Shown in pieces: positions 1 through 64,000 of a stretch of 64,000 bases of DNA (the stretch's first letter is position 1; the number at the start of each line of letters is the position of its first letter). Under the pieces are notes generated by a model. It ran no database searches. It was given only the letters and a program-made list of their open reading frames with translations, and was not told the origin of the DNA. Made by a program: the position numbers and the translations under genes. Source of the DNA: Prosthecobacter fusiformis (GTDB lineage Bacteria > Verrucomicrobiota > Verrucomicrobiia > Verrucomicrobiales > Verrucomicrobiaceae); contig NZ_SOCA01000001.1 in NCBI RefSeq assembly GCF_004364345.1, positions 434,001 through 498,000 on the forward strand. The letters are read 5' to 3'.

Positions 1-2322
1 CTTTTGGAAACGGCCGATCATGTCCATGTTCAGGCAGGCAGCAAACATGCCCGTCAGCTTGCCATTGGGATCACCCTTGAACATTTTGGCCAGGACCTCG
101 ACATAATGACTGCTGCCTAACAAACCGAGTTCTTCACCGGACCAGGCGGCAAAGATGACATCGCGGGTGAGTTTGATCTTCCCCTGCTTCTTCTGATCTG
201 CGAGCCATTGGGCGATCTCGATGACACCGGCGACACCGCTGGCGTTGTCATCGGCACCGTGGTGGATCATGTTGGCTTCATCCCCTTTGGCGCGGGAGTT
301 ATTGCCACCCTTGCTGCCGAGGTGGTCAATGTGGGCGCAGACGATGAGCGGGGCGACATGGGGATCTGGCTTATCGCGAGCGGGCAGGACGGCGATGACG
401 TTGCGGCCGATTTTCTTTTCTTGCCGGATGTCAATTTGGGCACTGAGCTTGAGCCCCTGGCAGTCAATGCCGCCCATGAGGTCGCCAGTGTCCAGTTTGT
501 CCTGGAGTTCTTTGAGGGTCTTGCCTGCGGGTTTGAGCAGGTCATCGGCAACGGCATCGGTGACACTGATGGCGGCGAGGCCAGAGCTGGCGAGAGAGGC
601 ATCAAAAGACATGGGGACAAGCTGGCCGACCACCTTGCTGTTAGGCCCGCTGGCGATGATGAGGCCGCGTGCGCCTTTCTGGCGGGCGACGAGGGCCTTG
701 TGCCGGAGGCTGGCGTAACGGGTGAGCTCATTGCGGCGCTCCTGGGTAATGCCTTCCGGCAGATAGCGGAGGACGAGCACCCATTTGTCCTTCACGTCCA
801 GATGGGCATAGCTACTGTAGGTTTCCATCTTCTTGCCATCCTCGCTGGTGGCCTCCTCTGGCGTTTCAATGCCGTAACCGGCGAAGACAATGTCGCTGGG
901 GGTGACCTCGCCTAACTCAGAGAATGACAGGGGACGCCAGTCTTTATCCGTGACGAGACTTTTGCCTGCGGGTGCGAGGGTAAGGCGGTTGCCATCGCCA
1001 AGGGCTACACCGGCCGTGAATTCGAAGGGATCGAACCACTCTTCATCGCCATAAGGAACGAGGCCGATGCCTTTGAACACATCCGCCACGTACTGGGTGG
1101 CCAGTTTTTCCCCCGGTGTGCCGGTGAGGCGGCCATCCATTTCATCACTGGCCAGATAGGTGACGTGCTGGCGAAGGTCGGCAGGGGTGATGTCTCCCTG
1201 AGTGGCCGAGAAATCTGGCTGGGTGGCAGGCGTGGCCGCTTGGACTGGGGTGGTAATTTCGGAGAGACCGAGGGATTTTAATGCGGCTTCATGATTCCAG
1301 TCGGCCATGAAAATCTGGCTTTGTCCATTGCTGGTGCGACCGGTGGTCCAGGAGAGTTTTTTGCCATCGGGGGTGAATACGGGAAGGCCGTCAAATCCGT
1401 CCGTGGTGGTGATGCGGACAGGCTCGTGCTTACTAGCGGCATCGACAATGTAGAGTTCGAAATTGGCGAAGCCGTTGAGGTTGGTGGTGAAGATGAGGTA
1501 TTCACCACTGGGATGAAAATAGGGTGCCCAGCTCATGGCACCGAGCTTGGTGAGCTGGCGCGGGTCGCTGCCATCGGTATTCATGGTCCAGACTTCAGCG
1601 ACATCGCCTTTCGGCGTAAACCGCCGCCAGCAGATGCGTTTGCCATCCGCACTGAAAAAGCAGCCGCCATCATAACCAGGGGCATCGGTCAGTTGCTTCA
1701 CATTCTGGCCATCGGCATCGGCAATGTAGATGTCCATGAAGTACTGCTTGTCCACCTTGAGCCGCGCGGTGTCTTCTTTGGAAAGTTCCTTTTCATAGGC
1801 AGCGCGATTGCTGGCAAAGATCATCTGGCGGCCATCGGGGGAGTAGGCGCCTTCGGCATCGTAGCCGAGTGTGTTTGTGAGGTTTTTGAGGCTTTTATCA
1901 GCCAAGGTGTATTCCCAGAGGTCGTAATGCTCATCGTAGTCCCAGGAGTATTTGCGCACGCGGCTGGTGGCACGGTCCTTGATTTCGGCGTCTTGAAGTT
2001 CCTTGGACTTAGGATCGGTGTGGGTACTGGCGAAGAGGATGCGTTTTCCATCGGGATGGATCCAGGCGCAGGTGGTCTTGCCCATGCCGGGGGAGATGCG
2101 CTCCTGGTCGCCTGTCTCGAGGTCCATGAGGTAGATCTGATAGAAGGGGTTTCCTTCCTCACGCTCAGACTGGAAGACCATCTTGCTGCCATCGGCGCTG
2201 AAGTAACCTTCCCCTGCCCTGCGGCCATCGAAGGTGAGCTGGCGGATGCTGGTAAGATAATCCGCCTCCGTCTGGGCGAAGGCGGTGGAGAGGGTCAGGC
2301 AGAGAAGGACGAGCAAGCGCAT
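1..2322 (-). CDS. M28 family metallopeptidase with N-terminal PD40 beta-propeller repeats (partial, 3' end beyond window)
   Basis: Exported zinc aminopeptidase/carboxypeptidase-type enzyme of the M28 family. Translation from ATG 2322 gives 774 open codons that run off the left edge. Residues 1-17 form a signal peptide (MRLLVLLCLTLSTAFA). Residues about 25-310 hold repeated TolB/PD40 blades (DGSKMVFQS, DGKRILFAS, DGRQMIFAS, DGKRICWRR). A protease-associated-like insert follows, then the M28 core: H664 in CAHIDHLG, D691 and D692 in HHGADDNASG, and E730/E731 in WSGEELGLLG, which match the di-zinc ligands and catalytic Glu of the family. The propeller-M28 fusion is known from bacteria with large exported peptidase sets. 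The upstream 519-bp gap carries a large repeat element. No good ribosome-binding site is seen; the start is set by the signal peptide. Confidence 0.9.
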   Translation of the reverse strand, partial: MRLLVLLCLTLSTAFAQTEADYLTSIRQLTFDGRRAGEGYFSADGSKMVFQSEREEGNPFYQIYLMDLETGDQERISPGMGKTTCAWIHPDGKRILFASTHTDPKSKELQDAEIKDRATSRVRKYSWDYDEHYDLWEYTLADKSLKNLTNTLGYDAEGAYSPDGRQMIFASNRAAYEKELSKEDTARLKVDKQYFMDIYIADADGQNVKQLTDAPGYDGGCFFSADGKRICWRRFTPKGDVAEVWTMNTDGSDPRQLTKLGAMSWAPYFHPSGEYLIFTTNLNGFANFELYIVDAASKHEPVRITTTDGFDGLPVFTPDGKKLSWTTGRTSNGQSQIFMADWNHEAALKSLGLSEITTPVQAATPATQPDFSATQGDITPADLRQHVTYLASDEMDGRLTGTPGEKLATQYVADVFKGIGLVPYGDEEWFDPFEFTAGVALGDGNRLTLAPAGKSLVTDKDWRPLSFSELGEVTPSDIVFAGYGIETPEEATSEDGKKMETYSSYAHLDVKDKWVLVLRYLPEGITQERRNELTRYASLRHKALVARQKGARGLIIASGPNSKVVGQLVPMSFDASLASSGLAAISVTDAVADDLLKPAGKTLKELQDKLDTGDLMGGIDCQGLKLSAQIDIRQEKKIGRNVIAVLPARDKPDPHVAPLIVCAHIDHLGSKGGNNSRAKGDEANMIHHGADDNASGVAGVIEIAQWLADQKKQGKIKLTRDVIFAAWSGEELGLLGSSHYVEVLAKMFKGDPNGKLTGMFAACLNMDMIGRFQK

Positions 2323-2382
2323 GATGTGAGGATTAGAACATACGCAACACGCGGCCTATTGCAGTCAACGGAAGGAGGGACA

Positions 2383-2610
2383 GATGGGGAAATGGGGAGA
2401 AATTGCAAAATTTCCCCATGTGGGGATTTTGGCGGGTAATAGCCTGATTATCAATGAGTTGTCGATGGGGATGGATTTCCCCATGGTTTCCCCAGACTTC
2501 CCCATGGGGGAAAGGGTGGGGCGGGCGGGGGCTTTGAATTTGGACAGAATTGCAGGATTGGCAGGATTTACAGGAAGGAGGTTAATTATGTTTTATGATG
2601 TTTTTGGATG
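2383..2610 (-). repeat. Palindrome-rich intergenic element, copy 1 (CCCCATGGGG element)
   Basis: Noncoding element of about 228 bp that recurs, inverted, at 40293-40491. Read on the minus strand it begins with CATCCAAAAACATCAT, followed after a variable stretch by CCCCATGGGGA, TGGGGAAA, CCATGGGGAAA, TCCCCAT, a conserved ATTGATAATCAGG-type block, then the hairpin-like CCCCACATGGGG and a final TCTCCCCAT. The order and approximate spacing of these blocks are the same in both copies, while the sequence between them has diverged. It lies about 60 bp upstream of the M28 peptidase start. Function unknown; it could be a multi-site operator, a structured RNA or a non-autonomous mobile element. Confidence 0.75.
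2541..2574 (-). repeat. 9-bp-periodic ATCCTGTCA-type array
   Basis: On the minus strand the unit AATCCTGCC/AATCCTGCA/ATTCTGTCC repeats about every 9 bp. A second array of the same unit lies at 39993-40028, close to the other copy of the CCCCATGGGG element. Confidence 0.6.
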
Positions 2611-2841
2611 ATTGCGTAAGGGTGGAGACGCCGAGTTTTGAGGGGAGTTAAACTTAACACGTTAGACGGAAATGAAAAGGCGCTGTAGAGGGTAAGTGAT
2701 GTATGCCGACGAGTCGTCGGCGCTCCATGGTTATGGGGGCGAACGAGGGCTGGAGAACGGTTCCTTACGAGACGCGGGAACTGCACGCGGGACAGGCGTT
2801 TACGCGCCAGGACAGAAGGGCAGGCAAGAGTGCCCACCGTA

Positions 2842-3462
2842 CTAGGGGAGCGGCATCTCTTGCTTGGAGAATCGCTGGCGGATGCGGTCCACGGTCCAGA
2901 CGGTGGCGAGGGCGATGAGGATGCCGAGGGCGGCGGAGGGCGGTATATCGCTGGGCCAGTGGGCGGCGACATAGAGACGGGAATACGCCACCGAGGCGGC
3001 AAGGCCATACATGAGAAGACCCCAGCGGCGATGAAAGAGGGCGATCACGGTGGCGAGGGCAAACATATTCACCGTGTGACTGCTGGGGAACGATTTTCCG
3101 CGAGTCTCTCGGCGGGGCTTGCTGGGGGACTGGACGGGGGTGGTGAAAAGGCGCAGAAAATCAGGCTTCCCGGGACCGAGGTCACGGACGATGAGGCCGG
3201 ACATGGCATCCCGAGGGCGAACGCGACCCACAGTTTTTTTGAGCGTATTGGAGACGATGCCATCCCCGATGCCCACAGCGAGGCCGATGCAAAGGAGCAT
3301 GAGACGCCCCTGCCTACCCCCGCGCCACGCGACGAGAATCACCACCAGAGCCAGGAGGGGAACCCAGGCATTGATGGCGGAAATGGCGGGCATTAACCAA
3401 TCCAGGACGGGGTGGGTCCAGTGAAGGTTGATGCGCTGAAGGAGATGGAGGTCCCAGGGCAT
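2842..3462 (-). CDS. PAP2 family phosphatase
   Basis: Membrane phosphatase of the PAP2/PgpB superfamily (206 aa), probably acting on a lipid pyrophosphate or phosphate at the periplasmic face. All three signature motifs are present: KKTVGRVRP (motif 1), FPSSHTVN (motif 2) and SRLYVAAHWPSD (motif 3, with the nucleophilic His). Several hydrophobic segments flank the motifs. The gene starts 25 bp after the end of the GT39 glycosyltransferase on the same strand, so the two are likely co-transcribed. Since GT39 enzymes use polyprenyl-phosphate sugars, a role in recycling the lipid carrier is a reasonable inference, not shown. Confidence 0.88.
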   Translation of the reverse strand: MPWDLHLLQRINLHWTHPVLDWLMPAISAINAWVPLLALVVILVAWRGGRQGRLMLLCIGLAVGIGDGIVSNTLKKTVGRVRPRDAMSGLIVRDLGPGKPDFLRLFTTPVQSPSKPRRETRGKSFPSSHTVNMFALATVIALFHRRWGLLMYGLAASVAYSRLYVAAHWPSDIPPSAALGILIALATVWTVDRIRQRFSKQEMPLP

Positions 3463-3482
3463 GGGGAGGGTGGGCGGTGACT

Positions 3483-3510
3483 AGTGCTCAGTGCTCAGTG
3501 CTCAGTGCTT
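3483..3510. repeat. Heptanucleotide tandem repeat at the 3' end of the GT39 gene
   Basis: Three copies of AGTGCTC plus a fourth ending CTT. Read on the minus strand it encodes the last residues KALSTEH and the TGA stop of the glycosyltransferase. Because 7 is not a multiple of 3, gain or loss of a unit would change the C-terminus. Confidence 0.85.
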
Positions 3511-5056
3511 TGGGCTTTGGGGTGCCGGGTTTTTCCCAAGAGAGGAGTTTGTGGCCGAGGAAGACATCGAAGATGCGGGTGTTGCCCTCGCCCAATTTTA
3601 CTTCGACACGCCCTAGGCTTTCGATTTTTTCAAATCGCTGGGTGAGGGGGGCAAAAAGAGGTCTGGGTTCGGCATTGCCATTTTTGAAGATGAGGGCGTC
3701 ATCGCCAATGCGTTCCTCGGGACCGGGCCAGACTTCGTATTGGGAGAGGACACGCCCGGAACGCTCCCAGCGATATGTGCGAGGATGCTGGGGCATGGTG
3801 AAGGCGAGTTGGGCGGCATCGTAGCGGTAACCGGTGGCCAGGACGAAAGTATTCTCCGGACGCGGGACGCGGTCCAGGAACTGGCCGGCCTGGATGCCCG
3901 TTTCGGCCCAGCCACGCATTTCATTGAGCTTTTTATGGCCTTTGAGATCTGTGAAGAAGACGATGAGGAGAACGAGATGAGCGAGCGCGACGATGGTGGC
4001 ACCGACACGCAGCGACCAAGTTTTCCAAAAAGGCCGAGCGACAAAGGGGAGCTGGCCAGTGAACCAGGCGGCGAGGAGGATGAAGGCGGGAACGTAAAAG
4101 ACGGCGGGCCAATTTGGATTGATCTTTTGACGAAGGGAGAGGGAAAAAAAGCCGAGAAGCGCGGGCGCAGAGAAACGGATGAGGTAGTGGGCGCGGCGGT
4201 CCATGCGAGACCAGTGTTTGACGCTATAGAACAAGACGACCAGAAGAGCCGCATAGGTGATGGGGGAATAGACGAGGGCCTGGACGGCCGGAAACTCGAG
4301 GGTGCGTGAAAGCCACTTTGAGAAGCTGAGGCTCTTAGTCTCGAAATGATGTTTGGTATGCTCCAGGGTGATCCATTCATGCTGGGTATTCCACCAGAGG
4401 ACGGGAGTGATGAAGGCGGTGCCGATGAGCATGGAGGCCCAAAAGGGGACATTGCGGAGGAGGTGCCGATCCGGTTTAGAAGTCAGGACAAAGGCGATCA
4501 TGAGGCCGGGAAAGGCGAGCATCATCTGCTTACTCAAGGTGCCGAGGCCAATGGTGAGGGCGAGGGCGGCCCAGCGCCAGAGGCAGGTGGGCTTGTCCAA
4601 AGCGAACCAGAAAAGCAGCAGGGCCAGGGACCAGCATAGCAACAGGGGAGCATCAATGGTAAAAAAGAGATTCAGCCCTGTATTCGCAGGGGTGAGAAGG
4701 ATAAGCAGAGCCGCCAGGAAGGCGGTGGCAGCACCAAAAAGACGACGAGCCAGGGCGAAAAGAACGGCCAAGGTGGCGGTGCCGAAGATGAGCGGGGCGA
4801 GACGGATGCCCCACTCCGCATTTCCCGTGAGCCAGCCAACGAGGCCCATGAGCCAGCCAATCATGGGCGGCTTGCTAAAGTATCCCCAATCTGGACGGCG
4901 GCCCCAGTCCCAATAATAGGCTTCATCCCCTGCCAGATCCATATTGGCGGTAAAAAGCAGCATGAAACCGAGGCGAAAAACGAAGACGCCCGCGAGCAGC
5001 CAGGCAAAACGGCGGACCCAGAGTGAGTCTGAAGGGGAGGTGGTCAAAGAGGTCAA
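3488..5056 (-). CDS. Glycosyltransferase family 39 (PMT/ArnT-like) membrane protein
   Basis: Integral membrane glycosyltransferase of 522 aa in the GT39 (PMT_2/ArnT-like) family, transferring a sugar from a polyprenyl-phosphate donor to an unknown acceptor at the outer face of the inner membrane. It has the expected first periplasmic loop with an acidic pair, D44-E45 in DLAGDEAYYWDW, then GYFSKPPMIGW, followed by about ten hydrophobic segments and a soluble C-terminal portion. Size is normal for the family. It is followed by PAP2 (25 bp gap) and is divergent from yqgE-like. The very C-terminus is encoded by a 7-bp tandem repeat. Confidence 0.87.
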   Translation of the reverse strand: MTSLTTSPSDSLWVRRFAWLLAGVFVFRLGFMLLFTANMDLAGDEAYYWDWGRRPDWGYFSKPPMIGWLMGLVGWLTGNAEWGIRLAPLIFGTATLAVLFALARRLFGAATAFLAALLILLTPANTGLNLFFTIDAPLLLCWSLALLLFWFALDKPTCLWRWAALALTIGLGTLSKQMMLAFPGLMIAFVLTSKPDRHLLRNVPFWASMLIGTAFITPVLWWNTQHEWITLEHTKHHFETKSLSFSKWLSRTLEFPAVQALVYSPITYAALLVVLFYSVKHWSRMDRRAHYLIRFSAPALLGFFSLSLRQKINPNWPAVFYVPAFILLAAWFTGQLPFVARPFWKTWSLRVGATIVALAHLVLLIVFFTDLKGHKKLNEMRGWAETGIQAGQFLDRVPRPENTFVLATGYRYDAAQLAFTMPQHPRTYRWERSGRVLSQYEVWPGPEERIGDDALIFKNGNAEPRPLFAPLTQRFEKIESLGRVEVKLGEGNTRIFDVFLGHKLLSWEKPGTPKPKALSTEH

Positions 5057-5170
5057 GGTGTCAGGCTAGACGGGGAATGGGCGCTGGCAAGATGTGGCAT
5101 GTTGCAGACCCGATGAATTTCCATGCAAAAGTGCAACGTTGGCCCTACCTATGCGGTCTGTACATTCATC

Positions 5171-5725
5171 ATGCCAACCACCCCTGATGCATCCCCCCTC
5201 GCCGGGAACCTGCTGCTGGCTGTGCCATCCATGCGGGACCCGAATTTCAAACGCACCGTCATTTTTGTGGCGGCACACAACCAGGAGGACGGGGCCTTCG
5301 GATATGTACTGAACCGTCCGCTGGACCAACGGGTGGCAGACCTGCTGCCGGACCAGGACCTGGGCGCGCTGGGACAGGTGCCGGTGTACATCGGCGGGCC
5401 GGTGGCGACGGACAAGCTGGCCTTTGCCTCCCTGCACTGGAACCGGAAAAAGAGTACGCTGCGCTGCCAGACCCACCTTTCCGTGGCTGATGCGATGCAT
5501 GAGCTGAGCATGGGGCATGAGGTGCGTGGCTTTGTGGGCTACTCCGGCTGGACAGGCGGGCAGATCGAGGGGGAGATCCAGCGGAAATCCTGGATCATCG
5601 CACCCGCGCCGAAGGTGATTTTGACACTGGAACAACCGACGACGCTGTGGAGCGCTGTTTTGGATGAGATGGGGCCCATTTTCCAACTGATGGCGAATAC
5701 GCCGGAACGGGTGGATTTGAGCTGA
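5171..5725 (+). CDS. YqgE/AlgH family protein
   Basis: Member of the YqgE/AlgH (DUF179) family, a widespread single-domain protein whose molecular function is still unsettled; AlgH was named in Pseudomonas alginate regulation. From ATG 5171 the product has 184 aa, the normal size. Recognisable family blocks are GNLLLAVPSMRDPNFKRTVI, GAFGYVLNRPL, VYIGGPV and RGFVGYSGWTGGQIEGEI. An in-frame ATG at 5123 would add 16 residues with no family similarity, so the internal start is preferred. It is divergent from the GT39 gene and followed by a half-REP at 5789-5820. Confidence 0.9.
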   Translation: MPTTPDASPLAGNLLLAVPSMRDPNFKRTVIFVAAHNQEDGAFGYVLNRPLDQRVADLLPDQDLGALGQVPVYIGGPVATDKLAFASLHWNRKKSTLRCQTHLSVADAMHELSMGHEVRGFVGYSGWTGGQIEGEIQRKSWIIAPAPKVILTLEQPTTLWSAVLDEMGPIFQLMANTPERVDLS

Positions 5726-5788
5726 GAGAGGAGATGCTGGAGGAGTTTTGGGGTCCCTATTTGTGTGCGACTGGGACATCGTGGGAAG

Positions 5789-5820
5789 GATGAGCCGCCT
5801 GAAGGCGGGACTACAAAACG
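5789..5820 (-). repeat. Isolated half-REP element
   Basis: Matches one half of the 55-bp REP elements found at 23026-23080 and 23743-23797. The hairpin is CCGCC-TGAA-GGCGG where the full elements have CCGGC-TGAA-GCCGG, so the stem is preserved by paired changes, and the same GGGACTACAAAACG tail follows. The second half of the element is missing. Confidence 0.75.
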
Positions 5821-5826
5821 AGGCTG

Positions 5827-8133
5827 CTATTCTTGGGCGAATAGGAGGCGGAGGCTGTTCAGACAGACGACGACGGTGCTGCCTTCGTGAGTGAGAACGC
5901 CGAGGGTGAGCGGGACGATGCCGAAGAGTGAGGCGATGGCCATGATGATGACGGAGCCGAGGGAGATGGCGAGATTTTGCCGAATGATGCGGCGGGCCTG
6001 CTGGCTGATGTGGCGGGCAGAGAGGAGCTTTTCGATCTTGTCCTGCATGAGGACGACATCGGCCTGCTCCAGAGCGGCATCGCTGCCACGGGCACCCATG
6101 GCAATGCTGACATAGGCTGCGGCAAGACTGGGAGCATCGTTGACTCCATCCCCCACCATGGCGACCTTTTTACCCTGGAGTGTGAGCTCGCGAATGGCGC
6201 TCACTTTATCCTCAGGATGGAGACCTGCGCGGACATCGGCGACGCCGAGTTCCTCCGCCACCTGGATGGCGGCGGCGCGGCGGTCGCCCGTGAGCATGAT
6301 GGTACGGACATTTTCCGAGGCGAGGGCGGCGAGCACGGCCTTGCTGCCACTGCGGATCTCATCTTTCAACAACACGCGGCCCATAGTATGAGCATTGAGA
6401 ACCCAGACTTCGGAGAAGCCAAGAGGAGCATCGGGGACGTCTTTGAGCCACTGCGCAAAATCCCCCTGGTTCATGAGCTCGCGGCGACCGACGTAGGTGA
6501 TGCCATCTTTGGTTAGGCCACGGAGCCCCTGGCCGGGGATGGAGTGAAACTCCAGAAGGGTGCCCGGCTCGATGCCCTGCTCTTTCGCATGGCGGGTGAT
6601 GGCGTGGGCGATGGGGTGATTGGAATTGGCATCCAGGGTGACGCAGAGACGGAGAACCTCGGTTTCCCTGCCCGGCGGGAAACTTTCCACCAGAGCGACG
6701 CGGAGATTGCCCTCAGTGAGGGTGCCGGTTTTATCCATGGCGATGACGTCCACCTCGGCCAATTTTTCGATGGCGGCACCACCCCTGAAAAGGATGCCGC
6801 GACGCGCGCCCCAGGCGATGGCGGCGAGGATGGCGGAGGGGATGGAAAGCACCAGCGCGCAGGGGCTCATGACGACCAGGAGCGTCATGGCGCGGTAAAA
6901 GGCGGACTTGGAGGAGTCGGTATTTTCGAAGGGAGGAATGCCGATGGCGAGCCACCAGATGAAGAACATGAGGAAGACGCTGGCGAGGGTGAAGAGGGTG
7001 TAGTTTGTACCAAAGCGGTCTGTAAACCGCTGGCTGGGAGCACGCAGGTGCTGGGCGGTCTGGATCATGGAAATGATCCGCGCCAGGGCGCTCTGCGTGG
7101 CGGGGCGATCCACACGCATCTGGACGAGGCCCCAGAGATTTAAAGTGCCGCCGAAGACCTCTGCGCCGATGCCTTTATCAATGGGCACGGCCTCGCCTGT
7201 GAGGGTGGATTCATCCGCAGCGGACTCGCCATGTGTAACGGTGCCATCCACGGGAAAAAGCTCCGACGGGCGCACCTGGAGGACATCGCCGATGCGCAGG
7301 CCGGCGACGGCGCGTTCTTCTGTCTTGCCATCGGGCAGCACTACGCGGGCCTGCTTGGGTGCGGCCTTGGTGAGGGCATTGATCTCGCGATGAGTACGGT
7401 GGAGGACATAATGCTCCAGGGCACCGGAGGTGGAGAAAAGGAAAAGCAAAAGAGCGCCCTCCTCCCAGGCTCCGATGGCGACGGCACCGGTGGCAACGGC
7501 GAGCATGAGGAAGTGCACGTCCAGGCGCTTTTCCTGGATATTTTCCCAAGCGTCCTTAGCGGCATCCCAGCCGCCGCTGATGAGGGACACGCCAAAAAAT
7601 CCGCGCACGAGCCATTCCGGCGCGGCGAAGAATGTTTCAGCAAGGTATCCGGTCACTAGGGCCAGACCGCAGATGGCGGCCTGAATGGCCATCATCCGCC
7701 ATTCTTCGGCGCTCTGACGCTCCATTTCCTCCGCCTCAGGCCATTCAAAATCTCGCCATTTCCAAAATCGAGGTGCAGTGATGCAGCTTGGTTTTTGCAG
7801 GGTGAGCTCGCCAGCATGGCTGCTCATTTTCAGACCGCTGACCGTGCTTTCCGGGGATTCCCCCAGCAGGCTGGCATCCAGGGAACGGAGCACTTCATTT
7901 AACTGCGCCTGCAGAAGTCCGGCATCCACCTGCCCCAGGGTGGCGATCTGGACGCTGCGCTCTTCCGGATTCAGGCGGATGGCCTCGACGCCTTGCTGCT
8001 CCAAAAGGAAATCTGCCAGCGCCTGGCTCCAAGAGTTTGTAGGAGGGGCGTCGGGCATCATGCAGCATACGATGCAATGCTGCGAACACTGCGCGTTTTT
8101 TGGGAAATTGATCTCCTTGGGGAGAGGTGGCAT
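5827..8133 (-). CDS. Heavy-metal-translocating P-type ATPase, P1B-4-like (SPC/HEGST)
   Basis: ATP-driven metal efflux pump of the inner membrane (768 aa). Visible P-type motifs: TGE at 312-314 (LTGEAVP), SPC at 423-425 in the metal-binding helix, DKTGT at 467-471 with the phosphorylated Asp, GDGVNDAP in the hinge, and HEGST at 749-753 in the last helix. SPC plus HEG(G/S)T is the P1B-4 signature, a group linked to Co, Zn, Fe or Cd export, rather than the CPC motif of Cu/Cd pumps. The N-terminus lacks a GMxCxxC domain but has a Cys/His cluster, CSQHCIVCC (residues 16-24). The start may instead be the ATG at residue 25 or 26. Substrate cannot be fixed from sequence. Confidence 0.9.
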   Translation of the reverse strand: MPPLPKEINFPKNAQCSQHCIVCCMMPDAPPTNSWSQALADFLLEQQGVEAIRLNPEERSVQIATLGQVDAGLLQAQLNEVLRSLDASLLGESPESTVSGLKMSSHAGELTLQKPSCITAPRFWKWRDFEWPEAEEMERQSAEEWRMMAIQAAICGLALVTGYLAETFFAAPEWLVRGFFGVSLISGGWDAAKDAWENIQEKRLDVHFLMLAVATGAVAIGAWEEGALLLFLFSTSGALEHYVLHRTHREINALTKAAPKQARVVLPDGKTEERAVAGLRIGDVLQVRPSELFPVDGTVTHGESAADESTLTGEAVPIDKGIGAEVFGGTLNLWGLVQMRVDRPATQSALARIISMIQTAQHLRAPSQRFTDRFGTNYTLFTLASVFLMFFIWWLAIGIPPFENTDSSKSAFYRAMTLLVVMSPCALVLSIPSAILAAIAWGARRGILFRGGAAIEKLAEVDVIAMDKTGTLTEGNLRVALVESFPPGRETEVLRLCVTLDANSNHPIAHAITRHAKEQGIEPGTLLEFHSIPGQGLRGLTKDGITYVGRRELMNQGDFAQWLKDVPDAPLGFSEVWVLNAHTMGRVLLKDEIRSGSKAVLAALASENVRTIMLTGDRRAAAIQVAEELGVADVRAGLHPEDKVSAIRELTLQGKKVAMVGDGVNDAPSLAAAYVSIAMGARGSDAALEQADVVLMQDKIEKLLSARHISQQARRIIRQNLAISLGSVIIMAIASLFGIVPLTLGVLTHEGSTVVVCLNSLRLLFAQE

Positions 8134-8172
8134 TTTACTGGTAAACCGGATCTTTCAGAGTAGCTTGGTCTC

Positions 8173-8823
8173 ATGATAGCCTCCGCCGTCACGCCGCAAT
8201 CCCGATCCCTCGGCCCGATTCCGCCGTTGGAAAACGCGGAGATGCTCAACCTCGCGGAATTCCTGCGCCGCTATGAGGATATGCACGACGTCAAGAAAGC
8301 CGAATTGATCGAAGGAATTACCCACATGCCCTCTCCCGTCCGCATCGATCTGCACGCCAAGCCTGATGGGATGATCCACGGCTGGCTTTTCACGTATGCC
8401 ATTGAGCATGGCCTGGAATTTTATCCCAATGCCACTTTGCTGCTGGATACGGAAAACTCTTTTCAGCCGGATGCGATCCTGTGCTCCAAACCACGTAAGG
8501 GTGGCCGGGTGTGGCTGAATGCCAAAGGGTATCTCTGCGGTGCGCCCGAACTGGTGGTAGAAGTAGCGGCCAGCACGGCGAGCATCGACCTGCGGGACAA
8601 GCTGCGGGTTTATCGCAGGAACGGCGTGAATGAATACATCGTCTGGCGCACCCAGGACAAGGAAGTGGACTGGTTTGTCCTCAAGGACGGGGAGTATGTC
8701 CCACAGAGCCTGGGGCGGGATCATAAACTCCGCAGCAGCACTTTTGCCGGCCTGGTCCTGGATGTGAAAGCCTTGCTGGCTCTGGATGGGGCGAAGCTGG
8801 TGGCAGCACTGAAGAAGGGATGA
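8173..8823 (+). CDS. Uma2 family endonuclease-like protein (DUF820)
   Basis: Member of the Uma2/DUF820 family, a PD-(D/E)xK nuclease-like fold with many paralogues in cyanobacteria, planctomycetes and verrucomicrobia; biological role unknown. The 216-aa product has the expected core: ELIEGITHMPSP, FQPDAILC (the Asp), PELVVEVAAST (the Glu) and DLRDKLRVYRRNGVNEYIVW (the Lys and terminal helix). It is divergent from the metal ATPase with only about 40 bp between starts. Likely complete. Confidence 0.88.
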   Translation: MIASAVTPQSRSLGPIPPLENAEMLNLAEFLRRYEDMHDVKKAELIEGITHMPSPVRIDLHAKPDGMIHGWLFTYAIEHGLEFYPNATLLLDTENSFQPDAILCSKPRKGGRVWLNAKGYLCGAPELVVEVAASTASIDLRDKLRVYRRNGVNEYIVWRTQDKEVDWFVLKDGEYVPQSLGRDHKLRSSTFAGLVLDVKALLALDGAKLVAALKKG

Positions 8824-8927
8824 GCGGCTTGGGGGCGAGTCTGCCCACACTCTTGCTCAATGCACCTGCTGCGCGTAGATTGGCCGAAATCTTGTACCTT
8901 TTGGTGCCGTAGTACTTCCACCCCCCA

Positions 8928-10265
8928 ATGAAAAATTCTTCCCAGTTTTCCCGTCGGCAGTTCCTGCGTGGTGCAGGCATCATGCTCGGCCTGCCGTGGT
9001 TTGAGTCCGTTTCGTCCTTTGGCGCACCGGTCATCAAAGGCACACCGCAGGCTCCACGGCGCCTGGGGATCTGCTTTTTCGGCAACGGGGTGAACCCTCA
9101 TCATTGGGGTGCGGCGAACGGCCCTGGCGGCCTGGAGTTCCTGCAAACGCTGAAGCCGCTGGACCCGGTGAAGAACAAGGTGATGGTCTTCAAGGGACTG
9201 TGGAATCCGTCCACGGTGGCAGGCCCAGGCGGGCACTATCCGAAGATGAACATTCTCTCCGGGCTGAAGGTGAAGCAGACGACCACGGATGTGGAAGTGG
9301 GCCTGACGATGGACCAGATCATCGCCAACAAAATCGGCCAGCAGACACCGGTGGCCAGCTTGGCCATTGGCACAGAGGGGCCCAAATACAGTACCGACAG
9401 CGGCTACACCTCCCTTTATTCCGCCTACCTTTCCTGGAGCAGCCCGACGACGCCTGCGCCGAAGGAGATCTACCCGCAGCAGGCCTTCGACCAGCTTTTT
9501 GATGACGGCAGCAAGCGTGCCCGTGACAAGAGTGTGCTGGATCTGGTGATGCAGGACGCCAGCAGTCTGCGTGGAAAGCTGAGCCGTCGCGATGGCCAGA
9601 AATTGGACGAATACCTCACCTCGGTAAGAGACCTGGAGCAGCGTATCGAGCGCTCTGAAAAGCTCAGCACGGCCGAGGCCACGACCCGTGGCTGGCAGCC
9701 GAGTGTCACCAAGCCCTGGCTGGCCCGCCCCGCCTCTGGCATCCCTGCACAGCAGGAGGAGCATGTGAAGCTGATGCTGGACATCATGGTCCTGGCTTTC
9801 CAAATGGACCGCACCCGTGTGGTGACGAACATGCTGACGAATGACCTCTCCAGCATGAACTTCGGTTTCCTAGGCGTCAAAGGCGGGCAGCATGAGCTTT
9901 CCCACCACGCCAACGATGCTGACCGCCTAGCCTCCTACCAAAAGTCTAACGAATACATGGTCAAGGTCTGGTCCGAGGCCCTGCAGAAGATGGAAGCCAC
10001 CCAGGAGGGTGAGCGCACGCTTTTAGACAACAGCATGATCATGCTGACCTCCAGCCTATATGACGGCAATGCCCACGACTCCACCCAGCTTCCCTTGATC
10101 CTCGCAGGTGGTGGCGGCGGCACCCTCCGTGGCGGACGTTACTTTGACTACAGCAAGGATCCAAACCGCAAGCTCTGCCGCCTGCATCTGGCAATGATGG
10201 ACCGCATGGGCGTGAAGACAGAGCACTTCGGCGATGCGGACAATCCGCTGCCGGATCTGGTGTGA
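8928..10265 (+). CDS. DUF1552 domain-containing protein, Tat-exported
   Basis: A 445-aa protein of the DUF1552 family common in Planctomycetes and Verrucomicrobia. The N-terminus carries a twin-arginine signal (SRRQFLRGAGIMLGLPWFES), so it is exported folded, suggesting a cofactor or metal. Family blocks such as GICFFGNGVNPHHWG, VFKGLWNP and MTSSLYDGNAHDSTQLP are present. In many genomes the gene pairs with a DUF1592/DUF1588 cytochrome-type protein; no such partner is seen here, so it stands alone. Function unknown. Confidence 0.9.
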   Translation: MKNSSQFSRRQFLRGAGIMLGLPWFESVSSFGAPVIKGTPQAPRRLGICFFGNGVNPHHWGAANGPGGLEFLQTLKPLDPVKNKVMVFKGLWNPSTVAGPGGHYPKMNILSGLKVKQTTTDVEVGLTMDQIIANKIGQQTPVASLAIGTEGPKYSTDSGYTSLYSAYLSWSSPTTPAPKEIYPQQAFDQLFDDGSKRARDKSVLDLVMQDASSLRGKLSRRDGQKLDEYLTSVRDLEQRIERSEKLSTAEATTRGWQPSVTKPWLARPASGIPAQQEEHVKLMLDIMVLAFQMDRTRVVTNMLTNDLSSMNFGFLGVKGGQHELSHHANDADRLASYQKSNEYMVKVWSEALQKMEATQEGERTLLDNSMIMLTSSLYDGNAHDSTQLPLILAGGGGGTLRGGRYFDYSKDPNRKLCRLHLAMMDRMGVKTEHFGDADNPLPDLV

Positions 10266-10298
10266 GGCGAGGGCTGTATGCTGATACAATTCCGAGAT

Positions 10299-10628
10299 TT
10301 ACTCGTTGCTGCGTGCACCCAATATCCTGCGAATCCTCGCAGGATGCCGCTTGCCACTCACTACCGCGAGAACAAAGCGCACATGGTCTCCGTCCGGTTC
10401 AAAAAAAACTTTGTGGGAGAACCGTTTTAGTTTTACCCAGCGGAGCTGATAACCTTCGGCATACAAAGTGCCGGATGCACGTCCTGTCGTCAGTCCCAGA
10501 AGAACAGCTTTAAAGTCATCTTTAAACAGGTTAGCCAAATCCTCATCTAACTCTCCAAAATACGCTAAAGCATCCTGGTAATCAGCAGAAGCTTCGGGGT
10601 GGTGAATGAGCTTATAGCGAAAAGCCAT
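10299..10628 (-). CDS. RelE/ParE family toxin
   Basis: Small basic protein (109 aa) of the RelE/ParE superfamily. The N-terminal FRYKLIHHPEASADYQDALAYF matches the usual first strand and helix, and the end (VRFVLAVVSGKRHPARI) the final strands with a conserved GKRHP-type turn. The start codon lies inside the antitoxin gene (17-bp overlap, different frame), typical of antitoxin-first pairs. A 9-bp hairpin, ATCCTGCGA/TCGCAGGAT at 10324-10345, lies in its 3' end. Whether it cleaves mRNA or poisons gyrase cannot be told. Confidence 0.85.
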   Translation of the reverse strand: MAFRYKLIHHPEASADYQDALAYFGELDEDLANLFKDDFKAVLLGLTTGRASGTLYAEGYQLRWVKLKRFSHKVFFEPDGDHVRFVLAVVSGKRHPARIRRILGARSNE

Positions 10629-10824
10629 AGGCCTCTTCCGTCGTCATTCCTTTGACAGTGCCTTTGCGAAGTTGTTCTGCCCTTTTTGACAAATCCTGCA
10701 GAAGATTTTGATCAAATTCAGAGGCGTCATCCAAGCTTTCCAGCAGCAACGTGGCCAATCCCATGCGCTGCTGAGGAGGCAGTGCCAGAGCTTTACGGCT
10801 AACCGGATTTATCACATGTGCCAT
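10612..10824 (-). CDS. Addiction-module antitoxin
   Basis: 70-aa antitoxin of the 'putative addiction module component' type. It has a short N-terminal segment, LPPQQRMGLATLLLESLDD (helical, hydrophobic, the family hallmark), and a charged C-terminus that would wrap the toxin. It precedes and overlaps the RelE/ParE-type toxin by 17 bp, so the two are translationally coupled. No DNA-binding domain is evident. Confidence 0.82.
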   Translation of the reverse strand: MAHVINPVSRKALALPPQQRMGLATLLLESLDDASEFDQNLLQDLSKRAEQLRKGTVKGMTTEEAYGFSL

Positions 10825-10918
10825 ATCAAAAGGATAACTCTTCCGAGCCAGCCGTCAAGCTCCCCTCTATCTGCCCGAGAGGGCTAGTAAGCGATGGCCC
10901 AATTGAAGGGCCACCTCG

Positions 10919-12364
10919 TCACTTCCCCAGCAGCGGTCCCTCAAAAAGGAGGATGGATTCTTTCTTGGCAAGGCGGGTAAGCTCGGCGGTGAAGCCGGAT
11001 TTGGAGAAAAGGACGAAGTGTTTTCTCCACTTCTTCAGGCGGGGGAAGGTCTCCGCTTTGACCTGCAATTCTGTCAGCACTGAGACGTCCATTTTACGGG
11101 AGGTCCAGCGGCATTCGCCAAAGAGGGCGGCTTGGGATTTGCGATTGAGGGCGAAGACATCCACCTCGGAGCGCGGGGTCCAGGCACGGCCGACTTTGTC
11201 GGGTTTGAAGGGCAGTTTTCCTGCGGCACCCAGTGCTTCCAGATGGCGCCTGGACAGTTCTTCATAGCCCGTTTTGCCCACGTAGGAATCGAAGCGAGCG
11301 GTGATCTTTTCCATGTGCTCGGTCATCCGGTTACGCTCGACGAGATCTGGGTGCGGATGGATGAATTCAAAGTGGAAACGCATGAACGGATCGCGGATCT
11401 CATACCGGCTGAGGCGTGTTTGTGAGGCGTTCGGAGCCTCGGCAGACTGCACGCGGCGGACGAGTTTCAGGTCCAGGAGATGGTTTAGATATTTGCCGAT
11501 GTGGGTGATGGGCAGCCCGGTGGTTTTAGCGATGGCCACGGGGGTGCGCAGCCCACCGCCGATGGCTTCCAGCAGGCCCAGGTAGGTTCGTGGCTCAGCG
11601 ATTTCATCATGGATGAGGAAGACGGCCTCATGCCGGAAAAGGGTGGAGGGGGACAGCAGCAGATCCCGGATGTTGTTCATCACGGGTGCGCGGTCATCCC
11701 ACATCTCCAGGTACTTCGGCACGCCGCCGAGTACGCTGTAAGTCTCCACGATCTGCTGGGGGCTGTAGCGCGGCAAAAACTTGCCCAGATGCGCGGGCGA
11801 AACTTCATCTAGCAGGAGGGAGGCGGTGGCACGTCCGTAGAGGGGCTGCCTCGGGGTGAAGAACTGCTCATGCATCATGTGATACTGCGAACCGCAGAGG
11901 ATAAGCTTGATCTGGGAGCCCTGCTTCTGCGCATCCCAGATCTTTTGCAGCAGGGAGGCCAGCCCGGGGACGCTCTCGAGCAGATAGGGAAACTCGTCAA
12001 TGCCCGCCACGAGGGCTTCCGTTTTGGCGAGGGCAAACATCTGTTTGAAGGCATCCTCCCAGGTGGCAAAGCTGAGCCGTGCGGCAATCTCCGCATCCAG
12101 GCAGGAGGCGAGCGCTTCCGAAAAACTGCGCAAAAGGATCTCCGGCGTACTGCGGTGAGCCACCCAGTAAAAGCCACGGATCTTGGTCCTCGGCCTACCG
12201 GACATCCAGTGGGTAATGAGGGCGGTCTTGCCAATGCGCCGCCGTCCATACACCACCATGAACTGCGCCCCAGCTTTGCGGCGAAAGGCATCCAGCAGGG
12301 CGACCTCATCCTGCCGGTTGACGAACGGTGGCCGACCTGGCCCAGGATCTTCTTCAAATGACAT
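10919..12364 (-). CDS. AAA ATPase of the archaeal-type ATPase/DUF234 family
   Basis: ATP-binding protein of 481 aa. From ATG 12364: Walker A GRRRIGKT at about 40-47, Walker B in ALVAGIDEFPYL, a winged-helix segment (TPVAIAKTTGLPITHIGKYLNHLLDLKLVRR), then a C-terminal DUF234 region with a PD-(D/E)xK-like pattern (RSEVDVFALN...GECRW). Such proteins are numerous in archaea and scattered bacteria, often in mobile contexts; function unknown. The frame is open up to ATG 12457, but the extra 31 residues are translated from a duplicated leader sequence, so the internal ATG is preferred. A TATATT -10-like box lies about 10 bp upstream of it. Confidence 0.85.
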   Translation of the reverse strand: MSFEEDPGPGRPPFVNRQDEVALLDAFRRKAGAQFMVVYGRRRIGKTALITHWMSGRPRTKIRGFYWVAHRSTPEILLRSFSEALASCLDAEIAARLSFATWEDAFKQMFALAKTEALVAGIDEFPYLLESVPGLASLLQKIWDAQKQGSQIKLILCGSQYHMMHEQFFTPRQPLYGRATASLLLDEVSPAHLGKFLPRYSPQQIVETYSVLGGVPKYLEMWDDRAPVMNNIRDLLLSPSTLFRHEAVFLIHDEIAEPRTYLGLLEAIGGGLRTPVAIAKTTGLPITHIGKYLNHLLDLKLVRRVQSAEAPNASQTRLSRYEIRDPFMRFHFEFIHPHPDLVERNRMTEHMEKITARFDSYVGKTGYEELSRRHLEALGAAGKLPFKPDKVGRAWTPRSEVDVFALNRKSQAALFGECRWTSRKMDVSVLTELQVKAETFPRLKKWRKHFVLFSKSGFTAELTRLAKKESILLFEGPLLGK

Positions 12365-12505
12365 GATGAGTAATATACTAACCTTGTCACTTGTTGCAAT
12401 ATTATTTCCACTCGTTTGCCCCAATCCAGAACTGAAAATGAAGAATCCTTCATTCATTAAACAAGTGACATGATGAGTAATATACTAACCTTGTCACTTG
12501 TTGAA
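12361..12505 (-). repeat. Duplicated promoter/leader: two direct 36-bp copies
   Basis: The 36 bp beginning ACATGATGAGTAATATAC occur at 12361-12396 and again at 12469-12504. Read on the minus strand each has a candidate -35 (TTGCAA or TTTCAA), 16 bp, TATATT, then ATGTCA. Copy 1 starts the ATPase. Copy 2 starts a four-codon frame, MSLV, then stop. Copy 2 is also flanked by the perfect inverted repeat ACAAGTGACA/TGTCACTTGT (12461-12470 and 12492-12501). Confidence 0.8.
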
Positions 12506-12597
12506 ACATGATTATTCACCGATTTGGCCAAGCCCTGAAACTGCGGCCTTGTGCAGCGTTGAATCCACCGCATTTTCCAGGCTGACTTTTTCCGTTC

Positions 12598-13542
12598 ATG
12601 AACCGCATTGACCGCCTCACCGGCATGATCCTGCTGCTGCAAAGCCACCGTGTCATCACGGCGGAGCAGATTGCGGGGCATTATGAAATGAGCGTGCGTA
12701 CGGTTTACCGGGACCTGGCGGCACTGGGGGAAGCAGGCGTGCCCATCGTGGCGGAAGCGGGTGTCGGCTACAGCCTGATGCGGGGGTATCACATCCCACC
12801 CGTGATGTTTACGGAGCACGAAGCAGCCGCTTTGTTTATGAGCGGTGAAGTGACGGAACAGATCGCCGATGACTCCCTGCGGGGAGCACTTCGCTCTGCC
12901 CTGCTGAAGGTAAGGGCTGTGCTGCCGAAGGAGAGACAGGATCATCTAAACAAGCTCAAAAAATCTGTCGGTGTGTGGATCAGTTCGAGGACGAAAGAGG
13001 ATGAAAAGAGGTCACTGATGCCACTGCAGCAGGCCTTGGTCCAGAGACGCTGTGTGGCCTTATGCTACAATGCGGGTGGGCGCGGGGAGCACACCACCCG
13101 TACAGTGGAGCCGCTGGGCATGATGTTTTATGCCCGTGAATGGCACCTCATCGCCTTTTGCCGACTGCGGAAGGAGTTTCGTGATTTCCGCCTGGACCGG
13201 GTGGTGAGCTGGGAGGTCTTGCAGGAGAGTTTCAGTGGCCATGAAGACTTCTCGGTGAAGAGCTTTCTCGCCGGAGTGCTGAATGAACAGGAGGCCATCA
13301 CTACCATCGTCCTTTTCCAGCCTGCGGCCCTAGACCGGGTGCGGCGGGAGATGATGTGCGCCCAGGTCACGGAAGAAACGCTGCCAGATGGTCAGGTGCG
13401 CATGGAGATGCTGGCTTATTCTCAAGACTGGCTGCTAGGATGGCTGCTCAGCCTGGGCCCCCATGCCCAGGTGCTGCATCCGCCAGAGATGCGCCATGCG
13501 ATGCATGAAAGGGCGGTGAAAATCGCTCAGGCGCATGCCTGA
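12598..13542 (+). CDS. WYL-domain transcriptional regulator (YafY type)
   Basis: 314-aa regulator with an N-terminal HTH (residues about 1-60: DRLTGMILLLQSHRVITAEQIAG, then MSVRTVYRDLAALGEAGVPI) and a C-terminal WYL-type ligand domain (TRTVEPLGMMFYAREWHLIAFCRLRKEFRDFRLDRV). This architecture is the YafY family, typically a ligand-responsive repressor of a neighbouring gene. The VOC protein 109 bp downstream on the same strand is the natural target or partner; the same pairing is common in other bacteria. Confidence 0.9.
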   Translation: MNRIDRLTGMILLLQSHRVITAEQIAGHYEMSVRTVYRDLAALGEAGVPIVAEAGVGYSLMRGYHIPPVMFTEHEAAALFMSGEVTEQIADDSLRGALRSALLKVRAVLPKERQDHLNKLKKSVGVWISSRTKEDEKRSLMPLQQALVQRRCVALCYNAGGRGEHTTRTVEPLGMMFYAREWHLIAFCRLRKEFRDFRLDRVVSWEVLQESFSGHEDFSVKSFLAGVLNEQEAITTIVLFQPAALDRVRREMMCAQVTEETLPDGQVRMEMLAYSQDWLLGWLLSLGPHAQVLHPPEMRHAMHERAVKIAQAHA

Positions 13543-13651
13543 ATGTTTTTTCGTCTGTCGAAGTACTCTCCTGACATAGGGCTGTCAGCAGTCCGTGCTT
13601 ACATACCCATGTTCTTCCAAAAACCGGAGAGCTTAAACCACACCTACCTTT

Positions 13652-14023
13652 ATGAAAACCAACGCAATCAACTGGTTCGAAATCTACGTCACTGACCTCG
13701 GCCGTGCCCGGACCTTTTATGAAACGATCTTGGAGGGCAAGCTCCAGGATGCAGGCATGGACGGCTGCGAGATGGCCATCTTTCCTTATGACAATATGGC
13801 CGGGATCGGCGGAGCACTCACCAAAATGGAAGGCTGCAAACCCGGCCCAGGCGGCACGATCGTTTACCTGAATGTGGAAGGAGACCTGGATGGCGTGCTG
13901 TCCCGCATTCCTGCCGCAGGCGGCAAGGTGATCCGTGATCGCCTAGCCATCCCGCCGCATGGTTTCATCGGGATCTTTGAGGATCCTGAAGGCAACGTGG
14001 TGGGATTGCACAGCATGGTCTAA
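13652..14023 (+). CDS. VOC family protein (glyoxalase/bleomycin-resistance fold)
   Basis: 123-aa protein with one vicinal-oxygen-chelate module pair: INWFEIYVTDLGRARTFYETIL at the N-terminus and GFIGIFEDPEGNVVGLHSM at the C-terminus, with the terminal Glu/His positions of the metal site. It may be an isomerase, dioxygenase-like enzyme or small-molecule binder; VOC sequences do not reveal the substrate. It follows the WYL regulator and ends at a bidirectional hairpin terminator. Confidence 0.88.
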   Translation: MKTNAINWFEIYVTDLGRARTFYETILEGKLQDAGMDGCEMAIFPYDNMAGIGGALTKMEGCKPGPGGTIVYLNVEGDLDGVLSRIPAAGGKVIRDRLAIPPHGFIGIFEDPEGNVVGLHSMV

Positions 14024-14034
14024 AGCCAACAAAA

Positions 14035-14061
14035 GCCTGGAGTGCAATGAGCGCTCCAGGC
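14035..14061. terminator. Bidirectional intrinsic terminator
   Basis: Perfect 8-bp stem GCCTGGAG/CTCCAGGC (14035-14042 and 14054-14061). It is followed on the plus strand by GGAATTTT and, read on the minus strand, by TTTTGTTGG. It lies between the convergent VOC and FAD-oxidoreductase genes and could serve both. Confidence 0.7.
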
Positions 14062-14068
14062 CGGAATT

Positions 14069-15517
14069 TTAGGCGCGATGGCCGATCTCCTTCAGCTTTG
14101 CCTCGCCCTCACTCCAGGCCACGTCATGCGGCATGCGCTTGGTCGTGGCAGCAATGGCGGCTACCACACCGGCGGCTTCGCCCATGGATACGGCATTGCC
14201 GGTGACGCGATAGCTGGAATGGGAAATGAAATCGCCGCTGATGCAGCGCCCGGCCATCATGAGACCATCCACATCTTTGGCGATCAGGGCACGCAGCGGG
14301 ATGTCATAAGGCTTCACCTTGATGTTGGTGACATGGATGGGGGCTTTGTTTTGGTTATGCTCGGCGCTCGTGGCGTGAACATCCACGCCGAAAGTGGCGC
14401 GAGTGACGCCGTCATCATAGCGGGCTCCTTTCACCAAGTCCTCCTCCGTGACGGTAAACCGGCCCATGATGCGTCGGCCATCCCGCACACCGATCTGCTC
14501 CGCCGTGGCAACAATCTGGATGCCCTCCCAGGGGCCGCCCAGGCTGCGGAGACCATTCACCATCTTATTCATCTCCGCCCGTGCGCGCACGGTAGCGGCG
14601 GTGATTTCGGCAGCGTCCCAAGGCTTGATGCCATACTCATGGTTCAGCATTGCAAAGATCAGATTGCCACGGATATGCCACAGCGTGGAGCCTGCATAGG
14701 AGGGGAAATGCCCTGTGCTGACGATGACGTCCTTGATGCGTTTTTTCTTCTCGCTGTCCGTGTTTTCTCCTTCATTCGGTTTTCCAAAACGGACAAATTC
14801 ACGCAGGGCTTCCACATCCTTCACCATCAGCAGGGCATTGAGCGACATGGGCTGGCAGGGGCAGTCTTTGGCTTCACCGATTTCAAAATTGCACCCGGCA
14901 TGAGCACCCAGGTCGCCATCACCGGTGGTATCAATAAATACAGGCGCACTCCAGGCCTGGCGGCCGGATTTGGACTCGGTGACCACCGTGGTCAATTTCC
15001 GCCCTTCACGATAGGCCGCAGCCACCCGGGTATGAAATTGGAACTTCACTCCAGCCTCCACACACATCTCTTCCAGCAGCATTTTCAGCGCCTCCGGGTC
15101 ATAGCAGAAACGCCGGGCACTGGTGGAATTCGCGCGTGCATCCCGAGCATCCAGACGGTCCCGCAGTTCCTTAGCGATACCGGGTTTGTCGAAATCCAGG
15201 AAGTACCCCAGCAGACCCGCCGTCCACACTCCGCCCAGGCAGCCGCGCCATTCGAATAAACGCACTCGCGCCCCCGCCCGCGCTGCCGTGATGGCTGCGG
15301 CGATCCCCGCAGGACCTGCGCCGCAGACGATGACGTCCGTATCTTCCACCAAAGGCAGGTCGCGGGCCGGTTCATTGAAGGAGTCATCACTCTGTGCGAT
15401 CACTTTTTCCACTTCAGCAGCCGAGAGGATGCCGGGGGTAATGACCGCCCCAGTGAAAGCAGCACGGAGGAAGGAACGGCGTTTGAGATCGGCAGAAGAA
15501 AGGGGTGTCGTGGACAT
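14069..15517 (-). CDS. FAD-dependent oxidoreductase, Tat-exported
   Basis: 482-aa flavoprotein of the PF12831-type FAD-dependent oxidoreductase family. A twin-arginine motif (LKRRSFLRAAFTGAVITPG) is followed by the dinucleotide-binding fold VIVCGAGPAGIAAAITAARAG and GGVWTAGLLGYFLDF. The C-terminal region RCISGDFISHSSYRVTGNAVSMGEAAG is the FAD ribityl-binding block of this family. Exported versions abound in Planctomycetes and Verrucomicrobia; substrates are unknown. Convergent with VOC across a shared terminator. Confidence 0.88.
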   Translation of the reverse strand: MSTTPLSSADLKRRSFLRAAFTGAVITPGILSAAEVEKVIAQSDDSFNEPARDLPLVEDTDVIVCGAGPAGIAAAITAARAGARVRLFEWRGCLGGVWTAGLLGYFLDFDKPGIAKELRDRLDARDARANSTSARRFCYDPEALKMLLEEMCVEAGVKFQFHTRVAAAYREGRKLTTVVTESKSGRQAWSAPVFIDTTGDGDLGAHAGCNFEIGEAKDCPCQPMSLNALLMVKDVEALREFVRFGKPNEGENTDSEKKKRIKDVIVSTGHFPSYAGSTLWHIRGNLIFAMLNHEYGIKPWDAAEITAATVRARAEMNKMVNGLRSLGGPWEGIQIVATAEQIGVRDGRRIMGRFTVTEEDLVKGARYDDGVTRATFGVDVHATSAEHNQNKAPIHVTNIKVKPYDIPLRALIAKDVDGLMMAGRCISGDFISHSSYRVTGNAVSMGEAAGVVAAIAATTKRMPHDVAWSEGEAKLKEIGHRA

Positions 15518-15627
15518 AAGTAGCGAAAGGAGTTAACGCTGCTCACCCGTCCATTCTTTGGAAGAGTTTCCCTTATCCCATCATCGAAAACTGGAACTTG
15601 CCCGGCCTACGACGTATCCCTTTGACT

Positions 15628-16779
15628 GTGCCAGCTTACTTCGACCACAACGCCACCACCCCACTCTGCCCAGCCGCCCGGGAGGCCTGGCTACACGCCA
15701 GTGACCGGCACTGGCACAATGCCTCCAGTCTATATCGAGAAGCCGGCCTCACCAGCCAGGCGCTGGAAGCCGCCCGCGAGGAACTGGGTGACCTGCTGGG
15801 CGTGGAGCCGGAGCGTGTGGTCTTTACCTCTGGAGCGACGGAATCTAACAATGCGCTTTTTGCCGGACTGTCAAAATGCCTAGCTCCTGATGCCGTGGTA
15901 GCGATTTCCGCCATTGAGCACCCCAGTGTGCGGGAGGCCGCGCGGGCCTGGTTGGGCAGAGGCCGGGTCATCGAGATTCCAGTGGACCCACAAGGTCTGG
16001 TGCAGACAGGGGTCTTGCACACTCTCGTGCAGCAGTATGCACCCGCTCTCGTCTCCGTGATGGCAGCTAACAATGAAAGCGGCGTCATCCAGCCCTGGCA
16101 GGAGCTTTTCAAACTGTGCCAGGAAAACGGTGTCCATTTCCACACCGATGCAGCGCAGTGGATGGGCAAGCTGCCAGCGGAGGAGCTGGGGGCCTGCAAC
16201 TACATCACGGGCAGTGCGCACAAATTTGGTGGCCCCAAAGGCATCGGTTTTTTAGTCTTGGCCCATGCTGCCGAAAGTTTTCCCCTGCTCCATGGCGGTC
16301 CTCAGGAACATGGACACCGCGCAGGCACAGAAAATTATCCCGCCATTGCAGCCATGGTGGCGGCGCTCAAAGCAGCGAATAAAGGCCTGCCTGAAATCGC
16401 CTCCGCACAAAGCCATCATCGGGATGCATTCCTCACCCAAATGAAACTGGCTTTTCCGGGGCTGCGAGTGATTTCAGAAAGGGCACCACGACTGTGGAAT
16501 ACCGCGCTCATGGTCATGCCCCGACACGATAACCTCAAGTGGCTCACGCGTCTGACACGCCGTGGTTTCGCCATCTCCACCGGCTCCGCTTGCAGTTCTG
16601 GAAAGGAAGGCTCCTCAGTCGTCGTCCAGGCCCTGGGAGCGAGCTGGGAGGAACTGAAACGGGTGGTGCGCGTCAGCGGTGGCTGGGATACGACAGCTGA
16701 GGCATGGCAGGATCTCGCGACGGCTTTTGAGGAGGTAGGCACAGAGCTGGATGCCGGAGGCAGACCACAGGATAAGTGA
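15628..16779 (+). CDS. Cysteine desulfurase family aminotransferase (NifS/IscS-like)
   Basis: PLP enzyme that transfers sulfur from cysteine to an active-site Cys for Fe-S cluster or thio-cofactor synthesis. Key features: YFDHNATTP at the N-terminus, SGATESNN, HTDAAQ, PLP lysine K199 in GSAHKFGGPKG, and the catalytic C322 in STGSACSSGKEG (numbering from GTG 15628). The frame extends to TTG 15598, but homologues start next to YFDHNATTP, so GTG 15628 is chosen; no ribosome-binding site helps decide. No IscU or SUF partner adjoins it. Confidence 0.88.
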   Translation: MPAYFDHNATTPLCPAAREAWLHASDRHWHNASSLYREAGLTSQALEAAREELGDLLGVEPERVVFTSGATESNNALFAGLSKCLAPDAVVAISAIEHPSVREAARAWLGRGRVIEIPVDPQGLVQTGVLHTLVQQYAPALVSVMAANNESGVIQPWQELFKLCQENGVHFHTDAAQWMGKLPAEELGACNYITGSAHKFGGPKGIGFLVLAHAAESFPLLHGGPQEHGHRAGTENYPAIAAMVAALKAANKGLPEIASAQSHHRDAFLTQMKLAFPGLRVISERAPRLWNTALMVMPRHDNLKWLTRLTRRGFAISTGSACSSGKEGSSVVVQALGASWEELKRVVRVSGGWDTTAEAWQDLATAFEEVGTELDAGGRPQDK

Positions 16780-16849
16780 TGCCAGATATCCCCCTGCTTG
16801 AAGGATCTCCCCGCCATTAACGTTCCCAGGCCAGCGTCCTGATCCATCC

Positions 16850-18436
16850 ATGAAGAACTTGCTCCTGTCCGCCCTCTTCCTCGTCACCCTCAACTCTCTG
16901 CATGCGGAACGGCCTAACATTGTATTCATCTATGCGGATGACTGGGGCTGGGGAGATCTGGCGTGTCATGGACACCCTGAACTGAAGACGCCGAACCTGG
17001 ACCGGCTGGCCAAAGAGGGGACGGATTTCCAGCAGTTTGTGGTGTGCAATCCCGTGTGCTCACCCAGCCGTACAGCCATCGTCACCGGACAGTATCCAGC
17101 GCGGCACGGAGTGCATCAGCACTTCGCCAGTCATGAGCAAAATGCGGAGCGTGGCATGCCGGACTGGCTGGACCCGAAGGTCACTCTCCTGCCCCGTTTG
17201 ATGCAGCAGGCGGGATATAAAACGGGCCATTTTGGCAAGTGGCATCTTTCCGGCGGTGGTCGTGACATGAGCCCGCCGCTACCAGCCGAGTATGGCTATG
17301 ATGAAGCAGCAGTGTGGACGGGCCCCGGACGCAGTGTCTTCGATGATACGGACATGAAGAACCAGCTAGGACGCGGCGAGGAAAGATCCGTAGCCTGCTT
17401 TCAAACAACGGCGGCGACGGAGCATGCGCTGCGCTTTATCCAGGCTGCCAAGGACCAGCCTTTTTATCTGAACCTGTGGCTCCATGAGGCGCATCATTTG
17501 GTCGCCGCGACTGAGGAGGATAAGCAGGCGTATCCTGACACGGCAGAGCCACAGCGCACCTACTTTGCTTCACTCACCCGGGCGGATAAACAGATCGGCC
17601 GGGTGCTGGCCCTGCTGGATGAACTGGGGCTGACCAAAAATACTCTCGTCATTTTTTCAAGTGACAATGGCCCGGAAAACTCAATGCCCGATCCCGGCCA
17701 GAAATTCTACTACAGTGTGGGTGATACGGGCGGTCTCCGTGGGCGGAAACGCAGCCTTTACATGGGCGGGGTAAATGTACCCTTCCTCGTCCGCTGGCCG
17801 GGCGCGGTGCCTGCAGGCCGGGTGGACAAAACGAGTGTCCTGGCGGGCGTGGATGTGATGCCGACGGTGCTGGCTGCCTGCGGGATTCAGGCCCCCACAG
17901 ACTGGCAGTCTGATGGCACGGACATCATCGCGGCTCTAAAAGGTGAAACCTTCACGCGGCCTGAGCCCCTTTTCTGGGAATGGCGTGGGCCGAATGTCAC
18001 TGAGGCCAACTGGCCGCAACTGTCCATGCGCGATGGTTTTCACACCCTGCTGATGAGCTTTGATGCCAAACGCATCGAGCTGTACGATCTGGCGCATGAC
18101 CGGAAGCAGGAAAACAATCTGGCAACAGCCCAGCCGGAGCGTACAGCCAAAATGGTACAAGCGATCCTCGCTTGGCAAAAAACGCTCCCCTCCCCCAAGC
18201 CCCCGGTAGCGGCCAAGACACAGGCACGCAAGCCTGCCAAATCTGGCTCAGCGAAACCGTCCGCTGATTTGCAGGCCGTCTTTGGCCGCTGGGACAAGGA
18301 CGGAAATGGCAGCCTGACGCTCGCCGAGTACACCGATGGTCTGTCAAAGAAGGACAATGCTCCTCAACGCTTCAAAACCTTCGACAAAAATGACGATGGC
18401 TTGGTGAGCGTTGAGGAATTCAGCATCCGGAATTAG
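16850..18436 (+). CDS. Sulfatase with C-terminal EF-hand pair
   Basis: Secreted arylsulfatase-family enzyme (528 aa). Signal peptide 1-19, then RPNIVFIYADDWGWGD with metal-binding Asps, and formylglycine motif C70-S-P-S-R. The C-terminus departs from the usual plan: a Pro/Lys/Ala-rich linker (about 445-470) leads to two EF-hand loops starting at D482 (DKDGNGSLTLAEY) and D512 (DKNDDGLVSVEEF). EF-hand tails occur in some planctomycete and verrucomicrobial enzymes; here they suggest calcium binding in the periplasm or outside. Natural substrate unknown. Confidence 0.93.
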   Translation: MKNLLLSALFLVTLNSLHAERPNIVFIYADDWGWGDLACHGHPELKTPNLDRLAKEGTDFQQFVVCNPVCSPSRTAIVTGQYPARHGVHQHFASHEQNAERGMPDWLDPKVTLLPRLMQQAGYKTGHFGKWHLSGGGRDMSPPLPAEYGYDEAAVWTGPGRSVFDDTDMKNQLGRGEERSVACFQTTAATEHALRFIQAAKDQPFYLNLWLHEAHHLVAATEEDKQAYPDTAEPQRTYFASLTRADKQIGRVLALLDELGLTKNTLVIFSSDNGPENSMPDPGQKFYYSVGDTGGLRGRKRSLYMGGVNVPFLVRWPGAVPAGRVDKTSVLAGVDVMPTVLAACGIQAPTDWQSDGTDIIAALKGETFTRPEPLFWEWRGPNVTEANWPQLSMRDGFHTLLMSFDAKRIELYDLAHDRKQENNLATAQPERTAKMVQAILAWQKTLPSPKPPVAAKTQARKPAKSGSAKPSADLQAVFGRWDKDGNGSLTLAEYTDGLSKKDNAPQRFKTFDKNDDGLVSVEEFSIRN

Positions 18437-18451
18437 CGGTGTCCGCAGCCT

Positions 18452-19366
18452 TTATGCCGCATTTACCAGCAGTTCCTTGGCGGCGGTTTCAATGCCGGGG
18501 AGGAGTTCATCCGGCAGTTCTGTGAGCAACGGCAGAGCCGGACCGGTCTGGGCGATGCCAGCCAGGGCCACGGCGTGATGCAGCACCAGGATAGGGCTGT
18601 GGGCATTGCGCTGATCTTCCAGCGGGAGGAAGACTTCGCGGATCTGCTCGGCACGATCATAATCCTTGGCATCAATGGCGCGGAGCAGGTCCATGCTGAG
18701 GCGGGGGGCGATGCAGACGCAACCAGCGGTGAAGCCCGTGATGCCGAAATCACGCAGGTGGATGATGGCTGGCTGCTCGCCGATACCGCTGACGATGAGG
18801 TCTGGATTCACCATGGAGACGAGTTTGGTCAGGTAAAGGTCATCGGCCGGGTTCGACTTCACCACCGCGTATTTGATCCAGGAAATGAGGCCGTCATTGA
18901 CGAGGGAGGCGGCCAGCTCAGGGGTGATGTAGGATTCGTCCTTGATGTAGAGGACGATCTTCATGCCCGCTTTTTCCACAATCTGTCGTACTGCCGTGGC
19001 CACGCCTGCTGGCTTGGAAGGGAAAAGTGTAGGCAGCAGCATCGCTGTGGGGAATTTGTGGTTTTTCAGGATAGCCGCCTGGTCCATGGCCGTGCCATAC
19101 ATGGGGCCGAAGCTGGGCACCATCCAGAGGTCCTCAGGAGCCAGCTCTGCGAGCATGTTCAGCAGTGAATCATATTCAGACAGGGCGATGTTATAAAGGT
19201 TGGCGTTGCCTCCATAAAGCAGGGTACGGATGCCACCGGCATACATGTGATCGATCAGCTTTTTGTTCTCACCCGGATTGAGACTGAGGTCGCCATTTCG
19301 GCACAGCGGGGGGACGGCAATGACGGAGCTGCGGAGGTCGGCGGTGGTGACGGGAGTGGTCTTCAT
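18452..19366 (-). CDS. Dihydrodipicolinate synthase/N-acetylneuraminate lyase family protein
   Basis: 304-aa TIM-barrel class I aldolase-like protein. A Schiff-base lysine is probable at K165 (ISWIKYAVVK) with the partner Tyr at Y140 (KIVLYIKD). The N-terminal GGIRTLLYGGNANLYNI resembles the usual GTTGE region but is not identical, so it is probably not the biosynthetic DapA; sugar-acid or hydroxyproline-type lyases are alternatives. It is convergent with the sulfatase (15 bp) and divergent from gpmI. Confidence 0.8.
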   Translation of the reverse strand: MKTTPVTTADLRSSVIAVPPLCRNGDLSLNPGENKKLIDHMYAGGIRTLLYGGNANLYNIALSEYDSLLNMLAELAPEDLWMVPSFGPMYGTAMDQAAILKNHKFPTAMLLPTLFPSKPAGVATAVRQIVEKAGMKIVLYIKDESYITPELAASLVNDGLISWIKYAVVKSNPADDLYLTKLVSMVNPDLIVSGIGEQPAIIHLRDFGITGFTAGCVCIAPRLSMDLLRAIDAKDYDRAEQIREVFLPLEDQRNAHSPILVLHHAVALAGIAQTGPALPLLTELPDELLPGIETAAKELLVNAA

Positions 19367-19459
19367 GAGATGGGGAGCAGGAAAGAGGTGGCAGGCGGCA
19401 GGTCAACAAGAATCACCCGAGGTTGCAGAATCACCGATTCTGATGGATTAAACGGCTTT

Positions 19460-21010
19460 ATGGCCAAAAAACCCGTTGTTCTGATTATCCGTGATGGCTG
19501 GGGCATCAACCCCGGCGGCAAAGCCCAGGCAGAAGCCAATGGCGATGCGACCCTGCTGGCGAGCACGCCTTTCCATGATCACCTGTATGCTACCTACCCG
19601 CGCGGGACGGTGAGTGCCAGCGGCGAGGACGTAGGCCTGCCAGACGGCCAGATGGGCAACAGTGAAGTGGGCCACCTGAACCTGGGTGCCGGGCGTGTGG
19701 TTTACCAGGACCTGACCCGCATCAACAAAAGCATCCGCGATGGCGAACTGGCCCAAATGCCAACGCTGGTGGAAGCCTTTGAAAAAGCCAAAGGAAAGCG
19801 CCTGCACTTCCTGGGCCTGATCAGCGATGGCGGAGTGCATTCCCATCAGGAACATCTGGTGGCCCTCTGCAACGCCGCCAAAATGGCCGGGGTGGAGGAC
19901 ATCATGGTCCACGCCATCACCGATGGCCGTGATACGGATCCGAAGGGCGGTGCAGCTTATCTGGCGAAGCTGGAAATTGACCTCACCTACAGCGGGGCAA
20001 AGATCGCCACTGTCATTGGCCGCTATTATGCCATGGACCGCGATACCCGCTGGGAGCGGAACAAGCTTGCATGGGATGCCATTGTACTAGGCCGGGGTGA
20101 AGTCCGCACAGATACCCCCAGCGCTGCCGTGCTGGCCGCCTACCCGAGCGACCCACGAGGCGATGAGTTCATGCAACCCATGATCTTCTCCAACTCGAAC
20201 GAGCAGCGCATCCGTGATGGTGATGCCATCATCTGGTTCAACTTCCGCGCTGATCGCGCCCGCCAGCTCAGTGAGGCGTTTTTGAAAACTGGCTTTGAAG
20301 GCTTCGACCGTGAAGTCCATCCTCTGGTGAACTACTACACCCTCACCGAATATGATGCGACCTACTACAAGCTGGGTGCTCAGGTGATCTTTGGCCCGGA
20401 AAGCCTCAGCAACAACCTCGGCCAGGTGGTGGCCGCTGCCGGGCTGACCCAGCTCCGCGCTGCCGAAACGGAGAAGTACCCTCACGTCACCTTCTTTTTC
20501 AACAGCGGCATTGAGGAACCAAATCCGGGCGAGGATCGCTATCTGGCCATCAGCCCGAAGGAGGTGCCCACCTACGACAAAAAACCGCAGATGAGCGCCC
20601 CGGACCTCACCTTTGAGGTACTGCGCCGTCTGGATAAATACGACCTCGTCATCATGAACTACGCCAACCCCGACATGGTGGGCCACACTGGCGTCGTCGA
20701 AGCGGGCATCCACGCCTGTGAAACGATTGACTTCGGCGTGAGGCTCATTGTCGAAAAAGTGCTCGAACTCGGCGGACAGCTCTTCATCACCGCCGACCAC
20801 GGCAACTGCGAGCTCATGCGCAATCCCGACGGCAGCCCGAACACAGCTCACACGACCAACCTCGTCCACGGCATCTATGTGGCCGCAGATGCGGGTAGCT
20901 ACACCGTTAAGAACGGTCGCCTAGCTGACATTGCCCCGACACTTCTTGACATGCTCGGCGTGGAGAAATCTGCCGAGATGACTGGGGAGAGCTTGCTGGT
21001 GAAGAAGTGA
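19460..21010 (+). CDS. gpmI: 2,3-bisphosphoglycerate-independent phosphoglycerate mutase
   Basis: Glycolytic enzyme interconverting 3- and 2-phosphoglycerate; cofactor-independent, Mn-dependent alkaline-phosphatase superfamily. From ATG 19460 the product has 516 aa, the standard length. Motifs: VLIIRDGWGINP (first metal Asp), catalytic S68 in DGQMGNSEVGHLNLGAGR, HAITDGRDTDP, WFNFRADRAR, MNYANPDMVGHTG and ITADHGNCE. The open frame extends back to 19247 but those residues overlap the divergent gene's 5' end. Note RDGWG in place of the common LDGWG. Confidence 0.96.
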   Translation: MAKKPVVLIIRDGWGINPGGKAQAEANGDATLLASTPFHDHLYATYPRGTVSASGEDVGLPDGQMGNSEVGHLNLGAGRVVYQDLTRINKSIRDGELAQMPTLVEAFEKAKGKRLHFLGLISDGGVHSHQEHLVALCNAAKMAGVEDIMVHAITDGRDTDPKGGAAYLAKLEIDLTYSGAKIATVIGRYYAMDRDTRWERNKLAWDAIVLGRGEVRTDTPSAAVLAAYPSDPRGDEFMQPMIFSNSNEQRIRDGDAIIWFNFRADRARQLSEAFLKTGFEGFDREVHPLVNYYTLTEYDATYYKLGAQVIFGPESLSNNLGQVVAAAGLTQLRAAETEKYPHVTFFFNSGIEEPNPGEDRYLAISPKEVPTYDKKPQMSAPDLTFEVLRRLDKYDLVIMNYANPDMVGHTGVVEAGIHACETIDFGVRLIVEKVLELGGQLFITADHGNCELMRNPDGSPNTAHTTNLVHGIYVAADAGSYTVKNGRLADIAPTLLDMLGVEKSAEMTGESLLVKK

Positions 21011-21011
21011 T

Positions 21012-21148
21012 TGAAGTGAGGCAGGCACTCTTGCCTGCAATCTTTGCGTTTCTCCATTCAATATCATCCCGAGTAATGTGGACAGCCTCGCTTGCAATCG
21101 AATGTCTCACGGCCTTCGAATTGCAGGCAGGAGTGCCCGCATTACCTC
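21012..21148. repeat. Inverted repeat of the GCACTCTTGCCTGC family
   Basis: The left arm (about 21012-21042, containing GGCACTCTTGCCTGCAAT) is the reverse complement of the right arm (about 21119-21148, ATTGCAGGCAGGAGTGCC) with few mismatches. Related arms flank the recQ/argS gap and a single arm occurs near 2820. It fills the gap between gpmI and the AraC gene and may act as a terminator for both. Confidence 0.6.
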
Positions 21149-21150
21149 CA

Positions 21151-22038
21151 TCACACCGCCATCTTCGATCGATGCTCGCTCGGCCGCCAGCCGATCCATT
21201 TTTTGAAGGTGTTGCTGAAGACGAAGGGATTCACATAACCAACTGTGTTGGCCACGGTTTCCACTTTCAGATTCGTCGTTGAGAGAAGCTCGCAGGCCTT
21301 GCGCATGCGCAGCCAGGTCACGTGGTGCATGGGCGTGCGGCCCAGGGCGCGGCGGCACAGGCGGCGCAGATGCTCAGCGCTCACATGCGCTTGGTGGGCG
21401 AGCTCGTCCAGGGTCCAGTCACGCCCCACATCGGCGGCCACCATTTCCCAGACACGCCACAGGCGGTCATCCTGCTGCCAGGGCTGCGCAAAGCGCTCCA
21501 CATAACTCTGGATCAACTCCACCCAGTGAAACATGGCGGCAGGTTTGGGATCGTGCCCGGCTTCATCAATGAGGCCATCAATGGCATTCCACAGCACCTG
21601 CCCATGAAAGGCAGCCATCTGCGGAGAGCTGCTGTTGAGGATGGGCTTCTGCTCCGGCTGCTGCTCATACCGCACCCAGCAGCAGCGCCACTCCTTTCCC
21701 TTCACCGCCTCAAAGGCATTCACCATGAAAGGCGGCAGGGCCACCGCCATGCCCGCACTGCATTTCTGCCAGCGCCCATCCACCAGCACGCGCCCCTCCC
21801 CTTCCACACAAGCCAGGAAGTACAGGCCGCTCTGGTGCATACGCACCACCCGATAGGGGGGCCGCGCAGTCATCACCCCTGCATGGCAGATGCGATGGGT
21901 TTTCAGGGTGCCACAAACAGGGGCACCACGCAGCCAGGGGCGCTTGTCCGCCTCACTGGCCCGCACCACGCGAAATTCCGTGTCCGCGCCGAGCGTGTGC
22001 GTTTCGGATAGTTCAAGGATGGAAGAAGGACCGTGCAT
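21151..22038 (-). CDS. AraC family transcriptional regulator
   Basis: 295-aa regulator with an N-terminal cupin-type sensing domain (HQSGLYFLACVEGEGRVLVDGRWQKCSAGMAVALPPFMVNAF) and a C-terminal double HTH (WTLDELAHQAHVSAEHLRRL; VETVANTVGYVNPFVFSNTFKKWIGWRPSEHR). Divergent from the PEP-hydrolase-like TIM-barrel gene 112 bp away, which is the likely target by position. Confidence 0.9.
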   Translation of the reverse strand: MHGPSSILELSETHTLGADTEFRVVRASEADKRPWLRGAPVCGTLKTHRICHAGVMTARPPYRVVRMHQSGLYFLACVEGEGRVLVDGRWQKCSAGMAVALPPFMVNAFEAVKGKEWRCCWVRYEQQPEQKPILNSSSPQMAAFHGQVLWNAIDGLIDEAGHDPKPAAMFHWVELIQSYVERFAQPWQQDDRLWRVWEMVAADVGRDWTLDELAHQAHVSAEHLRRLCRRALGRTPMHHVTWLRMRKACELLSTTNLKVETVANTVGYVNPFVFSNTFKKWIGWRPSEHRSKMAV

Positions 22039-22150
22039 TGCGGAAGGTTATACGGTTGGATAGTGCGGCTTGTGCTTCGCACGTTGGCCGCAGTTATCAA
22101 ACGGCGGCAACCCACAGGCAGCTATCGCAAACCATCGCTCACTTTACTTT

Positions 22151-23011
22151 ATGCCCAATCCCTGGACCGGAACCGGAAATCCCTACACGAAGCAGGAAGT
22201 CGTGGACCGCCTCAAAGCCACTTTGGCCAAAGGTGAGCCCATTATCGCCGCCGGCGCAGGCACGGGCATCAGCGCCAAGTTCATCGAAAAGGGCGGCGCG
22301 GACCTCATCATCATCTACAACAGCGGCCGTTTCCGCATGATGGGGCATGGCAGCACCTGCGGCCTGATGGCCTATGGCGATGCCAACGCCATCGCCATGG
22401 AGATCGGCGAATACGAGGTGCTACCCGTCGTCAAAGAAATCCCCGTCATCTGCGGCGTCCATGCCACAGACCCACGCCGCCGCATGTGGCATTGGTTAGG
22501 CCGGGTGAAGGAGATGGGCTTTTCAGGAGTGAACAACTTCCCCACCCACACCATCGTGGACGGCCACTTCCGCGGTGTGCTGGAGGAAACTGGCATGAGC
22601 GTGCAGAAGGAATTTGAAATGGTGGGCCTGGCCACACGGATGGACATGTTTAGCATCGTCTATGTGGCCACCCCTGAGGAAGCCATCGAAATGGCCAAAA
22701 ACGGGGCCGATGCCATCATTGCCCATGTCGGCACCACCGTGGGTGGCAGCATCGGCGTCACCAATGCCGTCGTCAGTTGGGATCACACAGTCAAGGTGAC
22801 CCAGGACATCATTGATGCCGCCAAAAGCGTGAACCCCAATGTCTTCACCCTTACCCACGGCGGCCCGATCAATACGCCGAAGGATGTCGAATTCATCCTC
22901 AGCAAAACCAGCGCCGATGGTTTCGTCGGTGCCAGCAGCCTGGAACGCATGGGCGTGGAAGATTCACTGACCACGCTGACACGTGAGTTCAAGAAGGTGC
23001 CGAAGCCTTGA
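22151..23011 (+). CDS. Phosphoenolpyruvate hydrolase family TIM-barrel protein (PF09370)
   Basis: 286-aa TIM-barrel protein starting at ATG 22151 (MPNPWTGTGNPYTKQEV). Diagnostic stretches: IIAAGAGTGISAKFIEKGGAD, IIIYNSGRFRMMGHGSTCGL, VICGVHATDPRR, GFSGVNNFPTHTIVDG and IIAHVGTTVGGSIG. The family is annotated as PEP hydrolase-like or 'TIM-barrel signal transduction' and often sits beside or fused to a UPF0261 (Tm-1-like) protein; none is present here. The divergent AraC regulator probably controls it. Substrate unproven. Confidence 0.85.
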   Translation: MPNPWTGTGNPYTKQEVVDRLKATLAKGEPIIAAGAGTGISAKFIEKGGADLIIIYNSGRFRMMGHGSTCGLMAYGDANAIAMEIGEYEVLPVVKEIPVICGVHATDPRRRMWHWLGRVKEMGFSGVNNFPTHTIVDGHFRGVLEETGMSVQKEFEMVGLATRMDMFSIVYVATPEEAIEMAKNGADAIIAHVGTTVGGSIGVTNAVVSWDHTVKVTQDIIDAAKSVNPNVFTLTHGGPINTPKDVEFILSKTSADGFVGASSLERMGVEDSLTTLTREFKKVPKP

Positions 23012-23025
23012 GGTTTTATCGTTTT

Positions 23026-23080
23026 GTAGTCCCGGCTTCAGCCGGCTCATCGGATCCAATCCGGCTAAAGCCGGGACTAC
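23026..23080. repeat. REP element, downstream copy
   Basis: 55-bp element beginning GTAGTCCCGG and ending CCGGGACTAC, holding two hairpins, CCGGC-TTCA-GCCGG and CCGGC-TAAA-GCCGG, separated by a spacer centred on GGATCC. Identical over its length to 23743-23797. It ends 10 bp before the stop of the RAYT gene. Confidence 0.9.
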
Positions 23081-23090
23081 CAAACAGGAC

Positions 23091-23693
23091 TCAGCTATCG
23101 TCCCACCCCGTTCCATAATCGCCCAAAGGGTAAGCCCTCCACAAACGCACGGCCTCTTTCCGTCCCACATTCTCAAGATAATCATGTGCACTGGACCATG
23201 GCCAGTCCGTCCATTGGCTCACATAGCCATGCTTCACAGGATTGTGATGAATATAATTCACGGTCGCCCATAGATGGGCCTCGCTTCGCATGGCGCGATC
23301 TGAAACCCGATGCCAGCATTGGCGGCCGATGGCACCATCCTGGAGATTCCATTGCCTGGACACTCGACCATGCAACCGCCCCAGTGCAGATGCCAAGCCT
23401 CTCAAATCATCAGTGATACAGAGCACATGGTAATGATTCGGAAGCAAGCACCACGCATTGATGAAGGCTCCATGGTCTGAAAATGTCTGTTGTAAAACAA
23501 TGGCAAACTCACTTAGCCGATCCAAAGACTGGCCAATCACCGGAGCATGTTCATAGCAAGTGCCTGTGATGATGTATTGATTCGTTTGCTGTCCGGTGAA
23601 GTGGGGTGGCCCATGCCAAGGACGCTGCTGGCGCTGGCGAAAAGCCAAAACCTGGTCCCGCATCTCCACAGTCCACTTTCTCCAAGCATACAT
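23091..23693 (-). CDS. REP-associated tyrosine transposase (RAYT, Y1 HUH family)
   Basis: 200-aa single-strand transposase-like nuclease of the TnpA-REP/RAYT type. The HUH motif is NHYHVL and the catalytic tyrosine is in YIHHNPVKHGYV; WPWSSAHDYL is the usual C-terminal block. The start chosen is ATG 23693, preceded directly by AGAGGGG. The open frame runs on to 23804, but that part is translated REP sequence. Two identical 55-bp REPs flank the gene, the classical RAYT arrangement. RAYTs cleave at REP hairpins and are thought to spread them; they are generally domesticated rather than freely mobile. Confidence 0.9.
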   Translation of the reverse strand: MYAWRKWTVEMRDQVLAFRQRQQRPWHGPPHFTGQQTNQYIITGTCYEHAPVIGQSLDRLSEFAIVLQQTFSDHGAFINAWCLLPNHYHVLCITDDLRGLASALGRLHGRVSRQWNLQDGAIGRQCWHRVSDRAMRSEAHLWATVNYIHHNPVKHGYVSQWTDWPWSSAHDYLENVGRKEAVRLWRAYPLGDYGTGWDDS

Positions 23694-23742
23694 CCCCTCT
23701 AAAAAAATCTCTTCTACAGCACAGGGCAACTGCTTTCGTTTT

Positions 23743-23797
23743 GTAGTCCCGGCTTCAGCCGGCTCATCGGATCCAATCCGGCTAAAGCCGGGACTAC
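23743..23797. repeat. REP element, upstream copy
   Basis: Identical 55-bp copy of the element at 23026-23080, same orientation, 50 bp upstream of the RAYT start. The flanking TTCGTTTTGTAGT/ACTACAAAAC extends the palindrome by several bases. Confidence 0.9.
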
Positions 23798-23811
23798 AAA
23801 ACACCCCCCAA

Positions 23812-23845
23812 AAAAAGCGAAGCCAGTCACCCGGCTTCGCTTTTT
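23812..23845 (-). terminator. Strong intrinsic terminator
   Basis: 13-bp perfect stem AAAAAGCGAAGCC/GGCTTCGCTTTTT with an 8-nt loop, followed on the minus strand by a run of Ts. It lies 18 bp beyond the stop of the small exported protein 23864-24076. Confidence 0.85.
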
Positions 23846-23863
23846 AAAAACACGTTCCCAAGA

Positions 23864-24076
23864 TTACTTGAGATTTTTTTCGTACTTTTCAGGATCGGCC
23901 TTGAACTTGTTGACGCAGCCTTTGCAGCAGAAGGCGATTTCTTTGCCTTTGTGCGTGGTGGTCAGCTCAGCCTTCACAGGCTTGCCTTCTTTCACGGGGC
24001 ATTCGGTATTGACGGGGGCGGCAGCGGCGAAGCTGGCCATCGCGCTCAGGGCGAGAATGGAGAACAGAGTTTTCAT
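23864..24076 (-). CDS. Small exported YHS/TRASH-like metal-binding-type protein
   Basis: 70-aa precursor: signal peptide MKTLFSILALSAMASFAAAA, then a mini domain PVNTECPVKEGKPV...GKEIAFCCKGCVNKFKADPEKYEKNL. The CPV-xx-xPV and FCCxxC-xxFxxDPxKY pattern is that of YHS/TRASH metal-associated domains, with about three to four Cys available for Cu or another thiophilic metal. A related lipoprotein is encoded at 49191-49433. It ends at a strong terminator. Its partner is unknown. Confidence 0.85.
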   Translation of the reverse strand: MKTLFSILALSAMASFAAAAPVNTECPVKEGKPVKAELTTTHKGKEIAFCCKGCVNKFKADPEKYEKNLK

Positions 24077-24232
24077 AATGACAGGTGCTAGTTTTGCTTG
24101 TTACGGGTGAACACCAAGCCCAGGACGACTTGGCCACACAAGAACGTACGAATTCGCCCTCTTCTTGTCCCTCTTTAAATTTCGTGATCCGATGGACAAA
24201 ACCGCTCTCCCTTGCAAGGGAATAGCAGCCAC

Positions 24233-26395
24233 GTGACCGAAACCGACTCCATCGCCAATTCCACCCCCATCCATGACGCCCGCGAGGCGTTGCGGAAGTA
24301 CTTTGGCTTTCGTGAATTCCTCGACGGCCAGGAAACCGTGATGGCCAATGTGTTGAGTGGGCGGGACACCATGGTCATCATGCCCACAGGCGGTGGGAAA
24401 TCCCTCTGCTATCAGCTCCCGGCTTTGGTGATGGAGGGAGTCACCATCGTCGTCAGTCCGCTTATCGCCCTGATGAAGGACCAAGTGGATGCGCTGGAGC
24501 GGCGCGGCATTCCCGCCACCCTCATCAACAGCACCCTCTCCCTCAGCGAGCAGCAGGAGCGCATCGCCGCGCTAAAACGCCGGGAATACCGTCTGGTCTA
24601 TGTGGCCCCGGAGCGGTTTCGCAGCCGCATGTTTCTCAATACCATGCAGCAGGTGGAAATCGCCCTGTTTGCGGTGGATGAGGCGCACTGCCTGTCCCAA
24701 TGGGGGCATGATTTCCGCCCTGATTACTTCCGGTTAGGCGAGGCGCTGGAGGCGCTGGGCCGCCCCCAAGTGGTCGCACTCACCGCCACGGCCACACCTG
24801 AAGTACGGGATGACATCTGCCGCGTGCTGAACCTGCGGGATCCATTCATCACCATTCGCGGATTTCAGCGGCCCAATCTCAGCCTCCACATCACCCACAC
24901 CAAAAAAGGCGATGACAAATACACCCGGCTGAAAAGGATCATCGAGGACTTCAAGACTGGCATCATTTACTGCTCCACCCGCAAGCGCGTAGAAGAGGTG
25001 GGCGATGCGTTGCGCGAATTTGGCATCCGCGCCATCCAGTATCACGGCGGCCTGGATGACAAGGAGCGCGAGGATAGGCAAAACAAGTTCATTTCCAAAA
25101 AGCACGATGTCGCCGTGGCCACCAATGCCTTCGGCATGGGTATCGACCGCTCCGATGTACGCTTCGTCGTTCACTACGATATCCCCGGCAGTGTCGAGGC
25201 CTACTATCAGGAAGCTGGACGCGCCGGGCGCGATGGAGAGCCGTCACACTGCGAGCTGTTTTTTAACTTTGCCGATACCAAGACGCAGGACTTCTTCATT
25301 GATGGCAACAACCCCACCATCGACACCATCCAGAGCATCTATCAGACCCTGCTCAATGCGGCTGATGAGCGTCATGAAGTCGAACTGAGCATTGACGACA
25401 TCACGGACCGCTCCGGTCTCAAAAACAGCATGGCCGTCGGCTCCGCCCTCAGCCATCTGGGCCGTGCGGGTTACATCGAGCGCTTTGACATTCCCGGCAA
25501 ACGCATCCGCGGCACGCGATTGCTCCAGCCTCAGGTCCTGACGCGAAACCTCAAATTCGATGTGGATGCCCTGCGTGAAAAAGAACGCCGCGACCGCTCC
25601 AAGCTGAAGTCCATGGTGGACCTCTGCTATGACGAGCAGCGCTGCCGTCAGGAGCAGATCCTGGCCTACTTTGGCGAGACAGAAAGCCAGCCCTGCGGCA
25701 CCTGCGATGTCTGCCGCCGCAGCGGTGTGCAAATCGCCCGCGAGGGAGATGCGGCGGAGGTCACCCTGCTGCGTCAGGCCCTCAGCGGCATCGCCCGCAT
25801 GTCCACCCGCCGTGCTGATGGCACCTGGGAGGGTCGTTTTGGCAAAGGTCGCATTATCCAGATGCTCGTCGGCAGCAAGTCCAAGGAAATCGTCGATGCC
25901 GGGCTCGACCAGCTCACCACTTACGGCCTGCTCAAGCACCTGGGCATCAACGCCCTGCATCCCCTTTTTGCCGAACTGGAAAAGCAGGGCCTCATCGAAA
26001 CCAGTTCCGGGGAATACCCCATCGTCACCCTCACTGTCAAAGGTGCCGATGTGATGAAGCGAGGCGCCAACGTCAGGATGATGTGGCCGAATACCACGCC
26101 TAAAGTGGAGCAACCGCTCAAACCCGGCGCAAAGCTTACTCCAGCCGAAATTTCTACCCGCGAACTAGGATTCGATGACGTGCTTTTTGAAAAACTAAAA
26201 CGTCACCGCAATGTCCTCGCCATGGCAGAAGGCGTGCCCCCATATGTCATCTTCAGCAATCAGACCCTGGAGTTCCTCACCCGCCTCAAGCCCATGAGCA
26301 TTGAGGCCGGATTAAAGATCCGCGGCGTCGGCGACAAGAAAGCTCAGACCTACCTGCCCGAGTTCATCCAGGTGATCAAGAAGCATGGAGGATAA
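24233..26395 (+). CDS. recQ: ATP-dependent DNA helicase RecQ
   Basis: 3'-5' DNA helicase in recombination and repair. From GTG 24233 the product has 720 aa. Walker A PTGGGKS (51-57), DEAH at 149-152 ([17 protein letters not shown]), motif [24 protein letters not shown], zinc-binding cluster [12 protein letters not shown]...CGTCDVC, winged-helix RQC, and a C-terminal HRDC ([20 protein letters not shown], then [20 protein letters not shown]). The frame also allows TTG 24212; GTG 24233 is preferred as closer to homologues. Confidence 0.95.
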
Positions 26396-26397
26396 GG

Positions 26398-26461
26398 TGA
26401 TGAGGGCACTCTTGCCTGCAAAACGAAGGCCTAAAAATATCTGGCAGGAGTTCCCGCATCA
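26398..26461. repeat. Imperfect inverted repeat between recQ and argS
   Basis: TGATGAGGGCACTCTTGCC on the left and its near reverse complement GGCAGGAGTTCCCGCATCA on the right. It belongs to the GCACTCTTGCCTGC family seen at 21012-21148. Between two convergent genes it could terminate transcription from both sides. Confidence 0.55.
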
Positions 26462-28219
26462 CATCCTCTCCGTGGTCTGAATGCCCAGCAGCCCCAAGCC
26501 CGTCTTCAGCACGCGACTGGTCGCCTCGCACAAGGTTAGACGCGTATTGCGCACCGTGCCTTCGCTGTTCAGCACGTGGCAGGCTTCATAGAAGCTGTGA
26601 TACGTATTCGCCAGTTCATACAAGTAGTTAGCCAGGGTATTCGGGCGATGATCAATGAGCACGTCATGCGTCGCTTCGGCAAACTGAGCCAGCTTCATCG
26701 CCAGGGCGATTTCCGCCGGTTCCGTTAGCTCCACATCAGTCGTCAGCGTGACATTGCCACCTTCCAGCTTTCTGAAAATGGAACGCGTGCGCACATACGC
26801 ATTGATGAGATAAGGCGCAGTATTCCCCTGTAGTGACAGCATCTTGTCCCAGCTAAACTTATAGTCCGTCAGGCGGTTCTGGCTCAGTTCCGCATACTTG
26901 ACCGAGCCGCCGCCGATGATGCGAGCGATCTCGTCCTTCTCCGTATCTGAAAGGCCCTGCTCTTTTTCATCCGCCGCCGCACGGGCGCGTTCGATCGCCT
27001 CCTCAATGACCTCGAGAAGCCCCACCGTTTCACCACTCCGCGTTTTGAACATCTTGCCGTCCGGGCCGAGTATGCTGCCAAAGGCGATGTGCGTCATCTC
27101 GGTGGTATGACCCATCCGCTTCGCTGCGGCGAAAACCTGGCGAAAATGGAGCTGCTGCGGCGCACCCACAACATACCAGATTTCATCCGCCTTCCATTCC
27201 TGCACACGGTAGTTGATCGTGGCTAGATCGGTCGTTCCATAGAGGAAACCGCCGTCGGATTTTTGGATGATCAAAGGCAGCGGCTTCCACTCCTTCGTCT
27301 CCCGGTCACGGGTCATGAAGGGATCGTCATCCACTCCCACGGTTCCATCGCTGAAGATCACTGCCGCGCCTTCGCTCAGGGTCGCGATTTCACGTGCCAG
27401 CAGATCCGTCACCAGCGGGGCCAGGGCGTCGTTATAGAAACTCTCACCCAGGTAGTGGTCGAACTCGATGTCCAGGGTGCCATACACCTCCTCAAGCTGC
27501 ACCAGCGTCAGGCGGACGCATTCCTTCCAGATCTCCAGATTCTCCGCATCACCCTGCTGGAGTTTTACCAGTTCAGTTTTGCACAGGGTAAGCACAGCCT
27601 CGTCTTCCTTGGCCTGTGCATTGATGAGCTTATAAGTGCGCACCAGTTCCTGGATCGGGTGCTTTTTCAGTTCCTCATGGTTCAGCTGGGTCTTCCAGCC
27701 ATGAATGATCATGCCAAACTGCGTGCCCCAGTCCCCCACATGGTTATCCGTGATGACTTGATGCCCCACGAAACGCGAAACACGGGCCAGACAATCCCCA
27801 ATGAACGTACTCCTGATGTGCCCCACATGCATGGGCTTGGCGATGTTCGGCGCACTGAAGTCGATGACGATGGTCTTCGGCTGTGCGACTTTCACCACAT
27901 CGCAACCTGCGTCAGCGGTGATAGCCTGCACCTTCGTAGCCAGGGCCACAGGGCTGATGCGGAAATTCAAGAACCCAGGACCTGCGATGCTCACCTCGCT
28001 GCACAATTCATCCACCGGCAGCGCCGTCTTGATCTGCTCTGCCAGGGCACGCGGATTCGTCTTGAGCTGTTTGGCCAGGATCATAGCCGCATTGCTCTGG
28101 TAATCCCCAAATCGTGTATCGGATGCCAGTTCAACAGAAACGGAAAAGCCTTCTGGCAAAGCAATGCCAGCGGCGGTGAAAGCAGCCTGGAGACGATCAG
28201 TGAGAGCAGCGCGAAACAT
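26459..28219 (-). CDS. argS: Arginine--tRNA ligase
   Basis: Class I aminoacyl-tRNA synthetase charging tRNA-Arg (586 aa). The N-terminal Add-1 domain is followed by the HIGH-type motif HVGH (131-134, in SAPNIAKPMHVGHIRST). A KMSKS-like element (DGKMFKTRSGE) and the C-terminal anticodon-binding helical domain (FYEACHVLNSE...RLTLCEATSRVLKTGLGLLGI) follow. Full length. Convergent with recQ. Confidence 0.96.
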   Translation of the reverse strand: MFRAALTDRLQAAFTAAGIALPEGFSVSVELASDTRFGDYQSNAAMILAKQLKTNPRALAEQIKTALPVDELCSEVSIAGPGFLNFRISPVALATKVQAITADAGCDVVKVAQPKTIVIDFSAPNIAKPMHVGHIRSTFIGDCLARVSRFVGHQVITDNHVGDWGTQFGMIIHGWKTQLNHEELKKHPIQELVRTYKLINAQAKEDEAVLTLCKTELVKLQQGDAENLEIWKECVRLTLVQLEEVYGTLDIEFDHYLGESFYNDALAPLVTDLLAREIATLSEGAAVIFSDGTVGVDDDPFMTRDRETKEWKPLPLIIQKSDGGFLYGTTDLATINYRVQEWKADEIWYVVGAPQQLHFRQVFAAAKRMGHTTEMTHIAFGSILGPDGKMFKTRSGETVGLLEVIEEAIERARAAADEKEQGLSDTEKDEIARIIGGGSVKYAELSQNRLTDYKFSWDKMLSLQGNTAPYLINAYVRTRSIFRKLEGGNVTLTTDVELTEPAEIALAMKLAQFAEATHDVLIDHRPNTLANYLYELANTYHSFYEACHVLNSEGTVRNTRLTLCEATSRVLKTGLGLLGIQTTERM

Positions 28220-28281
28220 GGGGTGGTGAAGATAGCGACTTCTGGCAAAAGTCGAATACGGATTGCATCCGGCCCATCAGC

Positions 28282-28668
28282 TCAGCCCAGTCCGCGTTCT
28301 TCCACCTGCTCTTCGTCATAGCCCAGATAGTGCCCCAGCTCATGCAGCAGGGTCACGCGCACCTCGTCTTTAAAGGTCTCCGTATTGCCCTCGGTATAAT
28401 CCCACAGATTATCGAGAAAAAGACGGATGCGCGGCAGTTGATCCGGTGTGCCAGGCTCGCCATCCAGCAAAGAACAACCTTCAAACAGACCCAGCAAGTC
28501 ATCTTCGATCTCCTCCCTGCAGGCAATGCAGTCGGACATGAAAACCGGCTCAATGACACAGGCCTTCGCGGCCTCCCTCACAGTCGTAGGCAGGCTGTGC
28601 AAAGTCTCACTGATCACACTTGCAGCCAGGGTATCCAGCCTTCCGTCACGCATGGCGACGGGGATCAC
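28282..28668 (-). CDS. Zincin-like metallopeptidase family protein (PF06262)
   Basis: 128-aa protein of the minimal zincin family (DUF1025-type). The zinc motif is HELGHYLGYDEEQVEERG (H109, E110, H113), with the following Asp-Glu typical of the family. The start is probably GTG 28668, which overlaps the stop of the upstream lipoprotein gene as GTGA; an in-frame ATG lies at 28653. Biological role unknown. Translational coupling with the lipoprotein is likely. Confidence 0.85.
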   Translation of the reverse strand: MIPVAMRDGRLDTLAASVISETLHSLPTTVREAAKACVIEPVFMSDCIACREEIEDDLLGLFEGCSLLDGEPGTPDQLPRIRLFLDNLWDYTEGNTETFKDEVRVTLLHELGHYLGYDEEQVEERGLG

Positions 28669-29126
28669 TGGTCGTAAAGAGTGCCTGCCCGGCGTTGATT
28701 GAAGTCCGTACCGCCCAGTTCCTGCATCAAATTACCCATGGCCTGATTACCGATGCCGTTCTGGCGTTGGGCATTGTACACGGAGCCCTGAAGGGTGCCC
28801 ACACCCGGAGGAAGATTCTTCTGAGGCTTGTCGGGCGTTGGGATCGCATGGGCCTTCATATCGCTCTGGACCAGCGCATGCCGACTCCAGGCCATGGTAT
28901 CCACCCGGTTCTGCACTCGCTTGTCGAGCGCGCTCTTGGCGATGGTGTATTCCTCTCCAGAAAGAGTGCCGGTGCGACGCTGATCCTCCAGCATCACATA
29001 TTCCTGGCGATACTCCGCACGCACGTTGCGCTCCAGTTCATCCAGCTTTTCAGCCGTGGGTGTACTGGAGATGCAGGCACTGAGCAGGACAGTCAGGCTC
29101 AGGCAAAGGGCGGGGCGGAGGGGCAT
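28665..29126 (-). CDS. Hypothetical lipoprotein
   Basis: 153-aa protein from ATG 29126. The N-terminus MPLRPALCLSLTVLLSACIS is a lipoprotein signal with lipobox LSAC. The body is a charged helix-rich segment (AEKLDELERNVRAEYRQEYVMLEDQR) and an unstructured, Gln/Asn/Gly-rich C-terminus. No family is recognised. It overlaps the downstream zincin gene by 4 bp. Confidence 0.75.
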   Translation of the reverse strand: MPLRPALCLSLTVLLSACISSTPTAEKLDELERNVRAEYRQEYVMLEDQRRTGTLSGEEYTIAKSALDKRVQNRVDTMAWSRHALVQSDMKAHAIPTPDKPQKNLPPGVGTLQGSVYNAQRQNGIGNQAMGNLMQELGGTDFNQRRAGTLYDQ

Positions 29127-29214
29127 AAATATCAATGTAATATCATCCCGGATTTTTTTCAATTCAAACCGCCATGCCCCTCCGTGTCGTAAAGAAGGGA
29201 CCACTCCCGATCCC

Positions 29215-29652
29215 ATGGCCCATGACCCTATCGACAGCGACCTCGCCCAGACTGCCCCTCGCGGCAATTTCCTGCACTACCCCTCCTCCCGTCTTGGGGC
29301 AAAGATCATTCCCCAGGACCTGACCAATTTTAAAAGCCGGGGCGTCTCCCGCGTGGAGCGGGAACTCCAGCAGGAACTCATCGAACTGCGGGAAAAATAC
29401 CTCAAGGTCATCGACTCCTTCAATTGGAACAAGCTCATTTACGAGGCCCACTTCGGCTTTGAGCCCGTCATCGGGGAAGTCTATCACCTTTATGCCGTCG
29501 AAGGAAAACATCACTTAAGCATGATCGAGCCGGAATCCTGGCATCAGAAATGGATCGGCACCTTCCGCCTCAATGCCGACGGCCGCTGGCAGCTCGAAAA
29601 AGTCGCAGACGATTTTGACCTCCGCGGCTGGATTTCCACGCATGTGGAATGA
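29215..29652 (+). CDS. DUF2452 domain-containing protein
   Basis: 145-aa protein from ATG 29215. It resembles DUF2452: HYPSSRLGAKIIPQDLTNFKSRGVSRVERELQQELIELREKY and NKLIYEAHFGFEPVIGEVYHLY, then LSMIEPESWHQKWIGTFRLNADGRW. No signal peptide, so cytoplasmic. Function unknown. Earlier in-frame codons overlap the divergent lipoprotein gene and are rejected. Confidence 0.8.
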   Translation: MAHDPIDSDLAQTAPRGNFLHYPSSRLGAKIIPQDLTNFKSRGVSRVERELQQELIELREKYLKVIDSFNWNKLIYEAHFGFEPVIGEVYHLYAVEGKHHLSMIEPESWHQKWIGTFRLNADGRWQLEKVADDFDLRGWISTHVE

Positions 29653-29720
29653 CGAATCCACATGTCGAATGACGAATGAACTCGCATGCAGCATCATCCT
29701 GCGTTCATCATTCGCCATTC
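29645..29720. repeat. GAATGACGAATGAAC inverted repeat
   Basis: GAATGACGAAT occurs twice in direct orientation (about 29647 and 29667). The second copy pairs with GTTCATCATTCGCCATTC at 29703-29720, forming a long imperfect hairpin between the DUF2452 stop and the avtA start. Confidence 0.55.
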
Positions 29721-29724
29721 CATC

Positions 29725-30975
29725 ATGTCCATCTTTTCCAACATCGGCCAACGCCTCTCCGGTCCCTGCGGCATCCAGGAACTGATGGATGACCTGGGGG
29801 AAGCCCTCTCAGTCACCCCGGATATGCGCATGCTCGGCGGTGGTCAGCCTGCCGCCATTCCTGAGGTCCAGGCCCTCTGGCGCGAGCGCATGCAGGCCAT
29901 GCTGGATGATGGCAGCCTGGACAAAACCTTGCTGAATTACGATCCCCCAGGAGGCAATCCCCTGTTCAGGGAAATCTTCGCCGCTTTCCTCAAGCGCGAA
30001 TGCGGCTGGGACGTCACTCGCGAAAACATCGCCGTCATGCCCAGCAGCCAGAGCGCCTTCTTCCTGCTCTTCAATCTGCTGGCAGGCGACACTCCGCAGG
30101 GTAAAAAACGCATTCTTTTTCCCCTCCTGCCAGACTACATCGGTTACGCCAACCAGGCACTGACGGAGGGCCAGTTCATCGCCTGCCGCCCGGTCATCAC
30201 CGAACAGGGGCCTCACGAATTCAAATATCATGTGGACTTTGACCGCCTGCGGCTGACGCCGGACATCGCCGCCATGTGCGTCTCCTGCCCGACCAATCCC
30301 ACTGGAAACGTCCTCACGGAGGCGGAGTTTAACCAACTCCGTGATCTGGCCCGCCAGCATGGCATTCCCCTCATCATCGACAATGCTTACGGGCACCCTT
30401 TCCCGGATGTCATCCATGGCAGCTTTCGTCCCAAGTGGGAACCCGGCATGGTCTTCAGCATCAGTCTGTCCAAAGTCGGCCTGCCCGGTGTGCGCACTTC
30501 GGTCATCGTGGCGGATCCCACCATCGTCAAAGCGCTCTCCAACATGAACGCCATCGTCTCCCTGGCCAATGGCAATGTCGGCCAGGCCCTGATCGCGCCG
30601 CTGCTCCAGGATGACCGGCTTTTGCGCCTGGGGCGCGAGGTTATCCGCCCATTTTACAAAGAACGCTCGGACACGGCCAAAGCCGCCCTCTCCCACGCAT
30701 TGGGGGACAAGGTCCCCTGGGCTCTCCATGCCCAGGAAGGAGCCTTCTTCCTGTGGCTCTGGCTCAAAGACCTGCCCATCCCTGCGGCTGAACTCTACCG
30801 CCGACTCAAGGCCCGCAAGGTCCTCGTCATCCCTGGCCATTACTTCGCCTTCGGCCTGGATGAAGAGTGGCGGCACCCCCATGAATGCCTGCGCCTCACC
30901 TACAGCCAGCCAGCCCACATCGTCCAGGAGGGCCTGGAAATCCTGGCCGATGAGGTGAAAAAACTACGCGCCTGA
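29725..30975 (+). CDS. avtA: Valine--pyruvate transaminase
   Basis: Class I/II PLP aminotransferase interconverting valine and pyruvate with 2-oxoisovalerate and alanine. 416 aa, nearly the length of E. coli AvtA, with LSGPCGIQELMDDLGEAL, GGGQPAAIPEV, LLNYDPPGGNPLFRE, CPTNPTGNVLT, DNAYGHPFPDVI and PLP lysine K250 in SISLSKVGLPGVRTS. ATG 29725 is chosen over 29686, whose extra codons come from an inverted repeat. Confidence 0.92.
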   Translation: MSIFSNIGQRLSGPCGIQELMDDLGEALSVTPDMRMLGGGQPAAIPEVQALWRERMQAMLDDGSLDKTLLNYDPPGGNPLFREIFAAFLKRECGWDVTRENIAVMPSSQSAFFLLFNLLAGDTPQGKKRILFPLLPDYIGYANQALTEGQFIACRPVITEQGPHEFKYHVDFDRLRLTPDIAAMCVSCPTNPTGNVLTEAEFNQLRDLARQHGIPLIIDNAYGHPFPDVIHGSFRPKWEPGMVFSISLSKVGLPGVRTSVIVADPTIVKALSNMNAIVSLANGNVGQALIAPLLQDDRLLRLGREVIRPFYKERSDTAKAALSHALGDKVPWALHAQEGAFFLWLWLKDLPIPAAELYRRLKARKVLVIPGHYFAFGLDEEWRHPHECLRLTYSQPAHIVQEGLEILADEVKKLRA

Positions 30976-31030
30976 TCTTCTATAGCCAATCGCTCTGCCG
31001 ATAAAATGGGAGACAAACCCTCTGCCCCGC

Positions 31031-32704
31031 ATGCCTGCACTGCCATATCGTTCCACCCTTATCCGCCTCTGGCGGATTGGGCTGCTGGTGGCTGCGGTAT
31101 TCGTCATTCGGGAGGCCGTTCAGCAACGGGCCGCTGAGGAAGCTGTCTCCGCATTGGAACCCGAACGCATCCGGGATTTCTTCCCTGCCGCCGCCACCCT
31201 CGGAACGCCCCTTCCCACCAGCGGCTGGCGACCCGTCTTGGATACCCAGGAAAAACTGCTCGGCTATGTTGCCACCACCGCGCCAGAATCTGACAAAATC
31301 ATTGGTTATTCCGGCCCCACCCATTCCCTGCTCGTCTTTAATACTGAGGGCGTGCTTACCGGCATTCGCGTGCTAAAAAGTCACGATACTTCAGACCATC
31401 TCGCCGAAGTGATTGCCGACCGGAAATTCTTTAAACAGTTCATTCCCGATCCCAAAACACGCGAGCGCCCCCCAGGCCCCCTCCACATCGTCACCGGAGC
31501 CACCCTCACCAGCGCCGCCATTGCACAAGGCGTCATGGGCAAGCTCGGTCAATCCGCAGGCACCTCCCTGCGTTTCCCGGATGAAATCACCCTGGCTGAG
31601 GTGCAGTCATTGCTGCCAGAGGCCGCCTCCATGCAGCCTTCCACCGGGTATCCTGGCGGTTTTCAGATTCTCAATGCTGAAGAAAAACCCATCGCTCTGG
31701 CCGTCCGCACCTCCCCCGTCACGGATACCTTGATCGGTTATAAAGGCCCGACGGATACCCTCATGCTGCTGGATGCCCAAGGCAGCGTTTTGCAGAAAAT
31801 CGCCCTCCGCCGCAGTTACGATACTAAACGTTATGTCGGTTACATCACCGGGGATCAATACTTCCTGAATCTATTCAACAACCGTTCCGTGGAAGAACTC
31901 GCTACCCTGGATTTCGATAAAGCGAAAATTGAAGGCGTCTCCGGGGCCACCGAAACAAGCTGGTCCATGGCTGAAGGCCTGAAAAAACGCGCTCAAAATC
32001 TCCTGGAGCAGCGGTCCGCAGGTTGGCTCCGCCAGGTGCACTGGCGCTGGCAGGACTGGGGACATCTCGCGGTCATCACCTCCGCCTTGATCATGGCCTT
32101 CACCCGCCTTCGTGGTCGCACCTGGGTGCGCCACACGCACCACACCCTGCTCGTCATTTACACCGGATTCATTGCGGGCGAGCTTCTTTCCCAGGGCCTG
32201 CTCGCAGGCTGGGCCGCCCATGGCACCCCCTGGCGCAGTGCTCCTGGCCTCATGCTCCTCGCAGCCGTCGCCCTGCTCGGCCCCGTATTCACTAGCAAGC
32301 AGCTCTATTGTCACCACATCTGCCCGCATGGTGCCCTGCAACAGCTCATGGCCCGGCGGCTGCGCTGGCAGTGGAAAATACCCGCCTGGCTGGACCGAGG
32401 GCTATCCCGACTGCCCTTCCTGCTTCTAGCACTGGTATTCCTCATCGTCATTTTTGGTTGGGCCGTCGATCTGAATGATCTGGAACCCTTCGATGCCTAT
32501 GTCTTCCGCGTCGCCGGTTGGGCCAGCATCGCCATCGCCCTCATCGGCCTGCTTGCCTCTCTCTTTACCCCCTTGGCCTATTGCAAATATGGATGCCCTA
32601 CCGGAGCCGTCTTTAAACTCATCCGCTTCACCGGTGATGCAGACCGCCTGGGTATGCGAGACTGGATTGCCGCCTGCCTCATTGCGATAGCCGCATTAAT
32701 TTGA
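31031..32704 (+). CDS. NosR/NirI-like membrane flavoprotein with two FMN-binding domains
   Basis: 557-aa inner-membrane electron-transfer protein. After one TM segment there are two consecutive FMN_bind domains, each with the covalent flavin motif: VTGATLT (T160) and VSGATET (T309). A polytopic region follows (TMs about 345-550) with cysteine motifs CHHICPHGALQQ and CKYGCPTGAVF, the NosR-type CxxxCP pairs. The usual C-terminal ferredoxin domain is absent. NosR has one FMN domain, so the tandem pair is notable. No nos, nir or apbE gene is in the window; physiological partners are unknown. Confidence 0.85.
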   Translation: MPALPYRSTLIRLWRIGLLVAAVFVIREAVQQRAAEEAVSALEPERIRDFFPAAATLGTPLPTSGWRPVLDTQEKLLGYVATTAPESDKIIGYSGPTHSLLVFNTEGVLTGIRVLKSHDTSDHLAEVIADRKFFKQFIPDPKTRERPPGPLHIVTGATLTSAAIAQGVMGKLGQSAGTSLRFPDEITLAEVQSLLPEAASMQPSTGYPGGFQILNAEEKPIALAVRTSPVTDTLIGYKGPTDTLMLLDAQGSVLQKIALRRSYDTKRYVGYITGDQYFLNLFNNRSVEELATLDFDKAKIEGVSGATETSWSMAEGLKKRAQNLLEQRSAGWLRQVHWRWQDWGHLAVITSALIMAFTRLRGRTWVRHTHHTLLVIYTGFIAGELLSQGLLAGWAAHGTPWRSAPGLMLLAAVALLGPVFTSKQLYCHHICPHGALQQLMARRLRWQWKIPAWLDRGLSRLPFLLLALVFLIVIFGWAVDLNDLEPFDAYVFRVAGWASIAIALIGLLASLFTPLAYCKYGCPTGAVFKLIRFTGDADRLGMRDWIAACLIAIAALI

Positions 32705-32825
32705 AAGTATAAAATCGGGGCTGCATTTACTGTCTTTACAGACACACCCCAGTTCAAGTAACCTTTTGAAAGCTGGCCTCCACCACTAGCCTAACCACCC
32801 TAGACCGTCCCCACTCTCTTCCTGC

Positions 32826-35800
32826 ATGAAAAACTCCGCCAGACGTCTCCTCACGGTGGCGGCCCTGGCGCTTCTGGGCATCGCAGCTTGGCAGACGTGG
32901 CCATCCCCACAGCCGGAGCGGAATTTCGCCAGCCAGCTAGTTCAGGGCAAATCATCTACGATGGACCGGCCTACCGATCCCGCCCCACCTCGAACCTCCG
33001 TTCCCCCGCTCTTCCCGAAAGCTCAAAACGGCACCGTCAAATTAGAGGAGCCCCCTCAAAAGCAGGATAAATTCGCCAACAACATCGTCCTGGCCCAAAA
33101 AGAAACCGTCCAGGAGGTGAATGGCATCCAGCAGGTCAAACGTGTTCGCCTGATCCGCGATCCCTCTTTTAAATACCCCATCCTGCGGGTCGAGGATGAA
33201 CTGGTCCGTGGCCCTCACGGAGACCGCTTGGTCCGGCAGGTGGCCATGGTCGGAGATCACGTCCTGGTAAAGACTGCCGATCCCAAGATCAGTGAAGCCA
33301 GCTTCCTCGCAGCACTCGCCGCCGATGGGGCCACCATCCGCCGGAAAATGCCCGCCTCCGGCACCTGGCTCGTCGCTTTTTCCCAGCCAGACCTTAAGAC
33401 CGTCCCCCAGCAGGTCGCCCGCCTCAGCCAGATGAAGTCCCTCGTCCTCTATGCCGAGCCGGATTACATCATGAGCGCCAATACCGTCCCTAATGATGCC
33501 TCCTTTGGCGATCTCTGGGGCATGAACAACACCGGCCAAAACAGTGGCCTCGCCGATGCAGACATCGATGCCCCCGAAGCCTGGACGCTCTCCACCGGCA
33601 GCCATAGCGTTAAAGTCGGCGTCATCGATTCCGGCATCGATCTCACCCATCCAGACCTCCTTACCAATCTCTGGACCAATCCCAACGAAATCGCAGGCAA
33701 CGGCATTGATGATGATGGCAATGGCTACATTGATGACACCAAAGGCTGGGACTTCGTCAACGACGACGCCATTCCTCAGGATGACAACGGCCACGGCACC
33801 CACTGTGCAGGCACCATCGGCGCAGCGGGCAACAATGGCACCGGCGTTGCCGGGGTAAACTGGGCAGTCTCCCTCATCGGCCTTAAATTCCTCAATTCCG
33901 CAGGCAACGGCAGCCTTTCCGATGCTGTCGAAGCCATCACTTATTCCACAGCACTCGGCGTCACTCTCACCTCCAATTCCTGGAGCGGCGGGGAATCCTC
34001 TCAGGCCATGAAGGCTGCCATTGATGCGGCAGGCACCGCTGGCATCCTATTCATCGCCGCCGCAGGAAACAGCTCCTCCTACGTCGAATACTACCCCGAA
34101 TACCCGGGCCGGTATAACAGCACCAATCTTATCTCCGTCGTCGCCACCACCCGCCAGGATACCCTCGCGGATTTCTCCAATTACGGCCCCGTCTCCACAG
34201 ACCTCGGCGCTCCCGGCCAGGACATTTACAGTACCGCGCGCGGCGGCGGATACAAATACGACAGCGGCACCTCCATGGCCTGTCCCCACGTCGCCGGAGC
34301 ATGTGCCCTGCTCAAGGCTTTCCGTCCTTCGCTCACCGCTCAAAACATCCGCGACCTGATTCTTAAAACCGTCGATGTCATCCCCGCACTTACCGGCAAG
34401 ACCGCCACCGGTGGCCGGCTCAATCTTCACAGCGCCCTCCTCGCCGCCGATGACATCCTCGTCACCCCCGGCAATAACCTCATCGCCGTCGGTGACCTCG
34501 GCGGCCCCTTCACCCCCTCATCAAAAGTTTACACCGTCAGTAATGACACCCAATCCACCGCCACGTGGACAGCCTCCGTCAACCAGCCCTGGGTCACCAT
34601 CTCCCCACCCACCGGCATCCTTTCGGCAGGTGAAAGAATGTCCCTGACTGTGACCCTCAATGATCTGGCCAATGACCTGCCCTCCGGCACTCAGATCGCC
34701 ACCCTGACCGTCGCCAACACCGGCACCGGGCGCACTCAGACCCGCAGCATCGTCATTCAGGCAAATTCAGTCCCGGTGTATGACTTTACCCTGGATACAG
34801 ATCCCGGCTGGACCCGCGATGGCGAATGGCAATTCGGCCCCCCACTGGGCGGCGGCGGCAATTCCTACGGTTATCCAGACCCCAAAAAAGGGGCCACAGG
34901 AAACAACGTACTCGGCATCAATCTGGCCGGTGATTACTCCGTCGCTGTCGGCACACCTCAATACCTCACCGCAGGTCCCTTCGACTTCACCGGCCACCGG
35001 GATATCCGCCTCCGCTACCAGCGCTGGCTGAATTCCGACTACCAGACCTGGGTCTATGCCACCGTCCAAGTTTCTAACAACGGCAGCACCTGGAATACCG
35101 TCTGGTCCAATGGCACCACCGCCTTTGGCGACAACGCATGGACTCTCGCCGAGCATGACCTCTCCAGCTATGCCGATGGCCAGCCTGCCGTTTACATCCG
35201 CTGGACTCATCAGGTCGCCAGCAGCGGCACCTACCCCTATTCAGGTTGGAACCTGGATGACATCCAGATGGTCGGCTCCCTCAAGCAGCAGATGGTCCTC
35301 ACCCTCCCATCCTCCATCACTGAAGGCGGTGCAACAGCCCAGGCCAAGGTCACCCTCACACCCGCCCCCGCCACAGATCTCACCGTTACCCTCACCTCCA
35401 GCCGCCCAGGCCAGGAGCTCAGCCTGCCGGATTCCGTCACCATTCCCGCCGGGGAGGAAGAGGCCACTTTTGATGTCTCCGCCATCCAGGATGCACTCGC
35501 CGATGGCAGTCAGGCCATCACCCTCACCGCCACGGCCGCTGAGTATCCCACCAGCACCGCCACCATCCTCGTCCATGATGATGAACAGGCCACCCTTTCC
35601 CTCGCCCTCCCCACCACCCTTCAGGAAGGCAGTGGCGAGGTCCAGGGCCTGGCCAGCATCAGCCTTCCCGCTCCCGCCGCCGCAGATATCCTCGTCCAAC
35701 TCCTGTCTAGCGATACCACCGAGCTTCAGGCCCCCGCCTCCATCCGCATCCCCCTCGGCCAGCAGAGCATCTCTTTCCCCCTCACCTTGCCGGATGATGC

Positions 35801-38246
35801 CATTCTAGATGGCACCCAGTCAGTCACCCTCACCGCCTCCGTCACCGGTTGGCCATCCGCTCAGGCCACCCTGCTCGTTACAGACAATGAGGACACCCTC
35901 CTCACCCTCACCCTGCCTGCACAGCGCCTGGAAAGCGCAGGCCTTCTCCCTGCCGCCGCCAGTGTCAGCACCTCCGGCATCCTCGCCGTCCCCCTCACCG
36001 TCACCCTCCTCAGCCAGGATACTTCTGAGCTCACCCTCCCCGCCTCCATCATCATCCCCGCAGGCTCCTCTTCAGCAGCCTTTGATCTCATCTTGCAAAA
36101 CGATGACCTCAATGATGGGGACCAGACCGTCCAGGTCACCGCCAGCAGTCCTGGCTTCACCAGCACCACCTCCTCCATGAGCGTGGCCGATGATGAAGTC
36201 CCCGCCCTTCCCGTCCTGCCCAGCCCCGCCGATGGTCAAAACCCCTCCCCGCCCAATACCGGCCTCGCCTGGGAGTATGATCCCCACAGCGGCAGCATCC
36301 CAGAAAGTTACCAGGTCTATTTTGGTACCTCGGCTTCCCCCTCAGAGCTCCTCGGCACCACCACTTCTCCCACCTGGCCCCTCCCCCTCCCACGGCTCAT
36401 CTCCGCCACCACCTATCACTGGCGCGTCATCTCACGCCGTGGCAGCGTCACCCGCACCGGCCCCGTCTGGTCCTTCACCACCCCCGTCGTCGGCCCCCTT
36501 CACCATTTCGTCTGGAATCCCACCCCGCCTGCCGTAGCCCGGGGCGTCCCCTTCCCCGTCCGCGTCACGGCCGTGGATGAAAACGACATCCCCCTCGCCC
36601 GTTACGAATCACGCACCCCTTTGACCGCCCAGGTGGAGCAGCCAGAGACCCTCACCGGCACCGGCACTTACCCCTGGGTCTTTCCCCTCTCCACCAATTA
36701 CCACGATGCCCGCACCCAGTGCATCTATACCCCGGCCGAGGCTGGCCCCGCAGGCCGTCTCACCGCCCTCGCCCTGGAGGTCAATCTCCCTCCCGGCCAG
36801 ACTCTCACCCAGTTCACCATCCGCCTCCGTCACACCACCAAGACGGATTACCTCAACGGCGGCCTCACCTGGGAATCCACAGATTGGACCACCGTCCATA
36901 CAGGCGATGAAACCCTCACCACCCCCGGCTGGACCTGGTTCGTTTTCTCCACCCCTTTCGACTACGATGGCACCAGCAACCTCATGGTGGACTTCAGTTT
37001 CAATAATAGTGACTACAGCACCGATGGCACCACCCGCACCACCATCACTTCTGATTACCGCACCCTCGCCTTCCGCACTGACAGCATCTATGGCGACCCT
37101 CAAACCTGGACGGACACCAACCCCGAATCCCTCGCCTACAACGGCCTCCCCAACCTCCGCCTTCAGCGCGCCGATGTCGAAATCCCCTTGAGTCCGGAAA
37201 CCAGCGGCCCCTACCTCTTTTCAAGTTGGAGCGGACAGATCACCCTGCTGGAAAATGGCCAAGCCCTCCGCCTCAAGGCCAAAGACCCTGACGACCCTTC
37301 CATCTTCGGCCTCTCCAGCCTCATCAATGTCGTCGAGGTCGCAGACTTCATGATTGATCCCGAGCCTCCCTTCTCCGGCGGCACCACCAATCAGATCACC
37401 GGCTCATCACTTGGGGACGACTATACTTATGAATTTCAGCGCGCCACCAAGTCCGATTTCAGCGATTCAGCTTCCAGCGGATTCCTTTCCACCCCATCGC
37501 ATACCTTCCCCAACCTCATTGATGGCAAGCTCTACCACTACCGCGCCCGCTCCCGCCTCAGCGGTGCCGCAGGAAAATGGTCCTCTGTCGAGCGCACCAC
37601 CCAGGATGCCACCCCGCCCAGCATCACCTTCAGCGCGCCCGCCGGCAGCGTCACCTCCCACGCCAATGTCAGCTTAGGCGGCACCGCCAGCGATGCACTC
37701 AGCGGCATCAGCAGCCTCACGGTCAATGACATCATCAGCATCTCCACGGAGGCATCCACCACCTGGGCCGCCCCCGCCCTGCCGCTCTCGGAAGGCCTCA
37801 ATACCTTCACCCTCACGGCGGCGGACAAAGCCATCCCACCCAACATCTACACCACCACCTGGACCGTCACCCGCATCACAGACCCACTGGCGGATACCAA
37901 CCAAAACGGCCTCTCCTCCCTCCTGGAATACGCCTTCAATGCCTCAGGCAGCACCTCCGGTCAGACCCTTCCCACCCTCTCCTTTGAGAAGCATCCCGAG
38001 ACAGGTAAAAACCACCTCATTCTCAGCTATCGCCGCCTCATCCTCAATCCCTCCAACATCAGTTACATCATCGAAACCAGCACCCGCATGGATGACTGGC
38101 AGCCCCTGGAAAACTCTCCAGAAGTCATCTCCACCACCCCCACCGGCGATACTATGACGGAGCTTGTCAAAGTCCGCATCCATCCCCCCATGGAAGACCA
38201 CCCCCGCCGCTTCGCCCGCCTCCGCATCGAAGTCCCCACCCCCTGA
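32826..38246 (+). CDS. Large secreted subtilisin-like serine protease with Calx-beta-like repeats
   Basis: 1806-aa exported S8 protease. Signal/TM segment at 1-22, prodomain to about 215, catalytic domain with D268 (VGVIDSGIDLTHPD), H323 (DDNGHGTHCAG) and S483 (DSGTSMACPHVAGA). Then a Y/W-rich jelly-roll-like module (about 655-815), three Calx-beta-like repeats (about 820-918, 919-1020, 1021-1120; each LxLPxxxxE...PAG...DxxxDGxQxxxLTA), an Fn3-like module (PADGQNPSPPNTGLAWEYDP), a second adhesion-type region, and a C-terminal segment (ADTNQNGLSSLLEYAFNASG...FARLRI) common in verrucomicrobial secreted proteins. Codon use is strongly C-ending. Probably degrades extracellular protein or peptidic material. 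Confidence 0.92.
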   Translation: MKNSARRLLTVAALALLGIAAWQTWPSPQPERNFASQLVQGKSSTMDRPTDPAPPRTSVPPLFPKAQNGTVKLEEPPQKQDKFANNIVLAQKETVQEVNGIQQVKRVRLIRDPSFKYPILRVEDELVRGPHGDRLVRQVAMVGDHVLVKTADPKISEASFLAALAADGATIRRKMPASGTWLVAFSQPDLKTVPQQVARLSQMKSLVLYAEPDYIMSANTVPNDASFGDLWGMNNTGQNSGLADADIDAPEAWTLSTGSHSVKVGVIDSGIDLTHPDLLTNLWTNPNEIAGNGIDDDGNGYIDDTKGWDFVNDDAIPQDDNGHGTHCAGTIGAAGNNGTGVAGVNWAVSLIGLKFLNSAGNGSLSDAVEAITYSTALGVTLTSNSWSGGESSQAMKAAIDAAGTAGILFIAAAGNSSSYVEYYPEYPGRYNSTNLISVVATTRQDTLADFSNYGPVSTDLGAPGQDIYSTARGGGYKYDSGTSMACPHVAGACALLKAFRPSLTAQNIRDLILKTVDVIPALTGKTATGGRLNLHSALLAADDILVTPGNNLIAVGDLGGPFTPSSKVYTVSNDTQSTATWTASVNQPWVTISPPTGILSAGERMSLTVTLNDLANDLPSGTQIATLTVANTGTGRTQTRSIVIQANSVPVYDFTLDTDPGWTRDGEWQFGPPLGGGGNSYGYPDPKKGATGNNVLGINLAGDYSVAVGTPQYLTAGPFDFTGHRDIRLRYQRWLNSDYQTWVYATVQVSNNGSTWNTVWSNGTTAFGDNAWTLAEHDLSSYADGQPAVYIRWTHQVASSGTYPYSGWNLDDIQMVGSLKQQMVLTLPSSITEGGATAQAKVTLTPAPATDLTVTLTSSRPGQELSLPDSVTIPAGEEEATFDVSAIQDALADGSQAITLTATAAEYPTSTATILVHDDEQATLSLALPTTLQEGSGEVQGLASISLPAPAAADILVQLLSSDTTELQAPASIRIPLGQQSISFPLTLPDDAILDGTQSVTLTASVTGWPSAQATLLVTDNEDTLLTLTLPAQRLESAGLLPAAASVSTSGILAVPLTVTLLSQDTSELTLPASIIIPAGSSSAAFDLILQNDDLNDGDQTVQVTASSPGFTSTTSSMSVADDEVPALPVLPSPADGQNPSPPNTGLAWEYDPHSGSIPESYQVYFGTSASPSELLGTTTSPTWPLPLPRLISATTYHWRVISRRGSVTRTGPVWSFTTPVVGPLHHFVWNPTPPAVARGVPFPVRVTAVDENDIPLARYESRTPLTAQVEQPETLTGTGTYPWVFPLSTNYHDARTQCIYTPAEAGPAGRLTALALEVNLPPGQTLTQFTIRLRHTTKTDYLNGGLTWESTDWTTVHTGDETLTTPGWTWFVFSTPFDYDGTSNLMVDFSFNNSDYSTDGTTRTTITSDYRTLAFRTDSIYGDPQTWTDTNPESLAYNGLPNLRLQRADVEIPLSPETSGPYLFSSWSGQITLLENGQALRLKAKDPDDPSIFGLSSLINVVEVADFMIDPEPPFSGGTTNQITGSSLGDDYTYEFQRATKSDFSDSASSGFLSTPSHTFPNLIDGKLYHYRARSRLSGAAGKWSSVERTTQDATPPSITFSAPAGSVTSHANVSLGGTASDALSGISSLTVNDIISISTEASTTWAAPALPLSEGLNTFTLTAADKAIPPNIYTTTWTVTRITDPLADTNQNGLSSLLEYAFNASGSTSGQTLPTLSFEKHPETGKNHLILSYRRLILNPSNISYIIETSTRMDDWQPLENSPEVISTTPTGDTMTELVKVRIHPPMEDHPRRFARLRIEVPTP

Positions 38247-38592
38247 TCACTCCACCTTCTCACCAAGCCCAATGGCTTGATAAAAGAATACGTGGCATCA
38301 AATCGCCGGGCCAACACAAGCCACAACTAAAGTACTCCAGAGCTTTAGCTCGCCCATGCCCCGCCATTGATCCGGCTCACGATTTCTCCACACCGGCTGG
38401 TGGACTCAAGCCTAAGTCCTCATGAGTTTGATAGGCATTCCCATCCCTCTTTCCCCAGCCGCAGAGCGGCGTCCGCATTTTAGCCGCACCTTTTAAAAGC
38501 GCGGTTTCTCCCCCAGCACCGCCTTCACTCATCACGTCGCAGCGCGACGCCCGAACTGCCGCGATTCCACCAGTCCATCACGCTAAATCGTA
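38247..38592. other. 346-bp gap with short repeats, no gene
   Basis: Contains a 35-bp motif at 38321-38355 (with AAAGTACTCCAGAG) whose reverse complement recurs at 54381-54409, and a small hairpin GCCGC-AGA-GCGGC at 38459-38471. No coding frame or RNA gene is supported. Confidence 0.6.
38321..38355 (-). repeat. GGGCGAGCTAAA/GAGTACTTT repeat, copy 1
   Basis: On the minus strand reads GGGCGAGCTAAAGC then TCTGGAGTACTTTAG. The plus-strand copy at 54381-54409 differs at two positions in 29. Confidence 0.65.
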
Positions 38593-39705
38593 TTACTGGT
38601 CCTCACCAAAATACTTCGTCCGCAATTCATTGCTCACCCCACGCTCCTGCAGGGTCAGGATCGCCTGGTTCAGCCGCTCTCTCAACAAGCTGTCCTGCTG
38701 CAGGGCGAAGGCATAGTTCTGCCGCTCAAAGACCGGCCCCACCATCATCAGCTTTTCATCCTGCGTCTTTGCCGCCTCATACTGGAGCACCGGTGCATCA
38801 TACACCACCGCATTCACCTTCCCGTCCTTCAGCGCCGCGATGCATTCGCCGATGGTCGCCTCCGGCTGCACCTTCGCACCTTTGGCGGTCAGCCACGTCT
38901 CCGCCGTGCTCCCTTTCACCGTCGCCACTTTCCGGCCCGGCAGGTCCCCTGGTCCATTGATATCCCCCTTCAGCGTATTGATCGTCAGCGTGGTGGTAAA
39001 AGAAGCCGTCAACAAAGACACCAGCACGATGCTCAGCAGCATCCACACAATCGCCACGATCCGTCCGCCCACTCCCACGGGCCCTTTGTTGTCCGCCCCG
39101 CCCACCAGCAGCGTGCTGATCGTCCACCAAAAGGATTCCCACATGCCCGTACGATAGCTTTCTGGCCACTGGTCCCCGTTTACCGGGTGCTCATAGCGCC
39201 AAACCAAATGTGAGATCACGAACATCGTCGCCAGCAGCAGCGCAAACATGCCGATCAGTTCCAGGTTAAACAGATTCGCCAGCATCGGCAGGATATTATC
39301 CGCAAAACTTCCCCCGGCTCCAGCAACCAGCACCTGCAAACCCGACTCATAAAACGGCTGCGAAAAATCAATCACCGCCTCACGCTGCGCCGTCACGCTC
39401 AGTGCCCCTACGCCCACATCCGCCGTCTTGTTCTTCAGCGCATCAATGATCTCCTGCGCATTGCTGACCACCTTCACCTCATACTGCACGCCCGTCTCCC
39501 GCGCCGCCTGGTCCCACAGCTCCGCCGCATATCCCACCCGGCGGCCAGTTTTCTCAAACGAGAACGGCTCCAGATCACGCGTCACCACCCGGATCTTCCC
39601 CACAGCACCCGCCGCCCCAGTTTGCACCGCCTCCTGGCCCCTGAGCCCAGAAACCCATCCGATGGAAACCAACACAACCGTTAAAAAAGCAAAGCAATGA
39701 CGCAT
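38593..39705 (-). CDS. Prokaryotic glutamate-receptor-like ligand-gated ion channel (GluR0-type)
   Basis: 370 aa with the split periplasmic-binding-protein plan of bacterial ionotropic glutamate receptors. Signal peptide 1-23; lobe S1 (IRVVTRDLEPFSFEK...GVGALSVTAQREAVIDFSQPFYESGL); M1 about 150-168; re-entrant pore loop 188-205; M2 about 213-236 (GGRIVAIVWMLLSIVLVSLLTASFTTTLT); lobe S2 255-365 (GRKVATVKGSTAETWL, VYDAPVLQYEA). GluR0 has a potassium filter TVGYGD; here the aligned stretch is TLLVGGADNKGP, so potassium selectivity is doubtful. Ligand probably an amino acid (inference). Confidence 0.87.
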   Translation of the reverse strand: MRHCFAFLTVVLVSIGWVSGLRGQEAVQTGAAGAVGKIRVVTRDLEPFSFEKTGRRVGYAAELWDQAARETGVQYEVKVVSNAQEIIDALKNKTADVGVGALSVTAQREAVIDFSQPFYESGLQVLVAGAGGSFADNILPMLANLFNLELIGMFALLLATMFVISHLVWRYEHPVNGDQWPESYRTGMWESFWWTISTLLVGGADNKGPVGVGGRIVAIVWMLLSIVLVSLLTASFTTTLTINTLKGDINGPGDLPGRKVATVKGSTAETWLTAKGAKVQPEATIGECIAALKDGKVNAVVYDAPVLQYEAAKTQDEKLMMVGPVFERQNYAFALQQDSLLRERLNQAILTLQERGVSNELRTKYFGEDQ

Positions 39706-39992
39706 ATTCCGCCTCTACGCTTTTCAACACTCACGTCAATCACTCCCTAAAGTATTTCCACCCAAAACATAAAGTAAAAGTACGACAGCACCTTTGTCCC
39801 CAGAAGCGCAAGCGCCTGTCCCATGGAGCGCGGGCGTCCTCGCCTGCCGTCTTGTGCGTCCCGCGCAAGACCGTTCTAACCGCCCCGTCCGCCATGAAAA
39901 GCCCACTTCTCCATCGACATTCAAAAACCCACCATTCAAGCCCATAGGACTCATTAGTCCCATCGGACCTATCCGAAACGCCCCCTCCCAAA

Positions 39993-40028
39993 AATCCTGT
40001 CAATCCTGCCATCTTGTTAATCCTGTAA
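39993..40028 (+). repeat. 9-bp-periodic ATCCTGTCA array, copy 2
   Basis: Units ATCCTGTCA, ATCCTGCCA, TCTTGTTA and ATCCTGTAA follow each other with about 9-bp spacing. The same unit occurs at 2541-2574 inside the other element. Confidence 0.65.
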
Positions 40029-40292
40029 AAAAGCCCTCTTCCACCCCCAAGCCCGTCCCCCCAAATACCCCTCCACTAAAAGTAGCCCGCTCAGTCCCCT
40101 GAGCGGAAGCCACCCCGAAGCCCCTCCAGCCCTCTTACCACCAGCCCACCATCGAAGCCCCCCCAAGCCCCCCAGCCACTCCACCCCCCACTTAGCCCAA
40201 GTCGCCCCATCACCCCCTTGCATTCCCCGCCATCCCGCCCCGATGTTTACCCCCATAGCAACCCACACCGCCGTCTTCCTCGCAACCCCAAA

Positions 40293-40491
40293 CATCCAAA
40301 AACATCATTAAACATAAACACGCATGCCCATCAACCACCCTGAAATTCAGTCAAAATTACCACTCTTCCCCTCCCCATGGGGACGATGGGGACCTCCATG
40401 GGGAAAATCACCCCCATGCCCAACCCACTGATGATCAAGGCTTTACAACCCAAAATCCCCAGATGGGGAAAAAACGCATTTCCTCCCCATC
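40293..40491 (+). repeat. Palindrome-rich intergenic element, copy 2 (CCCCATGGGG element)
   Basis: Inverted relative to the copy at 2383-2610. It starts with the same 16-mer CATCCAAAAACATCAT, then CCCCATGGGGA, ATGGGGA, CCATGGGGAAAA, CCCCCAT, an ACTGATGATCAAGG block, CCCCAGATGGGG and TCCTCCCCAT. Loop bases in the last palindrome differ between copies (ACAT/AGAT) while the CCCC/GGGG arms are kept. Confidence 0.75.
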
Positions 40492-40580
40492 CTGAGATCA
40501 TCCCGCCTCAATAAAGGCAGCCGTAAATTCCAGAATCACCTCCGTAAAAACTGGAATCTCGATCCGTGACCGCTAAAACC

Positions 40581-42302
40581 TCAAAACTGCTTATCCGTCA
40601 CAGCACCTTCACTGGCACTCGTCGTCAGCGCAGCATACTTGGCCAGCACCCCACGGGTATAGCGCGGCTTCGGCTGCTTCCAGCTTTTCAGACGCTCCGC
40701 CAGTTCCTTGGCCGGAATGCCCAGAGTGATCGCCCGCTTCTCGGCATCAATGGTGATCTTGTCACCATTCTTGATGACTGCGATCGGACCACCGACAAAC
40801 GCTTCCGGCGTCACGTGACCCACCACAAAACCGTGGCTGCCACCGCTGAAACGGCCATCCGTGATCAGCGCCACATCCTTGCCCAGGCCCTTGCCCATGA
40901 TGGCGGAGGTCGGGCTCAGCATCTCGCGCATTCCTGGACCGCCCTTCGGCCCTTCCATGCGGATGACGATGACATGGCCCTTTTTCACCTTGTCATTCAG
41001 GATCGCTTCCAGCGCCTTCTCCTCGGATTCAAACACGATGGCCTTGCCCGTAAAGGTCAGACCTTCCTTGCCGCTGATCTTGCCCACGGCGCCTTCAGGG
41101 CAAAGGTTGCCTTTGAAGATGACCAGGTGGCTGTCCTTCTTGATCGGGTCGCTCAGCGGCCGCACGATCTGCTGGCTCTTCGGCCACACGATCTTGGACT
41201 TCCTGACGTTCTCTTTCATCGTCCGACCTGTCACGGTCAGGCAGTCACCATGCATCAGACCTTCCTCCACCAGGATGCGCATCAACGGCACTGTGCCGCC
41301 GATTTTGACCAGGTCATTCATGAAATATTTGCCGCTAGGCTTCAGGTCCGCCAGCACCGGGGTCTTCTTGCCGATGCGGACAAAGTCCTCAATCGTCAGT
41401 TTCACGCCCGCGCTGTGGGCCATGGCGATGAGATGCAGCACCGCATTGGTGGAGCCGCCCAGCGTGATGATCAGCGTGATGGCGTTTTCAAAAGCTTCCT
41501 TCGTCATGATGTCACGCGGGGTGATGCCCAGCTTGATCATGTTCATGACGGCCGCACCGGCGTCGAAGCAGTCGATCAGTTTGTCATCGCCCACGGCCGA
41601 TTGCGCACCGGAGTTTGGCAGGGACATGCCCAGGGCCTCAATGGCGCTGGCCATCGTATTCGCCGTATACATGCCGCCGCAGGAGCCTTCACCGGGGATG
41701 CTATTCTCTTCGATGTCGATCAGGTCCGCATCCGTGATCTGGCAGTTGGCATGCTTACCCACGGCTTCAAAAACGGTCACAATATCCGCATCCTTTTTCT
41801 CATGGCCCACACAACCAGGGAGGATGGTGCCGCCATAGACGAACACGCTCGGGCGATTCAACCGGGCCATCGCCATCACACAGCCTGGCATGTTTTTGTC
41901 ACAACCGCCGATGGCCACAAAGCCGTCCATACCTTCGCAGCCCACCACCGTTTCAATCGAATCCGCGATCACCTCACGGCTCACCAGGGAATACTTCATC
42001 CCTTCAGTCCCCATCGAGATACCGTCGGAAATGGTGATGGTGTTAAAGATCAGGCTTTTGCCGCCAGCCGCATCCACACCCTTGGCCGTTTCCTTGGCCA
42101 GCCGGTCGATGTGCATGTTACAGGGCGTGACCATGCTCCAGGTGCTGGCAATACCGATCTGCGATTTCTGAAAGTCTTCCCGCTTAAAGCCAACCGCATG
42201 CAGCATGGCGCGGCTCGGTGCCCGCTCCACACCGTCCACGACGATGGCGCTGTGTTTACGATGAAGGGATTCAGGTTTCTTGGATGCTGCTTTCTTGGCC
42301 AT
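40581..42302 (-). CDS. ilvD: Dihydroxy-acid dehydratase
   Basis: Fe-S enzyme of branched-chain amino acid synthesis, converting 2,3-dihydroxy acids to 2-oxo acids. 573 aa from ATG 42302. Cluster and active-site blocks: [59 protein letters not shown] and [15 protein letters not shown] with the active-site Ser. The longer frame to 42389 adds residues without family similarity. It makes 2-oxoisovalerate, also the AvtA partner, but the two genes are 10 kb apart. Confidence 0.96.
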
Positions 42303-42389
42303 GATAGGGTGGGCGCGCATACTGCCAGCAGCATCCCCCGCTTGCAAGCAGGGAACCGCAGGGATCATCACACTCGCCGACCTCCGCAA

Positions 42390-43058
42390 TCAGCGCCTGT
42401 CAGCCCTGCCCTTGCGGACAGCGATATAGGATTTGGGGAAGATCCCCAGCAGCCTTTCCGTCAGGATTTCACAGTCCGGAAACAGGATGTCCATTTCCTT
42501 CCGCGAGATCAGCCGCAGAGTGTGGATCTCCGAGTCAATCTGCTCCTGCGTGGGCCTTTGCACCCAGCCCCAGAGCGTGACCCAGCGGATCAGCCGCCTC
42601 TGCCATTTTTTAGGCAGATGATGAATGTAAAGCCCCAGATAGTGCGGCTCAATCGGGCATTCGTAGGCAGGCGTTTGAATCCACAGATCCTTCCCCACAC
42701 GTCTCGCCTCTCTGGCAAATGCCTGCTGCTCCTCCCAGGTGCGCACATGCTCGATCACGCTGTTCGAAAACAGAATGTCGTATGCCCCATCCTCTGCCGT
42801 CAGTGCACAGCCATCTCCGACCAAGACCCGGATCCCATGCTTTGGAAAGCTGGCAGAATCCCACGCCACTTCATGCACATTCAGACAGTCAATCCCGCCT
42901 GCGACCGCTTCATACCGCGTCCAAAAGTCAGGATAGCCACCAACATCCAAAATTCGATCTTGGGAATGAGGGTGCAGAGTAGTCCGAAACATCTCAAATC
43001 GCCTTCGGCGGAACCGCCTCATAAAGGGGGCAAAGATTTGGTAGATATTCAGACTCAT
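42390..43058 (-). CDS. Class I SAM-dependent methyltransferase
   Basis: 222-aa protein with a Methyltransf_11-type fold: motif I ILDVGGYPDFW (SAM glycine loop), LVGDGCALTAEDGAYDILFSNSVIEHV, and a C-terminal hydrophobic/basic part (PKKWQRRLIRWVTLWGW, then MDILFPDCEILTERLLGIFPKSYIAV). Resembles enzymes in glycan or lipid modification clusters, but no such cluster surrounds it. Substrate unknown. Confidence 0.82.
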   Translation of the reverse strand: MSLNIYQIFAPFMRRFRRRRFEMFRTTLHPHSQDRILDVGGYPDFWTRYEAVAGGIDCLNVHEVAWDSASFPKHGIRVLVGDGCALTAEDGAYDILFSNSVIEHVRTWEEQQAFAREARRVGKDLWIQTPAYECPIEPHYLGLYIHHLPKKWQRRLIRWVTLWGWVQRPTQEQIDSEIHTLRLISRKEMDILFPDCEILTERLLGIFPKSYIAVRKGRADRR

Positions 43059-43139
43059 GAAAAAAACGTGGTCGCATTCAAGAGCCTGAGGCAGGGCCTT
43101 GCAAGAAAGCCTTTCCTTAAATCAAAAAGCGATCCTTCC

Positions 43140-43787
43140 TCAAGGAATCGTTTCTATCACAACACGGCGGACTCGCGCCTTCGTCCCCCAAGTGGCAAAA
43201 CCAAAAGGCAGGCAGTGGTCGATAAATCCAGGCCGCAATGTCACCTGGCGGCCTTTAATGCTGGCATTCACCACGATGCGCCCATCTACCCAGGCTCGAA
43301 TATCATCTGGGCGCACCTCCACCCGCACTTGATACCAGCGGTTGTTTTCAAAGCGCTGTTCTCCGCGCGTCTGGTTCTCCCCGGCATCTCTAAAATCAAT
43401 GCTGGATATCCCCGTCACCGTGCCGCCCCAGCCGCCGATGACAAAGGTTGCGTGAGATTGATGGCTGCCCACGGGAAAGGTCACCATGCCAAAGATGTCA
43501 TCTCCCTCCACGCGCATGGCTTCATATTGGATCGTATAACCCGTCGAAGGCAGGGCGGCATCCCAGCCTGTCCATTTCGCCCCCGTCATCGGCAGCCCCG
43601 CATTCAGGATCAGCTCCTCTCCCTTTACTTCCACCTTGCCCTCATCCGGGATGCCCGCCTGCTGCCACTGACCAGCGGAGGCTGCATCCAGGAGATTCCA
43701 GGACTGGACTTGCGCCACCTGCGATTGCTTTGCAGGACCGCAGGCACTCAGACTTCCCAGCAGAATAATCAGGCAGAAACGATGCAT
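43140..43787 (-). CDS. DUF1080-like lipoprotein (3-keto-disaccharide hydrolase family)
   Basis: 215-aa predicted lipoprotein (MHRFCLIILLGSLSACG; lipobox LSAC). The rest is a concanavalin/LamG-like beta-sandwich of the DUF1080 type: GYTIQYEAMRVEGDDIFGMVTFPVG, SHATFVIGGWGGTVTGISSIDF, NRWYQVRVEVRPDDIRAWVDGR. Members are abundant in Verrucomicrobia and linked to carbohydrate handling; one branch is named 3-keto-disaccharide hydrolase. Catalysis here is not demonstrated by sequence. Confidence 0.78.
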   Translation of the reverse strand: MHRFCLIILLGSLSACGPAKQSQVAQVQSWNLLDAASAGQWQQAGIPDEGKVEVKGEELILNAGLPMTGAKWTGWDAALPSTGYTIQYEAMRVEGDDIFGMVTFPVGSHQSHATFVIGGWGGTVTGISSIDFRDAGENQTRGEQRFENNRWYQVRVEVRPDDIRAWVDGRIVVNASIKGRQVTLRPGFIDHCLPFGFATWGTKARVRRVVIETIP

Positions 43788-43865
43788 TCATCTTCCATAA
43801 CGCCTGCCACTGCTTTTGGCGATGCTTCTGCATGGACTCCGGCTGGATGCGGTGTTTCATGCGCC

Positions 43866-44210
43866 ATGACCATCGAAGCCCTGACTGAACGCATCTGCGC
43901 CTTCCGCGATGCCCGCGACTGGCAGCAGTTTCACAATCCCAAGGACATGGCCGTCGCCATCGCCGCTGAGGCAGGTGAACTCATGCAGCATTTCGTCTGG
44001 AAAACCCAGGAACAGACCCAGCAGGTCATCACGGATAAACGCGCCGAAATCACCGATGAGATCGCCGATGTCGGCATCCTACTCTTTGAGCTGGCCCACA
44101 ATCTAAACATCCCCCTGGCCCAGGCCATGCAGGCCAAACTGGAGCGCAACGAACTGCGTTATCCCGCCGACAAAGCCCGCGGCAACAACCTGAAATACAA
44201 TGAACTCTGA
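43866..44210 (+). CDS. MazG-like nucleotide pyrophosphohydrolase
   Basis: 114-aa all-alpha NTP pyrophosphatase of the MazG-like/RS21-C6 type. The metal-binding pattern is EAGELMQHFVWKT followed by EITDEIADVGILLFELAHNL (EExx-type and ExxD motifs). Likely house-cleaning of non-canonical dNTPs or dCTP. ATG 43866 is chosen. An upstream ATG at 43782 overlaps the divergent lipoprotein start. It overlaps rsmH by 11 bp. Confidence 0.85.
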   Translation: MTIEALTERICAFRDARDWQQFHNPKDMAVAIAAEAGELMQHFVWKTQEQTQQVITDKRAEITDEIADVGILLFELAHNLNIPLAQAMQAKLERNELRYPADKARGNNLKYNEL

Positions 44211-45270
44211 GGCCGACACACCTCCGCCGACACCGGCTGTCCATAAACGCCGACCCCGGTATAGTGGTAAGAATCCGCGCCGCTTTGACCAAAAGTATAA
44301 GGAACTGAATGCGGATCAGTATCCTCAGGAAGTGGCCAAAGTCCTGGCCTCAGGCAAGACTCCGGCAGGCCAGCATGTGCCCATCATGGTGACTGAAGTC
44401 CTGGAATGCTTGGCACCTCAGCCCGGAGAATTCGCTATCGATTGTACCCTCGGATACGGCGGGCACAGCCGCGCCCTCTGGCAAAGCCTCCAACCGGGTG
44501 GCCATCTGCTCTCCCTGGATGCGGACCCGATTGAGCTGGAGCGTACTGAGGCACGACTCCGGGCCGTGGGGATGAATACGGATACCTTCACCGCCCGCCG
44601 CTGCAACTTCGCCGGCTTGGCCAAAGCTCTGTCTGATCAAGGCTGGCTTGAGGGTGCCGATGTCATTTTTGCCGACCTGGGACTCTCCTCCATGCAGATC
44701 GATAATCCCGCCCGAGGCTTCACCTTTAAGCATGATGGTCCCCTAGATATGCGCCTGAATCCGCAGCGTGGCAAATCTGCCGCCGAATGGCTGGCTGAGA
44801 TAAGTATAGAGAAACTGACCCAGATTCTCATCGAGAATGCCGATGAACCCCGGGCTGACCTCATCGCCCGGCATTTGTATAAAGCCGGACAGCAATCTCC
44901 CATCACCCGCACCAAGGCCCTGGCGGAAACTATACGACAGGCCCTTCCTCGCACCCTTCCCGCAGACGATGCGGATACCACCGTGCGTCGGGTATTCCAG
45001 GCCATTCGTATCCTGGTGAATGAAGAATTCACCGTCCTGGATGGTCTTTTGCGCGCCCTTCCCGCAGCCCTCAAACCCGGAGGCCGCGTCGCCATCCTGA
45101 CCTTTCATTCTGGGGAAGACCGCCGCGTCAAAAAAGCTTTCCAAGAAGGACGGAACACTGGCTTATACGCGGAGGTCACTCGCGAAGTCGTCCGCGCCAG
45201 CCTGGAAGAACAGCGTCAGAACCCCCGTTCCTGCCCGGCCAAACTGCGCTGGGCAATCCGCGCACACTGA
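44200..45270 (+). CDS. rsmH: 16S rRNA (cytosine(1402)-N(4))-methyltransferase
   Basis: Methylates C1402 in the ribosomal P site. 356 aa with HVPIMVTEVLECL, DCTLGYGGHSRALW (SAM loop), DADPIELERTEARL, DLGLSSMQIDNPARGFTF, GPLDMRLNP and ILTFHSGEDRRVKKAF. The first about 45 residues (Pro/Arg/Lys-rich, HKRRPRYSGKNPRRFDQKYKEL) are longer than in most RsmH proteins. It lies outside the usual mraZ-mraW-fts cluster, after the MazG-like gene (11-bp overlap) and just before rex. Confidence 0.95.
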   Translation: MNSEADTPPPTPAVHKRRPRYSGKNPRRFDQKYKELNADQYPQEVAKVLASGKTPAGQHVPIMVTEVLECLAPQPGEFAIDCTLGYGGHSRALWQSLQPGGHLLSLDADPIELERTEARLRAVGMNTDTFTARRCNFAGLAKALSDQGWLEGADVIFADLGLSSMQIDNPARGFTFKHDGPLDMRLNPQRGKSAAEWLAEISIEKLTQILIENADEPRADLIARHLYKAGQQSPITRTKALAETIRQALPRTLPADDADTTVRRVFQAIRILVNEEFTVLDGLLRALPAALKPGGRVAILTFHSGEDRRVKKAFQEGRNTGLYAEVTREVVRASLEEQRQNPRSCPAKLRWAIRAH

Positions 45271-45304
45271 TTGACAAACGAGCCAATAACGTGAAATTTC
45301 ACGA
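45271..45304 (+). promoter_or_regulatory. Candidate rex promoter with palindromic operator
   Basis: TTGACA at 45271-45276 could be a -35 box. The perfect 14-bp palindrome CGTGAAATTTCACG at 45290-45303 sits where the -10 would be and ends 1 bp before the GTG start. It resembles Rex sites (TGTGAA-N4-TTCACA) but the half-sites are 2 bp closer. Autoregulation is an inference. Confidence 0.45.
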
Positions 45305-45919
45305 GTGCCTAGAATAGACATCCCCCGCAAATCTATTTACCGCCTCTCCATTTATCAGCGATGCCTAAGCAAGCTGCGCGAGAATGATGTGGATACGGTA
45401 TCTTCAGAAGCTTTGTCCAAAGCGGCTGGTGTAAAACCGACCCAACTCCGCAAGGATCTGGCTTACTTTGGCCAGTTTGGCACACGTGGCCTGGGGTATA
45501 ATGTGGATGTCCTCAGCAGCACCATCTCTGAAGTGCTCGGCCATAACCGCCTGCAACCTGTGATCCTTGTGGGCGTCGGTAATCTCGGCTCCGCTCTGCT
45601 GCGCTACGGCGGTTTCCGCAAGGAAGGTTTCGAAGTCGTAGCCGCCTTCGATGTCTCACCCAAACGCCAGCCTGACCTGGCCATCCCGATCCTGGGCATC
45701 ACCGAAATCGCCGACTTCATCCGCACCAATCAGGTCAAGATGGCCATCCTGGCCGTGCCCGCCAGCGCCGCTCAGAGCGTGACCAACCAGATGGTGGAGG
45801 CCGGCATCCAGGCCATCCTTAACTTCTCCCCCTCCGTGCTTGATGTGCCCGAGCATGTGGTTGTCAACAGCGTGGACCTTGCTGTTGAACTTGAAAACTT
45901 GAGTTACTTTATCCGATAA
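45305..45919 (+). CDS. rex: Redox-sensing transcriptional repressor Rex
   Basis: Homodimeric repressor sensing the NADH/NAD+ ratio. 204 aa: winged HTH 1-80 (IPRKSIYRLSIYQRCLSKL, VSSEALSKAAGVKPTQLRKDLAYFGQFGTRGLGYNV) and Rossmann domain with GVGNLGSALLRYGGF. The GTG start at 45305 is fixed by the IPRKSIYRL block and the short gap after rsmH. In other bacteria Rex controls respiratory genes such as cydAB; cytochrome and CydA-like genes lie within 9 kb downstream here. Confidence 0.95.
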   Translation: MPRIDIPRKSIYRLSIYQRCLSKLRENDVDTVSSEALSKAAGVKPTQLRKDLAYFGQFGTRGLGYNVDVLSSTISEVLGHNRLQPVILVGVGNLGSALLRYGGFRKEGFEVVAAFDVSPKRQPDLAIPILGITEIADFIRTNQVKMAILAVPASAAQSVTNQMVEAGIQAILNFSPSVLDVPEHVVVNSVDLAVELENLSYFIR

Positions 45920-46016
45920 TCCTTTTTCTCGAACCGGTGATCCGGTTTGAGTAAAACTACGCCTGAGACAGTTCAGGCCATCCAACACCCAGCACCCACC
46001 CTCGATAAACCAAACG

Positions 46017-46361
46017 ATGAAATCCACCCTCTTCATCCTGGCCCTGACCGGACTCTCCCTCACCGCTGCTAAAGCCGGCGAAATCGATACCGTCATGAAG
46101 GAAGCCATGAAAGGCACCAACAGTCTGCATTCAAAAGTCGCCACAGGCAAAGGCACCCCGGCAGATGCACAGAAGCTACTCGCTTACTTCAAGACCCTTC
46201 CTTCCGAAAGTCCCCCAGAAGGCGACGAAGCAAGCTGGAAGGAGAAGACTTCCACCCTCATCGATGCTGCCCAAGGCGTGGTGGATGGCAAGCCTGGTGC
46301 CACCAAGACTCTCCAGGAAGCTGGCAACTGCAAAGCCTGCCACAGCGTGCACAAGGGTTAA
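46017..46361 (+). CDS. Cytochrome c'-like small periplasmic cytochrome
   Basis: 114 aa: signal peptide MKSTLFILALTGLSLTAAKA, a helical body and a single C-terminal haem site CKACHSVHKG. C-terminal CxxCH in an otherwise helical protein is the class II (c'/c556) plan. Probably a periplasmic electron carrier or NO/haem-gas binder. It follows rex (97 bp) and ends at a perfect hairpin. Confidence 0.85.
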   Translation: MKSTLFILALTGLSLTAAKAGEIDTVMKEAMKGTNSLHSKVATGKGTPADAQKLLAYFKTLPSESPPEGDEASWKEKTSTLIDAAQGVVDGKPGATKTLQEAGNCKACHSVHKG

Positions 46362-46377
46362 TCCAGTATAGAATCTT

Positions 46378-46407
46378 GCGGGAGTTCCGGCCCTGAGGAA
46401 CTCCCGC
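46378..46407. terminator. Hairpin, probable terminator
   Basis: 11-bp perfect stem GCGGGAGTTCC/GGAACTCCCGC with an 8-nt loop, 16 bp after the cytochrome c' stop. The following CTTATA is only weakly T-rich, so factor-independent termination is not certain. Confidence 0.5.
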
Positions 46408-46523
46408 CTTATACCGGACCGCAAGATGCAGGGAATAAGGCGCAATCGTATACCTCTTATGACTGTGGATTCCAGACAACCACCGCTGGCTTTATCCGTA
46501 TTGTAGGTTAGACTCTCCTTGTC

Positions 46524-46895
46524 ATGTTCCGGTCACTCATCCTCTTCATCGCGCTACTGGCGCAGGCATTGCCTGTGTTTACGGTGGCCCGTGAGGTAGA
46601 TACTCCGGCATGCAGCATGAGTTGCTGCGCGACCGTCGCCAAGCTTGAGGCGGATACTTGCGGTTGTGTGGAAGCGCCGGATTCGCCTTCCCTCCCCGCT
46701 CCGGCGAATACCCCACCTGCCCATAGTCGGGACCTGCTGGCCCAACCTTTATGGACCGCCCTGGCGGAACCTTTTACTCTTTCCTTTCCCCCAAGGAACG
46801 CGACTGTCTCTCCAGTCTGGTATCGGCATGAGCCGCAGGCTTTGACCCAGCCGCACGTCCGGCTGCCGGTCCTGTTTTGCTCATTGCTGACCTGA
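46524..46895 (+). CDS. Hypothetical Cys-rich exported protein
   Basis: 123 aa; signal peptide about 1-22 (MFRSLILFIALLAQALPVFTVA). The early mature part is Cys-rich (ACSMSCCATVAKLEADTCGC), then a Pro-rich linker (DSPSLPAPANTPPAHS) and a beta-type tail. No family recognised. The Cys cluster and position 99 bp before a multicopper oxidase suggest a copper-related role (inference). Confidence 0.65.
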   Translation: MFRSLILFIALLAQALPVFTVAREVDTPACSMSCCATVAKLEADTCGCVEAPDSPSLPAPANTPPAHSRDLLAQPLWTALAEPFTLSFPPRNATVSPVWYRHEPQALTQPHVRLPVLFCSLLT

Positions 46896-46994
46896 GTCCG
46901 CGTCCTCACAGACGCATTGTGCCCTCATGCCATCCTGCCCTTGGGAGAGACATGCCGGGTATAGGTTCACTGAACCATTCAAGACTCAGCTTTC

Positions 46995-49145
46995 ATGAAG
47001 ATCCTCCTCTGCCTCGCAGCCTTCTGGCTGCCCCTGGCCATCTACTCCTGCGACGACTGCAAGAAGAAGCGTCCCACCACGGGACCCGTCGTCGAATACG
47101 ACCTATACATCACTGAACAGACGGTCAGCCCGGCTGGCAAACCTATCCGTGGTCTGACCGTCAATGGGGGTATACCCGGCCCAACCCTGCGCTTCCGCGA
47201 GGGGGACTTTGCCCGTATCCGGGTGCATAACCAGCTCAAGGATGAAGAGACCTCCACGCATTGGCACGGCCTGCTGCTGCCCAATGAAATGGATGGAGTA
47301 CCCCATGTGACCACCCCGCCGATCCTGCCGGGGCAGACGCATACCTTTGAGTTCGAGATGCGGCATAGCGGCACGTATTGGTACCATTCCCATACCCACC
47401 TCCAGGAACAGAGTGGCGTCTATGGGTCCATCGTGGTCCTGCCTCGTGGCGGAGAGCCGGTGCAAGCTGACCGCGAGCAAGTCTTGGTCCTGTCGGACTG
47501 GACGAACATTGACCCTCATGAAGTCCAGCGGATGCTCATGCGCGGCAGCGATTACTTCGGCCTCATGCGGCGGAACTCGCAGTCCATCCTGGGCGCAGCC
47601 AAGCAAGGGATGCTGAAGGATTACTTTAGCCGAGAGTGGTCACGCATGATGCACATGGATGTCTCCGATGTGGGGTATCATGCCTTCCTGATCAATGGCC
47701 AGCGCAGCACTGAGATCAGCGGGAAACCGGGTGAACGTATCCGACTGAGGCTGATCAATGCAGCGGCGGCGACATACTTTTACCTGCATTCCTCAGCGGG
47801 GCCGATGACCATCGTGGCAGCGGACGGACCCCCTGTCCAACCCGTTCAAGTGGAGCGTCTGTTCATGGCCATTGCCGAGACTTATGACGTGATCATCACC
47901 ATCCCAGCCAGCGGCCGGTATGAACTGCGGGCGACTACCCAGGATGGCAGCGGACATGCTTCCGCTTTCTTTGGTGAAGGCAAACTGACACCCGCCAATG
48001 ATCCACCCCGGCCTAACCTTTACCAGATGAATGAAATGCTGAAGCTGGCCCTGGAGGAAAAGGATGATGACCCGCGTGCTTCATTGAATCTGCCGCGTCC
48101 AGGCTCGCCCTACCGGCTGCTGAAAGCCACTCACAACACCACCCTGCCCGCCAAGCTGCCGAGGCGGAAAATCACCCTGCATCTGACCGGAGACATGAAC
48201 CGCTACATCTGGGGATTCGATGGCAAGACCATCTCGCAGGAGCCTTATGTCATGATCAAAAAGGGGGAGATCTTTGAGCTGGAGCTCATCAATGACACGA
48301 TGATGCATCACCCCATTCACCTGCATGGACATTTCTTCCGCTTGCTGATGGGTCAGGGGGCACGTTCACCTTTAAAACATACGGTGGATGTTCCTCCGAT
48401 GAGCAGCCGCATGTTCGAGTTCGAGGCGAATGAGGAGAAGGACTGGATGTTCCACTGCCATATTCTGTACCATATGATGAGCGGGATGGCGCGGGTCTTC
48501 CGGTATGAGGGTGAGGGGGCATCGGCCCCGTCTTCCAGGAACGCCCACTCGCTGGCGCGAGCAGCTACAGACGGGGACCACTCGCTGGCGCGAGCGGCGA
48601 CAGGTGAAGACCATAGCCTGCATCATGGGGCGGGGTTGGGAGAGCATAGCCATGACATGGCATATGTGTGGGGTGCGGCCTCGATCCAGAGCCATATGAG
48701 CGAAGGACTGCTGACCTGGATGAATCCGAAGAATGATCTTTTGTTAGGCTGGGAAGTTGGCTGGGAAAACGTGGATAAGACCGAGTATGAGGTGGATGCC
48801 TTTTATCAGCGTTACTTCAATGCTAATTTCCAGGCCTTCATTGGGGCACGCTTCACCAATGAGGACGCTGTGAAGAACCGGGCCGCCATCGGCTTCAACT
48901 ACCGGCTGCCGCTGATGGCCTGGGCGGAAGTGAGCCTGGACAGCGAGGGGGATGCCCGGATCGCCCTTTCGAAACGTTTCCAGCTTACCGCCCGATTGGG
49001 GGTGTTTGGTGAGGTGGAATATGACACTCACACGCGCTGGGAGTGGTCCGCAGGAGCGGACTATACGCTCACCCGCCATACCTCATTGATCACTCAATAC
49101 CATTCGGAATACGGCCTCGGGGCCGGTGTTCTCATCCGCTTTTAA
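46995..49145 (+). CDS. Multicopper oxidase (CopA-like) fused to a CopB-like outer-membrane barrel
   Basis: 716 aa. N-terminal lipoprotein-like signal (LAIYSC). The three-cupredoxin oxidase core carries all copper sites: HWHG 89-92, HSH 131-133, HPIHLHGHF about 439-447, HCHILYHMMSGM near 485. After a His/Asp-rich linker (about 515-555) containing an 11-residue tandem repeat, residues 560-716 form alternating beta strands (LGWEVGWENVDKTEYEVDAFYQRYF...AWAEVSLDSEGDARIALSKRFQ) resembling CopB and ending in F, the outer-membrane protein signature. CopA and CopB are normally separate genes in copper-resistance operons. Likely role: Cu(I) oxidation and copper tolerance at the outer membrane. Confidence 0.87.
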   Translation: MKILLCLAAFWLPLAIYSCDDCKKKRPTTGPVVEYDLYITEQTVSPAGKPIRGLTVNGGIPGPTLRFREGDFARIRVHNQLKDEETSTHWHGLLLPNEMDGVPHVTTPPILPGQTHTFEFEMRHSGTYWYHSHTHLQEQSGVYGSIVVLPRGGEPVQADREQVLVLSDWTNIDPHEVQRMLMRGSDYFGLMRRNSQSILGAAKQGMLKDYFSREWSRMMHMDVSDVGYHAFLINGQRSTEISGKPGERIRLRLINAAAATYFYLHSSAGPMTIVAADGPPVQPVQVERLFMAIAETYDVIITIPASGRYELRATTQDGSGHASAFFGEGKLTPANDPPRPNLYQMNEMLKLALEEKDDDPRASLNLPRPGSPYRLLKATHNTTLPAKLPRRKITLHLTGDMNRYIWGFDGKTISQEPYVMIKKGEIFELELINDTMMHHPIHLHGHFFRLLMGQGARSPLKHTVDVPPMSSRMFEFEANEEKDWMFHCHILYHMMSGMARVFRYEGEGASAPSSRNAHSLARAATDGDHSLARAATGEDHSLHHGAGLGEHSHDMAYVWGAASIQSHMSEGLLTWMNPKNDLLLGWEVGWENVDKTEYEVDAFYQRYFNANFQAFIGARFTNEDAVKNRAAIGFNYRLPLMAWAEVSLDSEGDARIALSKRFQLTARLGVFGEVEYDTHTRWEWSAGADYTLTRHTSLITQYHSEYGLGAGVLIRF
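48548..48594. repeat. In-frame 33-bp tandem repeat with hairpins in the fusion linker
   Basis: CTCGCTGGCGCGAG (stem CTCGC/GCGAG) at 48548-48561 and again at 48581-48594, period 33 bp. It encodes HSLARAATDGD and HSLARAATGED in the linker of the CopA-CopB fusion. Confidence 0.8.
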
Positions 49146-49190
49146 CAAGACCCTTTCCCTGCCTAACAAAAAACACAAATAAACACCATC

Positions 49191-49433
49191 ATGAAAACAA
49201 AAATCACCACCGCCTTTGCCATTGCCCTTTTCAGCCTGGCGATAACCTCCTGCTCCTCCACCAGCGGAGCCAAGGCTTATCCACTGGATACCTGCATCGT
49301 TAGCGGCAACAAGCTGGGCAGCATGGGCACCCCGATCACCAAGGTTTACCAAGGGCAGCAGGTCAAATTTTGCTGTGCGCCTTGCGTCGAGGAATTTGAT
49401 GCCAATCCGGCCAAGTTTATGAGCAAACTTTGA
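49191..49433 (+). CDS. YHS-like small lipoprotein
   Basis: 80 aa with lipoprotein signal (MKTKITTAFAIALFSLAITSC) and a mini domain YPLDTCIVSGNKLGSMGTP...GQQVKFCCAPCVEEFDANPAKFMSKL. Same layout as the 70-aa protein at 23864-24076 (FCCxxC-xxFxxxPxK). Immediately downstream of the multicopper oxidase (45 bp), so probably a co-expressed periplasmic metal-binding protein. Confidence 0.83.
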   Translation: MKTKITTAFAIALFSLAITSCSSTSGAKAYPLDTCIVSGNKLGSMGTPITKVYQGQQVKFCCAPCVEEFDANPAKFMSKL

Positions 49434-49441
49434 GCCATCCG

Positions 49442-49969
49442 TCAATCCAACGGCGGCATCTTCCCCAGCTTGCGCTGCAGCGTGCGGCGGTCTATTCCCA
49501 GGGCCGCCGCCGCATGGGAAATGTTACCATCATGATCATGCAGCACGCGCTGGATGTGCTCCCACTCCAAGCGGGCGAGGCTGGGCAGATCACTCTCCAT
49601 CGGAGCAACCTGTGAGCTGCCTTTTCCCAGAATGGCAGCCAGCACCTGGTCTGCGCTGGCAGGCTTGAGCAGGTAATCATCGGCCCCGAGCCGGACCGAT
49701 TCCAAGGCACTGGGGATGCTGCCGTAACCCGTGAGGATGATGAGGCGGACCTGAGGAAGCAGGTGGCGCAATTCAGAGATGAGCAGCATGCCGTTGCTGC
49801 TGCCCAGGCGCATATCCAACACGATGGCACCCGGCATGGAGGCGCGGGCATGGATCAGTGCGGAGGCGGCGTCTGCGGCTTGGAAGACCTCACATCCACG
49901 ACGTTTCAATGCCATCGCCAAAGTGGTGCGAAAGCTGTCGTCGTCTTCGATGAGGAGGACTTGCGTCAT
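49442..49969 (-). CDS. Response regulator of the RegA/PrrA/ActR family
   Basis: 175 aa: receiver domain with phospho-acceptor D52 (GAIVLDMRLGSSNG) and K102 (YLLKPAS), then a short linker and a Fis-type HTH (LARLEWEHIQRVLHDHDGNISHAAAALGIDRRTLQRKL). This size and layout are those of redox response regulators RegA/PrrA. Its ATG overlaps the stop of the histidine kinase gene by 4 bp. Convergent with the YHS-like lipoprotein gene with an 8-bp gap. Confidence 0.9.
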   Translation of the reverse strand: MTQVLLIEDDDSFRTTLAMALKRRGCEVFQAADAASALIHARASMPGAIVLDMRLGSSNGMLLISELRHLLPQVRLIILTGYGSIPSALESVRLGADDYLLKPASADQVLAAILGKGSSQVAPMESDLPSLARLEWEHIQRVLHDHDGNISHAAAALGIDRRTLQRKLGKMPPLD

Positions 49970-51270
49970 GAGCCTTGGGCAGGTGAAGGTTGCTGTGGCA
50001 AGCTGAGTGTCACTGTAGCTCCTCCAGAGGCTCGATTGCTCACATGGACGCTGCCATGCTGCATGGCAGCGAGGCGTCTCACAAAGAACAGGCCCAGCCC
50101 CATGCCTGAACCGGACGGGCGGGAACTGCGGAATGGCTCACCCCAGTGACGCAACATCTCTTCACTGAAGCCGGGACCTTCATCTTGCACCGTGAAATTC
50201 ACGAAGCCATTTTCCAAGACCACCGTCAACCGGACTGGTGAAAGTTCAGAGGAAGAAAGCAGGGAGTTGCGAAGCAATACTAGAATTGCTTCACGAAGTC
50301 CGGCACTCATGACTGTGGCATGGCCTTGAGTCTGCTGGATTTGTACACGCTGGCGCTGAGCATGCGGCAATTCATCCAATGCGGTCTGAACGATCGCAGA
50401 GGCGGAAACCCGTTCGGCAGAAAGACCAGAAGCTTCCTGCCCCAGCTCACGGAGACGGACGAGGACATGCTGGCAGCGTGCTGCTTCGCGGGCAATGATC
50501 CCAGCGGCATCCTCATTGTCCTTTCCCTGCATTTCCTCCGCCGCCAAAGCGATGGTACCCAAGGGGGTGGCCAGCTCATGCGCAAATCCCATTGCCAAAG
50601 CAGCCACGGATAGAAAGCGGTCGCGAGACTCCAGCTCGGCACGAAGACGTGCGCGCTCCTTCTGCTGACGATGAGACCAGTGGCGCAAGGAGAGCAGCAA
50701 CGTGATCATGACAATGCCGACGAATACGATGGCAACGCCCCGCCCCTCCTGAAGCAGCGGCTCGGGGACGGAGGTGCCATCCTGCATCGTCAGCGGTTGC
50801 GAATATTGCCAAAGCAAAACACAACAGGCCGCCATGAACGCCCCAAGGCCGATGACGGCCGAGGAGCGCAGCGCTACTGCGGCGAGGGTAAGCTGGACGA
50901 GAAAAAAGATCGCAAAGGGATTCTCCAGGCCGCCGGTCCAGTATAACAAGAAGGAGAGCAACATGGCATCCGCCATCAAGACGTGAAAAAAGCCGCCTCG
51001 CAGACGCCCGCCTAGAGCACGCATCCACCAGACGAGGACGGCATTTGAAACCAGGGTGATGCCGACAGCGATGCCACAAGGCCACCAGGGCACGTCTACC
51101 CCCAGACGGTCCACAATGAGCAGTGTGCTGCATTGCCCCACAGCCGCCAGCCAGCGGAGATGAACCATCCAGCGAGAGGAGAGGTCCACGCCGGACCACA
51201 CCTCACTCAGGCCAAGCCAGCGTTTCCAGCCGACTCCTTGATGTTTGGAATGGTGTGTGTGCTTATCCAT
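49966..51270 (-). CDS. Sensor histidine kinase of the RegB/PrrB family
   Basis: 434 aa from ATG 51270, with about six TM segments, the RegB quinone-interaction motif GGxxNPF (YWTGGLENPFAIFFLVQ), H-box FAHELATPLGTIALAAEEM, and ATPase domain (RNSLL, DEGPGFSEEML, GMGLGLFFVRRLA). RegB senses membrane redox/quinone state. The frame is open to GTG 51345/ATG 51342, overlapping the upstream cytochrome gene as GTGATG; translational coupling from there is a real alternative. In operon with the CydA-like pair and regA-like gene. Confidence 0.9.
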   Translation of the reverse strand: MDKHTHHSKHQGVGWKRWLGLSEVWSGVDLSSRWMVHLRWLAAVGQCSTLLIVDRLGVDVPWWPCGIAVGITLVSNAVLVWWMRALGGRLRGGFFHVLMADAMLLSFLLYWTGGLENPFAIFFLVQLTLAAVALRSSAVIGLGAFMAACCVLLWQYSQPLTMQDGTSVPEPLLQEGRGVAIVFVGIVMITLLLSLRHWSHRQQKERARLRAELESRDRFLSVAALAMGFAHELATPLGTIALAAEEMQGKDNEDAAGIIAREAARCQHVLVRLRELGQEASGLSAERVSASAIVQTALDELPHAQRQRVQIQQTQGHATVMSAGLREAILVLLRNSLLSSSELSPVRLTVVLENGFVNFTVQDEGPGFSEEMLRHWGEPFRSSRPSGSGMGLGLFFVRRLAAMQHGSVHVSNRASGGATVTLSLPQQPSPAQGS

Positions 51271-51341
51271 TGCTGAGCCCAAGCTAATGCTGTCATACCC
51301 CTTGTCCACCCAAGCGGCGATTGGCCACGGTGGATGCGCCA

Positions 51342-52661
51342 TCACTTCGCCGCCTTGCCTTTTTCCAGCATGAGCTCAGCAATCATACGCAGGCTTTCAT
51401 CTCCCAGGTGGGCAAAGGGAGGCATTTGCGGCAGCTCAGGACGCTTTTTACCCGGGGTCTTGGCCCAGGCCACGATGCCATCCGGGTTGCCTGCGTAGAT
51501 CTCAGCGATCTCAGTGAGAGGAGGTCCGACGAGCTTGATGTTCGGGGCATGGCATGCTGCGCAGTTCATGAAGAGCTGATCCGCCGTCTGCTGGACAGGA
51601 GGGGTAGATGACAGGTTTTGATTAAATTCCGCCAAGGCTGCGGCATAACGGGATGTGCGTTCCTGAATATCCGCCTGGTGAGGTGCCAGAGCGGCCTGAC
51701 GATAGACGTGACGACCAGTACCCATGCCAAGCACCACAAAGCTAAACATGATGCAGATGAGCACATAGAAGCGGCCGATGTGTTCATCCCCAGACCGTAA
51801 CTCTTTAAACAGCACCAGGAGGGTAAGGAAACCGAGTGCGGCCCCCGAGAAGATGATGACATAAAGCCTGGTGGTGATGCCTACAGCCGGAAGAGTGAAG
51901 AGAAGCAGAGGACCCAGGACGAACTGGGCAAGGGTGACCCAGGCGGTCACTTTATAAAAAAGACGACGCAGATCCGGCCGACTAAAGCCAGGGGTGTGGC
52001 CGATGTCGTGCCCTGCGCGGCCTAACCAACCGGCGAGAAACAGCCCGGTCATCGCGATGCTGGCTGCGAGGAAGTGCAGGTACCGAGGAAGCACATTGCC
52101 AATGCGGAGGCTGGAGAAGAAGCCGCGCACTTTTTCCCACTCCCCAGGGAAGAGCATGAGATTGACATTGGCCAGGAAGATCAGAGGCACAAAGAGCAGA
52201 AGCAGAGTGGCCGAAAGCCCGACCCACAGATGCAGTGTCTTCCACCCGCCCTGTGACCATGACTCCCATTTATATTTATGAAGATAGGTGAGAAGGAAGG
52301 CCACTGTGACCAAGGGAACAATCATGAGCCAGGCATGGCCGGTGAGTGCATTGGCCGAGTACCATTGCATGGTGTACACCAGGTTGATGCACAAAAGAGG
52401 CCCGATGCCCATGACCACGGCGAGGCTCTTATTGACCGTTACGGTCTGGGCGATGGAATGAGCAAGGCTGTCCCAGCGGGGTGACTTGCGTCCCAGGCAC
52501 TCAAAAAAAGTGACCAGCACGGAACCGCCGACCATGAGGTTAACAAAAAGGATGTGAACGAGGAAAAATATCACCAGGAAGCTGATGAGCACCCATTCCG
52601 GCAAAGGCAGGGGGAGGGGCAGATCACGAGGGACGGGGGTGGTGGCAAGGAATGCGGTCAT
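51342..52661 (-). CDS. CydA-related membrane subunit with C-terminal cytochrome c domain
   Basis: 439 aa, about nine TM helices (WVLISFLVIFFLVHILFVNLMVGGSVLVTFFE, KSLAVVMGIGPLLCINLVYTMQW, RYLHFLAASIAMTGLFLAGWLG), then a periplasmic single-haem domain with C367-A-A-C370-H371 and a downstream Met in PELPQMPPFAHLGD. The N-terminal helices look like a diverged CydA rather than CydB. It starts 11 bp after the CydA-like gene. Probably the second subunit of a cytochrome bd-superfamily reductase fed by cytochrome c. Confidence 0.78.
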   Translation of the reverse strand: MTAFLATTPVPRDLPLPLPLPEWVLISFLVIFFLVHILFVNLMVGGSVLVTFFECLGRKSPRWDSLAHSIAQTVTVNKSLAVVMGIGPLLCINLVYTMQWYSANALTGHAWLMIVPLVTVAFLLTYLHKYKWESWSQGGWKTLHLWVGLSATLLLLFVPLIFLANVNLMLFPGEWEKVRGFFSSLRIGNVLPRYLHFLAASIAMTGLFLAGWLGRAGHDIGHTPGFSRPDLRRLFYKVTAWVTLAQFVLGPLLLFTLPAVGITTRLYVIIFSGAALGFLTLLVLFKELRSGDEHIGRFYVLICIMFSFVVLGMGTGRHVYRQAALAPHQADIQERTSRYAAALAEFNQNLSSTPPVQQTADQLFMNCAACHAPNIKLVGPPLTEIAEIYAGNPDGIVAWAKTPGKKRPELPQMPPFAHLGDESLRMIAELMLEKGKAAK

Positions 52662-52672
52662 GGTGAAGAAAA

Positions 52673-54115
52673 TCAGGGTTGAGCACCTGCGGCTGCAGCC
52701 GCCTGAGGAGAGATGGAGATGCCGACGCTCTGCACGCCGGGAAGGGACTGGCGTGTGGAGCGCAGGTGCTGGAGGTAGGCCACGAGAGCGGATGCCTCTT
52801 TGTCATTACCCGGGAACGGGGGCATGAAGGTGCGGGTCTGATGCATGCCTTTGATGAAGATCTCCATGCCTGAGCTGTCCCAGTCTTTGTCCACGCCATA
52901 CATGATGCCGAATTTTTCGATCACGCCATTGAGGCCGGTGGTGCTGTGACAGCGGGAGCACGCGAGCATGAAGATGTCCTGCCCGCACTCCACCTTGTTG
53001 GCATCCGTCACCTGACGATGTTTTACATAGGTGGCATGTTTGAGCAGGCCCTCACTCTGCAGGAAGGCGAGCTCGTCTTTGTGAACGCCATTGGAGTACA
53101 TGTATTCACCGATAACCCAGGGCTTGCGCATGAACTCACGAGCCCGCTCGAAGTGCCCGAGCAGCCAGATGCCCATGAAACTGGGGATGAGGAGCGCCCA
53201 GCGAGGGATCATGAAACTGGTGCCCAGCCCACCGATGCCGATGACGGCAAAGGCCAGTACGGTCCAGCCAAGCAAGGTCTCAAACTTCCCATGCCAGCTC
53301 ATGAACTCCTGGGTGAGCAGGGCCACGGAGCTGTTTGCCTTCATGGCGTCCGGGATGGCGTTCCAATACCAGGTGCCAAAGAGGAAGGTTCCGAGCAAGG
53401 CGACGAGTACGACATGGGAGAGGCGGTAAACGATCCAGTGGCGCAGCTTGCGCTGGGGGTCATCACGCGTGCCCTTGCTGACCCTGGTAAAAAAGAAGGT
53501 GGCGAACCAGAGGAATACAGCCCCCGTCATGAAGGCGAAGCAGGTGCGGAAGCCAAGCTGGGGGAGGTAGAGAGGATTGGTCATCGCATCCCAAAAGGCA
53601 CGGGTTTGATTCCACTCTCCCGGCTTCATCATGAAACCCAGGACGGCGACGATCAATGCCATGGTGATCCAGGACATGATGCTGAGGGCGATGCCGATGC
53701 GGATATGACTGCGCTTTTTTTCGGGGGTGTTGGCCTTCTTCCAAGTCAAAAACCAAGCCATGATGAGGGCGACCTCACTGATGAACACCAGCCACTCGGC
53801 GAACCAGCCCCAAAAGAAAACCCGGAGCAGTGAGCCAATGGCAAAGGGGGCGAATAAGGAGGTGGAAAGCCAGATGCCCACGCCGGTCATGGCACCGACC
53901 GTGGTGGTGACAATGAAGACAACGAAGGTGATTTTGTAGGCGAGCTGATCTACATCTGGGCGGTTGTTTTTGTGAGCCCACCACTCCATCCAGGTGAGCA
54001 GCGGATACGCCCCGACGGCCAGCGGGTGATTGATCAGCACATGCAAACTGGCGATGAGACCGATGATGAGCCGACCACCGGCGAGGTGGTCCATGTAAAA
54101 CGAGGGAAAGTCCAT
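52673..54115 (-). CDS. CydA-like cytochrome bd-superfamily subunit I with C-terminal cytochrome c
   Basis: 480 aa. The helices align with CydA: H25 (IASLHVLINHPLAVGAYPL) matches the haem b595/d-ligand region near E. coli H19, followed by FWGWFAEWLVFISEVALI, a conserved helix with W/Glu, and MRKPWVIGEYMYSNG in place of the GRQPW motif. The long Q-loop of quinol oxidases is short here. A C-terminal c-type haem domain (C386-S-R-C-H390, Met in TFMPPFPGNDKE) ends the protein. This matches the haem-c-fused branch of the bd superfamily, suggesting cytochrome c or another high-potential donor instead of quinol (inference). Confidence 0.82.
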   Translation of the reverse strand: MDFPSFYMDHLAGGRLIIGLIASLHVLINHPLAVGAYPLLTWMEWWAHKNNRPDVDQLAYKITFVVFIVTTTVGAMTGVGIWLSTSLFAPFAIGSLLRVFFWGWFAEWLVFISEVALIMAWFLTWKKANTPEKKRSHIRIGIALSIMSWITMALIVAVLGFMMKPGEWNQTRAFWDAMTNPLYLPQLGFRTCFAFMTGAVFLWFATFFFTRVSKGTRDDPQRKLRHWIVYRLSHVVLVALLGTFLFGTWYWNAIPDAMKANSSVALLTQEFMSWHGKFETLLGWTVLAFAVIGIGGLGTSFMIPRWALLIPSFMGIWLLGHFERAREFMRKPWVIGEYMYSNGVHKDELAFLQSEGLLKHATYVKHRQVTDANKVECGQDIFMLACSRCHSTTGLNGVIEKFGIMYGVDKDWDSSGMEIFIKGMHQTRTFMPPFPGNDKEASALVAYLQHLRSTRQSLPGVQSVGISISPQAAAAAGAQP

Positions 54116-54419
54116 GACGCACGAGACTTCGCACGCTGCCGGATTTTAAAAATGTGGCGAAATGCCGCACCTGTCCCGTGGGGGCGAAGCCTTCCGGCGT
54201 CCCTCCGGGACGCGGAGGGCTGGGGGTGTGGAGGCGTGGGGGTGTCCGGTGGTTCCCGGACGCTACGCGACCTCCACCACCGGCTCATATCCCTGCTCCC
54301 TCCGGGAGCAACGGGGAGGTGCGTCCTTTGAATGGGGGATCGACTATTTGGAAATAGCGGGCCTTATCAAGGCGGGATTTGGGCGAGCTAAAACTCTGGA
54401 GTACTTTGGCGGCGGGTGG
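54116..54419. repeat. 304-bp intergenic region with hairpin repeats
   Basis: Hairpins GCGTCCC-TCC-GGGACGC (54197-54213) and GCTCCC-TCC-GGGAGC (54295-54309) bracket a larger inverted repeat CCGGTGGT/ACCACCGG (54246-54253 and 54276-54283). A copy of the GGGCGAGCTAAA/GAGTACTTT motif lies at 54381-54409. No gene. Promoters for the CydA-like operon should lie near 54116-54180. Confidence 0.6.
54381..54409 (+). repeat. GGGCGAGCTAAA/GAGTACTTT repeat, copy 2
   Basis: Matches the minus strand of 38321-38355 over 29 bp with two differences. It lies just downstream of the M20 dipeptidase stop. Confidence 0.65.
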
Positions 54420-55745
54420 CTATGCGCCAAGCTCTGCGAGGAGTGCTTGATTGAGGCGGATGCCGGCTTCGAGGTTGGCGATGGGGAAGTTCTCGTTGGG
54501 GGCGTGGGCCTGGCAATCTGGAAGAGCGAGGCCGAGGAGCAGGGTATCCGCTTTCAGGACGTCTTTGAAGGCCTGGACGATGGGGATGCTGCCGCCTTCC
54601 CGGATGAGGGCGATCTTGCCACCAAAGGTCTTGGTCAATGCACGCTGGGCGGCTTTACCCAGGGGGCCCTGGGGGTCCATGAGATAGGCCTGGCCAGTGT
54701 GGCCACGCTTGATCTCCAGCCTGACGCTGGCGGGGGCTTTCGACAGGAGGTAGGCGGTGGCAAGGTCCAGAATCTGTTCGGGATTTTGGTCAGGGACGAG
54801 ACGGAAAGACAACTTCACGAAGGCTTCACGAGGAATGACGGTTTTAGAACCTTCCCCCTGATAGCCGCCGCCGATGCCGTTCACTTCAGCGGTGGGGCGT
54901 GCCCAGCGGCGCTCGCGCTCGGTGAATTCAGGCTCGCCAAAGAGGGCGGGCACTCCGGTGAGGGAGAGGGTCTCGGCATCGCCATCACCAAGCTCAGCCC
55001 AGGCGCTGCGTTCCCAACTGGCCAGAGGCTTGACGTCATCATAGAAACCGGGAATGAGCACCCTGCCCTGATCATCATGCAAGGAGGCAGCGAGGCGGGC
55101 GGCGATGGTGGCGGGATTGGCCACGGCACCGCCGAAGATGCCAGAATGAAGGTCAATGCTGGGACCGTGGACTTTCAATTCCATGCAGGCGATGCCACGC
55201 AGTCCATACGTGAAGGTACCGATGCCGGGGCCAACCATGCCGGTATCCGAAATGGCGACGACATCGCAGGCGAGCTGCTGGCGATGAGCCTCCAGAAAGG
55301 GTTTTAAATTGGGACTGCCGATCTCTTCTTCCCCCTCAAAGAGAATGGTGAGATTGACGGGCAGATCTCCATGTTTGGCGAGTGTTTCAGCCAGACCGGA
55401 AACGTGGGCGATGAGCTGGCCTTTGTTATCCGTGGCTCCACGGCAGAAGATGACGCCATCGCGGATGGTGGGCTCAAAAGGTGGGGATTTCCATTCAGCG
55501 AAGGGCTCAGCCGGCTGGACGTCGTAATGGCCGTAAAGCAGGACGGTACGGCGACCGGCGATGTGCTTGTTTTTTGCGACGATGACAGGGTGCCCGGGGG
55601 TCTCATGCAGGGAGGTGGTGAGGCCCATGGAAGTGAGCTTGGCCACGAGCCAGTCTGCACAGGCGCGGGTATCTGCGTTGTGCCGGGAGTCGGTGGAGAC
55701 GCTGGGGAAACGCAGGCAGGTAAGAAGATCGTCGAGAGCAGACAT
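54420..55745 (-). CDS. M20 family dipeptidase
   Basis: 441-aa cytoplasmic zinc dipeptidase of the M20/M25/M40 (CNDP-like) group. Metal-site motifs: LLYGHYDVQPAEP (His, Asp), RGATDNKGQL (bridging Asp), EGEEEIGSP (catalytic and metal Glu) and a final His in DCQAHAPNENF. Lid-domain blocks HSGIFGGAVANPATI and IREGGSIPIV are present. No signal peptide. Probably intracellular peptide degradation. Confidence 0.93.
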   Translation of the reverse strand: MSALDDLLTCLRFPSVSTDSRHNADTRACADWLVAKLTSMGLTTSLHETPGHPVIVAKNKHIAGRRTVLLYGHYDVQPAEPFAEWKSPPFEPTIRDGVIFCRGATDNKGQLIAHVSGLAETLAKHGDLPVNLTILFEGEEEIGSPNLKPFLEAHRQQLACDVVAISDTGMVGPGIGTFTYGLRGIACMELKVHGPSIDLHSGIFGGAVANPATIAARLAASLHDDQGRVLIPGFYDDVKPLASWERSAWAELGDGDAETLSLTGVPALFGEPEFTERERRWARPTAEVNGIGGGYQGEGSKTVIPREAFVKLSFRLVPDQNPEQILDLATAYLLSKAPASVRLEIKRGHTGQAYLMDPQGPLGKAAQRALTKTFGGKIALIREGGSIPIVQAFKDVLKADTLLLGLALPDCQAHAPNENFPIANLEAGIRLNQALLAELGA

Positions 55746-55773
55746 GGCGGGAGGAATACGTTTGAAAGTGGCT

Positions 55774-56418
55774 TCAGGGCATCATTGCAGGCGGCTCACC
55801 GCGTAGCTGCTTCCAGTTATTGAAAGCGAAGATGGCAAAAAAGATGACGACAAAGATCTGTCCAAAAAACACGGCTAAAATACCAAAGCCGACCGCACAG
55901 ACGATACTGATGGTGAGGGCGATCTTTTGCCGCTGCGGTCCCAGCAGGGCCTGCATGATGTGGCCGCCATCCAGGGGGATGATGGGGAAAAGATTCAGCA
56001 CAGCCCAGATGATGCTGACATTCACAAAGGATTTCATGAAGTGCAGCCCAAGCATGTCAGCGGGACGCCAGGCATCCATGATCCACCACATGACGACTCC
56101 GGCGGCGATCTGAAGGAATGGCCCGGCAGCGCTGACGAAGAAGCTCTCGCTACGGCCGAAGCGGCGGTCTGGCATGGCGTATCCGCCGAAGCTGTGAAGA
56201 ACAATTTCCACCCTGCGTGCGCCGTAGTGACGCATGGTCAATGCATGACCTAGCTCATGGATGAAGATGGAGAGGAATCCGGCAACGACCCACACGAGCA
56301 CCCGCTTCATGGCCTCGGGATCATCGGTGGCGCGGAAGACGCCGCCCAAAAGGGCCATGGTAAGCCAGAAGACCCAATGAATGACGATGGGGAAACCGAG
56401 GAAGTTAAAGCGCAGCAT
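55774..56418 (-). CDS. Site-2 protease family (M50) membrane metallopeptidase
   Basis: 214-aa intramembrane zinc protease-like protein with HELGHALTMRHYG (zinc motif) in helix 2 and NLFPIIPLDGGHIMQAL (third ligand Asp). Six hydrophobic segments; no CBS or PDZ domain, so it is the compact form. It follows a small unknown gene by 9 bp in the same direction. Substrate unknown. Confidence 0.9.
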   Translation of the reverse strand: MLRFNFLGFPIVIHWVFWLTMALLGGVFRATDDPEAMKRVLVWVVAGFLSIFIHELGHALTMRHYGARRVEIVLHSFGGYAMPDRRFGRSESFFVSAAGPFLQIAAGVVMWWIMDAWRPADMLGLHFMKSFVNVSIIWAVLNLFPIIPLDGGHIMQALLGPQRQKIALTISIVCAVGFGILAVFFGQIFVVIFFAIFAFNNWKQLRGEPPAMMP

Positions 56419-56427
56419 GGCGGGGCA

Positions 56428-56874
56428 TCAGGCTGCCTGCCGCACTTCCCAGGTGTGGATGGCGGGATTGCAGATATCGCGAACGAAGGGTTTTGGGTCC
56501 GCTTTGTCGCCGAAGACATAGACGCGCTTTCGCAGGGTGAGACGCGTGAGTTGAAAGGATGGGTTTTCCAGGGCGCGGTAGTAATTCAGGATCATTTCCT
56601 TTTCCAAATCCAGTGCGCCGCCCTTCATGCCGTATTCCAGGGTGAAGCTGGCTTTTTCAAAAGCGGAGCCTTCACCATCGCGGAGTGTCTGGCTGATGGG
56701 ATCCAGAAGGACCTGGCGCACAAAGGCTTCCAGGGCAGCTTCATCCCCTTCAAACTCCACTTTATAAACGGTAGTCTCCCGGAAGGTGAGCTTCTGAGGA
56801 AGAGGGGCGTAAAGGAGCTTCTGGCAATCGCTTTCGTGATCGAACTGGCCGAGGATTTCGAAGAATTTGGTCAT
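56428..56874 (-). CDS. Hypothetical protein, possibly PurS-like fold
   Basis: 148-aa soluble protein without signal or TM segments. The pattern TVYKVEFEGDEAALEAFVRQVLLDPISQTL weakly recalls a PurS/FGAM-synthase ferredoxin-like module, but the similarity is not enough to assign a function. Likely co-transcribed with the M50 protease (9-bp gap). Confidence 0.6.
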   Translation of the reverse strand: MTKFFEILGQFDHESDCQKLLYAPLPQKLTFRETTVYKVEFEGDEAALEAFVRQVLLDPISQTLRDGEGSAFEKASFTLEYGMKGGALDLEKEMILNYYRALENPSFQLTRLTLRKRVYVFGDKADPKPFVRDICNPAIHTWEVRQAA

Positions 56875-57009
56875 TTGTGATTGAAGAAGTGGGTAGCAAG
56901 GAAGAGGCGGGGTGCAACGACGGAGTCACGACGGGGCCGGTTCATTCGCCCGGATTCAGCGATGCCCGGCTATTCATGGCCGAAAGGGCTGGGCATCGTG
57001 CCGTGTGCC

Positions 57010-57993
57010 TCAGCTCACTTTTTCCTGGGCGATTTGGATGTTCATTGCCTCCAGCATGGCCGTGAATTTGCGCGAGGACTTGGCGTATCCCGGGTAATTT
57101 GGATACACATCGCGGGTGGGCAGGTAGCGCCAGTGTTTATACATCCAGAGCCAGCATTCGGGGTTTTTACGGATGGCGGCTTCAAAGTGATCCCAGATGC
57201 GCTGGGTGATGGCGGTGATATCGTCCTCCGGCTGTGGGCGGATGGCCTCAAAAATGGAGACTTTATACCGGCCATCCGGCAGGGGCTGGCAGACACCGGT
57301 CATGATGGAAAGGCCGAGGCGCATGGCGAGCTGGACATGCAGGGTAGGCACGCAGGTGAGGAGGCCAAAACAACGGATGGCGGTAGAAACCTTTCCAGCG
57401 GGGATGTTGAGGTCCGTCAAGAGAGCGGCGTGGCCTTGTCGCTTGAGGGCTTTGGTCAGCTTCAGGATGGCATTTTCCTGGGGGATGACGGTATGGCCGG
57501 AATGCTCACGAAGGCGTTTAAAGATGGCGGTGAGGCCCACGTTATCAAAATCCTGAGCGACGACGGTGAAAGGTATGCCACGAAATCCCCAGATGAGGCT
57601 GACGAGCTCAAAGTTGCCAAAATGGGGGGTGACCCAAACGGCACCGGTTTCCCGAGCCTGGGCCTCGGCGTGGGAATCGCACATTTCGATGGTGATGTGC
57701 TGCTGCCAGGTCTGCGAGGTGAGGGAGGTAGCCCAGAAAAGATCCAGGAAAGTGCGGGCGAAGTTTTGGTAGGACAGCCGGGCGATGCGGCGGCGGTCAG
57801 CCGGGGTGTATTCGTCTTGGAAGGCGACGCGGAGGTTTTCCAAAGCGGCATAGCGCCCCTTTCGATCCAAATAATAGGCGGCAGAACCGACCCACCGGGC
57901 CAGGGCCAGGATGAGAAATCTGGGCAGACGGGGCAGTAACCAGGCCGCAGAAGCGACCAAAACAGTTTCGCAGAAATATCGGAGCTTCTTCAC
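57010..57993 (-). CDS. Lysophospholipid/lipid A acyltransferase (LpxL/HtrB family)
   Basis: 327 aa from GTG 57993. Family motifs: TPHFGNFEL (catalytic HxxxxE), FTVVAQDFDN, LLTDLN (GxxxDxN-type), and PECWLWMYKHWR near the C-terminus. Such enzymes add secondary acyl chains to lipid A or other lipids at the inner membrane, consistent with a Gram-negative envelope. The frame is open to GTG 58035, which would abut the divergent M42-like gene; the internal GTG leaves 42 bp for promoters and fits homologue N-termini (KKLRYF). Confidence 0.87.
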   Translation of the reverse strand: MKKLRYFCETVLVASAAWLLPRLPRFLILALARWVGSAAYYLDRKGRYAALENLRVAFQDEYTPADRRRIARLSYQNFARTFLDLFWATSLTSQTWQQHITIEMCDSHAEAQARETGAVWVTPHFGNFELVSLIWGFRGIPFTVVAQDFDNVGLTAIFKRLREHSGHTVIPQENAILKLTKALKRQGHAALLTDLNIPAGKVSTAIRCFGLLTCVPTLHVQLAMRLGLSIMTGVCQPLPDGRYKVSIFEAIRPQPEDDITAITQRIWDHFEAAIRKNPECWLWMYKHWRYLPTRDVYPNYPGYAKSSRKFTAMLEAMNIQIAQEKVS

Positions 57994-58035
57994 CTTGGCG
58001 TTTGTGGGATGGGAAAAGGTCGTTACGGTAAGCAC

Positions 58036-59040
58036 ATGGCAGTGCCCAACCTCACAACCATTCTCAAGCGAATTCTAAAGCAGCCAACCGCTCCTTTCCA
58101 CGAATACCATGTTCGTGCAGAGATCGAAGCCCTGCTGAAGGGATGTCCACACGTCAAAACGAAGCGTGACAAATACGGGAATCTCATCGCCACCTATAAA
58201 AACGGCAAAAGCAAAAGCAAACCGACCTGGGTCCTGGGGGCGCATATGGACCACCCGGCCTTCGTGAAAGTACCGGGGAGCAAGGGTAAGGATGAATTTG
58301 AATTTCTGGGTGGGGTGCCCAAACCTGAGGTGGAGGCGGGCATCAAGCGTGGCCTGCGAGGCAAAGCCAAGGGCGATATCGCGACCTGGGTTTTCCCGGT
58401 GAACGTGACGGACGACAAGATTGAGGCGACTGCCTGTGATGACCTTGTGGGTTGTGCCGTGATTGTGGCGACCTTTTGGGAATTGGCGGAGCTGAACCTG
58501 AGCACGACCTTTCATGCGGTCTTTACCCGTGCGGAAGAAGTGGGTTTCCTGGGAGCCTGGCACATTGCGCAAAAGTGGCCGTTTGAGACAGACGATGTTT
58601 TCCTTTCCATCGAAACGAGCCGCCCTGTGAATGGTGCGGTGATGAGCGGTGGACCGGTGGTGCGTGTGGGTGACCGCCTTTCCATCTTCGACAGTGAAGG
58701 GACGGCGGTGCTGATGACCACGGCCAAGGAGCAGGGCATCCGTGTGCAGCGGTGCCTGCTGGACGCTGGTGCCTGTGAAGCTACGGCGATGCAGGCCGCT
58801 GGCATCCGCAGCACGGGCATCTCCATCCCGCTGGGCAATTATCACAACATGGACGCGAACAAAAAGATCGCCCCTGAGTATGTGATGCAAAGCGATGTTC
58901 GCGACTTGATCAATCTGCTAAAGGCGCTCGTGGCCACGAAGCATGACGGCATCGGCGAACGCAGCATTCGTGAGCGTGTGGAAATGCGCACCGAAGAATA
59001 CGCAGCCCACCTGAAGGCTGCCAACAAGCACTTCAAATAA
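58036..59040 (+). CDS. M42/M20-type metallopeptidase (aminopeptidase)
   Basis: 334 aa from ATG 58036. Di-zinc peptidase core: GAHMDHPAF, ATACDDLVGCAVIVA (bridging Asp), FTRAEEVGFLGA (catalytic Glu pair), SIETSRP, and IPLGNYHNMD (final His). The M42-specific PDZ-like insert is recognisable at about 80-130. Cytosolic. Divergent from the LpxL-like gene. Confidence 0.88.
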   Translation: MAVPNLTTILKRILKQPTAPFHEYHVRAEIEALLKGCPHVKTKRDKYGNLIATYKNGKSKSKPTWVLGAHMDHPAFVKVPGSKGKDEFEFLGGVPKPEVEAGIKRGLRGKAKGDIATWVFPVNVTDDKIEATACDDLVGCAVIVATFWELAELNLSTTFHAVFTRAEEVGFLGAWHIAQKWPFETDDVFLSIETSRPVNGAVMSGGPVVRVGDRLSIFDSEGTAVLMTTAKEQGIRVQRCLLDAGACEATAMQAAGIRSTGISIPLGNYHNMDANKKIAPEYVMQSDVRDLINLLKALVATKHDGIGERSIRERVEMRTEEYAAHLKAANKHFK

Positions 59041-59076
59041 ACAAGGCCTGAGGCCGCGCAAGGCGGCTGCAGGAGA

Positions 59077-60636
59077 TTATTCCTTGGCCGCTGCCTGCAT
59101 CTGCCGGGTAGGCGGCAGGTTATCGGCGTATCCGGCACGGGTGCGACGCAGTTCATCCACGGTGGCAGTACGCAGTTTTTCCAAGGTGGCGCGGTGTGCG
59201 GGGCTATCCGCGAGATTGACCAGTTCCTCGGGATCTGCCTGCAGATCGTATAGCTCCTCCGTCTCTCCAGGTGTGAGATAACGGATGTATTTATACCGGC
59301 CGTCGTTGAGAGCGGCATACCAGGGAACGTCGTGGTAGGAGGCCTGGGCAGGGTCGGTCTTCATGATCTGGGTGACATCGGAGCCGAATAGATTTCCTGT
59401 GGCCTCATAAAAACAGGGGTAGGGCCAAGCCGCGCCGGTGGGATCTTTTAGCAGGGGGGTGAGGTCGCGGCCATGAAGCTCCCAAGGGAGGGTGATTCCA
59501 GCAAAGGCACTGAAGGTGGCGACGAGGTCGGTACCATGGACGGGCTTGGTGCAGACTTTTCCTTCCGGCAAGGTACCTGGCATGGAGATGATGAGGGGGC
59601 TGCGGTAGGAGGCATCGTAGGGGGCGAGCTTTGTACGGAGGCCATGCTCACCGGTAGCGAAGCCCTGATCCGCCGTGAGGACGACGAGGGTATTTTCAAG
59701 CTGGCCACTTTCTTTGAGGGCTTTTAGGACTTCAGCCACGCCTTCATCCAGGGACTGGGTGCAATCATTGAGCTGGTGAATGTGGTCTTCATAGGGACGG
59801 GCTTTTTTGGCATTGTCCCCGAAGGTTTCTCCGCTCTTTTGGGGGACGATGCGGCCATCGTTGTCTTTTTTCCAGGCCTGGGTTTTGTCCAGGTATTCGG
59901 GCTTGCCAGGACGTGGGGCGAGGATATCGGCAGGAACGGTGACGGGATCGTCCTTATGAAGACCTTTGTGGCGTTTGGCGGGGGTGGTGGGTCCGTGGAC
60001 GCCACCGTAGCAGAGCCAGAGGAACCAGGGCTTGGCGGGATCACGATGCTGACCACGAATGTATTCAGAGGCCCAACGGGTATAGTTATCGGTGGAGTAG
60101 TCTGGGTTGGGAGCATCGGCTTTGACACCATTGATCTCCAAAATCTGGCCCTCGTAATAAGCGCCAGCATTTTCGGGATATTTGGGCCGGTTCCAAACGA
60201 TCTGATAATCCCAGTCGCGGCCAAAGCCGGAATCTATACCAGTGTGCCACTTGCCAATATGGGCGGTGTTATACCCATGCTGACGGAATACGGCGGGAAA
60301 GAAAGGTGTCTGCTGCGGATCATAGACACTGCCGGGGTATTTCCCGCTCATGCGCATGGACTCAATGCCATGTGGATGCCGACCTGTGAGCATTGTGGCC
60401 CGGGAGGGCATGCACCAGGCACCCATGTAAGCATGGCTGAAGCGAATGCCTCGTGCTGCGAGCGCATCCATGGCGGGTGTTTTCACCCCAGGCATGGCCT
60501 CCGGATAACAAGAGAGTGTCTTGTAGGAGTGGTCGTCCGTGAAGATGAAAAGGATGTTTGGCGGCTGGGGTGCAGCCAATACCGTGCTGGCGGAAAAAAG
60601 ACAGGCAAGGAGCAGGAGCCAACGGCGGGATTTCAT
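59077..60636 (-). CDS. Sulfatase (formylglycine-dependent)
   Basis: 519-aa secreted sulfatase. Signal peptide 1-21, NILFIFTDDHSYKTLSCYPEA with metal Asps D34/D35, and formylglycine motif C75-M-P-S-R (AYMGAWCMPSRATMLTGRHP). LRTKLAPYDASYRSPLIISMPG and ELYDLQADPEELVNLADSPAHR complete the fold. Unlike the sulfatase at 16850-18436 it has no EF-hand tail. Needs a formylglycine-generating enzyme, not in this window. Likely attacks sulfated polysaccharide. Confidence 0.93.
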   Translation of the reverse strand: MKSRRWLLLLACLFSASTVLAAPQPPNILFIFTDDHSYKTLSCYPEAMPGVKTPAMDALAARGIRFSHAYMGAWCMPSRATMLTGRHPHGIESMRMSGKYPGSVYDPQQTPFFPAVFRQHGYNTAHIGKWHTGIDSGFGRDWDYQIVWNRPKYPENAGAYYEGQILEINGVKADAPNPDYSTDNYTRWASEYIRGQHRDPAKPWFLWLCYGGVHGPTTPAKRHKGLHKDDPVTVPADILAPRPGKPEYLDKTQAWKKDNDGRIVPQKSGETFGDNAKKARPYEDHIHQLNDCTQSLDEGVAEVLKALKESGQLENTLVVLTADQGFATGEHGLRTKLAPYDASYRSPLIISMPGTLPEGKVCTKPVHGTDLVATFSAFAGITLPWELHGRDLTPLLKDPTGAAWPYPCFYEATGNLFGSDVTQIMKTDPAQASYHDVPWYAALNDGRYKYIRYLTPGETEELYDLQADPEELVNLADSPAHRATLEKLRTATVDELRRTRAGYADNLPPTRQMQAAAKE

Positions 60637-60695
60637 GGACGATTAAACGCGGAAAACCGGTTCACCTCTCATGCCCGCCACGGTTTTCACCGCTT

Positions 60696-63143
60696 TTACT
60701 TTGCCTGCACTTGGTTTACACGGGCACCGGAAGGATCGACAATATGGACCGTAACAAAGAAGACCGCATGGCGCATGCGGCGTTGTTTGACATTGCTCCT
60801 GAAGAGGCGGCCAAAAACGGGCATATCTCCAAGAAAAGGCACCTTGTCATTGATGACTTCTTCACGGTCTGTCACCAATCCCCCAAGAACGATGGTGGCA
60901 CCGTCCCAGACCTTAACGGAGGTCACGACTTTCCGGGAGTCAAAAACGGGTTGGAAAATCAGGTTAGGCGTCAGCTCGTAAAATTCGTTATCGGTGATGG
61001 TATTGATGGGGGAGCCGTAATTTACAAAGCCGGAAAATTCGACAAACTCAGGACTCATGGTGAGATCCACGGAACGGTTATCATCTGCAATGACGGGTTC
61101 TATGTCCAGAACGATGCCGGTCTTGCGCATTTCAAACGAGGTCGGGGTGCTGGGCGTGACAACCGCCGGAGGCAAAGGCATGGGGATAAGTTCACCCGTT
61201 TCTGCATCAACTACGTTGGTATTGCCGACACTGGTGGGGATCTGCGGAGGATCAAACTCAGTCGGATAAATAAGTTCACGGACGATTTCCAGGCTGGCTT
61301 TCTGTCCGCTGCGTGTGACCAGGCTGGGCTGGGAGGCCATATCGATGCCCGACTTTTGATCGAGAGACCGAATGACCAGTTGAAACTGGGGACTGGAGAG
61401 TACTCCACTGAGGGAGAGAACGCCCGGAGAGCGTCTGGAGGCGGTGGTTTCGGTACCGAAGAGGACTCCATCAATGCCGAGCAGGCCCAGATCCCCGGAA
61501 GAACGCAGGCCGGCAGTGACTGGGTTGGACCCAACCGGACCGGCGGCGGTTTGAAATGGAAAATCACCATTCTGGAAAGCACCTGCATTACCCGTGGTAC
61601 CACCGGCGAGCTGAGCGGCTTGTGAAGAAATACCGAAATTGCCAAGGAGCCAGTCAAAGCCCAGCTCGGACAGGCGGTTATCACCCACTTCCAGGAACTT
61701 TACATCAATGATGACCTGCTTAGGAGAGCGGTTTTGAGCCTGCTCGACGAGCATGTCCACGAGCTCCATGTTTTTCGCCGTGTTCCTTACGATCAACATG
61801 CTGGTGGTCGGGGTGAAGCTGGCACTGGCCCCCTCTCCAAAAGTTACGCCGTAGCTTTGAAGGAACTCCTGAGCGCCGAGACGGCGCACTTGCAAGCCGC
61901 CAGGAGCCGTGGTGGCTTGAGTGCCTGAGGCAAACGGATCTGGCGAAGTGGTGCCAGCGGCATCACCGCCGACGGGGGCATTGGAAATGAAATCGGGGGG
62001 GACACGATAGGATTTGGAAATCATGAGGTCCGCATCCTGGGTCAGCGAGATCAACCTCACGGCATACTCTTCGACCCGATAGGTGAGCCCTACCATCTCG
62101 GTCACATACCGGAGCACTTCTTCAATCGGCACCAGTTTCAGGTTGAGGGAAATGGGACGCGTCATCTGCTCCGGAGGAACGCTGATGACGAAATCCACCC
62201 CTTTGCCGGCAGGATCCAGGTCACGTGAACGAACACGGAGGTATTCCACCACTTCCTCAATGGAAGCACCGCTGAAATCTATGCGATTGATGATGAGGTC
62301 CCGCAATTTTTGCTGGATGGCCTCACGACCCACAAGAGCACCTGTGGCACTGATGCCCGACCTGCCACCATCAAAGAGATTGGATAGATCCGCACCGCTA
62401 GGAGGAACTGCTTTCTCCCATGCACCACTGACGTCGTTCAGCATTTTGCTACGGGTGTGATCCTTGGCGGCTTCAAAATACTGGGCGCGATTTTGCTCCA
62501 CTTTTTGAAGGCCACGGCGAGCGGCTGAATTGTAAGCATCCAGGCGAAGGACCTCTTCATAGGTCAAAATAGCCTTATCATATTCGCCGATCTCACGCTG
62601 GGAATTGGCAAGCATGAGAAGCTTTTCAACCTCAGCCACTTTGGCGATGTGGCCTGGAGTGAGTGCAGGCGGGTAACGGTCCGGATCTTCAAGCCGCTGC
62701 CTTACTTTGGCGATGCGTTTATCATGCTGAGCGACACCGGGCTGGTCCAGTTTTTCAAGGATCACTACGGCAGCAGGGTAATCCCCCGCATTCATCAGTT
62801 CCGTCGCGCGGGCGAGGCCGGCGCGCAGATAACCATCCAGAGCGACGGCACGAGTCTCCGCAGCCAAAGGCACATCCGGAATGGCATTGAATGCTGTTTC
62901 AAAAATCTTTAAAGCTGCGGCCGTATCGCCATTGCGGAGGAGGGTTTCAGCCTCCTGCATGAGGGCCTGCTGAGTGGTGACCGTGGTGGAACGGCGTTGA
63001 ATTTCCTTTTCAGCCAGCCCCAGCGTGCCTTCGCCAGCCGATGCAGTGGGCAGGAGGAAATGCAGACTGCCAGCCATGGCCAGACTGAAAACGGCAGTTT
63101 TGACTGCGTGCTGGCGGGTGAGACGTGGATTCGGACGATGCAT
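60696..63143 (-). CDS. Secretin, Amuc_1098-type type IV pilus associated protein
   Basis: 815-aa outer-membrane secretin-like protein. Signal peptide to about 36; two TPR-like segments (AETLLRNGDTAAALKIFETAF; SQREIGEYDKAILTYEEVL); N-domains (FSGASIEEVVEYLRVRSRD; PTTSMLIVRNTAKNMELVDMLVEQAQ); and the C-terminal secretin domain ending VWDGATIVLGGLVTDREEVINDKVPFLGDMPVFGRLF. This matches the Akkermansia Amuc_1098 family. No pilin, pilM or pilO-like gene adjoins it within the window. Confidence 0.87.
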   Translation of the reverse strand: MHRPNPRLTRQHAVKTAVFSLAMAGSLHFLLPTASAGEGTLGLAEKEIQRRSTTVTTQQALMQEAETLLRNGDTAAALKIFETAFNAIPDVPLAAETRAVALDGYLRAGLARATELMNAGDYPAAVVILEKLDQPGVAQHDKRIAKVRQRLEDPDRYPPALTPGHIAKVAEVEKLLMLANSQREIGEYDKAILTYEEVLRLDAYNSAARRGLQKVEQNRAQYFEAAKDHTRSKMLNDVSGAWEKAVPPSGADLSNLFDGGRSGISATGALVGREAIQQKLRDLIINRIDFSGASIEEVVEYLRVRSRDLDPAGKGVDFVISVPPEQMTRPISLNLKLVPIEEVLRYVTEMVGLTYRVEEYAVRLISLTQDADLMISKSYRVPPDFISNAPVGGDAAGTTSPDPFASGTQATTAPGGLQVRRLGAQEFLQSYGVTFGEGASASFTPTTSMLIVRNTAKNMELVDMLVEQAQNRSPKQVIIDVKFLEVGDNRLSELGFDWLLGNFGISSQAAQLAGGTTGNAGAFQNGDFPFQTAAGPVGSNPVTAGLRSSGDLGLLGIDGVLFGTETTASRRSPGVLSLSGVLSSPQFQLVIRSLDQKSGIDMASQPSLVTRSGQKASLEIVRELIYPTEFDPPQIPTSVGNTNVVDAETGELIPMPLPPAVVTPSTPTSFEMRKTGIVLDIEPVIADDNRSVDLTMSPEFVEFSGFVNYGSPINTITDNEFYELTPNLIFQPVFDSRKVVTSVKVWDGATIVLGGLVTDREEVINDKVPFLGDMPVFGRLFRSNVKQRRMRHAVFFVTVHIVDPSGARVNQVQAK

Positions 63144-63332
63144 TCGGAGTCTAAGGGGGGCGGGCGAAAGGCGAGGAATATCAACTTTTCAGGTCCAGCC
63201 CAAGCATTTTCTCTGCTGACGGTCACTTTCCTGGATTATAAAGATTGTGCTAGTGCACGTGTGAGGATTATTTTTGACTCCCAGCACGAGTCTTTAAACA
63301 CTGCACAATCCTCGCTGTCATAACCGCCATCC

Positions 63333-64000
63333 ATGTCCCTGTTCCGAGAATCCCCCCTTCTCCATCCATTGTCTGCTTCTTTTCGATGCTTATTCTGCGT
63401 TTTGGGGGTCGTGGCAGGCAGTCATGCCCCCTTGGTTCATGGCCAAATCAATGACCTGAATGATCTTCGTCAGCTCCTGTCGCAAAATGAGCGCACGACG
63501 ACTTCGACTGGCGTCGCTACTCCAGCCGTGGTGCAAAATCCGAACACGTTTTATACGTCACCGGGTCCTTGGGGAAAACTGCGTTGCTCCTATATCTATT
63601 TGGAAGCTCCAAAAAGCCTGGTGGACAGCTTTCCCCTGCCCAATACACGTCCGCGCTGGACGTTTCCCGAAGAAGCACTGCCAAAACTTCCTGATTTTTT
63701 TCGCAAGGCCTCTCTTTCAGAAGCCTTGATCACACTGCTCCTGGACCCTAGCCAAGTGGTGAAAGAAAATGGGTATGCGCATCTTTTCCCTCCGCTTCCT
63801 GATCTGGAGGCCATTTCTGCGGAAACCCGGGCGATTATTTACACGGAGTTGTCCAAATATCCGCCGAATGAATTTTGTGTGGACCCGGTCCTGATCGTCG
63901 GACAGACGGTGGCGGAATGGTACCGCACGAGCAAACTGCGCCCTGGTATTATCTCAAAAATCGAGCAACTGTCCTACAAACGCGGGGATACGATCGCCTT
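63333..64000 (+). CDS. Hypothetical exported protein (partial, continues beyond window)
   Basis: Open from ATG 63333 to the right edge (222 codons, no stop). The N-terminus has a long hydrophobic signal (about residues 12-37, ending LVHG). The rest is soluble: WGKLRCSYIYLEAPKSLVDSFPLP, RWTFPEEALPKLPDFF, GYAHLFPPLPDLEAISAETRAIIYTELSKYPPNEF. No family recognised; divergent from the secretin gene, 189 bp apart. Confidence 0.75.
   Translation, partial: MSLFRESPLLHPLSASFRCLFCVLGVVAGSHAPLVHGQINDLNDLRQLLSQNERTTTSTGVATPAVVQNPNTFYTSPGPWGKLRCSYIYLEAPKSLVDSFPLPNTRPRWTFPEEALPKLPDFFRKASLSEALITLLLDPSQVVKENGYAHLFPPLPDLEAISAETRAIIYTELSKYPPNEFCVDPVLIVGQTVAEWYRTSKLRPGIISKIEQLSYKRGDTIA

What the first reader, a model, noticed from the sequence alone, without database searches (positions are those of the whole stretch)
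2383..2610. Two inverted ~200-bp noncoding elements with ordered CCCCATGGGG palindromes
The minus strand of 2383-2610 and the plus strand of 40293-40491 share, in order, CATCCAAAAACATCAT, CCCCATGGGGA, TGGGGA, CCATGGGGAAA, CCCCAT, an AT-rich TGATRATCARG block, CCCC-A(C/G)AT-GGGG and TCCCCAT. Connecting sequence has drifted while the palindromic boxes persist, which suggests the TGGGGA half-sites matter. Six or more half-sites in 130 bp could be an operator array, a structured RNA, or the ends of a non-autonomous mobile element. I know of no named element of this form.
Basis: partly seen in the sequence, partly recalled or inferred. Interest (0 to 1): 0.78.

Follow-up and report, generated by a model that had tools for sequence, protein, structure and literature searches.

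The report
Repeated gene-upstream binding-box array in Prosthecobacter
The two look-alike stretches belong to a family of about 75 short non-coding DNA modules in this bacterium's genome that mostly sit, pointing the same way, in front of genes, and that look like landing arrays for a DNA-binding protein built around a DNA-bending site.

Summary
The finding is real and larger than reported. The two copies align far better than shuffles (130 vs at most 43 in 500) and belong to a family of 75 places in this genome. In its genus (Prosthecobacter) 5 of 48 genomes have matches. The unit is about 135 bp; the CATCCAAAAACATCAT part is separate (near 5 of 120 copies). Anatomy: a central dyad matching the IHF consensus (at most 1 mismatch in 90 of 120 copies, 3 of 120 flank stretches), about 7 TCCCCA/TGGGGA boxes per copy, upstream boxes in 10-11-bp steps, either orientation filling a slot. 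The gene downstream runs the same way in 106 of 119 copies. Copies shared between species mostly share the downstream gene; boxes stay while linkers drift. Hairpins show no covariation; no REP tag; no Rfam match; target duplications unresolved. Best reading: a lineage-specific DNA-level upstream control module, an IHF/HU-bent array for an unidentified box-binding protein. Its protein, effect and way of spreading are unknown; a Correia-like mobile origin is not excluded.

The parts
2383..2516 (-). Copy 1 of the element (about 135 bp). Model core R1 at 2387-2473 (minus), 74 bits.
   Evidence: boundaries approximate, from the information profile
2385..2426 (-). 3' part of copy 1: boxes TGGGGA at 2385, 2393 and 2421, TCCCCA at 2413 (plus-strand words); 2414-2425 is the CCCC-N4-GGGG palindrome used as anchor
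2437..2461 (.). Central IHF/HU-type dyad of copy 1: WATCARNNNNTTR matched on the minus strand (2437-2449) and on the plus strand (2449-2461)
   Evidence: read; consensus WATCARNNNNTTR from PMC9820253 (passages); enrichment in the family
2466..2516 (-). Upstream (5') box array of copy 1: boxes at 2466 (TGGGGA), 2478, 2489 and 2499 (TCCCCA, plus-strand words), with CCCCATGGGG at 2500-2509
1..2322 (-). Gene downstream of copy 1: PD40/WD40-like beta-propeller protein, runs off the window; a promoter-like block TTGACTGCAA..GCGTATGTT lies between element and start codon
   Evidence: Pfam PF07676; open frame 987 aa; block seen in 9 of the 10 orthologues printed; G034 has the element at the same gene, G019 and G018 do not
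40366..40492 (+). Copy 2 of the element. Model core R1 at 40410-40492 (plus), 68.4 bits. One of 13 of 119 copies in the minority orientation: it faces the 3' end of the gene at 40581-42389 (minus), which I take for ilvD (recalled, no family search run)
40372..40404 (+). Upstream boxes of copy 2: TCCCCA 40372, TGGGGA 40378, 40387, 40399
40433..40445 (+). IHF-type site of copy 2 (one mismatch to WATCARNNNNTTR)
   Evidence: read; family enrichment
40456..40490 (+). 3' part of copy 2: TCCCCA 40456, TGGGGA 40464, TCCCCA 40484

Best explanation
A lineage-specific family of cis-acting DNA elements that sit upstream of genes, and in the two cases looked at just upstream of a promoter-like block. An IHF/HU-family protein bends the central dyad. 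An unidentified protein binds the TCCCCA/TGGGGA boxes, which lie on one face of the helix (10-11 bp steps), and the bend brings the upstream row (six slots) together with the downstream boxes into one nucleoprotein complex that tunes the promoter of the gene downstream. SHOWN by sequence: family, clade restriction, phasing, orientation bias, sharing of the downstream gene between species, retention of box positions. INFERRED: IHF/HU binding, existence of a box-binding protein, that it acts on transcription, and the sign of its effect (activation is my guess from the upstream position). NOT KNOWN: how new copies arise.
For: Orientation: the called 3' gene runs the same way as the element in 106 of 119 copies (1 of 120 has no called 3' gene). 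In co-directional gene pairs 60 forward, 8 reversed; 35 divergent; 2 convergent (5 genomes; this genome alone 68 of 75). Convergent gaps: 2 of 105 for the element against 5 of 26 element-free gaps of at least 200 bp, p 0.003. Sharing between species: 31 pairs of copies share the 3' gene in the same orientation (7 of these also the 5' flank), 3 pairs share the 5' flank only, 2 are inverted. At the 31 shared-gene pairs the 42 informative columns are 87.9% identical and the 21 uninformative ones 38.9% (non-shared pairs 84.9% and 28.7%), so boxes are kept while linkers turn over. Phasing: in the 5' half, successive same-orientation boxes are 10 or 11 bp apart in 130 cases, with further clusters near 20, 30 and 40; vector strength 0.77 and 0.85 against null maxima 0.28 and 0.35. 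Slot S6 of that half is the first box of model R1, so I repeated it on S1-S5 alone: 0.72 and 0.85 against 0.35 and 0.33, and for the 54 copies that were not in the alignment behind R1 0.74 and 0.82 against 0.42 and 0.41. Slot S5 is filled in 93 of 95 copies, 61 by TGGGGA and 32 by TCCCCA; 8 of 22 same-gene pairs have at least one slot with swapped orientation. Boxes: 7.3 per element against 0.2-0.4 in 150-bp flanks. IHF consensus within 1 mismatch: 90 of 120 copies, 3 of 120 flank stretches, 39 of 600 shuffles. Promoter-like block between element and gene in the 2 genes printed. HU/IHF-family (PF00216) genes in 48 of 48 genus genomes.
Against: No binding protein was identified and there is no expression data. 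The downstream genes do not form one pathway. Copies come and go fast: at purH, G000 and G056 have one, G019 and G034 do not. G019 groups with G034 in a single-gene purH tree (support 0.89) yet has only 2 copies, so the module is dispensable there. 13 of 119 copies, including copy 2 of this window, point the other way, and two such sites are themselves shared between species. A core beside one gene can be close to a core beside another: G034_C7_52819 and G034_C4_25455 are 90% identical, which shows copying. Copies are related to each other, so counts over copies are not independent events. Shared-gene copies are only slightly more alike than others, so independent gain at the same gene is not strictly excluded. 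Gene calls come from a simple codon-usage caller of my own.
Confidence: 0.58

Rival explanations
1. A selfish, non-autonomous mobile repeat of the Correia (CREE) sort: it carries an IHF site, inserts near promoters, and the orientation bias reflects insertion preference or removal of harmful orientations; regulation is a side effect.
For: Copy number from 75 to 0 among near relatives; dispersed, mostly intergenic (5 of 120 overlap an ORF call), clade-restricted. Cores at unrelated genes can be alike (G034_C7_52819 and G034_C4_25455, 90%). CREE are of similar length, have an IHF site in the long form, and 71 of 113 in one gonococcal strain lie 5' of genes (another passage of the same paper says 76; PMC2649163, passages). 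One 1.4-kb gene stretch beside a copy is 95.6% identical between G019 and G034, where the other 30 shared 3' flanks are 69-90%, pointing to recent transfer. Direct repeats next to the ends are in excess of shuffled partners: 5-mers 72 vs 61.4 and 7-mers 16 vs 7.8 of 97; windows 25-30 bp further out, 6-mers 32 vs 16.9 and 7-mers 11 vs 4.6; z 2.4-3.1 in several neighbouring cells; z 7.7, or 8.7 with boxes masked.
Against: The z of 8.7 is carried by two copies (52-bp and 36-bp repeats): without them z is 2.1 for direct and 2.6 for inverted repeats, and there is no fixed length or position. Terminal inverted repeats at the unit's ends: no excess beyond 1.4 sd. Cores are diverged: median pair identity 0.60, best 0.91 (a tandem pair). 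Neutral decay would not keep boxes at 88% with linkers at 39%. A phased array with swapped slots is not expected of a passenger. No clean empty site was found at the two places compared.
Confidence: 0.22
2. A structured 5' leader RNA (riboswitch, stabiliser or attenuator) made of CCCC/GGGG hairpins.
For: Upstream of genes in the sense orientation; boxes can form hairpins; copy 1 with its 5' flank folds at z -1.65, 10 of 200 shuffles fold as well; the anchor hairpin pairs in 96% of cells, by conservation.
Against: No pair with both sides changed in 5 pairs, 5 pairs or 7 pairs; 66 and 67 used 60 copies. Boxes swap orientation at fixed helical phase. Two G056 copies keep the ATGGGG half and lose the CCCC arm (alignment). 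Promoter-like block 3' of the element in the 2 genes printed. No Rfam match to the element in the window and 33 fetched loci.
Confidence: 0.07
3. A nucleoid or topology site (gyrase/IHF-type, like BIMEs of enterobacteria; recalled) that insulates promoters, with no gene-specific regulator.
For: IHF-type core; broad set of unrelated genes including alaS, pheS, lysS, lepA, dnaN, tig, purH and purL types; phasing could be read as intrinsic curvature. Orientation on contig C1 is mixed (16 minus, 9 plus), so it is not a simple replication-polarity site.
Against: Preferred orientation toward the downstream gene; the exact hexamer is repeated about 7 times per copy, though I did not test whether other G/C tracts would fill slots.
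Confidence: 0.12

Closest known systems
Correia repeat enclosed elements (CREE), Neisseria
   Same: Dispersed element of about 104-108 or 153-157 bp, IHF site in the long form, often 5' of genes; at opa genes a promoter appears to lie between CREE and gene (PMC2649163, passages)
   Different: CREE have defined inverted-repeat ends, target duplication and promoter pieces at the ends; here no terminal inverted repeats at the ends, no fixed duplication, a sigma-70-like score in at most 11% of copies in any 10-bp bin scanned, but a helically phased box array and strong orientation bias
REP / BIME / REPIN repeats mobilised by RAYTs
   Same: Short palindromic intergenic repeats in tens to hundreds of copies; Y1-transposase genes exist in 47 of 48 genus genomes
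   Different: GTAG in only 2 of 97 copies. An abstract passage, seen in part, speaks of REPs downstream of coding regions (PMC3733652); this element is upstream. Y1_Tnp count does not follow element count (G019 16 genes and 2 elements; G000 14 and 75)
Multi-site upstream activating regions bent by IHF (as at sigma-54 and other IHF-dependent promoters; recalled)
   Same: Helically phased activator sites with an IHF bend upstream of a promoter
   Different: Those are one or a few promoters with a known regulator (recalled); here a dispersed family of 75 places with an unknown box binder; strict sigma-54 promoter string in 2 of 120

Membership tests
REP (GTAG/CGTC-tagged) | GTAG or CGTC tetranucleotide at the foot of the stem | tested here: not met
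   GTAG in 2 of 97, CGTC in 22 of 97 copies anywhere in the unit (other tetranucleotides 4-45), no conserved tag column
REPIN/RAYT | Copy number follows a dedicated RAYT, elements next to the RAYT gene | tested here: inconclusive
   Y1_Tnp present in 47 of 48 genomes with no visible relation to element count; RAYT subfamily and adjacency not tested
CREE / MITE | Terminal inverted repeats | tested here: not met
   5-8-mers in inverted orientation at the ends: no excess beyond 1.4 sd. Wider flanks show a weak excess of inverted repeats, z 3.1 unmasked, 2.6 masked without two outliers
CREE / MITE | Target-site duplication of fixed length | tested here: inconclusive
   Excess of direct repeats, z 8.7, falling to 2.1 without two copies; no fixed length or position
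IHF-binding element | WATCARNNNNTTR site | tested here: met
   35 of 120 perfect, 90 of 120 with at most 1 mismatch, against 3 of 120 flank stretches
IHF-binding element | Actual binding and bending by IHF/HU | not testable with these tools
   PF00216 genes present in 48 of 48 genomes; binding needs experiment
Structured RNA family | Covarying base pairs | tested here: not met
   0 pairs with both sides changed
Known Rfam family | Match above the gathering score | tested here: not met
   window 0; 13 loci: only RNase P RNA beside one copy; 20 loci: 0; the other copies were not scanned
sigma-54 promoter upstream region | -24/-12 promoter downstream | tested here: not met
   strict pattern in 2 of 120 copies, element plus 200 nt

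The most novel reading that the evidence does not exclude
A portable bacterial 'enhancer': a copy-number-variable DNA module that recruits a dedicated, still unknown protein onto a helically phased row of boxes folded by an IHF/HU bend, and that has spread in a few Prosthecobacter species to put about 64 unrelated genes here, many of them core growth genes, under one new regulator.
Probability: 0.33. Interest if true: 0.82.

Novelty: new variant of a known kind. Interest (0 to 1): 0.63.

Why it matters
If it works as inferred, a whole regulon was assembled in one small clade by multiplication of a ready-made control module. The same genes exist with and without the module in sister species, which makes the birth and loss of a bacterial regulon directly testable. 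Swapped boxes at unchanged helical phase in same-gene copies also give a view of site turnover inside a bacterial control region. For the phylum Verrucomicrobiota, where few regulators are known (recalled), it offers a bait for finding one.

Tried and rejected
Rfam: nothing for the element. RNA structure: no covariation. Clade-specific HU/IHF paralogue: 42 of 48 genomes have exactly 2 PF00216 matches, the element-bearing five among them. RAYT link: no visible correlation. Tandem duplications: four same-direction pairs upstream of one gene each (C4, C3, C1, C17); these 8 copies were dropped from the slot counts, the phasing test and the duplication tests. Fixed sigma-70-like site inside the element: only a bump to 11% of copies at core positions 40-50. 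Empty-site comparison at purH (by eye) and at the gene beside copy 2 (hit table only): matches to relatives begin at that gene's end, no clean junction. Viral contigs: 2 weak partial matches. Phylum scan: 387 genomes drawn evenly (this genus thinly sampled), 3 with a match at E 1e-4: the window's own genome, G066, and a weak partial match in G191. Wider model R2 over 24 genomes: G066 3 hits, G019 2, four others one partial hit each with E above 0.01, 18 none. Named genome collection: one pattern scan, 1 contig (the tool says near relatives may be left out). Literature: searches; among the titles and abstract starts listed (some lists capped far below the number found) I saw no paper on this element. 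They cover open-licence PMC papers only. Papers were seen as passages only.

Rows dropped: of 28 matches in G034 I used 26, of 16 in G056 15, of 76 in G000 75; the slot, phasing and later duplication tests use 95 of 120 copies (the rest: tandem pairs, no exact anchor, or too little flank), the earlier ones 97 or 98 of 103; shared-gene slot comparison 22 of 31 pairs; shared flanks were counted only from alignments of 250 bp or more at E 1e-20; Pfam on 60 of 64 distinct same-direction downstream genes of this genome (68 copies); orthologue upstream regions printed for 10 of 30 fetched loci each.

Full report
WHAT WAS CLAIMED AND WHAT IS THERE. They do: local alignment score 130 against at most 43 in 500 shuffled pairs. 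The window is contig C1:434001-498000 of a 5.83-Mb genome. The genus name rests on one same-genus genome, G056: its contig C1159 has 26,679 bases and a copy at 75-158, as has record JAOZVT010001159.1, 'MAG: Prosthecobacter sp. isolate bin D_3_3'.

A FAMILY OF ABOUT 75. Blastn with copy 1 gave 48 matches in the genome, some of them to the neighbouring repeat. I aligned 50 distinct copies, built a sequence-only model of the common 3' core (R1) and searched the genome: 75 places with E from 2e-21 to 1.7e-6. In 48 genomes of the genus, matches at E 0.001 occur in G000 (76), G034 (28), G056 (16, a fragmented genome), G019 (2) and G066 (2, weak); 43 have none. In 387 genomes spread over the phylum only this genome, G066 and one weak partial match (G191) appear. 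A second model from 60 copies added in 24 genomes nothing beyond G019, G066 and four partial hits with E above 0.01.

ANATOMY. Taking CCCCnnATGGGG as anchor, information is confined to about -95 to +42. From 5' to 3': a variable array of TCCCCA/TGGGGA boxes; a fixed TCCCCAT; the dyad YAA-N4-TTGAT-N-ATCAA-N4-TTR; AAAAT; the anchor palindrome; AAAAATT-like DNA; a last TCCCCAT. A unit holds 7.3 boxes on average against 0.2-0.4 in 150-bp flanks. The dyad matches the IHF consensus WATCARNNNNTTR (given in PMC9820253, passages) with at most one mismatch in 90 of 120 copies, and on both strands in 49 of 120, against 3 of 120 flanking stretches and 39 of 600 shuffles. In copy 1 both strands match perfectly (2437-2449 minus and 2449-2461 plus; my reading).

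HELICAL PHASING. In the 5' half, box centres fall into slots near -94, -83, -75, -65, -54 and -42. Neighbouring boxes of the same orientation are 10 or 11 bp apart in 130 cases, with further clusters near 20, 30 and 40; vector strength at 10.4 bp is 0.77 (TCCCCA) and 0.85 (TGGGGA) against null maxima of 0.28 and 0.35. The last slot (-42) is the first box of model R1, and 50 copies were aligned before R1 was built, so I repeated the test on slots S1-S5 alone: 0.72 and 0.85 against 0.35 and 0.33 for 95 copies, 0.74 and 0.82 against 0.42 and 0.41 for the 54 copies outside that first alignment. Slots accept either orientation: S5 holds TGGGGA in 61 and TCCCCA in 32 of 95 copies. In 8 of 22 same-gene pairs between species at least one slot is swapped. 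Shared descent alone could explain a common register, but hardly swapped words at the same phase. This speaks for proteins on one face of duplex DNA and against hairpins.

ORIENTATION TO GENES. With a simple codon-usage gene caller trained on this window, the gene 3' of the element runs the same way in 106 of 119 copies. Among co-directional neighbours 60 are forward and 8 reversed, 35 lie between divergent genes, 2 between convergent ones; the median distance to a same-direction gene start is 154 bp. For this genome alone it is 68 of 75. Convergent gaps make up 5 of 26 element-free gaps of at least 200 bp. Copy 2 of this window is one of the 13 exceptions. In the 13 exception loci a tRNA-Arg gene lies 5' of one copy and an RNase P RNA gene beside another; neither they nor any other Rfam gene lies 3' of the element in its direction.

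SHARED GENES. Between genomes, 31 pairs of copies share the 3' flanking gene in the same relative orientation, 7 of them also the 5' flank; 3 pairs share the 5' side only (all involve G034_C4_537059) and 2 are inverted (both involve G056_C1021_15243). Copy 1 itself has its counterpart at the same gene in G034, while G019 and G018 have that gene without the element. At shared genes the informative columns are 87.9% identical and the uninformative 38.9%; for non-shared pairs 84.9% and 28.7%. So boxes are kept while linkers turn over. That fits selection on the boxes; independent gain at the same genes cannot be fully excluded because linkers are so diverged. Copying between genes also shows: the cores G034_C7_52819 and G034_C4_25455, beside different genes, are 90% identical, against a median of 60% over pairs.

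PROMOTERS. In the two genes for which I printed upstream regions of relatives, a block close to the start codon is present with and without the element (copy 1 gene: TTGACTGCAA..GCGTATGTT in 9 of the 10 printed; purH likewise, by eye), and the element lies upstream of it. This is a reading by eye on 2 genes, not a promoter map.

DOWNSTREAM GENES. Pfam on 60 of 64 distinct same-direction downstream genes (53 with at least one family) shows no single pathway: alaS, pheS and lysS type synthetases, lepA, dnaN, tig, purH, purL type, tgt, gltB N-terminal domain, uvrD, ppk, a DAHP synthetase family I protein, kdsB type and exbB type, alongside two sulfatases, Planctomycete-type cytochromes and three DUF7133 proteins. 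Gene short names are my inference from the Pfam domains.

WHAT IT IS NOT, AND WHAT STAYS OPEN. No covariation, no Rfam match to the element in the window and 33 loci, no excess of inverted repeats at the ends (weak excess in wider flanks), no REP tag, no link to HU/IHF gene number or, as far as seen, Y1-transposase number. Flanking direct repeats are in excess, but two copies carry most of it: z 8.7 with them, 2.1 without, so target duplication is unresolved. The nearest described system is the Correia element of Neisseria (PMC2649163, passages). It shares length, IHF site and position 5' of genes, but has inverted-repeat ends and target duplication and, in the passages I read, no phased array.

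VERDICT. I hold a DNA-level upstream regulatory module at 0.58; a Correia-like mobile repeat at 0.22; a topology or insulator site at 0.12; a leader RNA at 0.07. The binding protein, the effect on expression and the way copies arise are unknown.

Noticed in passing
window 2517-2594 and about 39980-40072; elsewhere in G000, G034, G056, G019, G066, G018: A second dispersed repeat around TCCTGTnAATCCTGnnAATCCTG lies near both copies and gives many matches in the related genomes.
   Followed up: no
window about 38380-38600 and 39820-39890: Two more stretches of the window match many places in G034 and other relatives; the intergenic DNA of this clade seems rich in several repeat families.
   Followed up: no
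window 2595-2610 (minus) and 40293-40308 (plus): CATCCAAAAACATCAT: within 2 mismatches it occurs 7 times in about 370 kb of fetched loci, and lies 5' of an element in the same orientation in 5 of 120 copies.
   Followed up: partly
L013:2-1381 (minus) and L151:7214-8689: The gene downstream of copies G000_C6_136679 and G019_C1_32982 (82% identical flanks) encodes a JetA-like protein of the Wadjet defence system (Pfam PF18982 on the first); both species have the element in front of it.
   Followed up: no
L150 (G019_C4_65325) and L131 (G034_C6_298346): About 1.4 kb of downstream gene beside a copy is 95.6% identical between two species whose other shared 3' flanks are 69-90% identical, suggesting recent transfer of gene and element together.
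   Followed up: no
L138 (G034_C4_453325): This copy is flanked by a 52-bp near-exact direct repeat; the only other long one is a 36-bp pair at G056_C145_5855 that looks like a dispersed repeat.
   Followed up: no
L134 (G034_C7_52819) and L126 (G034_C4_25455): Two cores beside different genes of one genome are 90% identical, the clearest sign of recent copying seen.
   Followed up: no
L182, L159, L178, L203: Four places with two copies about 180-400 bp apart in the same direction upstream of one gene.
   Followed up: partly
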